A DNA stretch of 64,000 nt. Source: Fidelibacterota bacterium (GTDB taxonomy: Bacteria > Fidelibacterota > Marinisomatia > Marinisomatales > Marinisomataceae). The notes under the pieces were generated by a model that did no database searches, was not told where the DNA came from, and saw only the letters and a program-made list of their open reading frames with translations. Of this stretch, positions 1 to 64,000 are shown piece by piece. The DNA lies in NCBI GenBank assembly GCA_016777965.1, contig JADHQL010000001.1:1-64000 (forward strand). The letters run 5' to 3'. Position 1 is the stretch's first letter, and the number at the start of each line of letters is the position of its first letter. The position numbers were made by a program, and so were the translations under genes.

Positions 1-306
1 CTTTCTAGATCAACTTATGCAGAAGGATTAGGTGCTTTATATGCATATGAAAGACAGGTTCCTGAAATTGCAGATACTAAAATTAAAGGACTTGTAGATC
101 ATTATAATGTATCATCAGATGAAGGTTTAGAATACTTTGTTGTTCATAAAGATGCTGATGTTGAACATAGAGAGCAAAGCGCTGAATTAATGAATAAGCT
201 TTCAGATGAAGAAAAACTCTTAGCTAAAGAAGCAGGATTATCCACTGTTAAAGTGCTATGGGGTTTTCTATCTGGTCTTTGTGAAAAGCACAATATTCAA
301 GCTTAA
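1..306 (+). CDS. CADD-like / TenA-PqqC-fold di-metal protein (putative self-sacrificing p-aminobenzoate synthase), 3' fragment, 5' end outside window
   Basis: Frame 1 is open from base 1 to TAA at 304-306: LSRSTYAEGLGALYAYERQVPEIADTKIKGLVDHYNV...EYFVVHKDADVEHREQ. YE...K(+10)...H(+32)xxxD(+36)xxH(+39) matches CADD spacing (E142/K152/H174/D178/H181, from memory). Confidence 0.75.
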   Translation, partial: LSRSTYAEGLGALYAYERQVPEIADTKIKGLVDHYNVSSDEGLEYFVVHKDADVEHREQSAELMNKLSDEEKLLAKEAGLSTVKVLWGFLSGLCEKHNIQA

Positions 307-326
307 AAAAAAGAATTAAATAATTC

Positions 327-761
327 TTAGCAAACCTTAGGTCTTGCACAGACTGCATTCCAATTTACGGAATCGTCAATTGGTGCACCTTCTGACCTTG
401 AGATAAATTGACACCAACTTTTTGTAAACTCAGTTCTGGGAAATAGATACTTTTTTCTTTTATCCTTATCGCATGGCTCAAAGCAGAAATATCCTTTTTT
501 AAGGCCAAGTGAGATAAAGTTAACAATAGATGATTTTGAACCATATTTTGGACTTAGTTCTGCATAAACATCAGTTGCTGTAAATGATTTTCCATCAAAA
601 AAATTTGACATTATATAAAGAATGGTTACACGAGCGGTGGTAGATTGCAGAAAGAATCTACGAGCCTTTTCGTGTTCTGAAGAAGGCATATGATGGGTTA
701 AAGCAGCATAGATTGAACTAGTTTTTTCCCCAAAATCTTTTCTTGTCTTAAGTTTTTTCAT
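327..761 (-). CDS. Hypothetical winged-helix (MarR-like) protein
   Basis: 144-aa ORF; central region looks like a wHTH (ATDVYAELSPKYGSKSSIVNFISLGLKKGYF). Family assignment weak. Confidence 0.5.
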   Translation of the reverse strand: MKKLKTRKDFGEKTSSIYAALTHHMPSSEHEKARRFFLQSTTARVTILYIMSNFFDGKSFTATDVYAELSPKYGSKSSIVNFISLGLKKGYFCFEPCDKDKRKKYLFPRTEFTKSWCQFISRSEGAPIDDSVNWNAVCARPKVC

Positions 762-868
762 TTTTAAACAAATATATACAAAATAAGGCAGTGAATTACT
801 ACTAAGATTTACTATTATAATTAATATTTGAATTCATCGTATAAATCCGTATTATGCGCGCAATAAAA

Positions 869-1396
869 ATGAAAATAGAACAAATAAAAGAAACAATAAC
901 AATCGTTAAAGATTATCCTATAAAAGGCATAGTATTTAAAGATATTACTACACTTTTAGAAAATCCTGAAGCCTTCAAATCTACTGTTGATATAATGGTA
1001 GATAAGGTAAAACACTTAGATTTTAATAGAGTGGTTGGAGTTGAATCTAGAGGATTTTTCTGGTCTGGACCAATTGCTTATGCTTTATCAAAATCATTTG
1101 TATTAGCTAGAAAGCCTGGAAAATTGCCAAGAAAAGCAGCTGAAAAGTTCTTTTCTTTAGAATATGGAACTAATACTGTACATATTCATGAAGATGCAAT
1201 TTCAAAGGGAGATAAAGTATTAGTAGTAGATGATTTAATTGCAACCGGTGGTACTGCAATGGCCACTGCTGATCTTTGTCAGGAATTAGGTGCCTCTGAG
1301 GTACATATAATTGCGTTAATTGACTTACCTAAGTTGGGTGGATCAAAAAAATTAGCTGATAAATTCGGTGAAGTAATAACTCTTATAGATTATTAA
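869..1396 (+). CDS. apt: Adenine phosphoribosyltransferase
   Basis: PRPP-binding motif VLVVDDLIATGGTA and FKDITTLLENPEAF; start chosen at the second Met (869) of the 854 ORF. Confidence 0.93.
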   Translation: MKIEQIKETITIVKDYPIKGIVFKDITTLLENPEAFKSTVDIMVDKVKHLDFNRVVGVESRGFFWSGPIAYALSKSFVLARKPGKLPRKAAEKFFSLEYGTNTVHIHEDAISKGDKVLVVDDLIATGGTAMATADLCQELGASEVHIIALIDLPKLGGSKKLADKFGEVITLIDY

Positions 1397-3096
1397 TCAT
1401 TAACGAATAATGAGGAGAATTGTAGAAATTTTATTGATTCTCCATCAATTCTAAGTTTGCCTGACGCGATAGCTCGGGCAGCACTTTCTGTTTTTAAAAT
1501 AATTCCTTTCCAAGTATTAGAATCAACAGAAACAATTACATCATAATCATCTTTGTAAGAATTTGATACTTCAGCGATTTGGTTTCGTATGACAACTCCA
1601 TATGCTTCATTTAAGTCAGTAATATTAAAACCCACTTTAATTAATTTACCTTTTGCTTTAATTGGATCAAGTCTTGGTCCCATAGCATCAAAAAAAGTGG
1701 ATAGAGGAATATTTTTTACTTGTTCAGCTGAGATTGAATATTCTAATGATGGGGTAATTTTACCTGATAATTCATATGCTTCAGATAGATAGTAGTTTCT
1801 AGCTATAGGGTTAGTTTCAATCAGCGATAGATTTTCAAGTGATTTACTATATAATTCTTTGATTTCCTTATCATTTGGAAAAATTAATAATCCTATATCG
1901 CATAATTCTGCAGCCCATTGGTAATTTGAAGAATTATTAGCTTTGATAACTTCCTCTATTAATTGTTGTTTAGAGCCAATCAGTTCAAAAATATGTGTTG
2001 CTCTTTTTTTCTTAGATAATGGTTCTAAGTTTACCGCTCTTCCATCGAAAAACCCTAAATATCCATTGTAAACACTTCTAATGCTCCATGATACTTTCCC
2101 ATACTTTTCTTCTAAATCATAATTTTCTAAGAAAAAGGGAGGATATTCAAATTCTTCAACCAGTTCATCTGGTGTTTTTCCAGCATTTGCACCTCTAACT
2201 GCATAATCATGAATGAATTGTATAGCATCCCTGTAAATTGACAATCGTTCTTCAATGACTTCTTTACCTGAAAGAAAGGGTCCATGGCAACTAATCAGAT
2301 GCTGTGGTTTGTATGATCGCATAGCATCAACGGATTTATACCAACTCTTTATATCTCTGTAAGATGTTCCTCTGATTGTATACAGGTTAGGAAATCTCAT
2401 ATAATAATTGTCACCACTAATAACTACATCTTTTTCAGGGTAATAAATAATGATTTGATCATCTGTTTCACCTGGAGTATGTTGAATTTCAAGATCAATA
2501 CCACCTACAGAAAGTTTATTTGTTTGAAGTTCAAAAAAATGTGTTGGATAAATTACCGGAGGTTGTTCAAAGTCAAAGTTTAGTGTTAAACCCAATCCAT
2601 GACCTCTTTTTAAGCTATCTGGCAAAAAATGACCAAATTGTTTCATTCCTCTTTCCGTAAGTATTGGACGAAGTAAATTATTTTGGTCAAAAAATCCTTT
2701 TTGAAATGTAGTATGAGCATAAACCTTTGTATTGTCTTCAAAAAACCCTGAAGCACCTCTCCAATGATCTACATGTGAATGCGTATAAATGATAGCTTCA
2801 TTTGGTAGATTAGAGATTTTTTTAAACTCATCATTAATTTGTTTTCCTAGCTCCGGATCTTCTGTCGTATCAATGATGATATTGCCAGTGTCTCCAACAA
2901 TAAGTATTGAATTAGCTAAACCGTATCCAATTGCAACATAAACATTATCAACAACTTGATAGATTCCTTTTTCAAAATAAAAATCATCATTTATATAAAT
3001 TTCTTCAGAAAATGGATTAAGATTATCAGTATTGCTTTGTTCATTATCGCTGCAAGAAATAATTAGAGTCAAAAGAAGGTATAATATTAATCTCAT
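1393..3096 (-). CDS. Alkylsulfatase-type metallo-beta-lactamase-fold hydrolase, exported lipoprotein
   Basis: THSHVDHWRGASG metal motif, HTPGETDDQ, C-terminal SCP2-like domain; lipoprotein-type signal (LTLIISCSD). Confidence 0.85.
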   Translation of the reverse strand: MRLILYLLLTLIISCSDNEQSNTDNLNPFSEEIYINDDFYFEKGIYQVVDNVYVAIGYGLANSILIVGDTGNIIIDTTEDPELGKQINDEFKKISNLPNEAIIYTHSHVDHWRGASGFFEDNTKVYAHTTFQKGFFDQNNLLRPILTERGMKQFGHFLPDSLKRGHGLGLTLNFDFEQPPVIYPTHFFELQTNKLSVGGIDLEIQHTPGETDDQIIIYYPEKDVVISGDNYYMRFPNLYTIRGTSYRDIKSWYKSVDAMRSYKPQHLISCHGPFLSGKEVIEERLSIYRDAIQFIHDYAVRGANAGKTPDELVEEFEYPPFFLENYDLEEKYGKVSWSIRSVYNGYLGFFDGRAVNLEPLSKKKRATHIFELIGSKQQLIEEVIKANNSSNYQWAAELCDIGLLIFPNDKEIKELYSKSLENLSLIETNPIARNYYLSEAYELSGKITPSLEYSISAEQVKNIPLSTFFDAMGPRLDPIKAKGKLIKVGFNITDLNEAYGVVIRNQIAEVSNSYKDDYDVIVSVDSNTWKGIILKTESAARAIASGKLRIDGESIKFLQFSSLFVND

Positions 3097-3189
3097 ATTT
3101 TAAAATATAAGTCATATTTTGGTATATTTTAAATAAATTAGATTATTATAGTATCGGAACAAAAAAACAAAAATCACATACATAAAACA

Positions 3190-4059
3190 ATGAGTTTGAT
3201 ATCATTTTCAAGAGATAAATTTATTCCATCTGATGAGGTAAGTCTTTCTGTAAGAGGAAATTATTTAAGCATAACTCGCGGTTATCAGGTTTTCACATTT
3301 TTTAAAACTGCTAATAATGGAACACCTGTTTTCCTTAATGATCATGTCGATAGAATTATGGAAAATGCTCAAGCAATGAAAATGAATTTATCTTATTCTA
3401 AACAGGATATCAAAGGCTTGGTTATTCAGACATTAGAAAAAAATGATTTTTCAAACGGTGAGTGTAATGTGATGATTATTTTTGCTGGTAAAGCTCCAGA
3501 TGATATTTCTGGTTTAGTTTCATCGCAAGAAGTTGATTTATTCATTGTTACATCTCCAATTAAACATTATCCCAAAGAGTTTTATACAAATGGAATTTCA
3601 TTGGGTCTTTATGAATTTGAAAGAATTGATGCTGAAGTTAAAACACCATACACATATTATGGTGGAATAAAAGCACACAGGTCTCTAGTGCATGAAGGGC
3701 CTTTTGACGAAGCGTTGTATACTAGCAAAGATGAAATTTTAGAAGGAACTACGTTTTCATTCTTTATTGTTAAAAATGAATCTGTAATAACTCCAAAGCT
3801 TGATGGTAGAATCTTAGGAAGTGTTACAAGAAAAAATTTGTTAAGAATAATGGATGTTCACAATATTGAACATAGTGAATCTGTAATTTTAATCGATGAT
3901 TTAAAAAATTCTAGCGAAGCATTTATTGCTTCGGCAAATAGAGATCTAATACCTGTAGTTTCAGTGGATGGTAATGAAGTAGGTGACGGTAAAACTGGAC
4001 CAGTGTATAAAAAGTTGATGAGCTTGTATCAACAGGAAATATTGAACATTAGTACATAA
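3190..4059 (+). CDS. Aminotransferase class IV (BCAT / aminodeoxychorismate lyase-like)
   Basis: PLP class IV pattern: LNDHVDRIMENAQAM, KAHRSLVHEGPFDEALYTSKDEILEGTTFSFF, DGRILGSVTRKNLL. Confidence 0.8.
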   Translation: MSLISFSRDKFIPSDEVSLSVRGNYLSITRGYQVFTFFKTANNGTPVFLNDHVDRIMENAQAMKMNLSYSKQDIKGLVIQTLEKNDFSNGECNVMIIFAGKAPDDISGLVSSQEVDLFIVTSPIKHYPKEFYTNGISLGLYEFERIDAEVKTPYTYYGGIKAHRSLVHEGPFDEALYTSKDEILEGTTFSFFIVKNESVITPKLDGRILGSVTRKNLLRIMDVHNIEHSESVILIDDLKNSSEAFIASANRDLIPVVSVDGNEVGDGKTGPVYKKLMSLYQQEILNIST

Positions 4060-4142
4060 AATAAGCAATTAATTGCTTATACTGGGAACAAGATAATTAT
4101 TTTTAAAGTATAAATTAGAGATAACTAATTAGAGAGGAAAAC

Positions 4143-4547
4143 ATGAAAAATCTAACTTTTGTATTATTTTTATCATTCATTTTAACTGGATGTGCTATGC
4201 AAGCTCCAACAGCTTCTGCAGATTCAAATGATTTTACTTTAGGTAAAGTTCAGTCACAGTTAAAAGAAGGAATGAGTTCATCTCAAGTGGTATCTTTGCT
4301 TGGTTCACCAAATTTAGTTACAAGTACTAAAGATGGTGGAGAAGCATGGACCTATGATAAAATTTCTCAAGAATCTGAATCATCAAGCCTTTCCGGAGCT
4401 GGAACAGGTTCCACTGGAAATTTTTTTGGTATCTTTGGTGGCGGTCGTTCAAAATCATCAAATTCTAGTAAAAATCTTACTTTGATTGTAAAATTAAATG
4501 CTGATGGTATTGTAACGGACTTTAAATACCAGAGTATTAAATACTAG
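4143..4547 (+). CDS. Small lipoprotein with BamE/SmpA-like domain
   Basis: Lipobox LTGCA; VQSQLKEGMSSSQVVSLLGSPN....GGEAWTYDK. Confidence 0.7.
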   Translation: MKNLTFVLFLSFILTGCAMQAPTASADSNDFTLGKVQSQLKEGMSSSQVVSLLGSPNLVTSTKDGGEAWTYDKISQESESSSLSGAGTGSTGNFFGIFGGGRSKSSNSSKNLTLIVKLNADGIVTDFKYQSIKY

Positions 4548-4551
4548 AAAA

Positions 4552-5049
4552 ATGAATAAAAATTTTCTCTTAGCCTTATCATTAGGCATTATTCTTACCG
4601 GATGTGCATCAATAATGCAAGAACGTACAACAGCAGTAAAAAGAGCAACTGAAACTAAAGAGTTCGAAGTTTCTACTAAAGATCTAATTACTGCTTCTAT
4701 TGGAACATTTCAAGACCTTGGTTATACTATTGATGTACTTAATGCTGAGTTTGGTTTAATTACAGCTAGTAAAAAACAAGGAACAACTGCAACCAGAACT
4801 AATCTTGAAGAAGATCCATTTGAGGCTTTCTGGCGCGCATTAACTGGAATTGAAAATAAAGATGATGTTATAATAGCTCCTTTAACTTTATCTGCAACAA
4901 TTACAGTTAAAGAAATTTCAACTGATCCATTACTTTCGTCTTTAAGAGTAAACTTTGAAGGTGGAGATCGTAAATTTTCTGATTTATTTTTTAAAAGCTT
5001 TTTTGCAGCTTTAGATAAATCATTATTTTTAGATCAAGCAATTAATTAA
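4552..5049 (+). CDS. Hypothetical lipoprotein, paralog A of tandem pair
   Basis: Lipobox LTGCAS; shares TIDVLNAEFGLITASK and SSLRVNFEGG...KSLFLD with the next ORF. Confidence 0.75.
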   Translation: MNKNFLLALSLGIILTGCASIMQERTTAVKRATETKEFEVSTKDLITASIGTFQDLGYTIDVLNAEFGLITASKKQGTTATRTNLEEDPFEAFWRALTGIENKDDVIIAPLTLSATITVKEISTDPLLSSLRVNFEGGDRKFSDLFFKSFFAALDKSLFLDQAIN

Positions 5050-5051
5050 AA

Positions 5052-5612
5052 ATGTTTAAAAAAATAGCAATACATTCTTTTCTATTAACATTTTTATTAA
5101 TGAGTTGCGCCTCATCAGGCGGCTCATCAGACAAATCTACCGCAGCTCAAAGAGCAGTTGAAACTAGAGAATATGATGTAAGCTCAAGAAATCTTATGCA
5201 GTCTACCATTGGGGCATTTCAAGATTTAGGCTTTACAATAGATACATTAAGTGAAGAATTTGGCTTAATTACAGCAAGTAAAATTGAAGAACCTAAAAAA
5301 GAAGAAAGTGACGATAATATTGGATTATTGGGTGCTTTAGTTGCAGCAGTTGCAATTGGTGCTATATTATCAAGCGACTGGAATGATGATGATAATTGTC
5401 TGTTTTGTGATAGGAATGATGGCGGAGAGACGGTTATTGTCAAAGATTATAAGTTGACAGCAACAGTAACGGTGAAAGCAATTAATGATTCCGAGCCTTA
5501 TTTATCATCATTGAGAGTTAATTTTGGTGGTTCAGAAAGAAAAAGATCCATGCAATTTTTTAGAGAATTTTTTACTGCAATTGATAAATCTCTTTTCTTA
5601 GATGAATCTTAA
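5052..5612 (+). CDS. Hypothetical lipoprotein, paralog B of tandem pair
   Basis: Lipobox LMSCAS; FQDLGFTIDTLSEEFGLITASK and SSLRVNFGGSERK...KSLFLDES parallel paralog A; carries an extra hydrophobic insert. Confidence 0.75.
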   Translation: MFKKIAIHSFLLTFLLMSCASSGGSSDKSTAAQRAVETREYDVSSRNLMQSTIGAFQDLGFTIDTLSEEFGLITASKIEEPKKEESDDNIGLLGALVAAVAIGAILSSDWNDDDNCLFCDRNDGGETVIVKDYKLTATVTVKAINDSEPYLSSLRVNFGGSERKRSMQFFREFFTAIDKSLFLDES

Positions 5613-5673
5613 GAAATCTACAGCAAATTAAAGATTCTACTTTTTACTTTTTTTCCTTAGCTTTATATCTAAG

Positions 5674-8600
5674 ATGATTAAGAGTAATCTTTTTAAATTT
5701 TTTATCATTGCAATTACATGTTCTCATATATTTGCAGGTTCATTTGGTAAAAGTCATTCCGCAGAGCTTTTAAGTAGAGGAAGGTCAGTTCCTATTGCAA
5801 TGTTTGATGACACTCTTGTAGCGGCCAAAACATTTTCATCATTGACCTCTAGAATTTTAGATGTGTATTCTTATGATGTAGCAGCAAATCAATTGATAAA
5901 AGAATCTGAGATGACATCACCAAATCCAACGCCAGGAGATGATTTCGGTTTTAGTATTGCTTTATCATCTAATTATATGATTGTTGGCGCTCCAGGATAC
6001 AAAAATGGACATGGTATTGCATTTTTATATAAAAAAAATAATGGAAAGTGGGAGCTATATAATACTTTTGATAATCCAGTACCCTCAAATGTAACTGGTA
6101 CCCCTCATAAGTTCGGTTATAATGTCACATTAACTGATAAGTATGTATCTATCTCATCCCCATTTTATAATGATGGTCTTGTATATGTGTATAACTTAGA
6201 TAGCATTGACAATAGTAAATCATCAACTAAGCCTTTTCACACAATAGATGTAAGAAAATTAGGGGATGTTGAAGGGTGTTATGCTATTGGTCCTAATAAG
6301 TTTGGGTTTGGTATTTCAGCTTCTTTTAATGACAATAAACTACTTATTGGATCGTTGAAAGAATTTGTTTATATGATTGAATATATAGACGGTATTCCAT
6401 TCGGAATTGACATTCCAAGCCCAATCAGTATAAAAAGCGAGGATACTAAAATTAAATTTGGTGAGTCGGTCTATGTAGGAAAAAAGAACTTATATATATC
6501 TGCGCTTGAAGATGATGGTGGAAAGGGTCGTGTTTTTGTATACCCATATTTGCAATCAGCTAAGATGGATGAAGATCAAAATCCTTGGATCAATCCTTAT
6601 AAAATTCAACCAGTTTTGTTAGAAGAAAACTCTCATTTCGGATATAAGATTGTTGAACATGAAAATAAAGTTTCCATATCAACTTTCAATGAAGGAAAAA
6701 TTTTTAATTATATTATTAATGATTCAGATCGTCTTGAATTAGTTGATGATATAGAAGGCTCATCAGATGAGTATTTTGGTAGAAACATAGTATTGAGTGA
6801 TAATCTTTTGATTACTGGAGCATATTACGCTGATAAGCTTTATGCTTTTGACTTAAGTACATCAAACAAAAGCATCGTCTCAACTTTTTCAACTGGTATT
6901 GGTAGTACATCGATTAAAAATAAAATTGAGTGTACAAATGGGTTTGCCGGTTCTTATCCTTGTAAAGATATGGATTTGATGTCTTTTACTGATAAAACGG
7001 AAATTGGTGGTTCTAATTCAACATCTTTAAATGATATTTGGGGATGGACTGACCCTCAAACTGGAAAAGAGTATGCGCTTGTAGGTATGAGTAATGGAAC
7101 TTCTTTTGTGGATATATCTAATCCTGAAAATCCAGTTTATATTGGTAGACTTCCTACCCAAACCAATAATTCTACCTGGAGAGATTTAAAAGTTTATCAA
7201 AATCATGTATTTATTGTATCTGAGGCCAGCGGTCATGGAATGCAGGTATTTGATTTGACAGAGCTAAGAAATTTTAACGGAAATCCTTTTACGTTTTCTA
7301 ATACTGCATATTATAGTGGCTTTGGAAATGCTCATAACATTTTTATCAATGAAGATACTGGTTTTGCCTATGCTGTAGGTACAGGAACTTGTGGGCCGGG
7401 TGGATTGCATATTATTGATATTTCTACTCCAAGTTCGCCTACAAAATCAGCTTGTGTGTCTGATCCAAATACTGGGAGATCAAACACTGGATATTCTCAT
7501 GATGTTCAATGTGTTGTTTATGATGGTCCAGATTCAGCTTATGTAGGAAAAGAGATTTGTTTTGGTTCAAACGAAACCAGAGTATGGATTGCAGATGTCA
7601 GCACAAAGTCAGATGACAATAGCGGTGCTAAAACTATTGGTCTAGGGAGTTATGATAATTATTATACGCACCAAGGCTGGTTGACCGAAGATCATAGATA
7701 TTTTATTGTCAACGATGAGTTAGATGAATCTAACAATGCTTACAACAATACTAGAACTTTGATTTGGAATGTAGAAGATTTAAATAATCCAGTAGTACAT
7801 AAAACGTATTTTGGCCCAACACCCGCTATTGATCATAATAACTATATTATTGGTAATAATGTATACATGTCTCATTATACAGCTGGATTGAGAGTGATGG
7901 ATATTTCAGATATTTCTAATCCAACTGAATCAGCTTATTTTGATGTGTATCCATCTAGTAATAATACTTCGTTTGATGGTACTTGGAGTAATTTCCCTTA
8001 TTATGGAAGTGGAAATATTGTTGTAACAGGTATAGATGAAGGATTATTTGTTGTAAGTCCTAGTGGAAGTGGACCTGCACCTGCACCAGAGGTAACTTAT
8101 ACGATTCCTAGCGACGGAAATGTTACTTTAAATTGGCAAGATTTAATTTGCATATCTTCCTGTACAGTAAATATTTATAGATCGCTAGAGCCTGGATTTA
8201 CTCCAGATTCTTCAAACTTATTAACAAGTATAAATTATCCAACATTTGAATTTACGGATTCTAATTTGGATGAGAATATTTTCTATTATTATAGACTTTC
8301 AGTAATAAGTAATGGACAGGAAAGTTTATTTACTGATGAGATTCGAGTTAAGCCTGTGTTTGTTCCTAATCAGGCACCCACTATAGATGTACCAGATGAT
8401 GTTCAGTTCTTTGAAGATAGTAGATATGATGTTGTATTAACTGGTATTAGTTACGGAAATGATATTAATCCTCAAAATATCACAATTGATGCAACTTCTG
8501 ATAATAACGATTTATTTTCAGGTGTTTCAATAGATTATGATCCAGCAGCTAATCCAATACTTTTATCATTAATTCCAAATCAAGATAAATATGGTACATC

Positions 8601-9384
8601 ATTAATTACTTTAATTGTTAAAGATGATGGTGGAACTGTTGGGGGTGGTGTTGATTCAACTATGGTTTCATTTAACGCCGATGTATTACCAGTCAATGAT
8701 GCGCCTGCAAGTTTCAACACAGTTGGAGAATATTTTATTTCAGATGGAGAATATATAACAGGATTAGATTTTAGAACTGTGTATATAACCCCAGAAAATG
8801 TAAATGATTCATTAAGGTTTGTATGGAATGCTACAACAGATATTGATGGAGATGATGTTTCTTATAGAATGATAGGATATCAAGGACTAGAATTTTTAAC
8901 AATGGATGAAAATGAATCCATTACTGATAATTATAAGACATGGGCCTTGAAAGATTTAGCTGCTCAGACAGATACAGTTACTGTGCTTGAAGGGTTTTGG
9001 AATGTTATTGCAAGCGACGGTTTACTATTACGATCAGCATCTATGTTAAACGGTCAAATGAGAATTGATGGAAGACAACTTATTCCAGATGTATTAGCAA
9101 TAAGACAAAGCTATCCTAATCCATTTACAGATTTTACTACAATTGAGTATGATGTTCCATCAGCCCAAGACGTTGTAATCAAGATCTTCAATATTAAAGG
9201 TCAAACGATAAAAACTCTGGTTAATGAAAATAAGAGTGCTGGATATTACACTGAGGTTTGGGATGGTACGAATGATGATGGCGATGAAGTAAGCTCTGGA
9301 GTCTATTTCTGTCAAATGTATACTCCTAAAAATCCGAATGGTGGCAGATTTGTCAAAGCCAAAAAAATGGTAAAAATTAGGTAA
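5674..9384 (+). CDS. Large secreted choice-of-anchor-B-type beta-propeller protein with fibronectin-like region and C-terminal T9SS-type sorting (FlgD-like) domain
   Basis: SLNDIWGWTDPQTGKEYALVGMSNGTSFVDISNPENPVYIGRLPT; C-terminus SYPNPFTDFTTIEYDVPSAQDVVIKIFNIKGQTIKTL...GVYFCQM...KAKKMVKIR; N-terminal signal peptide. Confidence 0.85.
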   Translation: MIKSNLFKFFIIAITCSHIFAGSFGKSHSAELLSRGRSVPIAMFDDTLVAAKTFSSLTSRILDVYSYDVAANQLIKESEMTSPNPTPGDDFGFSIALSSNYMIVGAPGYKNGHGIAFLYKKNNGKWELYNTFDNPVPSNVTGTPHKFGYNVTLTDKYVSISSPFYNDGLVYVYNLDSIDNSKSSTKPFHTIDVRKLGDVEGCYAIGPNKFGFGISASFNDNKLLIGSLKEFVYMIEYIDGIPFGIDIPSPISIKSEDTKIKFGESVYVGKKNLYISALEDDGGKGRVFVYPYLQSAKMDEDQNPWINPYKIQPVLLEENSHFGYKIVEHENKVSISTFNEGKIFNYIINDSDRLELVDDIEGSSDEYFGRNIVLSDNLLITGAYYADKLYAFDLSTSNKSIVSTFSTGIGSTSIKNKIECTNGFAGSYPCKDMDLMSFTDKTEIGGSNSTSLNDIWGWTDPQTGKEYALVGMSNGTSFVDISNPENPVYIGRLPTQTNNSTWRDLKVYQNHVFIVSEASGHGMQVFDLTELRNFNGNPFTFSNTAYYSGFGNAHNIFINEDTGFAYAVGTGTCGPGGLHIIDISTPSSPTKSACVSDPNTGRSNTGYSHDVQCVVYDGPDSAYVGKEICFGSNETRVWIADVSTKSDDNSGAKTIGLGSYDNYYTHQGWLTEDHRYFIVNDELDESNNAYNNTRTLIWNVEDLNNPVVHKTYFGPTPAIDHNNYIIGNNVYMSHYTAGLRVMDISDISNPTESAYFDVYPSSNNTSFDGTWSNFPYYGSGNIVVTGIDEGLFVVSPSGSGPAPAPEVTYTIPSDGNVTLNWQDLICISSCTVNIYRSLEPGFTPDSSNLLTSINYPTFEFTDSNLDENIFYYYRLSVISNGQESLFTDEIRVKPVFVPNQAPTIDVPDDVQFFEDSRYDVVLTGISYGNDINPQNITIDATSDNNDLFSGVSIDYDPAANPILLSLIPNQDKYGTSLITLIVKDDGGTVGGGVDSTMVSFNADVLPVNDAPASFNTVGEYFISDGEYITGLDFRTVYITPENVNDSLRFVWNATTDIDGDDVSYRMIGYQGLEFLTMDENESITDNYKTWALKDLAAQTDTVTVLEGFWNVIASDGLLLRSASMLNGQMRIDGRQLIPDVLAIRQSYPNPFTDFTTIEYDVPSAQDVVIKIFNIKGQTIKTLVNENKSAGYYTEVWDGTNDDGDEVSSGVYFCQMYTPKNPNGGRFVKAKKMVKIR

Positions 9385-9387
9385 TTT

Positions 9388-10002
9388 ATGAAACCTTTAA
9401 AGAGTTTATATCAATGGGTTTTATCTTGGGCAGAAAGTGCGTATGGTACGTTAGTATTGTTTTTAGTCGCGTTTGCTGAATCTTCATTTTTTCCAGTACC
9501 TGCCGATCCTTTACTTATGGCACTATGTCTCGGAAAAGTTAAAAAGTCAATGTACTACGTTTTTATGTGTACACTTGGTTCAGTATTAGGTGGGGTATTT
9601 GGCTTTATAATAGGATATTTTTTATGGTACACACCTGGTGGTGAGCTAACAGGAATAGCAAACTTCTTTTATCGTGTGATACCAGGTTTTTCTCCGGAAG
9701 TGTTTGATAATGTTGGAGCTCAGTATGATGCTCATAATTTCTTGGTTATATTTACAGCTGCATTTACACCAATACCTTACAAAGTTTTTTCAATTACAGC
9801 AGGCGTATTTCAAATCAATCTTCCAATATTTATTATTGCTTCCATTTTAGGTAGAGGCGGAAGATTTATCATTATAGGATTGTTAATAAGGTTTTTCGGA
9901 GAACCAATTAAAGCGATGATGGATAAGCATTTTAATACATTTATTATAGTATTAACCATAATCTTTGCATTAAGTTATGTTTTAATTGGATATTTATTTT
10001 AA
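9388..10002 (+). CDS. DedA/YqaA (VTT-domain) family membrane protein
   Basis: VAFAESSFFPVPADPLLMALCLG, FTPIPYKVFSITAGVFQI, multiple TM segments. Confidence 0.85.
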   Translation: MKPLKSLYQWVLSWAESAYGTLVLFLVAFAESSFFPVPADPLLMALCLGKVKKSMYYVFMCTLGSVLGGVFGFIIGYFLWYTPGGELTGIANFFYRVIPGFSPEVFDNVGAQYDAHNFLVIFTAAFTPIPYKVFSITAGVFQINLPIFIIASILGRGGRFIIIGLLIRFFGEPIKAMMDKHFNTFIIVLTIIFALSYVLIGYLF

Positions 10003-10012
10003 AGGAGCAAGA

Positions 10013-11038
10013 ATGAAATTATTTTTAGTTATGTTATTGTTTGTTACCTCATGTACAGATACAAATCAAAAATTCAGGTCAAATAATCAAGTTGAGCTAT
10101 TTAATACTTCATCAGAAATAACAATTGAAGATTTTAAAAATCATATCGGATTTTTAGCATCTGATGAGCTAGAAGGAAGAGCGTCAGGTACTTTTGGTGA
10201 CGAAATGGCAAAAGATTATATTAAAAAATTCTTTGAAAATGCTTCTTTGCCAACAAAAAGAACAGTTGAAATCCAAGAGCATTATGTTCCCGCAGAAAGA
10301 AAATGGAACTTAAAGCCAGAAGACATGACAGTGAAAACATACAATATAATTGCAACATTACCTGGAAATGACCCCATTCTTAAGGATGAATATGTAGTGA
10401 TAGGTGGTCATTATGACGGTGGAGCTGCAACTGCAGCGCAACTTAAAAAAATTAGTGGAGATAAAATTTATAATAATGCAGATGATAATGCCTCAGGAAC
10501 TGCTACTGTATTAGAGTTGTTTGAAAAGTATGCTTCAACAAATTCGAATAAAAGAACCTTAGTTTTTATACTTTTTGGTGGGGAAGAGCTAGGATTATTA
10601 GGATCAAAATATTATGTCGAAAACCCTACAGTTAATCTAGATAAAGTTCAAATGATGATTAATTTGGATATGATGGGAAGATTAACTGAAGAATTATTAT
10701 ATGTTGGAGGTGTTACATCAGGAGAAGGTTTTAAAGAGAAGTTGCAAATACATTTTGATAAAACTGATATGAACATAGATGCATATTCTAATACACCTCA
10801 TGCAGAAGATAGAAGATATAATAGATTATTCCAGAGATCTGACCATTATAATTTTTATAAAGAAGATATTCCTTGCATTTTCTTTTTTACAGGCATTCAC
10901 GATGATTACCATAGGCCATCGGATGAAATTGATAAACTTAATTTTGATGGAATTCAAAAAATTGCTAATCTAGTAGATTCAATTGTAATTGATTTTTCTT
11001 CAAATTCTCGTCTAAAATTTCAAGAAATAACAGAATAA
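10013..11038 (+). CDS. M28 family metallopeptidase, lipoprotein
   Basis: GHYDG, NNADDNASGTATVLEL, FGGEELGLLGSKYYV, HRPSDEIDKLN; start at 10013 after AAAGGAG rather than 9986. Confidence 0.88.
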   Translation: MKLFLVMLLFVTSCTDTNQKFRSNNQVELFNTSSEITIEDFKNHIGFLASDELEGRASGTFGDEMAKDYIKKFFENASLPTKRTVEIQEHYVPAERKWNLKPEDMTVKTYNIIATLPGNDPILKDEYVVIGGHYDGGAATAAQLKKISGDKIYNNADDNASGTATVLELFEKYASTNSNKRTLVFILFGGEELGLLGSKYYVENPTVNLDKVQMMINLDMMGRLTEELLYVGGVTSGEGFKEKLQIHFDKTDMNIDAYSNTPHAEDRRYNRLFQRSDHYNFYKEDIPCIFFFTGIHDDYHRPSDEIDKLNFDGIQKIANLVDSIVIDFSSNSRLKFQEITE

Positions 11039-11045
11039 ATAAATT

Positions 11046-11070
11046 ATTATTGAGATTTAATCTCAATAAT
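11046..11070. promoter_or_regulatory. 25-bp perfect odd palindrome, Fur-family-like 7-1-7 operator (TGAGATT-T-AATCTCA core)
   Basis: ATTATTGAGATT-T-AATCTCAATAAT: 12-bp arms pair completely. Confidence 0.5.
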
Positions 11071-11103
11071 GCTTGTATTTCTATTTTTTTCTATTTATAA
11101 TTC

Positions 11104-11118
11104 TGAGACAAAATCTCA
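11104..11118. promoter_or_regulatory. Second TGAGA-N5-TCTCA operator-like inverted repeat
   Basis: TGAGAcaaaaTCTCA; same half sites and spacing as 11051-11065, 53 bp apart, 15 bp before the TonB receptor ATG. Confidence 0.45.
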
Positions 11119-11132
11119 ATAAAGTGGAAAAA

Positions 11133-13322
11133 ATGAGAAAAATTATATTTTTTATATTAAGTATTAATTTAGTTTTAGCAAACAATCCTAATGTTGTTGC
11201 TGAATCAGATTCAACGAAACCGATTGCCTTAGATGCTGTTGAAGTACTTGCAGAATCAAAGAGCATTACTTCGGGTATGTTTCTTAGAAATGCCGAACCA
11301 AGTGATGTGGTTAGTAAATCTGAATTAGATCAATTTAGATACACAGATATCCATAGAATTGTTAGTAGAATTCCAGGTGTATATATTTCCGAAGAAGATG
11401 GCTTAGGCTTAAGACCGAATATTGGTGTAAGAGGTACAGGTTCATTAAGAATGGAAAAACTTAATGTTATGGAAGATGGTGTTCTTATTGCTCCAGCTCC
11501 ATATGCTTCACCAGCAGCTTATTATTCACCAACTGCTGGTAGAATGGAATCGATTGAAGTAAGAAAAGGTTCGACTCAAATAAAACACGGTCCATTTACT
11601 ACTGGCGGTTCTTTGAATTATCTTTCTACTTCAATTCCAACTTCTAAACTTAATTCAGTATCATTAGATATTGGAAGTTTTGGTAAAACACTTATGCAAG
11701 TTAGATCAGGAGATTCAATGGGTAAGTTTGCTTACTTAATTGAATTATACTCCGATAAAATGGATGGTTTTAAGGAGCTTGATGGCGGGGGAGACACTGG
11801 TTACACTAAAACCGACTTTATGACAAAGTTAAGATATAGTTTCAGTGAGTCACATGCTCTTGAATTTAAATATTCCATAACAGATGAGTTGTCAGATGAA
11901 ACTTATCTTGGATTAACAGACGCAGATTATAGCGATAATCCATTACGTAGATATAGAGCAACTGCTCTTGACGAAATGGATGCTGATCATTCACAAGTTA
12001 TGCTATCATATGCTGCAAAACTCAACGATAGTATGAGTCTAGCTATTGTAGGATATAGTAATGATTTTGCAAGAAATTGGTACAAGCTAAACAAGGTGAA
12101 CGGTATGAGCTTAAGTTCAATTACCAAACCTACTGCTGATGGATGGAATGAATTTTATATGTTAATGAATGCACAAAATAGTGCTGATGATGCTTACAGA
12201 ATTAAAGCTAATAACAGAGAGTATTATTCTTCAGGTATTCAAGCAGTATTAAATGTTAACGCAGGTGCTCATGACATTCAAGCTGGATTGAGAATTCATA
12301 GCGATGAAATGGATAGATTCCAGTGGGAAGATCGTTACAGTATGCAAAATGGTAAACTAGTAATGACAACTCAAGCAACTAAAGGATCAGATTCAAACAG
12401 AATTGATTCTGCTGAAGCTACTGCACTTTTTGTAGAAGATAGATTTACTACTGGAGATATGACTGTTACAGCTGGCGCTAGATATGAAGAGATTACAGTT
12501 ATGAGAGATGATTGGGGCAAGACAGACCCTGATAGATCTGAAACTCCATCACAAAGAAAACATACTATGGATGTTATTGTTCCAGGTATTGGTGTTGAGT
12601 ATGCAATCAATGAATTCCAAACTGTTTCAGTTGGCGTTCATAAAGGATTTGCTCCTCCAGGACCAGGAACATCTGGAGTTACTGATAAAGCAGTTGATCC
12701 AGAAACCAGTATGAATACAGAAATTGGTTTTAAATCTAATCAAGGTTTAAATAGCTTAGAATTCACTCTGTTTATGAATAGTTATGATAACCTGTTAGGA
12801 GCAGATACTGCAGCTTCAGGTGGTGGTTCAGATGAGCTTTTCAATGGCGGCGCTGTAGATATCTCAGGTTTTGAGCTATATCTAAGAAGAATCCTTGTTG
12901 ACAATGGCAGAATTCAAATGCCATTAGAATTATCATGGACAAGCACAAAGTCAGAATTCCAGGAATCATTTGATGGATTTTGGGGTGAGGTATCTAAAGG
13001 TGATGAATTACCATATCTTCCTGATACAATGATTGCATTAAATCTAGGGTTGAATGTCGATAAGTTTTCAGCAAATATTAGCATGAAGAAAACATCAGAA
13101 ATGAGAACAGTTGCTGGTTCAGGAAGAATTGCAGAATCAAATGCAACTGATGAACTAACTATTATTGACCTTGGTTTGAGATATGCTCTTCAAGACAATA
13201 TTAGACTATCAGTTGGTATCAATAATTTCATGGATGATGACGGTATAGCGGCAAGACGTCCTTACGGAGCAAGACCGACAATGCCACGTAGTTTCTCATT
13301 AGGAGTAGATTATACTTTTTAA
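11133..13322 (+). CDS. TonB-dependent receptor, FecA-like
   Basis: Plug domain IPGVYISEEDGLGLRPNIGVRGTGSLRMEKLNVMEDGVLIAPAPYASPAAYYSPTAGRMESIEVRKGSTQIKHGPFTTGGSLNYLS; C-terminal SLGVDYTF. Start at 11133 gives a signal peptide. Confidence 0.9.
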   Translation: MRKIIFFILSINLVLANNPNVVAESDSTKPIALDAVEVLAESKSITSGMFLRNAEPSDVVSKSELDQFRYTDIHRIVSRIPGVYISEEDGLGLRPNIGVRGTGSLRMEKLNVMEDGVLIAPAPYASPAAYYSPTAGRMESIEVRKGSTQIKHGPFTTGGSLNYLSTSIPTSKLNSVSLDIGSFGKTLMQVRSGDSMGKFAYLIELYSDKMDGFKELDGGGDTGYTKTDFMTKLRYSFSESHALEFKYSITDELSDETYLGLTDADYSDNPLRRYRATALDEMDADHSQVMLSYAAKLNDSMSLAIVGYSNDFARNWYKLNKVNGMSLSSITKPTADGWNEFYMLMNAQNSADDAYRIKANNREYYSSGIQAVLNVNAGAHDIQAGLRIHSDEMDRFQWEDRYSMQNGKLVMTTQATKGSDSNRIDSAEATALFVEDRFTTGDMTVTAGARYEEITVMRDDWGKTDPDRSETPSQRKHTMDVIVPGIGVEYAINEFQTVSVGVHKGFAPPGPGTSGVTDKAVDPETSMNTEIGFKSNQGLNSLEFTLFMNSYDNLLGADTAASGGGSDELFNGGAVDISGFELYLRRILVDNGRIQMPLELSWTSTKSEFQESFDGFWGEVSKGDELPYLPDTMIALNLGLNVDKFSANISMKKTSEMRTVAGSGRIAESNATDELTIIDLGLRYALQDNIRLSVGINNFMDDDGIAARRPYGARPTMPRSFSLGVDYTF

Positions 13323-13366
13323 GGTTGTCTTCATTGCATTTTACTCTTAGGCCTTTTAAAGAAACA

Positions 13367-13404
13367 GAACGCCCGAACCTCTGTCATTCGGGCGTTCATT
13401 TTTC
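13367..13404 (+). terminator. Intrinsic terminator after TonB receptor
   Basis: GAACGCCCGAA-cctctgtca-TTCGGGCGTTC followed by ATTTTTC. Confidence 0.85.
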
Positions 13405-13481
13405 AAGGAACTTCTTTCAATTTTTTCAATCAAATAATTAGTATACTTTTTATACTTTTTTTACTTATAATAACAGGCTAT

Positions 13482-15692
13482 ATGAAGAAGATAATTTTTT
13501 CACTTTTAATAACAACATTTGCTTTAGGTCAGTCTTATAAAGATTTAACGGAACGACCAGTTTATAATCCACTAAAATCCACTTCAAAAATTGTAATTGA
13601 TGGAGATTTGTCTGAACAAGATTGGCTGAATGCACAAATTGCAACTGATTTTACAGATCGTGGTATTTATCAGGGATTGCCGTCACCTTATAAAACCGAA
13701 GCTAAAATTACTTATGATAATAAAAACTTATATGTTGCATTTATAGCTTATGTTGACAAAGAAAATTTAACCTACACGATTACCAATCGTGACGAGGTTG
13801 AAGGTAATGATGATAGAGTTTACATTGCCATTGATACTTTTGATGATGAGTCATTAACATATGCAATTGGGGTTAGTGCTGGAAATATTCAAGTTGATGG
13901 TCGAGACGGCTATGGATTTGATTCAAATCTTGATATCATTTATGATACTGCTGTTCAAATTTTTGACGATAGATATCAAGCAGAGTTTTCTATCCCTTTT
14001 TCAAGTCTCAGATATTCTTTAGCTGATATTCAAACTTGGAGAATTAGTTTTGGAAGATTATTTACAACACCTGACATGCAAGGACATTTTGTGCATTGGG
14101 CAAATCAAATAGATGGAATTGAGTGTCAAACATGTCAATTAGGTTTTTTAAAAGATTTAGACGTTCCTCCACAATCCTCAAGGGAAACAGAATTTATCCC
14201 ATCAATTGTTGGCGGTTACTCGGAAGATAAAATCAATAATACAACCTCATCGAACGATGAAGTATCATTATTTGCAAAATACTATGTTTCATCAGTTGAC
14301 TTGCTTGAAATAGCATTGAATCCAGATTTTAGTCAAATTGAATCTGATGATATTCAAAACGATATAAATGAGGTGAATGCCTTATTTTTTCCAGAACGAA
14401 GACCTTTTTTCAGTGAGGGAGCTGAGTTATTCAAATTTGATCCTCAAAGAGGTTATATTAACTTATTTTACTCAAGAACGATAAATGATCCTTCAGTTGT
14501 TGGAAAATTTACAGGAAAGATAGGAAAAACATCATATGGAATAATTTCCGCTAAAGATGAAAATTCTTCTTTGTTATTGCCATTTGAGGAGACCAGCACT
14601 TTAGTAGATTTGGGTGAAAGTCAAACCCATGTTTTAAGATTAAAGAGAATGTTAAAATACGGTTCACACATAGGTGCTTTTACGTCCATTCGTAATTTCG
14701 AAGGGGCTGGGAATATCGGTAATATTGGTTTAGATTTACACTCTCATCCTGGAGGAAATTGGCATTTATCAGCGCATATAGCAACTTCTAGTCATGAAGA
14801 GTCAGAAAATGGTGAATACATTCCTGAAGAAGATGAAATTCAAACATTTGATAATGGAAAATATACATCAGAATTTGATGGTGAGTCAATCAGCGGATAT
14901 GCTGTTGGCTTTAATGCTACAAATCGTACCAGAACAGATGGAAAATCTTTTACCGCACGACTAAGGTCGCCAGGTTTTAGAACTAGTAACGGATTTGAAA
15001 GAAACAATTCTACAAAATGGTTTAAAGTTCAACGAAGTAAATCCATATATCATGATAGTGATACATTATTAAAATCATCCTATACTGGCGTTGTTGTTCA
15101 TAAAGAAAATTATGATGGCAGAGTTGTAAACAGCGAATATGAGCTTACAGCAAATTATGAATTTGCAAACACCTTAAATCTGAACCTGTCATATGAATAT
15201 TCTGACAAAGTATACAAAAGCTTGGATTTCAAAGGTATGAATGAGTTTTCTCTGAGGGCAAGTATTAGACCTAACTCTAAAGTGTTGTACTACACTACTC
15301 TTTCATTTCGTGATCAAATAATACGTTATATTGAAACTCCTTCAGCTGCAAATACATTGGTTGCTAATTTTTATACCGAATATCAACTTTCAGATAATAC
15401 ACAGCTTTCACTTGGTCTTGGATATGAAGATGCAAAAGATTTTTTTGATGGATATCTGTTAAACTTTAGAGCAAAACATGCATTTAATCCAAAGCTATCA
15501 TTGAGATCTAAAGTACAATATAGCGATTTCTCAAAAAGTTGGTTTATTGAGCCTTTATTGACATACCAGCCTAGTGCTTTTTCTGCATTTTACTTTGGTA
15601 TTAATGAACTTTTAGATGTAGATGATAATATTTTTTCAGGCATTAGCGAAAATAACAGACAATTTTTTATCAAATTTCAATACTTATTCTAG
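13482..15692 (+). CDS. DUF5916-type protein: CBM9-like N-terminal domain plus outer-membrane beta-barrel
   Basis: IDGDLSEQDWLNAQIATDF...; FFPERRPFFSEGAELF, YSRTIND; C-terminal aromatic FIKFQYLF. Confidence 0.82.
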   Translation: MKKIIFSLLITTFALGQSYKDLTERPVYNPLKSTSKIVIDGDLSEQDWLNAQIATDFTDRGIYQGLPSPYKTEAKITYDNKNLYVAFIAYVDKENLTYTITNRDEVEGNDDRVYIAIDTFDDESLTYAIGVSAGNIQVDGRDGYGFDSNLDIIYDTAVQIFDDRYQAEFSIPFSSLRYSLADIQTWRISFGRLFTTPDMQGHFVHWANQIDGIECQTCQLGFLKDLDVPPQSSRETEFIPSIVGGYSEDKINNTTSSNDEVSLFAKYYVSSVDLLEIALNPDFSQIESDDIQNDINEVNALFFPERRPFFSEGAELFKFDPQRGYINLFYSRTINDPSVVGKFTGKIGKTSYGIISAKDENSSLLLPFEETSTLVDLGESQTHVLRLKRMLKYGSHIGAFTSIRNFEGAGNIGNIGLDLHSHPGGNWHLSAHIATSSHEESENGEYIPEEDEIQTFDNGKYTSEFDGESISGYAVGFNATNRTRTDGKSFTARLRSPGFRTSNGFERNNSTKWFKVQRSKSIYHDSDTLLKSSYTGVVVHKENYDGRVVNSEYELTANYEFANTLNLNLSYEYSDKVYKSLDFKGMNEFSLRASIRPNSKVLYYTTLSFRDQIIRYIETPSAANTLVANFYTEYQLSDNTQLSLGLGYEDAKDFFDGYLLNFRAKHAFNPKLSLRSKVQYSDFSKSWFIEPLLTYQPSAFSAFYFGINELLDVDDNIFSGISENNRQFFIKFQYLF

Positions 15693-15703
15693 TAAATAAA
15701 ACC

Positions 15704-16159
15704 ATGAAGAAACATTTAATAATAATTTTTGCTTTTACTCTTTATAGCTGCGTTATGCCATTATCAATTGGAAATAAATCAGTTGTAGATAATGAAAATA
15801 AATCTGCTAATGATTCAAACACAGTGTATTCAAAAAATGGCAAGACCATGGTTGCCATTAATTACATTCTTCCTCAAAGAGCTGGGCAGTTTGAGATGTT
15901 AACAAAAACAGTGATAATGCCTGCTATAAAAAGAGAGGATGCAGAAGTTTTTAAAAGTTTAAAATTTTTAGTCCCAGAAGATAAAAATGAGGATGGTAAT
16001 TTGACATATATGTTTATAGCAAATCCTTATATGGAAGAGAAAAATTATGATATTTTTGAAGTGCTTGTATCCCAATATGGAAGAGCTAGAGCTGAAGAAT
16101 ATTTTGATCGTTGGATTAGTTGTTTTGCATATGAGCAAGAAGTCATTTCTTTCAGATGA
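15704..16159 (+). CDS. Hypothetical lipoprotein
   Basis: Signal peptide with lipobox-like LYSCVM; no family recognised. Confidence 0.6.
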   Translation: MKKHLIIIFAFTLYSCVMPLSIGNKSVVDNENKSANDSNTVYSKNGKTMVAINYILPQRAGQFEMLTKTVIMPAIKREDAEVFKSLKFLVPEDKNEDGNLTYMFIANPYMEEKNYDIFEVLVSQYGRARAEEYFDRWISCFAYEQEVISFR

Positions 16160-16872
16160 TAAAAACATATCTTTTTGAAAACATCTATAGTAAATTTTCT
16201 TTAATGGACTCATTTAAAACGTTTTTAACCATCATTATCCTTATTAGTCTATCGTTTGCCCAAAGTGCCAGAGATATGGATGCACAAAACCCTGCAAGCG
16301 ACAACTGGCAGGAAAACTATCGATCACTTCAAAGAGGAGAATCAAGAATTAATATCTATTCCAATGCTGCAGTAGCAGATGTATTTGTATGGAATTCCAC
16401 ATGGCTATCAACTGAAAGAACGTTTCCTGCGGTGATATCATTGCCTACGGACAATCAAGTTTACACTATAAGCTTGTACACTCAATCACAGTTTCAATAT
16501 TTAACAAATGAGTTGCAAAATTTTGATTTTGACGCAAGAGATGTTTCCGAGTTTGAATTACTTCAAGAAGAATTTGAAAGAATGAAAATGGGTACTAAAA
16601 ATGTAAGACCAATCCCTGGAACTAGCGAATCAATTTTTCTAACATATTGTGATTCAGATGATACTAATTGCGAGGAAGGAATGCATTGGTTAGATAAATT
16701 TTATGCTAAGTATTACGATGATAAGCAAGAACAAATTATCGCTTCAGATCTAACTGGATCAGAACTAACAGACGCTGAAAAAGCACTAGTCAGAAGACAT
16801 AGAGTAGGAGTTGCTGGAATGCTCGGCGCTTTTACCATTGCTATATTTTTAATTGATAATGCTGCTTTGTGA
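16156..16872 (+). CDS. Hypothetical protein with signal peptide and C-terminal TM segment
   Basis: ORF overlaps neighbours by 4 nt on both sides; real start may be Met at 16204 (MDSFKTFLTIIILISLSFAQS). Confidence 0.6.
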   Translation: MIKTYLFENIYSKFSLMDSFKTFLTIIILISLSFAQSARDMDAQNPASDNWQENYRSLQRGESRINIYSNAAVADVFVWNSTWLSTERTFPAVISLPTDNQVYTISLYTQSQFQYLTNELQNFDFDARDVSEFELLQEEFERMKMGTKNVRPIPGTSESIFLTYCDSDDTNCEEGMHWLDKFYAKYYDDKQEQIIASDLTGSELTDAEKALVRRHRVGVAGMLGAFTIAIFLIDNAAL

Positions 16873-18809
16873 GTAATATTTTAGTAAATATTAAAGGTTT
16901 AAACTCTCAAGAGTTTCCAAAAGGTGTAACACCTCTTCAAATTATGAATGATACAAAAGGTGTATCTAAGGATTCTATAATTTGTAAAGTTGATGGCGTT
17001 CTCACTGATCTTTCTGTACAGCTTGCAAATGATTGTGACTTACAATTTATGGACGCAAAAAGTAAAGACGGTCATAGCGTTCTTTTGCACAGCACTGCTC
17101 ATTTAATGGCCCAGGCAGTAAAAAGATTATTTCCTAAAACTAAAGTAGCAATTGGTCCATTTTTGGAGAATAGATTTTATTATGATTTTGATGTAGAAAC
17201 TCCTTTTTCGGATGAAGATTTAGTTAAAATCGAAACAGAGATGGTTAATATTTCTAATGAAAATCTTGAAATTATTCATGAAGTGAAATCTAGAGATGAT
17301 GCACTAGGTTTATTTGATAAAATGAGGGAAGATTATAAAGTTGAAATTATTAACGACTTAGATAAAGATGAGATTTTGAAGGTGTATTCGCAGGGTGAAT
17401 TTACCGATCTTTGTAGAGGACCACATGTGCCATCAACTGGCGCAATCAAGCACTTTAAGCTGTTGTCATCATCTGCAGCTTATTGGAGAGCTGATGAGAA
17501 TAATCAAACTTTGCAACGCGTATATGGGACCTCATTTCAAAATGAAAAAGATTTAAAAAAATATTTAAATATGCTTGAAGAGCAAAAAAAACGTGATCAT
17601 AGAAAAATCGGAAAAGAATTAGACTTGTATTTCTTTGATGATGAAGTCGGTCCTGGTCTACCATTATGGACTCCTAATGGAGCCGCAATGATTGACGAAT
17701 TGGAAGCTTTAGCTAAAGAGAAAGAGACTGCAAGCGGATATTTAAGAGTTAAAACTCCTCATTTAACTAAAGGAGAGCTTTATGAAAAGTCCGGTCATTT
17801 AAAACATTACATCTCCAGTATGTATCCAGCAATGGATGTTGATGGTATTGACTATTATATGAAACCAATGAACTGTCCTCATCATCACAAAATTTTTGCA
17901 AATACACCTAAAAGCTATAGAGATTTGCCTTATAGATTGTCCGAATATGGAACATGTTATAGATATGAAAAATCGGGAGAATTGTTTGGATTAATGCGTG
18001 TAAGAAGTATGCAGATGAATGATGCACATATTTATTGCACTGAAGAACAATTTAAAGATGAGTTTATTGGAGTTTGTAATCTTTATATGGATTATTTCAA
18101 AATCTTCGGTATTGAAAAATATGAAATGAGATTAAGTCTTCATGATCCAAAAGGGTTAGGTGAAAAATTTATTGATAATGCCGAATTATGGAAAAAAACA
18201 GAAGACGATGTTAGAAATGCACTTAAAAGTGCTAATCTGAAATTTGTTGAATCGGTGGGAGATGCTGCTTTTTATGGTCCAAAAATTGATGTTCAGGTCT
18301 GGAGTTCTATTGGTAGAGAGTTTACCTTAGCTACTAATCAGGTAGATTTTGCAGTTCCAGAAAGATTTGACTTAACATATAATGATAAAGATGGCACCTC
18401 AAAAACACCTCTTTGTATACATAGGGCACCATTAGGTACACATGAACGATTTATTGGGTTTCTTATCGAACATTTTGGAGGAAATTTTCCTCTTTGGTTA
18501 GCTCCAAAACAAGTAACTATATTGCCTGTTTCCGATAAATATAATGATTATGCTGAGGAAATTACAAATGAACTTAAATCTAAAGGATTAAGAGTTTCTT
18601 TAGATAATCGATCAGAAAAAATAGGTTCAAAAATTAGAGATGCAGAACTACAAAAAATTAATATCATGATTATTGTTGGTGAAAAAGAAGTTGAAAATAA
18701 AACAGTAACTATTAGAAGAAGGTTTATAAAAGAGCAAAAAGAGTTATCATTAGATAAATTTTCAAATGAAGTTTTAACTGAAATTAACGAAAGGAGAGTT
18801 TCGAATTAA
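16869..18809 (+). CDS. thrS: Threonyl-tRNA synthetase
   Basis: TGS domain, HSTAHLMAQAVKRLFP, MNCPHHHKIF, class II motifs; GTG start overlapping the upstream TGA. Confidence 0.97.
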   Translation: MSNILVNIKGLNSQEFPKGVTPLQIMNDTKGVSKDSIICKVDGVLTDLSVQLANDCDLQFMDAKSKDGHSVLLHSTAHLMAQAVKRLFPKTKVAIGPFLENRFYYDFDVETPFSDEDLVKIETEMVNISNENLEIIHEVKSRDDALGLFDKMREDYKVEIINDLDKDEILKVYSQGEFTDLCRGPHVPSTGAIKHFKLLSSSAAYWRADENNQTLQRVYGTSFQNEKDLKKYLNMLEEQKKRDHRKIGKELDLYFFDDEVGPGLPLWTPNGAAMIDELEALAKEKETASGYLRVKTPHLTKGELYEKSGHLKHYISSMYPAMDVDGIDYYMKPMNCPHHHKIFANTPKSYRDLPYRLSEYGTCYRYEKSGELFGLMRVRSMQMNDAHIYCTEEQFKDEFIGVCNLYMDYFKIFGIEKYEMRLSLHDPKGLGEKFIDNAELWKKTEDDVRNALKSANLKFVESVGDAAFYGPKIDVQVWSSIGREFTLATNQVDFAVPERFDLTYNDKDGTSKTPLCIHRAPLGTHERFIGFLIEHFGGNFPLWLAPKQVTILPVSDKYNDYAEEITNELKSKGLRVSLDNRSEKIGSKIRDAELQKINIMIIVGEKEVENKTVTIRRRFIKEQKELSLDKFSNEVLTEINERRVSN

Positions 18810-19314
18810 AAAACAGAGAATAAGGGTAAACGAAAAAATTTATGCTGATAAAGTAAGACTGATCAATCAAAATAAAGAACAAATTGGTCTTGTAAGTGTA
18901 AAAGAAGCTTTAATTAAAGCGCAGGAAGCTGGTTTAGATTTGGTTGAAATTTCACCAAATGCAAAACCTCCAGTTTGTAAAATTATGGACTTTGGTAAGT
19001 TTAAATATGAAGAAAAAAAGAAAGCACAACAAAGCAAGAAAAAACAGCAAACTATCAAAGTAAAAGAATTAAGATTGAGACCAAATATTGGTGATCATGA
19101 TTTAGAAAATAAACTTAAAATGGGTAAAAAGTTTTTATCTGAAGGTTGTAAGTTAAAATTAACTTTAATGTATAGAGGTAGAGAAATGTCTCGACAAGAT
19201 TTAGGGCAAGAGCTAATGCAGCGTGTTTTATCGACGTTAAGTGAGCATGCAGAGTTAGAAAAAGATTCTCCTTTGACTGGAAGAAAAAAATCTATAATAT
19301 TAGCCCCGAAATAG
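18805..19314 (+). CDS. infC: Translation initiation factor IF-3, AUU start
   Basis: ATT at 18805 after AAGGAGAG gives (M)KKQRIRVNEKIYADKVRLINQNKEQIGLVSVKEALIKAQEAGLDLVEISPNAKPPVCKIMDFGKFKYE..., in frame with the truncated 18940 ORF. Confidence 0.92.
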   Translation: MKKQRIRVNEKIYADKVRLINQNKEQIGLVSVKEALIKAQEAGLDLVEISPNAKPPVCKIMDFGKFKYEEKKKAQQSKKKQQTIKVKELRLRPNIGDHDLENKLKMGKKFLSEGCKLKLTLMYRGREMSRQDLGQELMQRVLSTLSEHAELEKDSPLTGRKKSIILAPK

Positions 19315-19323
19315 GAATTAAAT

Positions 19324-19527
19324 ATGCCAAAACAAAAAACAAGAAAAAGCGTATCAAAAAGATTTAAAGTTACTGGTTCAGGTAAACTGAAACGTAACAA
19401 AGCTGGACATAGTCACATGCTTATCCGAAGAGATGGAGATGTCAAGCGTGCAGCTAAAAAAGCTACAGTGGTAGCCCCATCTTTTGAAAAGCGTATAAAA
19501 AAAATGATGGCGAAAGCAGGAAGTTAA
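19324..19527 (+). CDS. rpmI: Ribosomal protein bL35
   Basis: [31 protein letters not shown]; between infC and rplT. Confidence 0.95.
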
Positions 19528-19528
19528 G

Positions 19529-19879
19529 ATGCCAAGATCAAATAGTTCAGTTCCAAGACATAGAAGACATCGCAAGATTGTAAAGCTTGCAAAAGGTTAT
19601 TTTGGTGTTAGAAGTAGAAATTTCAAAGCAGCTAAAGATGCAGTAACTAAAGCTGGTCTATATGCTTATAGAGATAGAAGACAGAAAAAACGTCAGTTTA
19701 GAAGACTTTGGATTGTAAGAATTAACGCTGCATCAAGATTAAATGGTTTATCCTATTCAAATTTTGTACATTTATTGAAGGAGAAAGGGGTCGATTTAGA
19801 TAGAAAAGTATTAGCAGATTTAGCTGTTAATAACCCAACTGTCTTTGAAGATCTCGTAAAATACTTAAATAAAAAATAG
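19529..19879 (+). CDS. rplT: Ribosomal protein bL20
   Basis: [21 protein letters not shown]...[22 protein letters not shown]. Confidence 0.97.
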
Positions 19880-19888
19880 AAAAATACG

Positions 19889-20869
19889 ATGTCATTAGAT
19901 AAAACTATCAAAGGATTAAAGACATCATTTTCTAAAGAGTTATCCAAATCTAAGACTTCACAAGATCTAGAAAATTTCCGAATCAAATACTTAGGTAGAA
20001 ATGGACAGCTTGCATCATTGTTTGAAGAGTTTAATAAACTACCTGCTCCTGAAAAACCACGCTTTGGAAAAGAATTAAATATCCTAAAAAATCAATTAAC
20101 TAATCAATATCAAAATGCCTTAGGAAGCAAAAGTGAAGACTCTACTTCAAGCAATATAGATTTTTCATTGCCAGGATATAATTTACCTGATGGAAATATC
20201 CATCCATTAGAACAGATTACTTCAGAAATAAAATCTATTTTTCAATCTATTGGTTTTTCCGTTGCTTACGGTCCTGAAATTGATGATGATTATCATAATT
20301 TTGAAGCATTAAACGTACCAAAACATCATCCAGCAAGAGATATGCAGGATACATTTTTTATCAACCCTAATGCTGTGCTGAGAACACATACATCCAATGT
20401 TCAAATTCATTTAATGGAAAATCAAGATCCGCCTTTAAGGCATATATGTTGCGGTAGAGTGTTCAGAAATGAGGCAGTAAGTTATAAAAGTTTTTGTTTG
20501 TTTAATCAAGTTGAGGGATTAGTCATTAATGAAACATCCTCATTTGCTGAGATGAAAGGAACTTTAGAGTATTTTGTCCAAGAAATGTTTGGAAAAGATA
20601 CAAAAATGCGCTTTAGACCAAGTTATTTTCCATTTACTGAACCCAGTGCAGAAGTTGACATCTGGAATAGTAAATTAAATCAATGGATGGAAATATTGGG
20701 CTGCGGTATGGTCAATCCAAATGTTTTATCTAATGTTGGCTATGACACTGAAAAATATCAAGGATTCGCTTTTGGTATGGGAATTGAAAGAATTGCTATG
20801 ATAAAATATGGCATAAAAGATATTAGGCTTTTTTATCAGAACGATAAACGTTTCTTGGAGCAGTTTTAA
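19889..20869 (+). CDS. pheS: Phenylalanyl-tRNA synthetase alpha subunit
   Basis: HPLEQITSEIKSIFQSIGF, GPEIDDDYHNFEALN, GMGIERIAMIKYGI. Confidence 0.97.
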   Translation: MSLDKTIKGLKTSFSKELSKSKTSQDLENFRIKYLGRNGQLASLFEEFNKLPAPEKPRFGKELNILKNQLTNQYQNALGSKSEDSTSSNIDFSLPGYNLPDGNIHPLEQITSEIKSIFQSIGFSVAYGPEIDDDYHNFEALNVPKHHPARDMQDTFFINPNAVLRTHTSNVQIHLMENQDPPLRHICCGRVFRNEAVSYKSFCLFNQVEGLVINETSSFAEMKGTLEYFVQEMFGKDTKMRFRPSYFPFTEPSAEVDIWNSKLNQWMEILGCGMVNPNVLSNVGYDTEKYQGFAFGMGIERIAMIKYGIKDIRLFYQNDKRFLEQF

Positions 20870-23250
20870 TGAAAGTTTCATTGCACTGGCTTAGAAGGTT
20901 TGTTGATTTTGACTTGACAGCTACAGAGTTAGCTGAAAAACTTACTATGAGAGGATTTGAGTCTGAAGTTGTATCAGATTTTGATGCTTTAGAAAACTTA
21001 GTTGTTGGAGAAGTTTTAACAGCAGAAAAGCACCCTGATGCAGACAAGCTTAAGTTATGTTCTGTTTCAGATGGATCAGAAACTTTTAGCGTTGTTTGTG
21101 GAGCTCCAAATGTAGATGCTGGTCAAAAAATAGTTTTTGCAAAAGTTGGAGCTGTTCTTCCAGGCGATTTCAAAATAGGCAAATCTAAAATTAGAGGCGT
21201 AGAAAGTTTTGGAATGATTTGTTCGGAAAGAGAACTTGGAATTTCAGAAGAACATGACGGCATTATGGTATTAGATGAATCTCATAAGGCAGGAACACCT
21301 ATTAAAGAAGTGTTAGGTCCATTATTTAATGCCATAGATATTGAAGTAACTCCAGATAAAGCTTTTGCATTAAGTCATCGAGGCATAGCAAGGGAAGTAG
21401 CAACAATTGTTGGATCCAAACTAAAAGCTCCAATAAATAGCGTAAAATTAAACCCAAAGTCAAAAGACGTTATTTCAGTCGAATTAGATAAAAAAGGCGG
21501 TTGTACGCGCTATATTGCAGGTACAATAAAGGGAGTAAAGGTAGGACCTTCTCCGAAATGGCTTGCCGAATATTTGAAATCAGTTGGTCAGAAGAGCATC
21601 AATAACCTTGTTGATATATCTAATTTCATGCTTTTGGAAATCGGTCATCCCACTCATGTCTTTGATTTACAAAAATTAGCCAAACCTGCAATTAAGGTTT
21701 CTTGGGCAAAAAAGGGTGAAAAATTTGATGCTTTGGATGAAGAAACATATGAATTAAGTGCTGATCATATGATTATTACGGATACAAAAAATACCGTTGC
21801 TTTAGCTGGTATTATCGGGGGAATAGATAGCTCTGTTACTGATTCCACCACAGAAGTATTAATTGAGAGTGCATATTTTGACCCAGTTGTTATCAGAAAA
21901 GGGTCTAAAAAATTAAATTTATTATCTGAGGCATCTAGAAGATTTGAGAGAGGTACAGATCCAAATGCCGCTTTAGAGGCATTTAATATGATTGTCCAGT
22001 TAATGCAAGAAGTTGCTGGTGGTGCTTTAGAGTCTGTAATCACTGATGAATGTTCAATGAGCCTAGATAATACTTCTATTGATTTATCATTTGAAAAACT
22101 GCTCAAATATGCTGGACAAGAAATTCCTTCAAAAGACATAGAATCTATACTGAGAGGACTTCACATAGATGCTAAAAAAACTAAAACTGGCTTGAATTGT
22201 TCTATTCCTACATTTAGAACTGATTTAAAGGCGGAAACAGACCTTATTGAAGAGGTATTTAGATGTTATGGTTACAACAATATTAAGTCTTCTTTTAATT
22301 ATTCTTCTATTATGCAATATGCAAACGATGAAGAATCTACTATTTCTTCCTTAAAACATCATTTATCCTCTTTAGGATTTCATCAATCTTACAATAACTC
22401 ACTTGAAGATGTTGAAGAGGTGAAGCTGTTTGGAAAAGATGCTGTTAGTGTTATGAATCCCTCCTCAGAAAGAATGAATACTTTGCGAACAACTCTTCAT
22501 TCAGGATTGTTGAAAAATTTAGATTATAATTATCGTAACGGATCAGCAAATACCTTGATTTATGAATATGGAACAATTTTTGAAGGTAAAACAGATAAAT
22601 TAAAGGACATAATTCAGAAAAGTAGTTTATCATGCTTAGTTCATGGTGATGTATTTTCCAAAAATGTACATTTTGATTCAATACCTGCTTCTTTTGCATT
22701 CTTAAAAGGGGTGGCTTCCAATATTTTTGAAGATAAAAGACTTGGAATAAAAGTTGAGTACTCCGAACAGTCACATCATTATTGCAATCCGTATTTCTTA
22801 ATTATTGACGGTAAAAAACAAGTTATTGGCGGTTTAGGTATCATTAAAGATTCATTGCTAAAACAATTAGATATAGCTTATAAGCATGAAGTTGTAGTGC
22901 TAGATATAGATCCAGAGATTTTTACTGATTATGGTAGTTATAGCACTAAGGTAGAGGATATTGTATCCTTCCCAATCATGCAAAGAGACTTAAATTTTAA
23001 AATGGACAGCAGTATTCAAGTTGGTGATGTTGTTAAAACAATGAAATCAGTTAATCAGTCTATATTACAAAATGTAATTCCTGTAGATATTTATCAATCA
23101 AAAAATGATATGTCATCTAAGGATGTTTTATTTTCACTAAACTTTCAATCACCTAAAAAAACACTTGAAGATAATGATGTAAATTCAATTATTACTGAAA
23201 TTATAACTATTGTTGCTAAAAAATTTAATGCTAAATTAAGAGATAATTAG
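20869..23250 (+). CDS. pheT: Phenylalanyl-tRNA synthetase beta subunit
   Basis: tRNA-binding domain VGEVLTAEKHPDADKLKLCSVS; NNLVDISNFMLLEIGHPTHVFD; directly follows pheS. Confidence 0.97.
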   Translation: MKVSLHWLRRFVDFDLTATELAEKLTMRGFESEVVSDFDALENLVVGEVLTAEKHPDADKLKLCSVSDGSETFSVVCGAPNVDAGQKIVFAKVGAVLPGDFKIGKSKIRGVESFGMICSERELGISEEHDGIMVLDESHKAGTPIKEVLGPLFNAIDIEVTPDKAFALSHRGIAREVATIVGSKLKAPINSVKLNPKSKDVISVELDKKGGCTRYIAGTIKGVKVGPSPKWLAEYLKSVGQKSINNLVDISNFMLLEIGHPTHVFDLQKLAKPAIKVSWAKKGEKFDALDEETYELSADHMIITDTKNTVALAGIIGGIDSSVTDSTTEVLIESAYFDPVVIRKGSKKLNLLSEASRRFERGTDPNAALEAFNMIVQLMQEVAGGALESVITDECSMSLDNTSIDLSFEKLLKYAGQEIPSKDIESILRGLHIDAKKTKTGLNCSIPTFRTDLKAETDLIEEVFRCYGYNNIKSSFNYSSIMQYANDEESTISSLKHHLSSLGFHQSYNNSLEDVEEVKLFGKDAVSVMNPSSERMNTLRTTLHSGLLKNLDYNYRNGSANTLIYEYGTIFEGKTDKLKDIIQKSSLSCLVHGDVFSKNVHFDSIPASFAFLKGVASNIFEDKRLGIKVEYSEQSHHYCNPYFLIIDGKKQVIGGLGIIKDSLLKQLDIAYKHEVVVLDIDPEIFTDYGSYSTKVEDIVSFPIMQRDLNFKMDSSIQVGDVVKTMKSVNQSILQNVIPVDIYQSKNDMSSKDVLFSLNFQSPKKTLEDNDVNSIITEIITIVAKKFNAKLRDN

Positions 23251-23258
23251 AGGTTGAT

Positions 23259-23552
23259 ATGGAATCAAATAAAAAAATAGTAAACGTAAGAATATTTGGA
23301 CAAGAGTACCCAATTAGAGCTTCTTCAAATGAGGATTATATTAAGGAAGTTGCAGCTTATGTAGATAAAAAAATGCATGAAGTTCAACAAGCAGTTCCAT
23401 CTTCTATGAATGCATCAAAAATAGCAATTTTAGCTGCTATGAATATTTCTGATGAATTATTTGGTGCTCGTAGAGGTGAATACTCATTCAAAGGTGAAGT
23501 TGAGTCCAAAGTAAAATCATTGATCGAACGAATAGAAGAAATTACAGATTAG
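23259..23552 (+). CDS. zapA: Cell division protein ZapA
   Basis: VNVRIFGQEYPIRASSNEDYIKEVAAYVDKKMHEVQ; typical position after pheT. Confidence 0.85.
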   Translation: MESNKKIVNVRIFGQEYPIRASSNEDYIKEVAAYVDKKMHEVQQAVPSSMNASKIAILAAMNISDELFGARRGEYSFKGEVESKVKSLIERIEEITD

Positions 23553-23563
23553 GGGAGATCGTA

Positions 23564-24433
23564 ATGGAAACATCTATATTATCTGGTTTAGAAGCCAGCA
23601 AAGCTCTTTATTTAAGCCTTGAAAGTAGAATAAGTCACTTAAAAAATCATGGAATTGTTCCTGGATTAGCTGCTGTATTAGTTGGCAATAATCCTGCATC
23701 TGAGATATACGTAAAGAATAAGACAAAAAAATTTGAAACTTTAGAACTGAAAACTGATGTATTTCGATTAGAACAAACAGTATCAGAAGACGAATTATTA
23801 TCTTTAATAAGTCAGTTAAATACTGATTCTGAATTTCACGGTATTTTAGTACAGTTGCCGCTACCAAAACATATAGACAGTGAAAAAGTCCTTAATGCGA
23901 TTATCCCTACAAAAGATGTTGATGGCTTTCATCCTGAAAACGCTGGTTTATTATCCATAGGTAAGCCTAGGTTTGTGCCATGTACTCCAAAAGGTATTAT
24001 GTTTATATTAAAGCATTTTAATATTGATCTAAATGGTAAGCATGTAGTGGTTATTGGCAGAAGTAATATTGTTGGTAGACCCATTTCTATTTTAGCTAGC
24101 TTAAAAGAACTAGGGAATGCTACTGTAACGCTTTGTCATAGTGGAACAAAAGATTTAAAGTATTTCTCAAAACAAGCAGATGTGTTAGTTGCCGCTTTAG
24201 GATCTCCCAAGTTTGTAGATAGTTCTTACATCAAAGAAGGAGTGTGTTTAGTTGATGTTGGGATAAATAGAATTGAGATAGATGGAAAGTCAAAGATTGT
24301 TGGTGATGTCAATCAAGATAGTGTATCTGGTATAGCAAGTTCTTTAACACCTGTTCCAAAAGGTGTTGGACCAATGACGATCGCTATGCTCGTAGAAAAC
24401 ACCGTATTGTCAGCCGAATTATTGTTAAATTAA
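23564..24433 (+). CDS. folD: Methylene-THF dehydrogenase/cyclohydrolase
   Basis: VGNNPASEIYVKNKTK, GILVQLPLPKHID, KDVDGFHPENAGLL, VIGRSNIVGRPIS. Confidence 0.96.
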   Translation: METSILSGLEASKALYLSLESRISHLKNHGIVPGLAAVLVGNNPASEIYVKNKTKKFETLELKTDVFRLEQTVSEDELLSLISQLNTDSEFHGILVQLPLPKHIDSEKVLNAIIPTKDVDGFHPENAGLLSIGKPRFVPCTPKGIMFILKHFNIDLNGKHVVVIGRSNIVGRPISILASLKELGNATVTLCHSGTKDLKYFSKQADVLVAALGSPKFVDSSYIKEGVCLVDVGINRIEIDGKSKIVGDVNQDSVSGIASSLTPVPKGVGPMTIAMLVENTVLSAELLLN

Positions 24434-24454
24434 TTTTTATTAGCAGGAGATATA

Positions 24455-26242
24455 ATGTATAAAAAATTACTATTTATAATTTTACCATTTTTGCTTTTTT
24501 CATGTTCTTCAAACGTGGATGAAGCAGAAGTTAAAAAGGCTCGACAATTCTTTGAATCAGTATTTCAGGATTCGGTACTGGATAGTCCAGAATTCCAAGC
24601 ATCCTTAGGTTATAAGTCAAATTATGATAAATGGGATGATATTACTTGGCAGGCATCAAGACAGCAAGCTCATAGAGCGAAAGATGATTTGGATTATTTA
24701 ACAAACAATATAGACTTTGAAAAGCTAGATGATCCCACCAAAATTAGCTATCGCTTGATGGAAAAACGACTTCAAAGAACTATTGATAATGATAATTTCA
24801 TATTTCATAACTATTTGATTACTCATCGAGGAGGAAAACACTCAAGCATTCCATCATTTTTGATTAATTATCATCGTATTGATGAGGAGCAAGATGTAAA
24901 GGACTATATTAGCCGCTTACGAAATGTTGAGCCTTTAATGGATGACTTAATTGTTCAATTAAAGCTAAGACAAGATGTGAAAAAAATAGCTCCAGCATTC
25001 GTATTTCCGCAAGCGATCAAAACATCTGAGAATATTATTTCTGGATATCCGTTTGAAGAAACCAAAAAACAAAATGTTATCTATGAAGATTTTATGAAAA
25101 AATTAAATGCTTTAGAGATGTCTGATGCATTAAAATTAAGATATCAAAGCGAAATGGAAGCTGTATTGGTTACTATAGTGAACTATTCATATAGAAAGCT
25201 AATTACGTTTCTTGAAGAACAACAAAAATTAGCAGATAATAATCATGGAGTTTGGAAGTTTGAAGACGGAGATGAGTATTATCAGCATACGCTCGACGGA
25301 TATACAACCTTAGGGTTGACCGCTGAAGAAATTCATGAGATTGGCTTAAGTGAAGTTGAGAGAATTCATGGAGAAATCTATGAAATCATGGAACAGGTGA
25401 ACTTTGATGGCACTTTAAAAGAATTCTTTGATTTTATGAGAGAGGATGATCAGTTTTATTACCCTGAAGGACCTGAAGGTAGACAAATGTACTTAGATCA
25501 GGTTCAGGTGGTAGTAGATACGCTGTCTAATCGTATAGAAGAACTATTTTATGGGTTACCATCTATTCCGCTTCAAGTTAAGCCTGTAGAGGCTTATAGA
25601 GAAGCTTCAGCAGGTATTGCATTCTATCAGCGTGGTCAAGCGGATGGAAGCAGACCTGGAACGTATTATGCAAATTTGTATAGAATGAGAGATATGCCGA
25701 TATATAAGCTTGAAAATTTAGCCTATCATGAAGCAATCCCAGGACATCATATGCAAATTTCTATACAGCTAGAAGTCGAAGATATGCCAAGTTTTAGAAA
25801 GTATGGTGGCTACAGCGTTTTTTCAGAGGGTTGGGCATTATATTCAGAAACTCTTCCAAAAGAAATAGGTTTATATAAAGACCCTTATTCTGATTTTGGA
25901 AGGTTATCTGGAGAGCTTTGGAGAGCATGTAGATTAGTAGTTGATACTGGTGTTCATCATTACAAATGGACCAGAGAAGAAGGTATTGACTATTATATGA
26001 ACAATACTGCAAATCCAGAAGGAGATTGCATAGGGATGGTTGAGCGACATATTGTATGGCCCGGACAGGCTGTTTCATATAAGATTGGTATGATAAAAGT
26101 TCAAGAATTACGCGCCTATGCAGAACAAAAATTAGGAGATAAATTCTCTTTACAAGGGTTTCATGATGTGGTACTAAGAAATGGTAGCGTAACCATGGAT
26201 ATTTTAGAAGATATCGTTTACAGTTGGGTAGATAGCCAATAA
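24455..26242 (+). CDS. DUF885 family (M3-like metalloprotease fold) lipoprotein
   Basis: Lipobox LLFSCSS; YHEAIPGHHMQISIQLE; FSEGWALYSETLPKEIGLY. Confidence 0.87.
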   Translation: MYKKLLFIILPFLLFSCSSNVDEAEVKKARQFFESVFQDSVLDSPEFQASLGYKSNYDKWDDITWQASRQQAHRAKDDLDYLTNNIDFEKLDDPTKISYRLMEKRLQRTIDNDNFIFHNYLITHRGGKHSSIPSFLINYHRIDEEQDVKDYISRLRNVEPLMDDLIVQLKLRQDVKKIAPAFVFPQAIKTSENIISGYPFEETKKQNVIYEDFMKKLNALEMSDALKLRYQSEMEAVLVTIVNYSYRKLITFLEEQQKLADNNHGVWKFEDGDEYYQHTLDGYTTLGLTAEEIHEIGLSEVERIHGEIYEIMEQVNFDGTLKEFFDFMREDDQFYYPEGPEGRQMYLDQVQVVVDTLSNRIEELFYGLPSIPLQVKPVEAYREASAGIAFYQRGQADGSRPGTYYANLYRMRDMPIYKLENLAYHEAIPGHHMQISIQLEVEDMPSFRKYGGYSVFSEGWALYSETLPKEIGLYKDPYSDFGRLSGELWRACRLVVDTGVHHYKWTREEGIDYYMNNTANPEGDCIGMVERHIVWPGQAVSYKIGMIKVQELRAYAEQKLGDKFSLQGFHDVVLRNGSVTMDILEDIVYSWVDSQ

Positions 26243-26553
26243 TGATCATAATTAAGACCAGCACTGATAGTCATAAGGTAATGAAAGTTATTGCCAATGC
26301 ACTGCTAAATAATAAACTTGCTGCATGTGTAAATATGATTCCCCGTATGAGATCTAAGTATGTTATGGATGGAAGAATTGTTGAGGCAAGAGAGGTAATT
26401 TTATTAATAAAAACAACTGCAAAATTGGAAGATAAAGTTTATCAAATCATCAAAGAACATCATAATTATGAAATACCTGAAATTTCAACGATTCAAACTT
26501 CTAATGTTGATAAAGATTATGAACAATGGCTTAAGGACTTTGTTGTAGAGTAG
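26242..26553 (+). CDS. cutA: CutA family divalent-cation tolerance protein
   Basis: LLNNKLAACVNMIPRMRSKYVMDGRI, LLIKTT, HHNYEIPEISTI. Confidence 0.9.
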   Translation: MIIIKTSTDSHKVMKVIANALLNNKLAACVNMIPRMRSKYVMDGRIVEAREVILLIKTTAKLEDKVYQIIKEHHNYEIPEISTIQTSNVDKDYEQWLKDFVVE

Positions 26554-26555
26554 GT

Positions 26556-26681
26556 ATGAAATTAGAAGAATTATCTGAAGCTACTATTTTAAAAACTGTT
26601 ATTTTAATATTATTGTTAATTATGATTATTACTGCAATCGTAGTAATAGCTATTAAATATCCTGAAATAGGTATCCAGTGA
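26556..26681 (+). CDS. 41-aa single-TM small protein (not in ORF track)
   Basis: MKLEELSEATILKTVILILLLIMIITAIVVIAIKYPEIGIQ*; fills the gap between cutA and the nitroreductase, with TGA overlapping the next GTG start. Confidence 0.5.
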   Translation: MKLEELSEATILKTVILILLLIMIITAIVVIAIKYPEIGIQ

Positions 26682-27319
26682 GCTTAATCGACAGTTTAAA
26701 TTGGAGATATGCTACTACCAAATTTGATTCATCAAAGTCTATTTCAGAGCATGATATTGAAAAATTAAAAGAAATTGTGAAACTGTCACCATCATCTTGG
26801 GGGTTTCAGTTTTATAAAATTTTGGTGATTACTGATTCAGAGTTAAAGCAAAAATTATTACCTGCAGCATACAATCAAAATCAAATCATTGACTGCTCTC
26901 ATCTGTTTGTGTTTTGTAGTTATAGTAGCGTATTTGAGGAAGATATTGATCAAATGATAGCAGAGTTCCATAGGTTGAGAGCTAATGATGATGATTATAA
27001 CAAAGAAAGTACCGATAATTATGGCGCTGGTGCTAAAAAAAGTATTTTAAATATGGAGCCTAATCGTCAAGCAGAATGGCTTAAAAAACAGTGCTACATT
27101 GCATTAGGTCAACTCATGGTTGGTTGCGCAGATATGCGTATAGATTCTTGTCCAATGGAAGGGTTTAAATCTGATAAAGTAGATGAGATTTTAGATTTAA
27201 AATCACAAAATTTAACATCTGTAGTATTATTACCCATGGGATATCGTACTTCTGATGACAAGTATCAGCATAAAACTAAAGTGCGAAAATCAAGCAATCT
27301 TTTGTTCGAAGAAAGATAA
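26678..27319 (+). CDS. Nitroreductase family protein (NfsB-like)
   Basis: LNWRYATTKFDSSKSIS, LSPSSWGFQFYKILVI, IALGQLMVGCADMRIDSCPMEGF; GTG start. Confidence 0.88.
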   Translation: MSLIDSLNWRYATTKFDSSKSISEHDIEKLKEIVKLSPSSWGFQFYKILVITDSELKQKLLPAAYNQNQIIDCSHLFVFCSYSSVFEEDIDQMIAEFHRLRANDDDYNKESTDNYGAGAKKSILNMEPNRQAEWLKKQCYIALGQLMVGCADMRIDSCPMEGFKSDKVDEILDLKSQNLTSVVLLPMGYRTSDDKYQHKTKVRKSSNLLFEER

Positions 27320-27404
27320 TTTTCTTCATATAAAATTTCTATTTACAATATCAATTTTTTGGATGATATTCCTTCGATTCTTTAATCAAAGAAAGGAATA
27401 TAGA

Positions 27405-28298
27405 ATGAAAGGCTGGCTACTATCTACTTCAGAACAACCATCATACGAAACCAACAAAATTGTTAAAGAGTTTGAAAAAGCAGGAATTGAATGTTTTATT
27501 GTGGATCCTAGACTAATTGATATATATGTTACCAGAGAAGATAGAAAATCTATCCAAGTTGGTAACGAATATACGATACTGCCAAACTTTGTTATTCCAA
27601 GGATGGGAAGTAAAATTACCTCTTATTCAACTGCGGTACTTAGACATTTAGAAAAATTAGGTGTTCTCCTTATAAACAGCTCTGAAGCAATATATAAAGC
27701 AAAAGATAAGCTGTATACAATGCAGATATTAGCTCAAGAAAATATTCCAACTCCAAGAACAATGTTAACGAAGCATCCAGTCAATCTTGATTTTATTAAA
27801 AAAAGAATTGGATTTCCTGTTGTGGTAAAAACTTTAAGTGGAATGCATGGAAAAGGAGTCTATTTGGCTGAAAAACCATCCAATCTTGAACAGTTGGTTG
27901 ATGTAGTAATGGAAGTTGACCACAAAACTAACTTGCTGATTCAAGAGTTTATTAGTCATAAAGCAGGAACAGATATCAGAATTTTTTTGGTTGGAGGTAA
28001 AATTGTAGGTGCATTTATGCGTCAATCCAAAGATGGAGATTTTAGAGCAAATATTACAAGAGGTGGACTTCCAAAACCTATAGAGCTTGATAGCGATGCG
28101 GAGTTTTTAGCGATTCAATGTGCTAATATATTAAAACTGGACATTGCAGGGGTGGACTTATTAATTGACAAAGAAGGGTATAGAATTTGCGAAGTAAATT
28201 CTGCTCCAGGTTTTGAAGGGCTTGAAAAAGCGTGTAAATCAAATATTGCACTTGAAATTGTTCAATTTGTACAGCAAAAACTAAGTTTAGCTATATAA
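27405..28298 (+). CDS. RimK-like ATP-grasp (alpha-L-glutamate ligase) protein
   Basis: KAKDKLYTMQILAQENIPTPRTM, FPVVVKTLSGMHGKGVYL, LIQEFISHKAGTDIRIFLVGGKIVGAFMR, ICEVNSAPGFEGLE; ATG at 27405 preceded by GAAAGGA. Confidence 0.88.
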   Translation: MKGWLLSTSEQPSYETNKIVKEFEKAGIECFIVDPRLIDIYVTREDRKSIQVGNEYTILPNFVIPRMGSKITSYSTAVLRHLEKLGVLLINSSEAIYKAKDKLYTMQILAQENIPTPRTMLTKHPVNLDFIKKRIGFPVVVKTLSGMHGKGVYLAEKPSNLEQLVDVVMEVDHKTNLLIQEFISHKAGTDIRIFLVGGKIVGAFMRQSKDGDFRANITRGGLPKPIELDSDAEFLAIQCANILKLDIAGVDLLIDKEGYRICEVNSAPGFEGLEKACKSNIALEIVQFVQQKLSLAI

Positions 28299-28327
28299 TC
28301 ATAGCTTAAATGTGCTATATTTGATTC

Positions 28328-29485
28328 ATGGAAACTTTTTTTATAATACTATTCATCATTGTATTCTCAGTAGCATTAGGAATGATTGCATATACTCTTT
28401 ACGGAATGTCCAAAAAAATGCCTACCTCTGCTTCAGAAGATAAAGAAGATTTATTAAACGAAAGAGCTAGCACTATTGCAGTAGATGCAGCAAAAAAAGC
28501 GTTAGATGAGGTTTTAAAGCAAAATGCAGAACTTCAAAAAAAGGATTGGGATGGATACAAAAAAGACTTAGATCTCACCTTAACACCAGTAAAAAAATCC
28601 TTAGAAGATTTGCAAAAAAACATTTCTGAAGTAGAAAAAGACCGTATTGAAGACAAGGGAAAGCTGGATGAAAAATTAAAAGATTTAATCGGTACCACAG
28701 CAAGTTTAAGTAGGGCGCTTACTTCAAGCTCTGATACAGGTGATTTAGGAGAAACAATTTTAAGAAATTTAGTTGAAAAAGCGGGGATGATTAAGTATAT
28801 CGATTTTGTAGAGCAAACCTCTACGGGAAATAGAAGCATTCCTGATATGGTAATTAACTTACCTGGTGGCGGTAAAATTCCAATTGATTCTAAGTTATCT
28901 TTAGAAGCGTTTGATCAAGCGATGAATACAGTAGATAAGTCCCAGAGAAAAGCATTAGAAGAAAAACATGCAAATAATTGTAGAACCTTGATGCGCAACC
29001 TATCCAAACAAGAATACCATAAACAATTTGATGGGCCTATAGAATTTGTAGTAATGTTTATCGGAAGTGAGCCAGCATATCAAATGGCTTTAAAGCACGA
29101 CGGAAAACTCTTCCTTGATGGTGCAGATAGAAAAGTATTTGTTGTATCTCCATTATCACTTTTACCGTTGCTAAGTTTAGTATCAGAAGCATGGAGACAA
29201 TTCCAATTAAGTACCAATGCGAATCAAGCAATTCAAATTGCCAAAGATTTAACAGATCGTTTAAAAATTTATGAGGATAAATATCAGGCAGTGGGAAGTA
29301 AAATTTTAGCGCTAGGTAAAGCGTATAATTCTTCGGTATCATCCTATAATGCTAGATTGAAACCATCTGTGAGAAATCTTCAAAAATTACAAGGGCAGCC
29401 TCAGGACTTAATGGATATGGAAAACGTTCCTGTAGATGTGACTCCGGTTATTGAATCTTTAGAAGCAAATAACGAAGAAGAATAA
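28328..29485 (+). CDS. rmuC: DNA recombination protein RmuC
   Basis: GDLGETILRNLVEKAGM, RSIPDMVINLPGGGKIPIDSKLSLEAF, VVMFIGSEPAYQMAL. Confidence 0.9.
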   Translation: METFFIILFIIVFSVALGMIAYTLYGMSKKMPTSASEDKEDLLNERASTIAVDAAKKALDEVLKQNAELQKKDWDGYKKDLDLTLTPVKKSLEDLQKNISEVEKDRIEDKGKLDEKLKDLIGTTASLSRALTSSSDTGDLGETILRNLVEKAGMIKYIDFVEQTSTGNRSIPDMVINLPGGGKIPIDSKLSLEAFDQAMNTVDKSQRKALEEKHANNCRTLMRNLSKQEYHKQFDGPIEFVVMFIGSEPAYQMALKHDGKLFLDGADRKVFVVSPLSLLPLLSLVSEAWRQFQLSTNANQAIQIAKDLTDRLKIYEDKYQAVGSKILALGKAYNSSVSSYNARLKPSVRNLQKLQGQPQDLMDMENVPVDVTPVIESLEANNEEE

Positions 29486-30075
29486 TGCCACTAGTTACAC
29501 CTTTATCCAACATCGAAGATAAAGAAACTCAAGACTTAGTAACTTTTTTTAATGAGACCTTAGGATTTTGTCCAAATTCTGTTCTTACTATGCAAAAAAA
29601 GCCTCACTTAGCCAAGGCGTTTGTTAATCTAAATAAAGCTGTAATGGATAATGCTGGTTCCATTTCAAGCGAATTTAAGCGTATTATAGCCTATATTAGT
29701 AGCAACACAGTTGGCTGCAGATATTGTCAAGCACATACGATTAGAGCTGCTGAGCGATATGGTGGAGAAAAAAAGCGTTTAGAGCAGGCTTGGGACTTTG
29801 AAAACAGTACGTTATTTACTGAAGCTGAGAAGGTTGCATTACGATTCACAATCGCTGCAAGCTCAGTGCCAGTAAGTACATCCCAAGAATTAGAAGAGTT
29901 ATTACAACATCATTGGGATGAAACAGATATTTTAGAAATTATGAGCGTCATCGCTTTATTTGGATATTTAAATAGATGGAATGATGTAATGGGTACCAGC
30001 CTGGAAAAGGATGCAAAAGAATCTGCTGAAAACTTATTGCAAGATCAATGGGACATCGGAAAACATGCTACTTAA
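29485..30075 (+). CDS. Carboxymuconolactone decarboxylase / AhpD-like peroxidase-related protein
   Basis: IAYISSNTVGCRYCQAHTIRAAERYG (CxxC-x3-H), ALFGYLNRWND. Confidence 0.87.
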   Translation: MPLVTPLSNIEDKETQDLVTFFNETLGFCPNSVLTMQKKPHLAKAFVNLNKAVMDNAGSISSEFKRIIAYISSNTVGCRYCQAHTIRAAERYGGEKKRLEQAWDFENSTLFTEAEKVALRFTIAASSVPVSTSQELEELLQHHWDETDILEIMSVIALFGYLNRWNDVMGTSLEKDAKESAENLLQDQWDIGKHAT

Positions 30076-30406
30076 TGTAGTCTAAAGCCCAATCATTTAA
30101 CATATCAAACACCGGAACCAATGTTTTACCTTTTTTTGTCAATGAATATTCAACTCTAGGCGGTATTTCAGCATAGATTTTACGTGTAATAATATCATTT
30201 TTTTCAAGATCTCTTAATTCCCTAGTTAACATATTTTTACTAATTCCGTCAATGCTACGCTGAAGCACACCAAAACGATTAATATTTTGTGCTATTCTCA
30301 TAATAATAATGGGTCTCCATTTTCCACCAATCGTCTTCATAGAATAAGTGATAGGACAGGAGTCTACCGTGCATCCGCATATATCTTCAAAACATTGTTG
30401 TTTCAT
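30068..30406 (-). CDS. HxlR-family transcriptional regulator
   Basis: CPITYSMKTIGGKWRPIIIMRIAQNINRFGVLQRSIDGISKNMLTRELRDLEKNDIITRKIYAEIPPRVEYSLTKKGKTL. Confidence 0.93.
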   Translation of the reverse strand: MKQQCFEDICGCTVDSCPITYSMKTIGGKWRPIIIMRIAQNINRFGVLQRSIDGISKNMLTRELRDLEKNDIITRKIYAEIPPRVEYSLTKKGKTLVPVFDMLNDWALDYIK

Positions 30407-30510
30407 TATAATAGTCCTTTTTTTGTTACTATATTAAAAAATAGTGCCTACTTGTAAAATTTAATATTACTTAATAATTTTTCATATCATTTTTTTGAAA
30501 GGATAACAAA

Positions 30511-30816
30511 ATGAAAAAACAACCATATATAGTAACACTCGAAAAAGGGAAGAATTATGCTTGGTGTGAATGTGCTGAATCTCAGACACAACCGTTTTGT
30601 GATGGAAGTCACACCAAAGTAAACAAACGAAATGAAAACTTAGTTGAGAATCTCAAAGAAATAAGCTTAATCACAGAAGAATCACAAAAACTAGTCGAAA
30701 CAGATATCAAAAAACCGGTTGTGTTTAGCGCTGAAAAAGATGAAGAAGTAGGCTTATGCGGTTGTAAAGAATCAAATAACGCTCCCTATTGCAGCGGAGT
30801 GCACGTGAATATTTAA
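30511..30816 (+). CDS. CDGSH iron-sulfur domain protein, copy A (second motif CSGVH)
   Basis: CECAESQTQPFCDGSH and CGCKESNNAPYCSGVH. Confidence 0.9.
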   Translation: MKKQPYIVTLEKGKNYAWCECAESQTQPFCDGSHTKVNKRNENLVENLKEISLITEESQKLVETDIKKPVVFSAEKDEEVGLCGCKESNNAPYCSGVHVNI

Positions 30817-30833
30817 AAAGAAAGGAAGATAAA

Positions 30834-31061
30834 ATGAGCAATCAAAAAGAACCACATGTATTAGATATTAAAAAAGATAAGAATTATGCTTGGTGTCAGT
30901 GTAATGAATCTGATACTCAGCCATTTTGTGATGGAAGTCATGCTAAAACAGATCATCAACCAATCGTATTTAAAGCAGATGCTTCAAAAGAAGTAGCACT
31001 TTGTGGTTGTAAACAATCTAAAAATGCACCATATTGCGATGGAACGCATTTAACATTATAA
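30834..31061 (+). CDS. CDGSH iron-sulfur domain protein, copy B
   Basis: CQCNESDTQPFCDGSH and CGCKQSKNAPYCDGTH; start at 30834 after AAAGGAAG. Confidence 0.92.
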   Translation: MSNQKEPHVLDIKKDKNYAWCQCNESDTQPFCDGSHAKTDHQPIVFKADASKEVALCGCKQSKNAPYCDGTHLTL

Positions 31062-31063
31062 AT

Positions 31064-31429
31064 ATGACCATAGATTTAACATATTACAGGACATTTGTAC
31101 TATTTGTAGCACGAATAGTATTAGCAGCAATTATCTTTAAAGCTGGCATCAATAAGTTGCCAGTTTATGAGGTAGGAGGTCTTGTAAAACAATTGCCTGA
31201 ATTTCTTCGATATTTAGTAGTACTGTTTGAGATTGTTGGACCTATATTTCTTCTTTTAGGAATCAGATTTAATCAACTTCAAATTCTTGGGGCAGCTATG
31301 ATTGCGGTTGTGATGTTAGGAGCGAGTAGTATGAAATACTTTGTTGCTGGAAGTGCACTAATATCCAGTGGTACAATGTATCCATTTGCATTATGTTTAT
31401 TGGCCTTGATTTTTCTTACTGAAGAATAA
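31064..31429 (+). CDS. DoxX-family membrane protein
   Basis: VARIVLAAIIFKAGINKL...VVLFEIVGPIFLLLGIRF; four hydrophobic segments. Confidence 0.75.
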   Translation: MTIDLTYYRTFVLFVARIVLAAIIFKAGINKLPVYEVGGLVKQLPEFLRYLVVLFEIVGPIFLLLGIRFNQLQILGAAMIAVVMLGASSMKYFVAGSALISSGTMYPFALCLLALIFLTEE

Positions 31430-31468
31430 TTTAATGTTTATATTCGCGTTTACTTTAAGTGGGAAAAT

Positions 31469-31873
31469 GTGAAAAAAACTATCTTTTCAGTACTAGTTGT
31501 AATTTTATTTGCTGTTTTTGTTCAAGAGATAATAGTTGAGCAAGATATACGCAAGGCAATTGTTTCCTATAACGATAATCCAACTTTTACTAAAGAAACG
31601 ATTATAGAGGAAGATTTTAACGGTGCAGCAATTACCATTTTTACTGCTACATGGTGTGGATATTGTAAGGGAGCCAAGCAGTTGCTTAATGAAAAAGAGA
31701 TAACTTACTTTGAAGTAGATGTAGAAGAATACAATATTTCAAAACGTAAATTAAAAGAAATTGGTATTGAAGACTTTTTTGTCCCTCAAATCTTTGTAGA
31801 TGGAGTACCAATCGGTGGATTTTCAGATCTTAAAAAAATTTTTGGTAGCAATATGCCTGTTCCAGAAGTATAA
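31469..31873 (+). CDS. Membrane-anchored glutaredoxin-domain protein
   Basis: N-terminal TM then TATWCGYCKGAKQLLNEKEITYFEVDVEEY...VPQIFVDGVPIGGFSDLKKI; GTG start. Confidence 0.85.
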   Translation: MKKTIFSVLVVILFAVFVQEIIVEQDIRKAIVSYNDNPTFTKETIIEEDFNGAAITIFTATWCGYCKGAKQLLNEKEITYFEVDVEEYNISKRKLKEIGIEDFFVPQIFVDGVPIGGFSDLKKIFGSNMPVPEV

Positions 31874-31914
31874 TTATGAAGTTTTTAATATAGTTTTAGG
31901 GGGAAAATAAAACT

Positions 31915-32700
31915 TTGTTTGTATCAACTTATTTAGTAAAAAATGAAACAAATCTATGTGAATTAATAAGCAACATAGACTCCTTATATCGGAATGACGG
32001 GATAACAATACATTCAGATCGAAATACAACTAAAAAAATTGAATTCAATGGAAGGTTATTTGCAGTTAAATCGTTCCAATCACCTAATTTTTTACAACGT
32101 ATTGCCTATGCAAACTTTAGAAAGCCTAAGGCACAACGTTCTTTAGAGTTTTCCTTAAAATTGCTTGAGGCTGGATTACATTCTCCGAAGCCGATTGGGT
32201 ATATTGTAACTAAGCATTCTATGCAAATCCATGAAAGTTTTTATATTACTGAATATCATGACTATGATTTTGATCTCGTTCCAGTCTTTGAACAGTTTGA
32301 CAGTCATTTAAAATTAATTGAAAAGTTTATTAAGACTATTATTCATATGCATGATAACAATATTTATCATCACGATTTAACTAAAAGAAATATATTAATT
32401 ACTCCTTCTTCAAAGCATGTATTTAGCTTTGTAGACAATAATAGAATGTCTTTTGTTGAAATGTCCTTAAAAATGAGAATGGAGTCATTGTCAAAGCTGT
32501 CAAATAACGTAAAGGAATTACATGCATTAGCAAACCTATATGGAAAGCATTCTAATTATAGCTCACAACGATGTATAGATTTTATAGATAAAGGATTCAG
32601 AAAAAGCCAACGCTATAAAAACGTTAAAAAATTTCTTAAGGGAAACAAAAAAGGCGCCTTCGACGCGACGCCTTTTTCTACTCGAGGTAATCAGAGATAA
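31915..32700 (+). CDS. Kdo/WaaP-like lipopolysaccharide kinase family protein
   Basis: Kinase-like catalytic motif IIHMHDNNIYHHDLTKRNILI...FSFVDNNRM; RSLEFSLKLLEAGLHSPKPIGY. Confidence 0.72.
   Translation: MFVSTYLVKNETNLCELISNIDSLYRNDGITIHSDRNTTKKIEFNGRLFAVKSFQSPNFLQRIAYANFRKPKAQRSLEFSLKLLEAGLHSPKPIGYIVTKHSMQIHESFYITEYHDYDFDLVPVFEQFDSHLKLIEKFIKTIIHMHDNNIYHHDLTKRNILITPSSKHVFSFVDNNRMSFVEMSLKMRMESLSKLSNNVKELHALANLYGKHSNYSSQRCIDFIDKGFRKSQRYKNVKKFLKGNKKGAFDATPFSTRGNQR
32648..32677. terminator. Hairpin with A/T tails inside the 3' end of the kinase CDS (possibly bidirectional)
   Basis: AAAAAGGCG-cc...ga-CGCCTTTTT, about 20 nt before the stop; convergent gene ends 3 nt after that stop. Confidence 0.7.
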
Positions 32701-32703
32701 CTA

Positions 32704-33207
32704 TTATTGTATGTTGTAAGCAAGACTCTCGTCATTTTCGACTTGACTGAGTTGTGGTTCAGTCTCGTCAATTAGTATTTCTTCCACAGCAACTTCCGTA
32801 TCTAATACTTCAAATACTTCATCTGCATAATTGGTAGAATAAAGATTTCCATTCCATTCAAACGTATTTCCAGGTCCTAGTTCATTTCTAGCTGCTAAAA
32901 ATGCGACATTAAAGGAGGGTACAGGGGTCGTTTCAATTACTTCTAGTGATTCAACATTATTGTGAAATGTTGGCACTGTTTCAGTAGCCATGGCTTCATC
33001 ATTGACTGAATTACCCATATTGGTGTTATTAACTAATGAGGTAATCTCTACATCCACAGTGCCTTCATCAAAAAAGCTTTCTGAGATATTATCGGATAGT
33101 TCTACTTCTTCGGATTGATCCATGAGAAAAAACAAGGAACCGATACACAAAATTACACCTGCTAACACGAATTTTTCAACATTATTATACATATTTTTTA
33201 ACTCCAT
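32704..33207 (-). CDS. Hypothetical single-TM acidic protein
   Basis: TM segment FVLAGVILCIGSLFFL then E/D/N-rich tail; no family recognised. Confidence 0.6.
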   Translation of the reverse strand: MELKNMYNNVEKFVLAGVILCIGSLFFLMDQSEEVELSDNISESFFDEGTVDVEITSLVNNTNMGNSVNDEAMATETVPTFHNNVESLEVIETTPVPSFNVAFLAARNELGPGNTFEWNGNLYSTNYADEVFEVLDTEVAVEEILIDETEPQLSQVENDESLAYNIQ

Positions 33208-33287
33208 TTGTTATGCCTCTTAATATCGCTTTCATAGCCTATGTACATTTAATTTTCATTTTTGTTTCAATGTTTGTAACTTTTAAT

Positions 33288-34289
33288 ATGGAAAAAGTAT
33301 TTGTCAGTGGTGGATCAGGGTTTATATCTCTTCATTTGATTTCAAAGCTCATTCAAGAAGGATATCAAGTAAGAACGTCTTTACGCTCTTTAGATCGTAA
33401 ACAAGAAGTGATTGATGCGGCGGAAAAAGAAGTATCCACAGTAGGCATGCTTGAATTCTGTGAACTTGATTTATTAAAAGATGAAGGATGGGATGAAGCA
33501 GTTGCTGGATGCGATTATGTGCAACATATTGCCTCACCAATCCCAACTACCAACTCCAATGATTATGATATTGTGGTTAAACCTGCGGTAAATGGCATAA
33601 AACGATGCCTTAACGCAGCCTTAAAGAACAATATCAAACGTTTTGTCATGACATCTTCTGTTGCATCGGTAGGAGGGTCTAATCATAAAAATGAATATGA
33701 TGATACTGATTGGACGGATTTAACCATGGATGTAGGTCCGTATCAAACCAGTAAAACCAAAGCAGAGCAATATTTATGGGACTTTATGAAAGAACATGAA
33801 GGGAAGACCGACATGGAAGCAGTAGCTATTAATCCTTCTATGGTCTTTGGTAATTCACTATCAGATGATATTGGTGCTTCAAATCTTGTTATAAAGCGCT
33901 TAATTGATGGATCCATGCCTTTCACCTTAAATATTTGTATTAATATCGTTCATATTAAAGATGTTGCTGATATGCACTTTGAGGCGATGATTAATGACAA
34001 AGCACCTGGTAAACGTTTTATTGCATCTAATAACCATATGTTTTTCCCTGAAATTGCTAAAGTACTAAATGATAATGGCTTTAAAGCACCTAAAAGAAAT
34101 TTACCGACCTTCTTAGCCAGAATATTAGGCAAGTTTGATAAGCAATTATCGTTCTTTCTAAAAGACATCGATATTTTGCGTATTTATCACTCTAATAACG
34201 CCCGAGATATTCTAGGGTGGAAGTTTCGATCTTCAGAGTCTGCAATTGTAGACGCTGCTACACAAATCGATGCATTGTTGAAAAATTAG
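33288..34289 (+). CDS. NAD-dependent epimerase/dehydratase (extended SDR, dihydroflavonol-reductase-like)
   Basis: VFVSGGSGFISLHLISKLI, VQHIASPIP, VMTSSVASVGG, YQTSKTKAEQY; Met at 33288 fits the Rossmann start. Confidence 0.88.
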   Translation: MEKVFVSGGSGFISLHLISKLIQEGYQVRTSLRSLDRKQEVIDAAEKEVSTVGMLEFCELDLLKDEGWDEAVAGCDYVQHIASPIPTTNSNDYDIVVKPAVNGIKRCLNAALKNNIKRFVMTSSVASVGGSNHKNEYDDTDWTDLTMDVGPYQTSKTKAEQYLWDFMKEHEGKTDMEAVAINPSMVFGNSLSDDIGASNLVIKRLIDGSMPFTLNICINIVHIKDVADMHFEAMINDKAPGKRFIASNNHMFFPEIAKVLNDNGFKAPKRNLPTFLARILGKFDKQLSFFLKDIDILRIYHSNNARDILGWKFRSSESAIVDAATQIDALLKN

Positions 34290-34344
34290 TATACTTAATA
34301 AATATAAACATAATTCTAAAGGAGATTACATAATATATTTGTAG

Positions 34345-34372
34345 TTTACGCATAATACATATTATGTATAAT
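34345..34372 (+). other. dif: Putative dif site (XerC/XerD recombination site)
   Basis: TTTACGCATAA-TACATA-TTATGTATAAT; 21/28 identical by eye to E. coli dif GGTGCGCATAATGTATATTATGTTAAAT; intergenic, at the gene-orientation switch. Confidence 0.6.
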
Positions 34373-34381
34373 TAATTATAT

Positions 34382-35050
34382 ATGAATAATAAACTAGGAA
34401 AATCAACAAGACTAATGCTTCTTACCTACCTCGGTTTATTGGCTTCAGCAGGTTTTTTCTATGGTGGCGGTAATTATGTCGACAAAACTACTCCCTATTA
34501 CAATTTCTTTAGAAATTTTATAAGCGATCTTGGCCGTACAACAAGTCATTCTGGTGATGATAATACCATATCAATTATTTTATTCTCAATTGGTATGATT
34601 GTTCAATTAATTGCAGTTTTAATATATCTTGTTAAAGCAGCTAATTATTTTTCTAGTGAGTACCCTAAAATTAGTTTATTCGCAAAATGTTCTGCAATTT
34701 TTGGCTCTATAAGTCTTTTAGGGGTCATTTTAACACCAGCAGATGTTCCTTCGTTATATGCTTTACATATTTTCTTTGCAAATTCAGTATTTAACGGTGC
34801 TTTTGTAACATTAGGTATATATTCTTACTTATTTTACTATAAAGGTCTTAAATACGTCACTTATACCCTATTTTTATGTTCCTTAATCATTCTTGGATAT
34901 ATAATATTTCTTGAAATTGGTCCTGAGCCATGGAAATCAATTCAATCACTTACTTTTCATGCAACCTATCAAAAGGTAGCTGTTTTAAGCTTAATTGGAA
35001 CAGTTTGGATTATGTCTAAAGGTACAGATCTACTTGACGACAAAATTTAA
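34382..35050 (+). CDS. DUF998-like multi-TM membrane protein
   Basis: About six hydrophobic segments and NFISDLG motif. Confidence 0.6.
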
Positions 35051-37471
35051 AAGTCTGTTTGGTACATAAATTGTTTTTACAACATTTCCTACGGATGTGA
35101 ATTTTTCGACATTTTCTAAGGACAGAGCTTCAGAAATAACATCTTTTTCAGCTGAATCTTTAGCAACGTTAATATTAGCTCTAAGCTTTCCATTTACTTG
35201 GACAGCAATAGTAACTTCATCTAATTGTATCAAATTTTCGTCAAACTGTGGCCATGGCTGGTATGTAATAGTTTCAGAATGACCTAGCAAACTCCAAAAC
35301 TCTTCTGAAAGATGTGGGATAAATGGGCTTAATATGATTGCTAGCTCCTCAATAAGTTCTTTAGAAATTGTATTACATTTCTGTAAATGATTACAATAAA
35401 TCATTAGTTGAGATATTGCAGTATTAAAATGTAGATTTTCGATATCTTCGCCTATTTTTTTAATTGTTTGATGGTGTAAAAATAATGTGTCTTTATCCTT
35501 TTCATCACTATCTACTATCTTCGACGACAAATTACCATTTTCATCAACAATAATTGACCATAATTTATTTACAAATCTATAGCATCCTTGTAAACCTTTT
35601 GTACTCCAAGGCTTTGATTTGTTTAAGGGACCCATAAACATCTCATAAAGCCTCATCGAATCTGAGCCGTATTCATCAATAATATCTTCTGGATTTATTA
35701 CATTCCCTCTAGATTTACTCATTTTTGTACCATCATCTCCTAAAATCATTCCCTGATTATATAATTTTTTAAATGGTTCTTTGGTCGATACTAGGCCTAA
35801 ATCGTATAAAACATGATGCCAAAATCTAGAGTATAATAAATGCAGTACTGCATGCTCTTGTCCGCCAATATATAAATCTACCGGCATCCAATAGTTTTCT
35901 TTTTCTTTTGACCATGCCTCATTTGTATTGTTAGGATCTGTAAATCTTAAAAAATACCAACAAGATCCAGCCCATTGAGGCATAGTATTTGTTTCTCTAA
36001 GTCCAATAATATTACCATTTTCATCTTTTACTTCAACCCAATTTTTAACTAATGATAATGGAGATTTACCATCATCTGATGGCTTATAATTTTCAACTTC
36101 AGGAAGCATTACTGGCAAATCCGTTTCTTGAATTAACTCTACTGAATCTTCCTTATAAATTAATGGAAAAGGCTCTCCCCAATATCTTTGTCTAGAAAAT
36201 AACCAATCTCTTAATTTGTAATTAACTGTGGCTTTTCCTATTGCATTTTTTTCAATAAATGAAATTGCTTTTTTAATAGCTTGATCTACACTTAATCCGT
36301 CCATGGATAAGGTTATATTGCTTGAAGAATTAATAATTTTGGCACTACCTTTTGCAGTGTATGCAGCTTTTGATACATCTCCACCTTCTACAACTTCTAC
36401 AATTGGAAGATTATATTTTGATGCAAACTCCCAATCTCTTTCATCGTGACCAGGAACTGCCATAATTGCGCCAGTGCCATAACTTATCAACACATAGTCA
36501 GCTATCCATATTTCAATTCTTTCTTTACTGAAGGGATTTATTGCATAACTACCTGTGAAAACACCAGTTTTATCCTTATTAACTTCTGTTCTATCAAAAT
36601 CTGATTTCTTTTTTGTTTCCTCAATATAAGCTTCTACTTTGGATCTTTGCTCTTCTGTGACAATTGAATGAATTAAAGTATGTTCTGGAGCTAAAACCAT
36701 ATAAGATGCTCCGAAAAGAGTGTCAGGTCTTGTAGTGTATACATTGATAGTATCATTATGTCCATCAATATCAAACTCTAACTCAACCCCCTCTGATTTA
36801 CCAATCCAATTTTTTTGAAGTTCTTTAATATTTTCTGGCCAATCTAAATCATCTAATCCATCAAGTAATGACTCTGCATAGTCAGTAATCTTTAAAATCC
36901 ATTGTCTCATTGGTAATCTTACTACAGGATGTCCGCCAATATCTGATTTTCCGTTTACAACTTCTTCGTTAGCAAGGACTGCTTTTAGTTCAGGGCACCA
37001 ATTAACAGCAACCTCTTGCTCATAAGCTAAACCTTTATTATAAAGTTGCATAAAAATCCATTGAGTCCATTTGTAGTAATTAGGATCAGTTGTATTTATT
37101 TCTCTTGACCAATCATAAGAAAATCCAAGGCTATTAATCTGTTTTTTAAAATTTGAAACATTCTGATGAGTTGTTTTTTTAGGATGAGTACCTGTTTTTA
37201 TAGCATATTGCTCTGCTGGTAAGCCAAACGCATCCCAACCCATAGGATGAAGCACATTAAAACCTTTCATGCGCTTGTAACGTGCTACAATATCCGTTGC
37301 TACGTATCCTAAAGCATGACCAACATGCAATCCTGTCCCAGACGGATAAGGAAACATATCTAAAACGTAATATTTAGGTTTATTGGTAGAGATATCCTCA
37401 GACTTAAAAGTTCGATTTTCAGACCAAAATTTTTGCCATTTACTCTCTATGGATTTATGATTGTAGCTCAA
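35030..37471 (-). CDS. leuS: Leucyl-tRNA synthetase
   Basis: [19 protein letters not shown] (HIGH region), [30 protein letters not shown] (KMSKS). Confidence 0.98.
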
Positions 37472-37473
37472 AT

Positions 37474-38019
37474 TTAATAGAAGTTCTTAATTTGCTTCAT
37501 CCAATCTAGAATAATTGCATTTACATCAATTGGTTGATTATTTGAGGAGCCATAACCCATATTATTTGAAGTTGTGCTTCCAAAAGCATTAGTCATTGGT
37601 CCACTATATTCATCATCTGCAAGCACTTGATTTGCTTGAAATTTAGCAAACACTTTCTTGGTATTTGGATCTCTAAAAATAATTGATGAAGTTTTTGGGT
37701 CTGCAGTTGAGCCGTAATATGGGTCGAAATTAAAATCTTCAAAGTTGATTAAAACTTCCATATCCCCATCTGTTTCAGGAGGTAATATTTCAAAACCAAT
37801 TTTAACTAATTCAGATTGCAATGATTGTATATGTTCAACCATAAAAGGATCTTGAATATAATCATTAATAAACTCTTCGATTTTATTTGTCTGACTAAGC
37901 TTTACTTTTTTTCTTCTGAACTGTCCATTCAGGTCTGTCGTAAAGACAAATAACATTAATAAAGCCAGTAGATATGTATAATTTTTAAGCTTAATTATGT
38001 TCTCAATTAAATAGCGCAT
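37474..38019 (-). CDS. Hypothetical secreted protein
   Basis: N-terminal hydrophobic signal; no recognisable domain; immediately upstream of leuS. Confidence 0.6.
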
Positions 38020-38549
38020 CCTTCTATTCCTCTTTTTTTGTAATAATCTTGATGATAATCTTCTGCATTGTAAAAATCAGAAATAGCTTCAATCTCGGTT
38101 ACAATCTTAGAAGTAAACTTTCCTGATTCATTTAATTCATTAATTTTTCTTTCAATAATTTGTTTTTCATCATCGTTAGAAAAATATGCAGCTGAACGAT
38201 ATTGAGTGCCTATATCTGGGCCTTGACGATTTAATGTGGTAGGATCATGAAGCTCAAAGAAAGTATCTAACAGTTTTTCAAAAGTAATTTCATTAGGATT
38301 ATACTCAATCTCTACTGCTTCGGCATGACCTGTTAATCCAGTACACACCAGTTCATATGAAGGATTTTTAACTTTTCCACCTATATATCCTACTGTTGTA
38401 GATTTCACTCCATCCATTTGTTGAAATGTAGATTCAACCCCCCAAAAACAACCAGCTGCAAATACAGCTTTTTTATTCTCTGTGTCATTTGCCATTACTA
38501 ACCCCGTTATTGAAATAAAAATTGCTAAATATGTTTTAATTTTTATCAT
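38007..38549 (-). CDS. msrA: Peptide methionine sulfoxide reductase A, with signal peptide
   Basis: FAAGCFWGVESTFQQMDGVKSTTVGYIGG, HAEAVEIEYNP, DIGTQYRSAAYF. Confidence 0.95.
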   Translation of the reverse strand: MIKIKTYLAIFISITGLVMANDTENKKAVFAAGCFWGVESTFQQMDGVKSTTVGYIGGKVKNPSYELVCTGLTGHAEAVEIEYNPNEITFEKLLDTFFELHDPTTLNRQGPDIGTQYRSAAYFSNDDEKQIIERKINELNESGKFTSKIVTEIEAISDFYNAEDYHQDYYKKRGIEGCAI

Positions 38550-38673
38550 ATGTGTAATAAAAGTATGCTCCTATAATGCTCATTGGAATCGATAGAACTG
38601 TACCGATTACTGGTATTAAAAAAGATGCCAAAAATATACCAATACCAACAATTATTGTATTGAAAATACGCAC
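38536..38673 (-). CDS. 45-aa hydrophobic small membrane protein (not in ORF track)
   Basis: GTG start after AGAAAGG: (M)RIFNTIIVGIGIFLASFLIPVIGTVLSIPMSIIGAYFYYTYDKN*, overlapping the msrA start by 14 nt. Confidence 0.5.
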   Translation of the reverse strand: MRIFNTIIVGIGIFLASFLIPVIGTVLSIPMSIIGAYFYYTYDKN

Positions 38674-38754
38674 AATTAACCTTTCTTAATAAAAATTCTT
38701 TTAATATTTCGCATTTTCACATAAAAAATTAAGAAAAAATATAAATTAATTAAA

Positions 38755-38785
38755 TAAAAAAGCCTCTCAACAACTGAGAGGCTTT
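38755..38785 (-). terminator. Intrinsic terminator downstream of MerR gene
   Basis: Minus strand: AAAGCCTCTCA-gttgt-TGAGAGGCTTTTTT. Confidence 0.85.
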
Positions 38786-38812
38786 GGTGGCTACCATAAT
38801 AGACTCTCACCC

Positions 38813-39160
38813 TTAGTGTCTATTTAGTATATTTAAAATATTCTTTAATTCATTTTTAATCTCATTTAAAGCTGATACTTGAGTATTAGATAATGATTTT
38901 TCTGGTAAAGTTTTAGTTGATCTGTTTTTAAGCTCTTCAACCGCTCCTTTAATAGTAAATTTTTTATCATAAAGCAATTTCTTAATATCAAGTATTACTT
39001 GAATATCTTGCTTTTTATAGGTCCTATTTCCAGCCTTATTCTTTGATGGTTTTAATGAAGGAAATTCAGATTCCCAATACCTTAACACGTAAGGCTTAAG
39101 CTCCGTCATTTCACTTACTTTTTTAATACTATAATAGAGTTTTGATTTTGATTCAAGCAT
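38813..39160 (-). CDS. MerR-family transcriptional regulator
   Basis: YSIKKVSEMTELKPYVLRYWESEFPSLKPSKNKAGNRTYKKQDIQVILDIKKLLYDKKFTIKGA. Confidence 0.9.
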   Translation of the reverse strand: MLESKSKLYYSIKKVSEMTELKPYVLRYWESEFPSLKPSKNKAGNRTYKKQDIQVILDIKKLLYDKKFTIKGAVEELKNRSTKTLPEKSLSNTQVSALNEIKNELKNILNILNRH

Positions 39161-39221
39161 TGCTTTAATATTATATAAAAAATATAATTAAAGCGATACT
39201 TTAAATAAAAAATATAGATAT

Positions 39222-40319
39222 TTAAAGTGATTTTGGATCAGAATAGTCTAACGAATGAGCAACAGCAACTTCTTCATTTGTAAGTTTGCCTTTATATGTG
39301 TTTAACGCCATTAGAAGTTTATCATCATTAAATAAACCGTGCAATCCAGAATTAGCAAATTTAAGGATAAATGGCTTTGTTGCTTCATTAAGCGCATTGG
39401 TTGCTGTAAATGGAACAGCGGAAGGAATGTTCTTAACACAATAATGAATAATGTTATCCACCTCATATGTTGGATCTCCATGTGTTGTTGGTTTAGAGGT
39501 CTCAAAACATCCACCTTGGTCAACAGACACATCAGATAAAATGGATTTGGGTTCCATTAAACTCAACATATCTCTAGTTATAACTGTAGGAGGTTTCCCT
39601 CCAGGAGTTAAAACTGCACCAACAACAATATCTACCATAGGTAAAATTCCCTCAATTACTTGTTTGGAGGATTCGCCAACATTTACTGCTGGATATCTAC
39701 TTTTAATATCATTTAATAATTCGTTATTAACATCTAGTAAAGTTGTACTAGCACCTAATCCTAAACTCATTTGCATTGCATTTAATCCAACAATACCTCC
39801 ACCGATGATTAATACGTTTGCAGGATCAGCTAAGCTTGTACCAGCAATCAACTTACCTTTTCCACCCTTGCTCTTCTTTAAAAGCTCAATACTGTCTAAT
39901 AAAGATAGCCTACCAGCAATTTCGCTCATCGGTTTTAACATGGGAGTTTGGTTGTTTATAACCACAGTTTCATATGCTAATCCAGTAACATTGCAATCCA
40001 TAAGCTTTCGTGTTAAATCTTTTGATGAACTTAGGTGCAAATAAGTAAAAATTACCTTATTTGAAAGCATTTCAACTTCTTCTAATGAGGGTTCTTTAAC
40101 CTTAACAATCAACTCTGATCTATCAAAAACTTCTGAAGCAGAATCAACGATTGTACAACCTAAAGATGAGTAATCCTCGTCATTATATCCACTATCTTGA
40201 CCTGCCCCAGATTGAACATATAGCTCATGAGAGCTTTGAAGAAGCATTTTTGCTGTTTCTGGATTAATAGAAACGCGATATTCTTGAGAAATAATTTCTT
40301 TTGGAATACCAATTTTCAT
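39222..40319 (-). CDS. ald: Alanine dehydrogenase
   Basis: MKIGIPKEIISQEYRVSINPE, VLIIGGGIVGLNAMQMSLGLGA, VAVDQGG-like VSVDQGGCFETSKPTTH. Confidence 0.93.
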   Translation of the reverse strand: MKIGIPKEIISQEYRVSINPETAKMLLQSSHELYVQSGAGQDSGYNDEDYSSLGCTIVDSASEVFDRSELIVKVKEPSLEEVEMLSNKVIFTYLHLSSSKDLTRKLMDCNVTGLAYETVVINNQTPMLKPMSEIAGRLSLLDSIELLKKSKGGKGKLIAGTSLADPANVLIIGGGIVGLNAMQMSLGLGASTTLLDVNNELLNDIKSRYPAVNVGESSKQVIEGILPMVDIVVGAVLTPGGKPPTVITRDMLSLMEPKSILSDVSVDQGGCFETSKPTTHGDPTYEVDNIIHYCVKNIPSAVPFTATNALNEATKPFILKFANSGLHGLFNDDKLLMALNTYKGKLTNEEVAVAHSLDYSDPKSL

Positions 40320-40327
40320 ATCATTTA

Positions 40328-42406
40328 TTATTCAGGTTTTTCAGTTAAAAGTTTAATACTGAAATTTAAACGACCTTGCTTATCAATTTCAAATAGCTTT
40401 ATCTTAACTTCATCGCCCACAGATAGCACATCTTCAACTTTATTAACACGTTTCCATGCTAGCTGAGAAATGTGGACCAACCCTTCTCTTCCCGGAGCGA
40501 ATTCAACAAAAGCACCAAAGTCTAAAATTTTAGTCACTTTACCGTCGAAAACAGATCCAACTTCTGGATCTTGAACTACAGCTTTAATTTGAGATATTGC
40601 GTTATCTAATTTTGCTTTGTTTTCTGCTGATACACTTACAGTACCATCATCTTCAATATTAATAACACATTCTGCATTTTCCTGAAGAGCCTTAATATTT
40701 TTACCTCCAGGACCTATTAATGCGCCAATCTTATCTTTATCTATCTTAAAAGATTCAATTTGAGGTGCATATTGGGATAATGCATTCGGTTTGTCAATTG
40801 CTTTATTCATTTCACCTAGAATGTGCAATCTACCTTTATTTGCTTGTTCAAGAGCATTTGATAAAATATCCATAGAAAGACCAGGAACTTTTAAATCAAG
40901 TTGAATTGCACTAATTCCATCTTTTGTACCAGCTACCTTGAAATCCATGTCTCCAAGGAAGTCTTCAGTACCTAGAATATCACTTAAAACTGCGTAATTA
41001 TCATCATCTTCCATAATTAAGCCCATAGCTATACCTGCCACATGCTCTTTTATAGGAACACCAGCATTCATCATGGCTAATGAGCCGCCACACACAGATG
41101 CCATTGAGGAAGAACCGTTTGATTCAGTAATTTCAGATACAATACGAACTGTATATGGGAATTCTTCTGAAGATGGTAATATAGGTTTTAATGATCTTTC
41201 AGCTAAATGACCATGACCAATTTCACGTCTATTAGTAAAACCAATTCTTCCAACTTCTCCTACACTATATGGAGGAAAGTTATAATGCAACAAGAATGAT
41301 TTTTTATAATCACTAGCCATTGAATCAATAATTTGCTCATCTCTACTAGAACCTAAAGTTAAAGCAGCTATAGACTGCGTTTCACCGCGAGTAAACAATG
41401 CAGATCCATGCGCTCTTGGAAGGATAGATTCTACAACGCTAATATCTCTAATATCTTCTAATCCTCTACCATCAACTCTAACTTTTTTATCTAAAACAGT
41501 TTTTCTAACTGTGTTTTTGAACATATTTTTAATATAATTCTTAACTTCTGGATACATTTCTTCATCTTCAAGATATGGTTCTAATGCTTCTTTCTCAATT
41601 ACATTAAATTTGTCGTCTCTTGCTTGCTTAGTGTCTAAATCAAATATCTTTTCCATTTTTGACAAGTAAGCATCATCTAAAGACTTTTCAATATCTTCAG
41701 TTATAACTTTTGTATCAACAATCTCATAAGAATTGTCAAAATGTTCTGAAAACTCCATTTGAAGATCAACAATATCATTAATTCCATCCATTGCTATATC
41801 TAATGCTTCTAAAATTGTTTTTTCAGGTACAAAATTAGACCCACCTTCAATCATACAAATTTTATCTTTTTTTCCAGTAACTATTAAGTCTAAATCTGAT
41901 GATTCCATCTGTTCATTTGTTGGATTTAAAACATATTCTCCGTCAATTAATCCAATTTTTACAGAAGCAATAGGACCATCAAATGGTACTGGTGACAATA
42001 ATAAGGCTGCTGAAGCACCAATAGCAGCTACAATATCTGGTGTATTTACACCGTCATATGACATTGTAGTTAACATAATTTGCAATTCATGCCTATAATT
42101 CTTAGGTATTAAAGGTCTAATAGGTCTATCTGTAAGACGTGAAGTTAGTACCTCAGCATCTGTAGGTTTAGCCTCTCTTTTAAAGAACCCTCCAGGTATT
42201 TTTCCACCCGCATAATGTTTTTCTCTGTATTCAACCTGCATTGGTAAAAAATCGATGCCTTCTCTTGGTTCAGGTGAACAACATACTGTTGCTAAGATTA
42301 CTGTTTCTCCATAACTAATAAATACGGAACCACCAGCTTGCCTAGCGATTTGTCCAGATTCTATTTTAAGCGGTCTTCCCGCTATATTCTTTTCTACTTT
42401 TATCAT
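40328..42406 (-). CDS. pnp: Polyribonucleotide nucleotidyltransferase
   Basis: RNase PH domains, KH (IGALIGPGGKNIKAL) and S1 (VGSVFDGKVTKILDFGAFVEFAPGREGLVHIS). Confidence 0.97.
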   Translation of the reverse strand: MIKVEKNIAGRPLKIESGQIARQAGGSVFISYGETVILATVCCSPEPREGIDFLPMQVEYREKHYAGGKIPGGFFKREAKPTDAEVLTSRLTDRPIRPLIPKNYRHELQIMLTTMSYDGVNTPDIVAAIGASAALLLSPVPFDGPIASVKIGLIDGEYVLNPTNEQMESSDLDLIVTGKKDKICMIEGGSNFVPEKTILEALDIAMDGINDIVDLQMEFSEHFDNSYEIVDTKVITEDIEKSLDDAYLSKMEKIFDLDTKQARDDKFNVIEKEALEPYLEDEEMYPEVKNYIKNMFKNTVRKTVLDKKVRVDGRGLEDIRDISVVESILPRAHGSALFTRGETQSIAALTLGSSRDEQIIDSMASDYKKSFLLHYNFPPYSVGEVGRIGFTNRREIGHGHLAERSLKPILPSSEEFPYTVRIVSEITESNGSSSMASVCGGSLAMMNAGVPIKEHVAGIAMGLIMEDDDNYAVLSDILGTEDFLGDMDFKVAGTKDGISAIQLDLKVPGLSMDILSNALEQANKGRLHILGEMNKAIDKPNALSQYAPQIESFKIDKDKIGALIGPGGKNIKALQENAECVINIEDDGTVSVSAENKAKLDNAISQIKAVVQDPEVGSVFDGKVTKILDFGAFVEFAPGREGLVHISQLAWKRVNKVEDVLSVGDEVKIKLFEIDKQGRLNFSIKLLTEKPE

Positions 42407-42418
42407 TTTCTTCTTTTT

Positions 42419-42685
42419 TTATCCTCTTATCGATAGTTTTTTAATTAATTCATCATAACTATCTAGTTTAGTTTTTCTTAAATATTTCAATAGCTTCTTT
42501 CGCTGTGACACTAACTTAACTAAACCATGTTTTGAATGAACATCTTTCTTGTGCATCTTTACATGCTCTGTCAATGATCTAATTCGATCAGTTAGAAGCG
42601 TAATTTGCGCTTCACTACTACCGACATTCTTTGCATCAAGACCCACGTCTTGAAGAAGTGTACTTGTTTCTTTACTATATTTCAT
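42419..42685 (-). CDS. rpsO: Ribosomal protein uS15
   Basis: DVGSSEAQ-like NVGSSEAQITLLTDRIRSLTEHVKMHKKDVHSKHGLVKLVSQRKKLLKYL. Confidence 0.97.
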   Translation of the reverse strand: MKYSKETSTLLQDVGLDAKNVGSSEAQITLLTDRIRSLTEHVKMHKKDVHSKHGLVKLVSQRKKLLKYLRKTKLDSYDELIKKLSIRG

Positions 42686-43625
42686 ATTTCTCCTTAAAAG
42701 TATCTATTAATTCAATACATACTTCTTTATCTTTTTCAATTTGTTTGATTAATAATTCTTTGCTATCAAACTTTTTTTCATCTCGAATTTTATCTAAAAA
42801 CTCGATATAAAAATTCTTATCGTACAGACTGCCAAATTTATCAGATAAAATGTGAACTTCCATAACAAATTTTTTTTCATTAAAAGTTGGTCTGATACCA
42901 GCATTCATCATTCCAAAATAACATTCTCCGTCTAAGAAAACCCTAGTTAAATATACTCCAATGCTTGGAAGTAACTGATTTTCAAAAGTTGGAATAAAGT
43001 TTGCGGTTGGATAATTCATTGTTTTCCCGCGATTTGAACCAGAAACAACTCTTGCATTAAAACCATAAAATCTTCCTAAATAATCATATACCTTACTTGA
43101 GTTTCCATTTAAAATCAATGATCTAATTAAGCTGCTAGATATGGTACTACCCATATATTCTCTCATTACAGGCGCATGAAGTTCTATATTATAGTTACTG
43201 CAAAAAGTTTTTAAAAATTCAAAATCTCCTTCTTTTTTATGTCCAAAATAGTGATTTGTACCTACAGAAATTAACGTTGGATTAAATAAATCTTTTAAGA
43301 CAGTATCTGCAAATATTTGAGCAGACATTAATGAAAACTCTTTGTCAAATGGTATTATTAACACAATATCTAAACCTATCTCTTTTAAAGTTTCCAGTTT
43401 TTCATCTAAACTTTGAAGATATATTGGATCTGGTTTATCAGAAAGCACATAAAAAGGATTGGGATTAAAGGTAATTAAACAGGATGGGATATTTCTTTTT
43501 TTACCTTCTTCAACAATATAAGACAACACATCATAATGACCTTTATGAATACCGTCGTAATTACCAATAGTTATAACTGAATTAGATAACTTTTTGAAAT
43601 CTTCTAGTGATGTTATGATCTCCAC
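42675..43625 (-). CDS. ribF: Riboflavin kinase / FAD synthetase
   Basis: ITIGNYDGIHKGHYDVL, VSGSNRGKTMNYPTANF, GVYLTRVFLDGECYFGMMNAGIRPTF. Confidence 0.93.
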   Translation of the reverse strand: MEIITSLEDFKKLSNSVITIGNYDGIHKGHYDVLSYIVEEGKKRNIPSCLITFNPNPFYVLSDKPDPIYLQSLDEKLETLKEIGLDIVLIIPFDKEFSLMSAQIFADTVLKDLFNPTLISVGTNHYFGHKKEGDFEFLKTFCSNYNIELHAPVMREYMGSTISSSLIRSLILNGNSSKVYDYLGRFYGFNARVVSGSNRGKTMNYPTANFIPTFENQLLPSIGVYLTRVFLDGECYFGMMNAGIRPTFNEKKFVMEVHILSDKFGSLYDKNFYIEFLDKIRDEKKFDSKELLIKQIEKDKEVCIELIDTFKEKYEI

Positions 43626-44254
43626 TTGTCCTCAAATTTTTCTACTGTAACTGATTCATCCAATCTATATTTACCAACACTTAATCGTGTTAAGCTTATC
43701 AAATGACCTAAAGTACCTAAATATTCTGCTATATCCTCTGCTAATACCCTTATATAAGTTCCAGATGAACAATCAACAGTGATTTTTAAGGTATTTTCAT
43801 CTAATGAATCAATTTTTAAGCTCTTGATAGTTATTAACTTTGGATTTGTTTTGATTTCAATATTTTTTCTTGCAAGCTTATAAAGTCGAACTCCATTAAT
43901 TTTCCTAGCTGAGTACATAGGAGTTCTTTGTAGTAATTCTCCAACAAACTTTTTTTCGCAATCCATTAAATTCTGTTCCGAAATTTCACAAACTTCTCTT
44001 TCTTCAACAATGTTACCTGTTAAATCCATAGAATCCGTTTTTTCTCCTAATTTAATAATACCTTCATAAGTCTTATCAAATTGTATGATATTTGATAATT
44101 TTTTTGTCGATTCTCCAACACCTAACACTAATACTCCATCTGCAAACGGATCTAAAGTACCAGAGTGACCAACCTTTTCTTTGGTAATATTTCTTACTTT
44201 TTTAACAATTGAAAATGAAGACAAATCTTTTGGTTTATATATATTGTAAATCAT
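43613..44254 (-). CDS. truB: tRNA pseudouridine(55) synthase
   Basis: YKPKDLSSFSIVKKVR, VGHSGTLDPFADGVLVLGVGESTK, SSGTYIRVLAEDIAEYLG. Confidence 0.95.
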   Translation of the reverse strand: MIYNIYKPKDLSSFSIVKKVRNITKEKVGHSGTLDPFADGVLVLGVGESTKKLSNIIQFDKTYEGIIKLGEKTDSMDLTGNIVEEREVCEISEQNLMDCEKKFVGELLQRTPMYSARKINGVRLYKLARKNIEIKTNPKLITIKSLKIDSLDENTLKITVDCSSGTYIRVLAEDIAEYLGTLGHLISLTRLSVGKYRLDESVTVEKFEDKWRS

Positions 44255-44255
44255 G

Positions 44256-44603
44256 CTAAACTATTTTTTTTATTAGCTTATCAATTTTTTCAAATTGCTC
44301 AAATGAATCATCATAGAAAAATTTCAATGTTGGAGTAGATCTTAAATTTAAAGATGCTGACAAAAATTTTCTAAAAACCGGCACAAGCAAGTTCAGTTTA
44401 TCATTAATAATTTCTATCTTTTTAGTAGGGTTTAAAACACTATAGTATAAATTTGCATGTTTTAAATCAGCTGTCATTTTAACTGAAGAAAAAGTTATAA
44501 AACCATATTTCCTTAAATCCATCTCTCTGGTTAAGATATCGTTGATGGTTTTTAAAACTTGTTGCGATACTCTCTCTGATCTTGAAAACGGTTTATTGTT
44601 CAA
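44256..44603 (-). CDS. rbfA: Ribosome-binding factor A
   Basis: RSERVSQQVLKTINDILTREM...FITFSSVKMTADLKHANLYYSVL; position between infB and truB. Confidence 0.9.
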   Translation of the reverse strand: MNNKPFSRSERVSQQVLKTINDILTREMDLRKYGFITFSSVKMTADLKHANLYYSVLNPTKKIEIINDKLNLLVPVFRKFLSASLNLRSTPTLKFFYDDSFEQFEKIDKLIKKIV

Positions 44604-46948
44604 CTGTCTGCTAATGTTCTCTTAATTTCATTTATTTTATATGCAACTATTCTGTCGCCTTCAAAATACTTTTTCACACCTTCAACGGAAATACCACATT
44701 CCATGCCTGAATCAACAGATGCTACATCGTCTTTAAAGCGCTTTAATGAGGTAATTGAACCTTTTGAAACAAGCTCTTCTTCCTCGCGAATAAGCCTAAC
44801 AAAACAATCGCGAGTAATTTTACCAGATTCTACTTGAGATCCAGCGATAAAACCAATTTTTGGGATTTTAAATGACTCTTTAACAACTGCAACACCAATA
44901 ACTTCTTCAACCATATCTGGCTTTAACAATCCTTCAACAGCCATCTTAACGTCTTCAACAATCTGATAAATAATACTATAAGCTCTAATTTCTACATTAT
45001 TTTGACTAGCTAATAACTTGGTATTTGATGGAATTTGAACTCCAAAACCAATTATGATAGCTTGTGAAGCTTGTGCTAACAAAACATCAGATTCGGTAAC
45101 ATTACCAACCCCTTTATGAACAATATCTACACCAACTTCATCGTTATTGATTTTTTCTATGCTTTGTATTAAAGCTTCAATTGAACCATCAGAATCAGCT
45201 TTAATAATGATATTTAAATTATTTATATCACCTTCCTTAATCTGAGCTGATATACTGTCTAATGATGTTTTTTGAACCATCTGAAGATCAATTTCACGTT
45301 TAATTCTCTGGCGTTCATTAGCTATTTTCTTTAAATCTGATTCATTTTCAACTTCTGCAAAAATATCTCCAGCCTGAGGAACTTGATCAAAACCTAGAAT
45401 TTGGACTGGATCTGATGGTCTAGCTTGAGTGATTCTTTCATTATTTTCATTCATAATTGCTCGAACCTTACCGGGGTGATTATTACAAATGAATGGTGTT
45501 CCAATGCTTAAAGTACCTTTTTGAATTAAGACAGTTGCAACAGGACCCAATCCTTTATCTAATCTTGAATCTATTACAATACCTTTACAGTCAATATCTT
45601 GATTTGCTTTCAAATCTAATACTTCGGCCTCAAGTAAAATTGCTTCCATTAAGTCATCTATACCTTCACCTGTTTGAGCAGACGTATGAACACATTGAAT
45701 TTTACCTCCCCAGTCTTCCACTAAGACATTTTTTTCAGATAATTCTCTTTTAACGACATCAGGATTAGCGCCTTGCTTATCAATCTTGTTGATAGCTACA
45801 ACAATTGGTACTTCCGCGGCTTTTGCATGATTAATAGCTTCAATTGTTTGGGGCATAACACTATCATCAGCAGCAACTACTAAAATAACAATATCTGTTG
45901 ATTGAGCACCTCGTGCTCTCATAGCAGTAAAAGCTTCGTGCCCAGGAGTATCTAAAAAAGTGATTTTATTATCATTATGTAAAACCTGATAAGCTCCAAC
46001 TCTTTGTGTAATTCCTCCTGATTCACCTGCTGCTACTTTTGTTTTTCTAATATAATCTAAAATAGATGTTTTACCATGGTCTACGTGTCCCATAATTGTT
46101 ACAACCGGTGCTCTTTCTATCGCATTTGATAATTCTTCCTCTGAATGAGATGTTGTAAACAAGTCATCAATAACTTCTTCATATTTCCTCAATTCAATAT
46201 CATATTCTCCAGCAATTAATTCTATGACATCCCATTCAAGTCTTTGATTTACAGTTGCTAAAATACCCATTTGTAAGCATTTACCAATTACTTCACTGGT
46301 TGATACGTCTAAAACTTTAGCTATTTCATCAATACTAGCATATTCAGCAAGCTCAATTGTTCTTTTTTGATCTCCATCTTTTAGCCCAACATCTTTTTTC
46401 GATTTCTTATATGATTTCTTCTTAGGACTTGCATCCATAGAAGCAAGGGTCTTCTTTAATCTTTTAACAGCAGAACTATCTTTTTTCAGCTCGTCTTTCT
46501 GTTTTTTTATCTGCTTTTTATTCTCTTTCTTTTCTGGTTCACGTAAAGAGATTTTTCTTAATTTTTTCTTTGATTTTTTCTCAAAAGTAGCCTCTGTTTT
46601 TCCTTCAGTCTTATTATTGTCTTTTTCATCATTAATCGGACCTTCAGCTTTTTTCTTGTCCGATTTACGTTGATCTTCAACAGACATAATTTTAAACTTT
46701 TTGACAGATTTAGTTTTCATCACAACTTTTGAGTCATGAATCTCTTTTCTAACCTGCTCTTTTCTGTCTCTTTCTGCTGATTGACGATCCTTTGCAAACT
46801 CTGTATAAACTATTTGTTGTGTTTTACCGTCAATTGGTGACATATGACTAGATACAGCAATATCTTTTGACTTTAAAAAGTCTAAGATATCAGTATGAGA
46901 GATATTTAGCTCTTTTGCTAACTGGAATATTCTTATTGAATCAGACAT
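44600..46948 (-). CDS. infB: Translation initiation factor IF-2
   Basis: VTIMGHVDHGKTSILDYIRKTKVAAGESGGITQRVGAY, FLDTPGHEAFTAMRARGAQ; Lys-rich N-terminal linker. Confidence 0.97.
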   Translation of the reverse strand: MSDSIRIFQLAKELNISHTDILDFLKSKDIAVSSHMSPIDGKTQQIVYTEFAKDRQSAERDRKEQVRKEIHDSKVVMKTKSVKKFKIMSVEDQRKSDKKKAEGPINDEKDNNKTEGKTEATFEKKSKKKLRKISLREPEKKENKKQIKKQKDELKKDSSAVKRLKKTLASMDASPKKKSYKKSKKDVGLKDGDQKRTIELAEYASIDEIAKVLDVSTSEVIGKCLQMGILATVNQRLEWDVIELIAGEYDIELRKYEEVIDDLFTTSHSEEELSNAIERAPVVTIMGHVDHGKTSILDYIRKTKVAAGESGGITQRVGAYQVLHNDNKITFLDTPGHEAFTAMRARGAQSTDIVILVVAADDSVMPQTIEAINHAKAAEVPIVVAINKIDKQGANPDVVKRELSEKNVLVEDWGGKIQCVHTSAQTGEGIDDLMEAILLEAEVLDLKANQDIDCKGIVIDSRLDKGLGPVATVLIQKGTLSIGTPFICNNHPGKVRAIMNENNERITQARPSDPVQILGFDQVPQAGDIFAEVENESDLKKIANERQRIKREIDLQMVQKTSLDSISAQIKEGDINNLNIIIKADSDGSIEALIQSIEKINNDEVGVDIVHKGVGNVTESDVLLAQASQAIIIGFGVQIPSNTKLLASQNNVEIRAYSIIYQIVEDVKMAVEGLLKPDMVEEVIGVAVVKESFKIPKIGFIAGSQVESGKITRDCFVRLIREEEELVSKGSITSLKRFKDDVASVDSGMECGISVEGVKKYFEGDRIVAYKINEIKRTLADS

Positions 46949-46951
46949 TAA

Positions 46952-48424
46952 CTACTCTTCTTTTTCCTTCATATTTGAGTCAGAATCTTCTTCAGAATCA
47001 ACAACTTCTTTATCCGGCAATTCTACTTCTTCAGCTGATTCTTCATCAGTTGATTCAACTTCTTCACTATCATTTTTAACTGCTTCAATATTTTGTTCTG
47101 CATCAGTTAAATCTAACTCAACACCCTCTTCAGTGCTTTCAACTACTTCTTCTACTTCTTCTTCTTTGTTATGCGTAATTTCAATAAATGAATTTACTGT
47201 ATCACTTATTGAAGTTATCTCTTTATCATTAAGCGCTAGCTCTTCAGTGAGAACATATTTCTTTACGTTTAAATAATCTGCAACTGAAACAATATCTACT
47301 TTTGCAAGTTTATTACTCAACGTTTTTGTAATTCCATCTAATGATTCAAGAGTTGTTTTCTGATTTATAAGCACTTCATCATATTCAGATTTAGTGTAAG
47401 CATCAATTGTATATCCTGTTAGCTTTGAAGCAAGATTAATATTAACACCGCTTCTTCCAACAGCATTTTCAAGACCACCTTCATCAAATATTGCAACACA
47501 ATATTTTCTTTCATCATCTATGTATAAATCAACTGGTTTTGCTGGGGAAAGAGCTCTGGTAACAAATACTTCAGATTTTTCTGAATAATTAACAATATCA
47601 ATCTTTTCGTTGTTTAGCTCTCTAACAACAGATTGAATTCTACTTCCTCTCATACCAACACAAGCACCAACCGCATCAATTCGTTTATCAACAGAATGAA
47701 CAATAATCTTGCTTCTCTCTCCTGGTTTTCTTGCAATTCCCTTAATTTCAATAATCCCATCTTCAATTTCAGGAACTTCCATTTCAAAAAGCTTGTATAG
47801 GAAAAGATCGTCACTTCTAGAGATTAAAATATCTGGACCTTTTGGTGTGACTTCCACTGATTTAACTAAAGCTCTGATTGTATCGCCTCTTCGAAATCTT
47901 TCAGAAAAAATTTGCTCATTCCTAGGCATTCTTAATTCTGTTTGCTCAATATTTACAAAAGTATTTTCTCGATGCACCTGATGAACAGTCCCGATAATAA
48001 CTTCTCCTATCCTTTGAACATAATCCTCGTAAATATATTGTTGCTGAACTTCTCTTGTTCTTTTATTTAGAAATTGTCTAGCATTTGCAACCAACCTTCT
48101 ACCGAATCGTGCAGGATCAATCACCTCAACAAAAGTATCTCCTAACTTTAATTCGCCAGCTAAATCTGGCTCTAGCTCTACAGCTCTTTCTAAGGTAATA
48201 TCGAAGTGATCATCATCAACCTCTTCTACAATTGTTTTTTCAACATATATCTCAATTTCACCTTTATCAAGATTAACAATGACACTACAATTATCAGATT
48301 CACCAGTTTCTTTCTCAATAATGAATAAGAATAATTGTTCAATTATTGTGCCAAGCTCTGAACGCTCGATATTCTTTTCTCTTGCTAATTCAATGAAAAT
48401 TTCAATTAAATCTCTATTAATCAT
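46952..48424 (-). CDS. nusA: Transcription termination/antitermination factor NusA with acidic C-terminal tail
   Basis: S1/KH organisation: VDKRIDAVGACVGMRGSRIQSVVRELNNEKIDIV; next to infB. Confidence 0.95.
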   Translation of the reverse strand: MINRDLIEIFIELAREKNIERSELGTIIEQLFLFIIEKETGESDNCSVIVNLDKGEIEIYVEKTIVEEVDDDHFDITLERAVELEPDLAGELKLGDTFVEVIDPARFGRRLVANARQFLNKRTREVQQQYIYEDYVQRIGEVIIGTVHQVHRENTFVNIEQTELRMPRNEQIFSERFRRGDTIRALVKSVEVTPKGPDILISRSDDLFLYKLFEMEVPEIEDGIIEIKGIARKPGERSKIIVHSVDKRIDAVGACVGMRGSRIQSVVRELNNEKIDIVNYSEKSEVFVTRALSPAKPVDLYIDDERKYCVAIFDEGGLENAVGRSGVNINLASKLTGYTIDAYTKSEYDEVLINQKTTLESLDGITKTLSNKLAKVDIVSVADYLNVKKYVLTEELALNDKEITSISDTVNSFIEITHNKEEEVEEVVESTEEGVELDLTDAEQNIEAVKNDSEEVESTDEESAEEVELPDKEVVDSEEDSDSNMKEKEE

Positions 48425-48454
48425 AATAACCCTTCAATTTTTTCATTATAACAA

Positions 48455-48474
48455 AAATGGGCCGTAGCCCATTT
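48455..48474 (-). terminator. Intrinsic terminator downstream of the TPR gene
   Basis: Minus strand: AAATGGGC-tacg-GCCCATTT followed by TTGTTATAA. Confidence 0.75.
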
Positions 48475-48518
48475 AATTCATTCGAATATATTTAATTAAT
48501 ATCGTATTAACAAGTAAC

Positions 48519-49154
48519 TTAGTTAATACTTAATACGTATCCATAAACTTCTTCAAAAAGTTGATTATATGCCGGATTATCGGAATCTAATGACTCAAGA
48601 AGCATTATTGATTGATCAGACTGACCATTTTGAGCTAGTTTTTTAGCTTTAAGAATACTGATATATTTAATTTCATTTTCAGAATCAGTAAACTTCATTG
48701 CCTTGTCAAACATTTTTGTGTCGTTTTCTAACTCTGCAAGCATGATATATCCTTCTTTTTTAAGATTATCATACTTTATTTTAGAAACGCTTTCAGATAA
48801 ATAAACAAGGGCTTTATCATTATTTCCATTAATAAATGCGGTTCTTCCAAGATAAAACTTAGCTTGATGGGCAGCTATAGTACCAGAAAAGCTATCAACA
48901 ACAGCCTCTAGTTGTAAAACAGCATTATCAAAATCTCCTTTTTCAAAGTAAATCATCGCATTGCTAAGCGCTGCATCTGAAGCAGATGTTTTCGGATCAT
49001 CATTTAGAGAAAAAGCTTGAAAAGTGACTAGAAATACAATTAAAGCTAAAATAATAGGATTTAATATGAAATTTTCTATCGGTGTATAGTTCGATCTGTC
49101 CTTATAGCTCACCTTAATTGGTGTTAAAATAAAATTTTGAAATTTATCTATCAT
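48519..49154 (-). CDS. TPR-containing membrane-anchored protein
   Basis: TM ILALIVFLVTFQAFS then AMIYFEKGDFDNAVLQLEAVVDSFSGTIAAHQAKFYLGRTAFINGNNDKAL; start at 49154 avoids overlap with trhO. Confidence 0.7.
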   Translation of the reverse strand: MIDKFQNFILTPIKVSYKDRSNYTPIENFILNPIILALIVFLVTFQAFSLNDDPKTSASDAALSNAMIYFEKGDFDNAVLQLEAVVDSFSGTIAAHQAKFYLGRTAFINGNNDKALVYLSESVSKIKYDNLKKEGYIMLAELENDTKMFDKAMKFTDSENEIKYISILKAKKLAQNGQSDQSIMLLESLDSDNPAYNQLFEEVYGYVLSIN

Positions 49155-49158
49155 TGTA

Positions 49159-50196
49159 TTATTTCCAGTAATTAAACAGTTTGTAAAGTTTAGGTCTAAA
49201 TTTATTTGATAATTTAGCACTTGAAACCTTTTTATTTTCATCTTTTCTTATTTTTTTTTGTGTCTCTATATCCAATTGTAAAAATTCATTACAGGCGTTT
49301 GAACAACAATCATTATATTTTTCAGCACATTTATCACATTGAATGAACAATAAATGACATGCATCATTTTTACAATTCTTGTGATCATCCGATGGTGTCT
49401 TACATTGATGACATTTACCAATAATGTCATTAGTTACACGTTCTCCCATTCTATCATCAAACACGAAATTCTTACCAATAAATTTAGATTTTAAATTATT
49501 TCGCTTCATATCGTGAGCATATTGAATGATTCCACCTTCAAGTTGATAAACTTCTTTAAAACCTTTTTTAATGAGATACGAGCTAGCTTTTTCGCAGCGA
49601 ATACCTCCTGTGCAGTATAGATGTACTTTTTTATCTTCTTTTCCTTCTAAAACTTTAGCAACCGTGGGTAATAATTCTTTTGAATAATGCGCATCAGGAA
49701 TAACAGCATTTTTAAATCTACCCACTTCGCTTTCATAGTAATTTCTCATATCAACAACAATTGAATCCTTTTCTTTAATAGAACGATTAAAATCAACTGG
49801 TTTTAAATGCACTCCTGTCTTATTCATATCATAGGATTCTTTGGGTACTTTATAGGCAACAATCTCATCACGAACTAAAATTTTTAATTTTAAGAAAGAG
49901 ATGCCCTCTTCAACAGCATGTTTAAATTTGATATCATTAAAAACATCAAATGAATGTATATAAAATTTAAAATCTTCTTTGTTATGCTCTGGAATGCTTA
50001 TTTGCGCATTGATTCCTTCTTTTGAAACATAAATTCTGCCAAGAATATTTAGATTCTTAAGGTCAAAATATAATTTATCACGAAAATATTCAGGATTATC
50101 TATTGTAACGTATTTGTAAAAAGAACAAGTAATTCTTTCAAATTGTTCTCTTTCTAAGCTTTTTTTAAGCTCTACTTTAGACTTTTTATTGTACAT
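49159..50196 (-). CDS. trhO: tRNA uridine(34) hydroxylase / rhodanese family (TrhO/YceA)
   Basis: GRIYVSKEGINAQISIP, rhodanese loop LYCTGGIRCEKASSYL, EGGIIQYAHD, C-terminal Cys cluster. Confidence 0.92.
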   Translation of the reverse strand: MYNKKSKVELKKSLEREQFERITCSFYKYVTIDNPEYFRDKLYFDLKNLNILGRIYVSKEGINAQISIPEHNKEDFKFYIHSFDVFNDIKFKHAVEEGISFLKLKILVRDEIVAYKVPKESYDMNKTGVHLKPVDFNRSIKEKDSIVVDMRNYYESEVGRFKNAVIPDAHYSKELLPTVAKVLEGKEDKKVHLYCTGGIRCEKASSYLIKKGFKEVYQLEGGIIQYAHDMKRNNLKSKFIGKNFVFDDRMGERVTNDIIGKCHQCKTPSDDHKNCKNDACHLLFIQCDKCAEKYNDCCSNACNEFLQLDIETQKKIRKDENKKVSSAKLSNKFRPKLYKLFNYWK

Positions 50197-50214
50197 AATA
50201 GAATGTTAATAGAA

Positions 50215-50248
50215 AAAGAGCCTATTAACAATAAATAATAGGCTCTTT
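50215..50248 (-). terminator. Intrinsic terminator after the 50271-51023 gene
   Basis: AAAGAGCCTATTA-...-TAATAGGCTCTTT, T-rich tail on minus strand. Confidence 0.85.
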
Positions 50249-50270
50249 ATAAATTTAGAAAAAAGCAATA

Positions 50271-51023
50271 TTAATCAACAGTTGTACTTAATTCAGGTCT
50301 AAATCTCCAAGTTTCACTCCAAATCCAATTCCAACCTCCTCTTACTTTTGAGTCTAAATCTGGATCTTCCTCATACATTTTTTGAAGTGTTTCTTGAAAT
50401 TCTAATTGATGTGGCCCTAACATTTCTGACATTGTCATGTGAGGTGTTGAATATGAATACACTGAAACGTTTCCACCCAAAGTTTTTGTCATTGCGATCC
50501 AAGGTCTAGTGCTATCGCTTTGCTTCGCTAACTCATTAAATTTTCCAAAGACACTCTCTGTGTTAGCAGTTCCACCTTGTTGAACGCCATAATAATAAAC
50601 AGTAATAAAATTAGGAGGTCCTTGATTATTGACATTTGCTCCATCAACAGTCGGCATGTTTCTACTTAAATCAGGACGTAGTGTCCAGAACTCTGTACCA
50701 CCAACTTGCTCAATCATTGATCCCCATTTATCGTAAGGTACTGGATCATGATTTGACATAGCGTCAAAAACATCATCTACCATATCCAAAGGAGTAGGCC
50801 ATTGTGCAGCAGCTACCCTAACGTATTTACCAGCATTTGGACCGTTGACAATTGAAAATGTGTTTACTGCTCCTAGTCCAGTATGAGCTTTATTGTGTTG
50901 AATCATAGCTTTTTCAAAATCAGCTACTCTTACTCCATCTTTAGCTCCGACATAACTTTGAATATGTAATACTTGACCAAAAGCAAAGGAAATAAAGATA
51001 AGTGATAGTAATAATTTTTTCAT
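50271..51023 (-). CDS. Hypothetical secreted protein with two internal repeats
   Basis: Signal peptide; two halves ending TEFWTLRPDLS and SETWRFRPELS. Confidence 0.7.
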   Translation of the reverse strand: MKKLLLSLIFISFAFGQVLHIQSYVGAKDGVRVADFEKAMIQHNKAHTGLGAVNTFSIVNGPNAGKYVRVAAAQWPTPLDMVDDVFDAMSNHDPVPYDKWGSMIEQVGGTEFWTLRPDLSRNMPTVDGANVNNQGPPNFITVYYYGVQQGGTANTESVFGKFNELAKQSDSTRPWIAMTKTLGGNVSVYSYSTPHMTMSEMLGPHQLEFQETLQKMYEEDPDLDSKVRGGWNWIWSETWRFRPELSTTVD

Positions 51024-51059
51024 AATTACCTCATATTTGTTAATAATATATAATGTTAA

Positions 51060-51251
51060 TTATTTTTTATCAAAGATGTAATAGTTAACTAAAGATTTAA
51101 CTTGTTTCAAGGCTGCATGCGGAGCACCCCCGTCTTGTGCAATTCCTAAAATAACGACATATGGCTGCTCTTTTACATTAGTAAAACTATAAAACATCGA
51201 TGAAATCGATAAAACTAATAATAACCTAACCGCCAAGTTGAAGTTCATCAT
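51060..51251 (-). pseudogene. N-terminal remnant of a PqqB-like metallo-beta-lactamase-fold exported protein
   Basis: 63-aa ORF: signal peptide then EQPYVVILGIAQDGGAPHA, the typical N-terminus of PqqB-like MBL proteins, ending abruptly; next gene begins 37 bp later. Confidence 0.5.
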
Positions 51252-53097
51252 CGGATGACGTTACAGGTATATTTGGCGAATTGTACATTGCTTCAATTTC
51301 GGCTTTATGTTTTTCAATGACCACTTTTCTCTTAATAGACATCTTTGGAGTTAATTCTCCTCTGTCAACGGTCCATTCATCTGCAATTAAAGTGAATTTT
51401 CTTACTGATTCATATCTTGAAAAGTTGGTCATCGTATCCTTAACGATGGCATCAAATAAGTCATATGCAAGTTCATGCGAACATAAAGCGTTATAATCTA
51501 AGCCTGATAATCCTTTTTCTTTCGCCCACGATAAAAGATTTTCTTTATTTGGAACTATTAATGCTGAAATGAAATTTCTATCATCTCCAACAACATTACA
51601 TTGTTCTATATATTTATTTGAGGTAAGCGAAACCTCCATTGGTTGAGGAGCGACATTTTTTCCTCCTGAAGTTACAATCAAGCTCTTTTTTCTATCAGTG
51701 ATGCGTAATAACCCATCTTCATCAAATTCACCGATATCACCTGAGTGAAACCACCCATCAATAATTGATTCATTGGTTGCTTCTTCATTTTTGTAATATC
51801 CTTGCATTACATTATGACCTCTACAAACAATTTCTCCATCTGATTGAATTTTAACCTCAACTCCTGGTATTGCTTTTCCAACAGTTCCAAATTTAAAGAA
51901 ATCTGGACGACCTATTGTCATTACAGGACTAGTTTCTGTTAGTCCATAACCTTCAATTATAGAGATACCAATTCCACAAAAGAATGAGCCAACTTCTTTA
52001 GACAATGCAGATCCACCAGAAGAACATGATCTAACCTTGCCGCCTAATGCAGCTCTAAACTTATTGAGAACTAGCTTATCAGCTATTTTATATTTTTGAG
52101 CAAGAAAAAATGGTAAGTCTTGATTTTTTGTACGATAAGGTACAGTTTGCAAACCTACAGATATAGACCAATCAGCAAGCTTCTTTTTAATACCAGACAT
52201 TGAAGCAACTTTATCTAAAATTTTAGCATGAATTTTTTCAAAAATTCTTGGAACTGCAGTTAAAAATGTTGGTCGAACTTCTCTAATATTTTCAAAAAGA
52301 ATTTCAGGAGTAAAATTCATTTCAGCGTAGTAAATAGATATTCCTTGACTAAATATTGAATAATGTCCACCAACTCTTTCAAAACTATGACTTATTGGAA
52401 GAAATGATACAAATCGCTCTATACCATCCTTAGGTTTTAGTTCAGGATTAAGCTCCATAGCGTCTTTAATTATCGGATCTATAGAAAGTAAATTATTACA
52501 AATATTTGCATGGCTAAGCATAACACCTTTAGGATGACCTGTTGTTCCGCTTGTATAAATAAGAGTTAATAAATCATTTTCCTGAACAGTTGCAGAAAGT
52601 GAACGAATATCATGTACTTGATTTTTCATATTAAATACATCACCAAAATTGATAACATTCTCTTTGTTGCCACTATATTCGTCATCCATAATAATAATGG
52701 TATTTAAATTTGAATTAGCATCATCTATCAAGGAATAGACTTTATCTAATTGGACCTCATCTTGTACAATTGCTATTTTACTTTCTGAATGTTCAACAAC
52801 ATATTGAGATTGCGTTGGAATAAGCGTTGGGTAAACTGGAACAGATACAGCTCTAATATGAGCAATTGCGTAGTCAGATATTGCCCATTTACGAGAATTT
52901 GCACCAATGATAGCAACTTTATCATTATCATTGATTCCTAAATTTTTTAATCCATTTGCAAAATCCTCAACCATCACTTGAAGATCAGCTAACTCTACTC
53001 CTTCCCAACCATTTTCAGTTTTTGTATAGAAAGTTTTTAAGGTTGGTCTTTCGCTTACTAAATGTTGAAACATTTGTGGTACTGTTTTAAATGACAC
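51226..53097 (-). CDS. Long-chain acyl-CoA synthetase (AMP-dependent ligase)
   Basis: TLIYTSGTTGHPKGVMLSHANI, EGYGLTETSPVMT, GWFHSGDIGEFDEDGLLRITDRKKSLIVTSGGKN. Confidence 0.93.
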   Translation of the reverse strand: MSFKTVPQMFQHLVSERPTLKTFYTKTENGWEGVELADLQVMVEDFANGLKNLGINDNDKVAIIGANSRKWAISDYAIAHIRAVSVPVYPTLIPTQSQYVVEHSESKIAIVQDEVQLDKVYSLIDDANSNLNTIIIMDDEYSGNKENVINFGDVFNMKNQVHDIRSLSATVQENDLLTLIYTSGTTGHPKGVMLSHANICNNLLSIDPIIKDAMELNPELKPKDGIERFVSFLPISHSFERVGGHYSIFSQGISIYYAEMNFTPEILFENIREVRPTFLTAVPRIFEKIHAKILDKVASMSGIKKKLADWSISVGLQTVPYRTKNQDLPFFLAQKYKIADKLVLNKFRAALGGKVRSCSSGGSALSKEVGSFFCGIGISIIEGYGLTETSPVMTIGRPDFFKFGTVGKAIPGVEVKIQSDGEIVCRGHNVMQGYYKNEEATNESIIDGWFHSGDIGEFDEDGLLRITDRKKSLIVTSGGKNVAPQPMEVSLTSNKYIEQCNVVGDDRNFISALIVPNKENLLSWAKEKGLSGLDYNALCSHELAYDLFDAIVKDTMTNFSRYESVRKFTLIADEWTVDRGELTPKMSIKRKVVIEKHKAEIEAMYNSPNIPVTSSDDELQLGG

Positions 53098-53164
53098 AAT
53101 TTACTCCTTTTAATATTGGTTATTGACAAACTACATACTTTATCTGAAATTTGTCAACATCTTT

Positions 53165-53248
53165 GCCGGGGTGGCGGAATTGGTAGACGCGCTGGTCTCA
53201 AACACCAGTGAGGGCAATCTCATGTCGGTTCGAGCCCGACCCTCGGTA
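53165..53248 (+). tRNA. tRNA-Leu (anticodon CAA)
   Basis: GCCGGGG...CCTCGGT acceptor stem, GTCGG-TTCGAGC-CCGAC T arm, CTGGT-CTCAAAC-ACCAG anticodon arm, long variable arm; CCA not encoded. Confidence 0.95.
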
Positions 53249-53250
53249 CA

Positions 53251-53280
53251 AAAAAAAGGGCTTAAAAAAGCCCTTTTTTT
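53251..53280 (+). terminator. Intrinsic terminator after tRNA-Leu
   Basis: AAAAAAAGGGCTT-aaaa-AAGCCCTTTTTTT. Confidence 0.9.
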
Positions 53281-53294
53281 TAAACTAATTAAAC

Positions 53295-53774
53295 TTAATT
53301 CTCTTCTTCTGGGGGAAAGACTTCATCGTTAAGTGTTTTTAACTGCTTCTTGATATCTGATAAGTCTCTTCTAGTTCTACGCTTTTCTGAATCAAAGTTA
53401 TCTTCTAACCCTTCAAGATCACGTTGAACATTTTGAATTCTTTTTGTTAAATCTCTATCAACTCGTTTAATCTCGTACGCTAGGTCATCAATTAAATTTC
53501 CTAGAGAGTCGGCCTTAGCATAAATTAATTTTGTATTTGCTAAAATCATATCTTGACCTCTTTTAATCTCTTTACCCTGGCCAATGTTTTCTAACTGAAC
53601 AGCTTTAACTCTTTGTTTAAATTCTTTATTAACCATATCTACATGTTCTGCTTGCTCACCTCTTAATTGAGCCATTTCATCCATAGCTGATCCATATTGC
53701 ATTAATGAAAAACCAACTGCTAAAGTTAGAGCAAGAACAACAACACTTAAAATCTTTTCAGTACTAGATAACAT
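53295..53774 (-). CDS. Hypothetical membrane-anchored coiled-coil protein
   Basis: N-terminal TM then charged heptad-like sequence; acidic C-terminus. Confidence 0.65.
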   Translation of the reverse strand: MLSSTEKILSVVVLALTLAVGFSLMQYGSAMDEMAQLRGEQAEHVDMVNKEFKQRVKAVQLENIGQGKEIKRGQDMILANTKLIYAKADSLGNLIDDLAYEIKRVDRDLTKRIQNVQRDLEGLEDNFDSEKRRTRRDLSDIKKQLKTLNDEVFPPEEEN

Positions 53775-53844
53775 AATAAATACCTCACTTTTTTTTTAGT
53801 CCACAGAAACTAATGAATGAAAATTCAATATGAAAACATTTTTT

Positions 53845-54819
53845 TTATTTAGGAATATTTCCAATTCTGGAAAGTCTAGGTAAATAATTTTCTAAGTCTA
53901 ATGAAAACCAAGTAATAACTGGTTGTCCAAGAATATGACTCTTGGGAACAAAACCCCAAAATCTTGAATCTTCACTATTATCCCTATTATCTCCCATCGT
54001 CCAATAATAATCTTGTTTTAAAGAATATGTATCAATCTCGCTGATATCTTTATCATTTATTTTTAAATATTTTAAATATTCTTTTTTCATTACTGACATC
54101 CATGGATTAATTAATGAAGCATTAGGTTGCGGAACATAATTATCAAATACTTTCCTATCACCCGTTCTTCTATATAGGTCATACGGATCTTCGTTGGTAA
54201 AGGTTAGCTTTTGATCGTTAAATACCAATTCAACTTTATTTCCTTCAAATAATAGTAAAGGGATAATTAGCTCCCAATTCATATCTTCGTTAATTTTATA
54301 TGAATCACCTTTTTTAGGAATTCTAAGATCTTTCATATTATCTTTATTTCCAAGATTCATAAATATACTGTCATCAATATAGGATTCGGATGATGGTTCT
54401 TGCGATAAAAATTGACCACCTTCAGGCAATAGATACTCTATATCATTAACAAATACTTTTCGATTTTCAATTCTAACATTATCACCAGGTAAACCGATAC
54501 ATCTTTTTACATATTTATATACATTATCTCGGGGATATTCGAAAACTACTACATCTCCTCTTTCTACATCTTTGAATGCAGGAAATCTATAATCTGGAAG
54601 AAATGTAGGAATACTTACAGCTGTAAATGGAACCCAAATTTTTTGAGGAACTTTCATACCATAGATATATCTACTTCCAACAAGCATGTCTCCTCTTAAT
54701 ATATTCTTTTCCATACTTCCTGTTGGTACAATATAAAGCTCTACAACTGTTTCTTTTAGGAAAAGGATGGCCAAAATTAAAACAGAAAGTGATTTTATTT
54801 CTTTAATGAAGTTTTGCAT
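53845..54819 (-). CDS. lepB: Signal peptidase I
   Basis: VPTGSMEKNILRGDMLVGSRYIYG, YVKRCIGLPGDNV, WTMGDNRDNSEDSRFWGFVP. Confidence 0.95.
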   Translation of the reverse strand: MQNFIKEIKSLSVLILAILFLKETVVELYIVPTGSMEKNILRGDMLVGSRYIYGMKVPQKIWVPFTAVSIPTFLPDYRFPAFKDVERGDVVVFEYPRDNVYKYVKRCIGLPGDNVRIENRKVFVNDIEYLLPEGGQFLSQEPSSESYIDDSIFMNLGNKDNMKDLRIPKKGDSYKINEDMNWELIIPLLLFEGNKVELVFNDQKLTFTNEDPYDLYRRTGDRKVFDNYVPQPNASLINPWMSVMKKEYLKYLKINDKDISEIDTYSLKQDYYWTMGDNRDNSEDSRFWGFVPKSHILGQPVITWFSLDLENYLPRLSRIGNIPK

Positions 54820-55370
54820 TATTTAATATTGGATGATATCGGCTTAAAGGTTATTCTGTGTATTGGTGTATATGAGTATTTGTCCAATGCTTCCAAGTGT
54901 TTTTTTGTTCCATATCCGCTATTTGAAATAAAATCATAGTCTGGATAAATATAATGAAATGATCGCATTATTTCATCTCTTGTTACTTTTGCTATAATTG
55001 AAGCAGCCATAATTTGCTGATATTTTTGATCGCCTTTTATAATACCTTCATTTTCAATTTGAATGTCTAATGAAAATCCATCAACTAAAACTTTATCTGG
55101 CCTTACTTTTAATGAGCTTATTGCATCTTTCATAGCATCTTCAGATGCTACTTTAATATTGTGCTTGTCAATATAATCATTCCATTTAACTCCAACTGCA
55201 ATTGAACTAGCATTTTCTAAAATCTCGCTATATAAAACTTCTCTTTTCTTTTTTGACAATTTCTTTGAATCGTTAAGAGAATCAATAGAATTATTTAGAA
55301 TTACTGCTGCAGCTACCACTGGACCAGCTAAACAGCCTCTACCCACTTCATCAACGCCCGCAATAATCAT
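54819..55370 (-). CDS. rnhB: Ribonuclease HII
   Basis: IIAGVDEVGRGCLAGPVVAAAVIL, DSKKLSKKKRE, AASIIAKVTRDEIM. Confidence 0.96.
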   Translation of the reverse strand: MIIAGVDEVGRGCLAGPVVAAAVILNNSIDSLNDSKKLSKKKREVLYSEILENASSIAVGVKWNDYIDKHNIKVASEDAMKDAISSLKVRPDKVLVDGFSLDIQIENEGIIKGDQKYQQIMAASIIAKVTRDEIMRSFHYIYPDYDFISNSGYGTKKHLEALDKYSYTPIHRITFKPISSNIK

Positions 55371-55429
55371 TTTTTAAATTAATAATAAAAAATCAATGTA
55401 CATCTTTTAAAAAAATAATTAATATTTAT

Positions 55430-57013
55430 GTGTCCATGTCAAAAACTCTATATACGCTTCTAGTTTTTTCAATTATAGGAATTTTACTATTGATTCCAGG
55501 ATATGGAGTTCACTTTTTTGAACAAATTTGGAGTTTTCCAGGAAATCTTTTTTCAGATGATTTCAAACAAGCATTTCCCTTAGCTACCATACCCCTAATG
55601 GTTATTTCTTTATTGGGAACTGGTATGTACATGACTTTTAAACTAGGATTTCCACAATTAACTCGCATTTTACACGGTATTAAAGTTACCAGAGGTGACT
55701 ACGATAGCACGGAAGACGAAGGAGATTTAAACCATTTTAAAGCACTTTCAACTGCTTTAGCAGCTACTGTGGGTATTGGAAATATTGCTGGAGTAGCTAT
55801 TGCAATTCAAATTGGTGGTCCCGGCGCATTATTTTGGATGTGGATTACAGCTTTTTTTGGAACTGCTTTAAAGTATGCTGAATGTGCTCTCGCTGTTGAA
55901 TACAGAGAAACAGACTCTCAAGGAAATACTGCAGGAGGACCAATGTATACTATAGAAAACGGTTTAGGTCTTAATTGGAGATGGCTAGCAGTAGTATTTG
56001 CATGTTTTACAATCATTTGCTCCTTCTTTACAGGAAATGCTATTCAATCAAACACCCTAACACAGCAGCTATACAGTCAATTAGCTTCTATTTTTGGAAC
56101 TGATAATTTTTTGATGTCTACAAAAGAAGTTGCTTTATTAGGTGACGTTTCAAGTATATCTATAATGCATGTGGCAATAGGTTTAATTTGTGCTGCAATT
56201 GTGGGGTCAGTTATTTTAGGCGGTATTAAAAGAATAGGTGATGTTACAAGTTTTCTTGTACCTATAATGGCTGCTATTTATGTTTTTTGTGCATTATTTA
56301 TAGTGATTACAAACTTCGATCAAGTTGGTAATTCTTTTAATACCATTTTTACAATGGCTTTTAATCCACCATCCTTATTAGTTCCTGCTACAGGCGTTGC
56401 TTCAGGAGCATTTATAGCATTTTTAAATACAATGTTAATGGGTGTTAAAAGAGGTTTATTTTCAAGTGAATCAGGTCAAGGTTCAGCTGCTATTGCTCAT
56501 TCAACAGCAAAAACACCGTATTCCACCAGAGAAGGTGTTGTTGCTTTATTAGAGCCATATATTGATACTATCATAATTTGCACCTTAACTGGTTTAGTAA
56601 TTATGGTTACTGGTTCATGGAAATTGACTGAGTTTTATTCCCTAAGAATTGATTCATCAATTGTTGAATTAAAAGAAGGTGTATTACTTACAAGTTATGC
56701 TTTTTCACAAGGAATTCCTTTTGGTAGTGAAATGGTTACCATTGCTGTAGTTCTCTTTGCTCTTTCAACTGCCATCAGTTGGTCATTTTACGGAGATAGA
56801 GCCACTGAGTACTTGTTTGGATCTAGTTATATTTCATATTATAGATATATTTATGTTATAATGGTTTTTCTTGGCTCAATGTTAACTTTAAATCAAGTTT
56901 GGAATCTTGGTGATGCTGCCCTTGCTTTTATGACTTTTCCTAACCTTATTGCGATTATTCTTTTAAGTACGAAATTAAAAGATATTTCCTCTAAATACTT
57001 TGAAAAGTACTAA
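55430..57013 (+). CDS. Sodium:alanine symporter (AGCS) family protein
   Basis: FKALSTALAATVGIGNIAGVAIAIQIGGPGALFWMW; SSESGQGSAAIAHSTAKT. Confidence 0.93.
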   Translation: MSMSKTLYTLLVFSIIGILLLIPGYGVHFFEQIWSFPGNLFSDDFKQAFPLATIPLMVISLLGTGMYMTFKLGFPQLTRILHGIKVTRGDYDSTEDEGDLNHFKALSTALAATVGIGNIAGVAIAIQIGGPGALFWMWITAFFGTALKYAECALAVEYRETDSQGNTAGGPMYTIENGLGLNWRWLAVVFACFTIICSFFTGNAIQSNTLTQQLYSQLASIFGTDNFLMSTKEVALLGDVSSISIMHVAIGLICAAIVGSVILGGIKRIGDVTSFLVPIMAAIYVFCALFIVITNFDQVGNSFNTIFTMAFNPPSLLVPATGVASGAFIAFLNTMLMGVKRGLFSSESGQGSAAIAHSTAKTPYSTREGVVALLEPYIDTIIICTLTGLVIMVTGSWKLTEFYSLRIDSSIVELKEGVLLTSYAFSQGIPFGSEMVTIAVVLFALSTAISWSFYGDRATEYLFGSSYISYYRYIYVIMVFLGSMLTLNQVWNLGDAALAFMTFPNLIAIILLSTKLKDISSKYFEKY

Positions 57014-57782
57014 TCACATTCTTGATACTGCATTAGAAATTTCAGATCAAGCTGCTGAACTGATTCGTTTATCTTCTCAAAAAATTAAATCTTATAAGTC
57101 CAAAGGTGAAATTTCAAATCTTGTAACTCAAACTGATGTTGAAGCTGATAAACTAATCACCAAAAAAGTTAAAGAATCCTTTCCTGAACATAATATTGTC
57201 TCAGAAGAATTAGGATCAAATAAATTGAGTTCAGATTATACATGGTACATTGACCCAATTGATGGTACCAATAATTTTGTACATAATTATCCTTCTTTTG
57301 CTGTTTCTATAGGCGTTTTCTTTAAAAACAAACCGCTGGTTGGGGTTGTTTATGATATCCCTAACAACGAAAAGTTTTTTGCCTCTAAAGATGGTGGTTC
57401 TTTTAGCAATGATTCTCCAATCTCTGTTTCAAATAGAGAACATTTTAATGAAGGGTTATATGTTACTGGTTTTATACCATACGATGAAAATTATATTGAT
57501 AAAAATTTGCAAGTTATAAAGAATATAAATCTTAATTCACATGGTGTTAGAAGATTGGGGGCAGCTTCCTTAGATATGTGTCATGTAGCAAAAGGTATTG
57601 TTGAAGGATTTTGGGAATATAATTTACAACCTTGGGATACAGCAGCCGGCAATATCATCATTTCGGAGGCAGGTGGATTTGTTTCAAATGAAAACGGAAA
57701 TCAATATAATTTTGATAAATGTATTGTTGCTTCTAATAAAAAAGTGCACAAAGAATTTTTAAAAATTATTAAAGAATCTTAA
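57000..57782 (+). CDS. suhB: Inositol monophosphatase family protein
   Basis: [54 protein letters not shown] start overlapping the upstream stop. Confidence 0.9.
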
Positions 57783-58768
57783 TTCAGCTCTAAATAATCT
57801 TTAACATCAGATAATACGCTCTCCATAAGCTTATCATCAGTTTCTAGTAGAATTTTAACTTTTTCACGGCCTTGAGCAATCTTATCACCTTTGTATGAGA
57901 ACCAAGAGCCCATTTTTTCAACTACGCCCCCCTGTAAAGCTAAATCCAGTAAATCTCCAGCATATGAGATTCCTTTACCATACATGATATCAAACTCAGT
58001 CATTTTAAAAGGTGAAGCTACTTTATTTTTTACCACTTTCACTCTGGTTCTATTTCCAGTCATGTCAGTTCCTTCTTTAATAGCAGCTATTCTTCTAATA
58101 TCCAATCTTACTGATGAATAAAATTTTAACGCTCTACCACCAGGAGTTGTTTCTGGGCTACCGAACATTACACCAATTTTTTCTCTGATTTGATTAATAA
58201 AAACTACACATGTTCTAGATTTGTTAATTGGACCAGAAAGCTTTCTTAAAGCTTGTGACATCAATCTTGCCTGTAAGCCAACTGTAACATCACCAATCTG
58301 TCCGTCAAGCTCAGCTTTAGGTACTAATGCTGCAACAGAGTCAATAACAATTACATCCAAAGCAGCTGTTTCTAGCAACTTTTGAAGAATATCAAGTGCT
58401 TGCTCTCCAGAATCTGGTTGTGAAACCAATAAGTCGTCTGCGTTACATCCAAGATTTTTGGCATATTCTGGATCTAATGCATTTTCAGCGTCAATAAATG
58501 CTGCTTTTCCGCCATTTTTTTGACACTCAGCAACAATATGCAAAGCTAAAGTGGTTTTTCCTGATGATTCAGGTCCAAATACTTCAACAATTCTTCCTTT
58601 TGGTACACCTCCAACTCCTAAAGCCACATCCAGTGAAAGACATCCAGTTGAAATAGCTTCTACATCAAGACTGGCAGTTCCACCCAATCTCATTATGGAT
58701 CCATCTCCATACTCTTTATTAATATCTAATTGAACTGCTTCTAACACTTTATCTACATTTTTTGCCAT
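57779..58768 (-). CDS. recA: Recombinase RecA
   Basis: [58 protein letters not shown]. Confidence 0.98.
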
Positions 58769-58787
58769 TACAACTTTCCTTTAATAT

Positions 58788-60080
58788 TTATGAATTTCTT
58801 AAAATTTTTCGTATTTCATTAAGACACAAGGTAACAGTTAATTCACGATTTGTGATTCTGTCAGGTGTTAAATTATACCTCTTAATATATAAATTATTTT
58901 TATAAAATATTCCAACAAATACTAATCCAACTGGTTTTTTTTCTGTTCCGCCATCTGGACCAGCTATTCCAGTTATCCCGATTCCTATATCTGTATTATT
59001 TTTTTGAGCAATATTTTTTGCTAAAGACTCAGCAACCTCCTCACTTACCGCGCCATACCTTTCAATTAAATCCTTATCTATACCAATGTCGTTAATTTTT
59101 AACTCATTACTATAACAGACACTTCCACCTTTAAAATATTGAGAGCTTCCAGGAACATCTGTTAATCTTGATGCTAGTAAACCTGAAGTGCATGATTCTG
59201 CGGTACTTACTGTGAGATTATTTTGAATAAGCAGATCAGCTATTACTTGTTCTAACTTATCGTTATCATAACCATATACATATTTTTTTATTCTTGGAAC
59301 TATTGCATTAACTAAATCTTCAACTAATTGACTATCTGATGATGTGAGTCGTATATCAACGCCTAACATTTTATGAGGCAAGAATGCAATATCAAATTTT
59401 TCCTTATTGGCATCAATGATATCTGTAATTTTTTCTTGAAGAATAGACTCAGGAACCCCTGTTGTTCTAATACTTTTACAAACCACTTTTTTCTTTAATG
59501 ATTTTTCAATTTCTGGCAATACATAATTTGTAAACATAGATTTCATTTCTTTGGGAACTCCTGGAAGTGCAAAAAAATTGATTCTATTTTTATCTCCTGA
59601 AATTAAACCCTTAACACTTCTTAAAACTGAATCATGTTTTTTAGTGTAATGTAACCCTCTTGCAGTACCAACTAAGTTTGGAATCATTATTCCTTTTTTA
59701 GATTTAAATGCTTGATTTTTATTAAGATTGGGCATTTTGAAGTTTAATCTTTTAAATCTTTCCGATAAAATTTGCCAGTACTCTTTATCAAAAGAGTGCG
59801 AATCATCAAAATACTCAAGAAATGCTGCCACTGTAATGTCATCTACAGTTGGTCCTAGGCCTCCTGTAACAATAATTTGGTCGCACTCCCATTCTTTGCA
59901 CTGATATTCTAATGTGTCACAAATTTTGCCAATATCATCTGGTATAGTATGATGAACATTAACTTTAATTCCTGAAGAAAGTAGTTGTTGACCTATCCAA
60001 GCAGCATTACGATCTACGGTAAAGCCACTTAATAACTCATTTCCAATTGTTATAATTCCAACTCTCATTGCATGATCCAT
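58788..60080 (-). CDS. cinA: CinA (competence/damage-inducible protein, NMN amidohydrolase domain)
   Basis: IGNELLSGFTVDRNAAWIGQQL, VTGGLGPTVDD, TAESCTSGLLASRLTDVPGSSQYFKGGSVCYSNELK. Confidence 0.95.
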   Translation of the reverse strand: MDHAMRVGIITIGNELLSGFTVDRNAAWIGQQLLSSGIKVNVHHTIPDDIGKICDTLEYQCKEWECDQIIVTGGLGPTVDDITVAAFLEYFDDSHSFDKEYWQILSERFKRLNFKMPNLNKNQAFKSKKGIMIPNLVGTARGLHYTKKHDSVLRSVKGLISGDKNRINFFALPGVPKEMKSMFTNYVLPEIEKSLKKKVVCKSIRTTGVPESILQEKITDIIDANKEKFDIAFLPHKMLGVDIRLTSSDSQLVEDLVNAIVPRIKKYVYGYDNDKLEQVIADLLIQNNLTVSTAESCTSGLLASRLTDVPGSSQYFKGGSVCYSNELKINDIGIDKDLIERYGAVSEEVAESLAKNIAQKNNTDIGIGITGIAGPDGGTEKKPVGLVFVGIFYKNNLYIKRYNLTPDRITNRELTVTLCLNEIRKILRNS

Positions 60081-60589
60081 AAGTTAACACTTAAAAAAAT
60101 TATTACAAGAATTATGGACAAAAGTGCGGCCATAATATCATCACCTATAACCTTATTGTATGCTTTTTCTTTTGGATTATTTTCAACCCATCCAACTGGA
60201 CCAATTTTAGAAATATCAAAAAATCTAAAGACTATAAATGTTAATATGAAAAGCTCACTTGTTGCGGAAAGAGTTTCTATAAGATTAAACGAAAGCTGAT
60301 CAAGAATGCTTGTGAAAATATAGACTCCAGAAATAGCAATACCCATTCCTATAACCTCATCTAAAACATATTCTTTTGGATCTTCAGATTCAACAAGAGC
60401 GGAAAGCTTTGTGTAAGCATTTGGACCGATAATTAAAGTAAAAAATGCTAGAAATGAAGCTGTTTCTGCGTTTTGTTCATATAATGCAATAAGTAAAACT
60501 ATAAGGGAAGCCCAAGTACCACCTCCGGGAATTTTTCCAATGCCAAATAAGGTGGCAAGCTGAACATTAAATCCTTTACTAAAATCCAT
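60065..60589 (-). CDS. pgpA: Phosphatidylglycerophosphatase A
   Basis: LATLFGIGKIPGGGTWASL, VLDEVIGMGIAI, DDIMAALLS; start set to MDFSKG at 60589. Confidence 0.9.
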   Translation of the reverse strand: MDFSKGFNVQLATLFGIGKIPGGGTWASLIVLLIALYEQNAETASFLAFFTLIIGPNAYTKLSALVESEDPKEYVLDEVIGMGIAISGVYIFTSILDQLSFNLIETLSATSELFILTFIVFRFFDISKIGPVGWVENNPKEKAYNKVIGDDIMAALLSIILVIIFLSVNLWIMQ

Positions 60590-61082
60590 TTTTAACAAAA
60601 TAATGAATTCCGGTTGCCGCAGCATAGATTGCATTAATATTGACAATTAAATCAACTATCAATTGTGATGGATTTACAAGCAATATTATTAGAACCATAC
60701 CGTGTTGAAATACTGTTTTTAGCTTTCCAAATTTTGATGTTTCAAGAGGTTTATTTTTCGCAATCAGATAGTTTCTATATATAGTTATAATTATATCTCT
60801 ACCTATTACAATTATGTAAGGCCAAAGCTGTATTGTATCTAAAACTAATAACGCTGATAATACTCCTATCATTAAAACTTTATCAGCTAATGGATCCATA
60901 TAGTTACCATGACCTGAAACCAAATCATATTTTCTAGCAATTTTACCATCAGCAACATCGCTAAAACTGCAATATGCAAAAATTATACCTGCATAAAGAA
61001 AATTGTCATTTACAATTAAATAAATGATTAATGGAGTAAGCAGAATTCTAGAATAAGTAAGAAAATTTAGAAAAAATTTCAA
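60579..61082 (-). CDS. pgsA: CDP-diacylglycerol-glycerol-3-phosphate 3-phosphatidyltransferase
   Basis: CDP-alcohol motif SDVADGKIARKYDLVSGHGNYMDPLADK; LTYSRILLTPLIIYL. Confidence 0.93.
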   Translation of the reverse strand: MKFFLNFLTYSRILLTPLIIYLIVNDNFLYAGIIFAYCSFSDVADGKIARKYDLVSGHGNYMDPLADKVLMIGVLSALLVLDTIQLWPYIIVIGRDIIITIYRNYLIAKNKPLETSKFGKLKTVFQHGMVLIILLVNPSQLIVDLIVNINAIYAAATGIHYFVKNGF

Positions 61083-61678
61083 CTTAATTTTACCCTTCCT
61101 GAAATGGCAGAAGAAATAGTTTTGTCGTCAATATATTCCAAATTACTACCAACCGGCAAACCAACAGCAAGGCGTGATAGTTCAATGTTCTTATCTTTTA
61201 AAATTTTTTCAAGATAAAGCGCAGTGGCATTTCCAGAAGTGCTAGGATTGGTTGCAATAATAACTTCTTTTAATCCTGAATTAATTCTTTTTAAAAGCTT
61301 GTCAAAAGATAGATCTGACGGACCAATACCATCTAATGGGGAAATAGCTCCGCCAAGTACATGATACAACCCATCAAAACTATTGGTGTTTTCAATTTTA
61401 ATAACATCTTCCATATTTTCAACTACACACAAAATTTCAGAATTTCTAGACTCACTGCTCAATGGAGATTCTTCGCCTTTAAGCAACAACATTCCTGTAT
61501 CCGGACAAATATCAAGCTTTTCATCAACCTCTTTTAAGGCACTAATCAAATTCTTGCCTAATGACTTTTCGGACTTTACTATGAAATATGCTATTCTTTC
61601 TGCTCCTTTTCTTCCAACTCCAGGAAACTTCGTCAAAGACTCAATTAATATTTCAATATATTTAGTAGCATTTGCCAT
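61079..61678 (-). CDS. recR: Recombination protein RecR
   Basis: LTKFPGVGRKGAERIAYFI, YHVLGGAISPLDGIGP, TNPSTSGNATALYL. Confidence 0.95.
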   Translation of the reverse strand: MANATKYIEILIESLTKFPGVGRKGAERIAYFIVKSEKSLGKNLISALKEVDEKLDICPDTGMLLLKGEESPLSSESRNSEILCVVENMEDVIKIENTNSFDGLYHVLGGAISPLDGIGPSDLSFDKLLKRINSGLKEVIIATNPSTSGNATALYLEKILKDKNIELSRLAVGLPVGSNLEYIDDKTISSAISGRVKLS

Positions 61679-61992
61679 TAAAATCCTGGTAATCCATCAG
61701 TTAAACCACCAGTTACAGCTTTTAATTTCTTAGCTGATGTATCTTTAGCATCTTCAAGTGCCTTATTAACAGCAACCTTTATTGCATTTTCAATTACATA
61801 GGCTTCGCTACTTAAAAGCGTTTCATCTATTTCTACATTTTGAGTTTTCATATCTGCTGTCATCGTAACCTTACATGCACCATTAGCAGATACTCCCTCT
61901 ACCTGAATACTCTCCAACTCTTTCTTAATTTTCTTCATTTGAGATTTCATATTTTGCGCTTGTTTAAGCATTTCTTTCATATTTCCAAACAT
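61678..61992 (-). CDS. ybaB: YbaB/EbfC nucleoid-associated protein
   Basis: MKEMLKQAQNMKSQMKKIKKELESIQVEGVSANGACKVTM; dnaX-ybaB-recR order. Confidence 0.93.
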   Translation of the reverse strand: MFGNMKEMLKQAQNMKSQMKKIKKELESIQVEGVSANGACKVTMTADMKTQNVEIDETLLSSEAYVIENAIKVAVNKALEDAKDTSAKKLKAVTGGLTDGLPGF

Positions 61993-63542
61993 TATAACAT
62001 ATCCTTTCCATCAAATAGAGATACAATATCATCTTCATTAACTTTTTCATCTTTTTTATCTTCAATTTTTACAACCTCAGTATCAACAATCAAACTAACA
62101 TTAACATTGGAACCATACTTTTCATCAATAATTAACTTTACAAGCTCCAAGCCTTCCTTTAATAGCTTTTGATTAAATTCTGAACTATCATAAGAAATCA
62201 CCTCAAGATTACTACCTTTTAAGTTTCCAAGAATGCATCCAGATAACTGCGCTCCGATTGATCCTCTTTTTTTTGAAACTTCTTTAACAATTTGATTCCA
62301 ATTATTTTTCAACAATTCTTCACTTAAATCTATTTTTTTCTCTTTTTTTGTAGAGGTTGCATCAGGGGTATTATTTACTGTTTTTTCTTTTAGAGTTTCT
62401 ACCTGCTGTTGCTGAATAATTTCTTTTTTTAAAAATTCTTCAATATCAACGCTTGAATCAAACTCTAAGAGCTTGATTAAGTTCATTTCTAATAACAAAT
62501 ATTGATCAGAGTATTGTCGTATTGAAGCATAAAGTGTTGATAGATTATTAGACAGTCTAATTATATCTTTGTGACTCCAATTGTAACTTAATTGATTATA
62601 TTTTTTAGAAAGTTCAGAATCTACGCCAGCAAGCTTTAATCCGTTTTTAAAATTCAAAACTGATAGATTTCTGAAATGCAAAATTAAATCTTTTAATAAA
62701 TCTTCAACTATATAACCTTTATTCCTAATAACCTCTAAATCAGCAAGAAGCTTATCTCCATCTCTATCATGTAAAGCATCAGAGATACTAAACAAAATTT
62801 CATAAGGAACTACTCCAAGTAAATCCTGTACTATATCAAAAGTGATGTCATTTCCTAGCACAAGGACTTGATCTAAGTAACTTAATGCATCTCGCATACT
62901 TCCTTCTGATTTTGAAGCAATCATTGATAATGACTTTTCATCAATTGACTGGTTTTCACTTTTCGCAATATATTTTAATCTTTCACTTATTGTTTTGTTT
63001 GAAAGTGGTAAAAAATCAAATCTTTGACATCTTGAAATAATCGTTTGTGGAACTTTATGTATATCTGTAGTTGCCAGAATAAATTTTACATGATGAGGAG
63101 GTTCTTCCAATGTCTTTAATAAAGCATTAAATGCCTGCGTAGTAAGCATATGAACCTCATCAATGATGATAACCTTAAACTTTCCAGAAACAGGCATAAA
63201 TTTGATATTTTCTCGCAATTCACGCATTTCGTCAATTCCTCTATTGGAGGCTCCATCAATCTCAATCACATCCATAGATTTTCCATCAATAATATCCAAA
63301 ACTGATTCAGATTTTAAATCATATTCTGTAGTTGGTGTATCTGCACCATTTAAAGACATAGCTACTAGACGAGCTGTTGTTGTTTTACCTACTCCTCTTG
63401 GTCCAGCAAATAAAAATGCTTGGGCGATACGATTTTTTTCAAAAGCCTTTTGGAGTGTAGTGGTAATATGCTCTTGACCAACAACATCTTTGAATTGTTT
63501 TGGACGCCATTTAAGAGCTAAAACTTGGTAATTTTCTGACAA
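61992..63542 (-). CDS. dnaX: DNA polymerase III subunit gamma/tau
   Basis: LALKWRPKQFKDVVGQEHI, FAGPRGVGKTTTARLVA, DEVHMLTTQAFNALLKTLEEPP. Confidence 0.97.
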   Translation of the reverse strand: MSENYQVLALKWRPKQFKDVVGQEHITTTLQKAFEKNRIAQAFLFAGPRGVGKTTTARLVAMSLNGADTPTTEYDLKSESVLDIIDGKSMDVIEIDGASNRGIDEMRELRENIKFMPVSGKFKVIIIDEVHMLTTQAFNALLKTLEEPPHHVKFILATTDIHKVPQTIISRCQRFDFLPLSNKTISERLKYIAKSENQSIDEKSLSMIASKSEGSMRDALSYLDQVLVLGNDITFDIVQDLLGVVPYEILFSISDALHDRDGDKLLADLEVIRNKGYIVEDLLKDLILHFRNLSVLNFKNGLKLAGVDSELSKKYNQLSYNWSHKDIIRLSNNLSTLYASIRQYSDQYLLLEMNLIKLLEFDSSVDIEEFLKKEIIQQQQVETLKEKTVNNTPDATSTKKEKKIDLSEELLKNNWNQIVKEVSKKRGSIGAQLSGCILGNLKGSNLEVISYDSSEFNQKLLKEGLELVKLIIDEKYGSNVNVSLIVDTEVVKIEDKKDEKVNEDDIVSLFDGKDML

Positions 63543-63580
63543 TTTATTTCCTTTATTTTTAGAATTTAATCAAACATATT

Positions 63581-63621
63581 AAAAGAGCGTAGAAATATAA
63601 AAAAACTCTACGCTCTTTTTT
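63581..63621 (-). terminator. Intrinsic terminator downstream of the cupin gene
   Basis: AAAAGAGCGTAGA-...-TCTACGCTCTTTT, T-rich on minus strand. Confidence 0.85.
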
Positions 63622-63638
63622 AATAAGTTAAACTGTAT

Positions 63639-63998
63639 CTATTTAGCATATGATTGAGCTGTGGATGAATCAAACTCAAAACATACAGCCTCCTCATCAC
63701 CATTAACCTGTGCAGTATGGCCTGGAAGAATTTGATATGCATCTCCAGCTTCAAATGTCTCTTCTGAATTATCGTCACCAAAAATAGTCAAACTTCCTTT
63801 AATAACGAGCCCTAAATGAGGTGCTTGACAAGTTTTAGTACCTGCTATTGGACCTACACTTTCTGTCCATTTCCATCCAGGTTGCAAAGTAAATCTTCCT
63901 ACTGTTCCAGCAGGAAAATTTAACAACTCAATCCTTGCTTTATCTGGCTCTCTTAATTCATCAAACTCATTAAAGTTTTTCTTATTTACTATTGCCAT
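63639..63998 (-). CDS. Cupin-domain protein
   Basis: PAGTVGRFTLQPGWKWTESVGPIAGTKTCQAPHLGLVIKGSLTIFGDDNSEETFEAGDAYQILPGH. Confidence 0.82.
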   Translation of the reverse strand: MAIVNKKNFNEFDELREPDKARIELLNFPAGTVGRFTLQPGWKWTESVGPIAGTKTCQAPHLGLVIKGSLTIFGDDNSEETFEAGDAYQILPGHTAQVNGDEEAVCFEFDSSTAQSYAK

Positions 63999-64000
63999 TT

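Follow-up and report, generated by a model that had tools for sequence, protein, structure and literature searches.

Self-sacrificing synthases of p-aminobenzoate (pABA) have been described as CADD in Chlamydia trachomatis (CtCADD, CT610), to which a host-cell role has also been ascribed, and as PabS in Nitrosomonas europaea (NePabS, NE1434). NE1434 complements an Escherichia coli pabABC deletion and consumes its own Tyr25 and Lys159 (PMC11965152). The same product is made by PabA, PabB and PabC (aminodeoxychorismate synthase and lyase), which are unrelated, chorismate-using enzymes. The metal preference of the self-sacrificing enzymes can be shifted at two positions: in NePabS, F177Y (CtCADD position 170) moves the preference from Fe/Fe to Mn/Fe, F148Y (position 141) gives an enzyme that accepts both metal forms, and Mn/Fe use has been suggested to reflect iron restriction inside the host (PMC11965152).

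Here we describe a related gene fragment at the beginning of the window, the stretch of 64,000 nucleotides that was analysed, which derives from a free-living marine lineage. Its positions 1–306 would be, with a probability of roughly 0.92, the C-terminal part of an intact CADD/PabS-type self-sacrificing pABA synthase gene whose product provides pABA for FolP and replaces PabA/PabB/PabC. A first-pass annotation of the sequence had considered such a host notable. The host is indeed of this kind; however, a free-living marine CADD is less surprising than was stated, because the family had already been reported from free-living Nitrosomonas, Chloroflexi and Sphingomonas (PMC11965152). In the literature searched, coverage of which is incomplete, no paper on CADD in SAR406 or SAR11 was found.

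The CADD fragment at the contig end

Frame 1 of the forward strand is open from the first base of the window to a TAA stop and encodes 101 residues (Table 1). The product contains YERQVPEIADTKIKGLVDHYNVSSDEGLEYFVVHKDADVEH, in which a Tyr-Glu pair is followed by Lys at +10, His at +32, Asp at +36 and His at +39 from the Glu; in the alignment these correspond to Y141, E142, K152, H174, D178 and H181 of CT610. The Glu/Lys/His/Asp/His spacing that the first-pass annotation had likened to Chlamydia CADD is therefore found exactly, and the Tyr that it described as kept before the Glu is the equivalent of Y141. Its assignment to a CADD-like pABA synthase also stands: the NCBIfam profile TIGR04305 (fol_rel_CADD) matches residues 2–95 with an E-value of 7.6e-33 and 113.9 bits, a score limited by the fact that the fragment is half a protein, and the PqqC model yields 18.2 bits. 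Within Pfam, the fragment fits Haem_oxygenas_2 (PF14518; E 5e-11) instead of PF03070, whose profile found no match in the window's own genome. Sequence matches in the PDB were confined to the 4-aminobenzoate synthases 9pj4 and 8va9 and to CT610 (1rcw), with E-values of about 1e-14; 9PJ4 carries the NePabS residues and is presumably NePabS or a close relative. The nearest public loci are from single-cell and metagenome genomes of uncultured Candidatus Marinimicrobia (SAR406), 82–98% identical over the fragment, followed by Pelagibacteraceae at 57–64%.

Table 1. Features of the window at and downstream of the CADD fragment, with the basis for each assignment.
Feature	Position	Strand	Basis
C-terminal 101 aa of a putative CADD-type self-sacrificing p-aminobenzoate synthase, 5' part cut by contig end	1..306	+	TIGR04305, Haem_oxygenas_2, PDB 9pj4/1rcw/8va9, identity to L003
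Tyr-Glu codons, equivalent to CtCADD Y141 (metal-selectivity tyrosine) and E142 (metal ligand)	49..54	+	Aligned with CT610 and 9pj4; PMC11965152 for the role of Y141/F148
Lys codon, equivalent to CtCADD K152, amine donor	82..84	+	Alignment; role from PMC11965152
Tyr codon, equivalent to CtCADD Y170, main metal-preference residue	136..138	+	Alignments; role from PMC11965152
HKDADVEH, metal ligands H174/D178/H181 of CtCADD	148..171 (codons 148-150, 160-162, 169-171)	+	Alignment
ORF of 144 aa with no family assigned, lying between CADD and apt (context only)	327..761	-	No Pfam/NCBIfam match; tblastn presence/absence
apt, adenine phosphoribosyltransferase (context only)	854..1396	+	NCBIfam apt models, synteny
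Class IV aminotransferase	3190..4059	+	Intermediate between the IlvE and D-amino-acid transaminase models; no curated NCBIfam cut-off reached

The fragment starts at base 1 of its contig, in a genome of 400 kb that is 57% complete, and the N-terminal half of the protein is missing because the assembly ends there. Only 101 residues are present and two genus genomes (G006 and G022) carry frameshifted CADD copies, both of which could be taken to indicate a degraded, non-functional remnant. The chance of this is close to nil: the window begins at the contig end, the remaining residues are 96% identical to residues 119–219 of the full-length orthologue L003, and the damage in G006 and G022 extends to several genes nearby, owing to which the frameshifts (L022 and L019, in long-contig assemblies) are attributed to assembly or sequencing errors. 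A pseudogene was thus rejected for the window's copy, on the contig end and the high identity to intact copies.

Full-length orthologues, predicted fold and gene neighbourhood

Since the N-terminal half lies outside the assembly and the window's own genome is so incomplete, the checks that had been proposed for the fragment were run on its relatives. Fifteen intact orthologues from the genus encode proteins of 219–222 residues, and their alignment with CT610 and 9pj4 reveals Tyr27, Glu81, His88, Tyr141, Glu142, Lys152, Tyr170, His174, Asp178 and His181 in all 15. The upstream equivalents of Tyr27, E81 and H88, which the first-pass annotation had wished to see, thus occur in every full-length genus orthologue, and they recur in the other aligned Marinimicrobia and in Pelagibacterales, save for masked (X) positions in two sequences. 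The last four of the six metal ligands (E81, H88, E142, H174, D178 and H181) lie in the window, and the complete set is present in 15/15 orthologues. The sacrificial Lys (K152) is found in the window and in every aligned relative, and the sacrificial Tyr (Y27) is invariant among the 15; the window begins after that position, and its own gene probably carried Tyr27, Glu81 and His88, given its near-identical relatives. In L003 (gene at 4647-5306), the equivalents of Tyr27 and Lys152 are Tyr21 and Lys145. Donor residues and ligands are likewise all kept in the five Pelagibacterales sequences.

By homology to the characterised enzymes, the protein would be a heme-oxygenase-fold dimetal oxygenase (HDO), its dimetal centre held by three His and three carboxylate residues. 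Activation of O2 at this centre would start a radical that hops via tyrosines to the Tyr27 equivalent; this residue would lose its side chain, which would be oxidised, with oxygen from O2, to give the carboxylate of the benzoate and would receive its amino group from the Lys152 equivalent. Because its own Tyr and Lys side chains would be consumed, each protein would work once, in place of PabA/PabB/PabC.

The protein might instead share the metal ligands alone and be PqqC, TenA or another HDO with a different reaction, such as PQQ synthesis, thiamin salvage or BesC/UndA-like cleavage. The fold is shared with these enzymes, and the full-length protein matches the Pfam families Haem_oxygenas_2 and TENA_THI-4 alike. 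However, full-length L003 matches TIGR04305 with an E-value of 1.2e-87 and 292.9 bits (cut-off 200), about 250 bits above both PqqC (43.4 bits; cut-off 240) and BesC (41 bits). An AlphaFold2 model of L003 (pLDDT 88.7, from 20 sequences) retrieves CtCADD as the top Foldseek match in the PDB, with a TM-score of 0.90–0.91 on the query and an rmsd of 1.6–1.8, and PqqC follows as the second-best fold match at 18% identity. The closer similarity to PqqC or TenA that had been named as grounds against a CADD is therefore not seen in the fragment, the full-length protein or the fold. Additionally, the Tyr27 and Lys152 donors, needed only by the self-sacrificing reaction, are kept, and the distribution of PabB and FolP described below fits pABA. 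A different HDO reaction is accordingly highly improbable.

The usual gene order in the genus is S1/P1 nuclease, DNA photolyase, CADD, apt, a metallo-beta-lactamase-fold gene on the opposite strand, the class IV aminotransferase and lipoproteins, and the window follows this order from the CADD fragment onward. Photolyases often carry a folate antenna. The 144-residue ORF between CADD and apt occurs in the window and in L001, L010, L014, L015, L019 and L022 and is absent from the other relatives by tblastn; by eye, its product looks like a small winged-helix regulator. In relatives without this ORF, apt lies directly 3' of CADD, with a gap of 28 bases in L003. The class IV aminotransferase stays near CADD across the genus. 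No folate gene adjoins CADD in the Marinimicrobia loci examined; NE1434 likewise lies outside a folate cluster, but it adjoins glyA (PMC11965152).

pABA and folate genes in the genus and the phylum

The genus set comprised 24 genomes including that of the window, many of them incomplete and eight at least 90% complete. CADD was matched in 22 of the 24, with 18 above the TIGR04305 cut-off; the match in G008, at 23 bits, was discounted as too weak. In G008 and G023, neither apt nor the class IV aminotransferase was found, in addition to CADD. A loss of CADD was also considered for G005 and dismissed: its contig begins inside the metallo-beta-lactamase-fold gene beside apt, and the genome offers no evidence of absence because the CADD position falls in an assembly gap. 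FolP is encoded by 22/24 genomes and by all eight of those at least 90% complete; it was not found in the window's own, 57% complete genome.

A search with the pabB model identified no true PabB in any of the 24 genomes. It returned only five matches, proteins of about 500 residues, of which the two scanned (L044 and L047) are TrpE, at 549–551 bits and over the TrpE cut-off. All five adjoin a TrpG-type protein, and PabA-type TrpG over the cut-off was found solely in these five genomes, beside TrpE. Consequently, the complete pabABC set that the first-pass annotation had listed as contrary evidence was not recovered: none of the 24 genomes yielded PabB, and five TrpE/TrpG pairs were all that turned up. 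The class IV aminotransferase of the window was tried as a PabC candidate and rejected, since PabC models reach at most 79 bits, all under cut-off, and its best matches are IlvE (115 bits) and D-amino-acid transaminase. Most likely, by homology to the known enzymes, the genus enzyme is the source of the pABA from which dihydropteroate synthase (FolP) builds folate.

To place the genus in its phylum, 245 Marinimicrobia genomes were surveyed, with PabB distinguished from TrpE by length (at most 455 residues, plus two PabB fusions of 589–590 residues), a rule checked on eight scanned proteins. CADD occurs in 55 genomes and PabB in 73, and both occur together in one as against 16.4 expected (one-sided Fisher p 5.3e-9, which overstates independence because of the kinship among the genomes). 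When the window's genus is excluded, the co-occurrence is 1 against 11.2 expected (p 6.4e-6). The exclusion is strong yet not absolute because G191, the sole genome with both CADD and PabB over their cut-offs (loci L071 and L129), has the two; it could represent a transitional state or a binning error. Of the 55 genomes with CADD, 52 gave a FolP match.

Neither CADD nor a recognised PabB was detected in 118/245 genomes, a count that may include divergent PabB missed by the loose first step of the search; examples are G041 (97% complete) and G042 (91%). Among the 94 high-quality genomes surveyed, 93 gave a FolP match. Some genomes of the phylum would therefore need outside pABA or an unknown route, as they have FolP without CADD or PabB; either pABA uptake or a third route could serve them. 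The two long PabB proteins are of 590 residues (L068 1315-3084, in G152) and 589 residues (L072 1318-3084, in G151); in L068, the C-terminal part from residue 388 matches PRK07546, and the protein looks like a PabB-PabC fusion.

These data also bear on whether the CADD homologue mainly performs another job, such as a part in signalling or in protection against oxidative stress, while pABA is drawn from sea water. Such a role is compatible with the lack of adjoining folate genes and with the phylum survey, in which roughly half of the genomes lack both CADD and a recognised PabB while nearly all encode FolP, and another HDO, DtpC of Acinetobacter, has been linked to desiccation stress (PMC13232832). 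Nevertheless, neither of the sacrificial residues, Tyr and Lys, varies, and a role other than pABA synthesis does not predict the mutual exclusion of CADD and PabB. We regard this alternative as very unlikely.

Descent, metal-selecting positions and known systems

In a tree of 55 sequences, the CADDs of the genus group with those of Pelagibacterales (support 100/100), apart from 33 other Marinimicrobia CADDs; the tree has long branches, and the rest of the bacteria is represented by CT610 and 9pj4 only. Forcing the genus and the other Marinimicrobia into one group was rejected (AU p 0.004). Pelagibacterales CADDs, 63–65% identical, are the closest relatives found outside the genus. As the genus CADD groups with SAR11 and not with its own phylum, horizontal transfer is suggested; the best reading of the sequences is a transfer between SAR406 and SAR11, with either lineage as the possible donor. 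Carriage by a phage or virus was considered as the vehicle and rejected, since neither viral contigs nor phage records contained a match.

The window and all 15 genus orthologues have Tyr at both positions 141 and 170 (Tyr/Tyr), whereas SAR11 and most other Marinimicrobia have Tyr/Phe, the state of neither characterised wild-type enzyme. At least four Tyr–Phe changes at position 170 are needed on the CADD tree. Given Tyr at both metal-setting positions, a Mn/Fe rather than an Fe/Fe centre is predicted for the genus enzyme, by a residue-to-metal rule derived from two published enzymes (PMC11965152). In a lineage that lives free in the sea, a Tyr/Tyr enzyme would be consistent with a general scarcity of iron. 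Tentatively, and with rather less than even odds, the genus may have exchanged CADD with SAR11, or both may have received it from one unsampled donor, and the genus may then have changed Phe170 to Tyr, so that a pABA synthase of Fe/Fe or metal-tolerant type became a Mn/Fe enzyme in an ocean habitat poor in iron. If true, nature would have made the switch that F177Y introduced into NePabS by engineering, and the published link of the Mn/Fe form to host iron restriction in a pathogen would have an exception. The natural split between Tyr/Tyr and Tyr/Phe offers a direct comparative test of the choice between Mn/Fe and Fe/Fe.

If the reading as a pABA synthase holds, SAR406 and SAR11 lineages would spend one protein per molecule of this B-vitamin precursor, and their genomes would seem pABA-auxotrophic to annotation that seeks PabABC alone. 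Because the chemistry and the family were already known, our findings extend a known system rather than found one; the modest additions are the SAR11 grouping of the genus CADD, the Tyr/Tyr metal positions and CADD as the probable pABA route of the genus.

Within the phylum, PabB takes the place of CADD in other Marinimicrobia and was not found in this genus. The Pelagibacterales (SAR11) CADDs (L016-L018, L020 and L021) differ from the genus enzyme in Phe at position 170 and in their gene neighbours, L016 and L018 having an MFS transporter upstream of CADD. NePabS, about 42% identical, resembles the genus enzyme in its donor Tyr and Lys, all ligands and an environmental host; unlike it, NePabS, an Fe/Fe enzyme, has Phe at both metal-selectivity positions, and in the alignment NePabS/9PJ4 carries an insert of 9 residues with no counterpart in the SAR406 enzyme. 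CtCADD (PDB 1RCW/8VA9) shares with the genus enzyme the TIGR04305 family, the fold, both donors (Tyr27 and Lys152), the ligand set of three His and three carboxylates, and Tyr at both 141 and 170, at about 41% identity over the full length and 34% over the window fragment; unlike CtCADD, the genus enzyme is encoded outside a folate gene cluster and in a free-living host.
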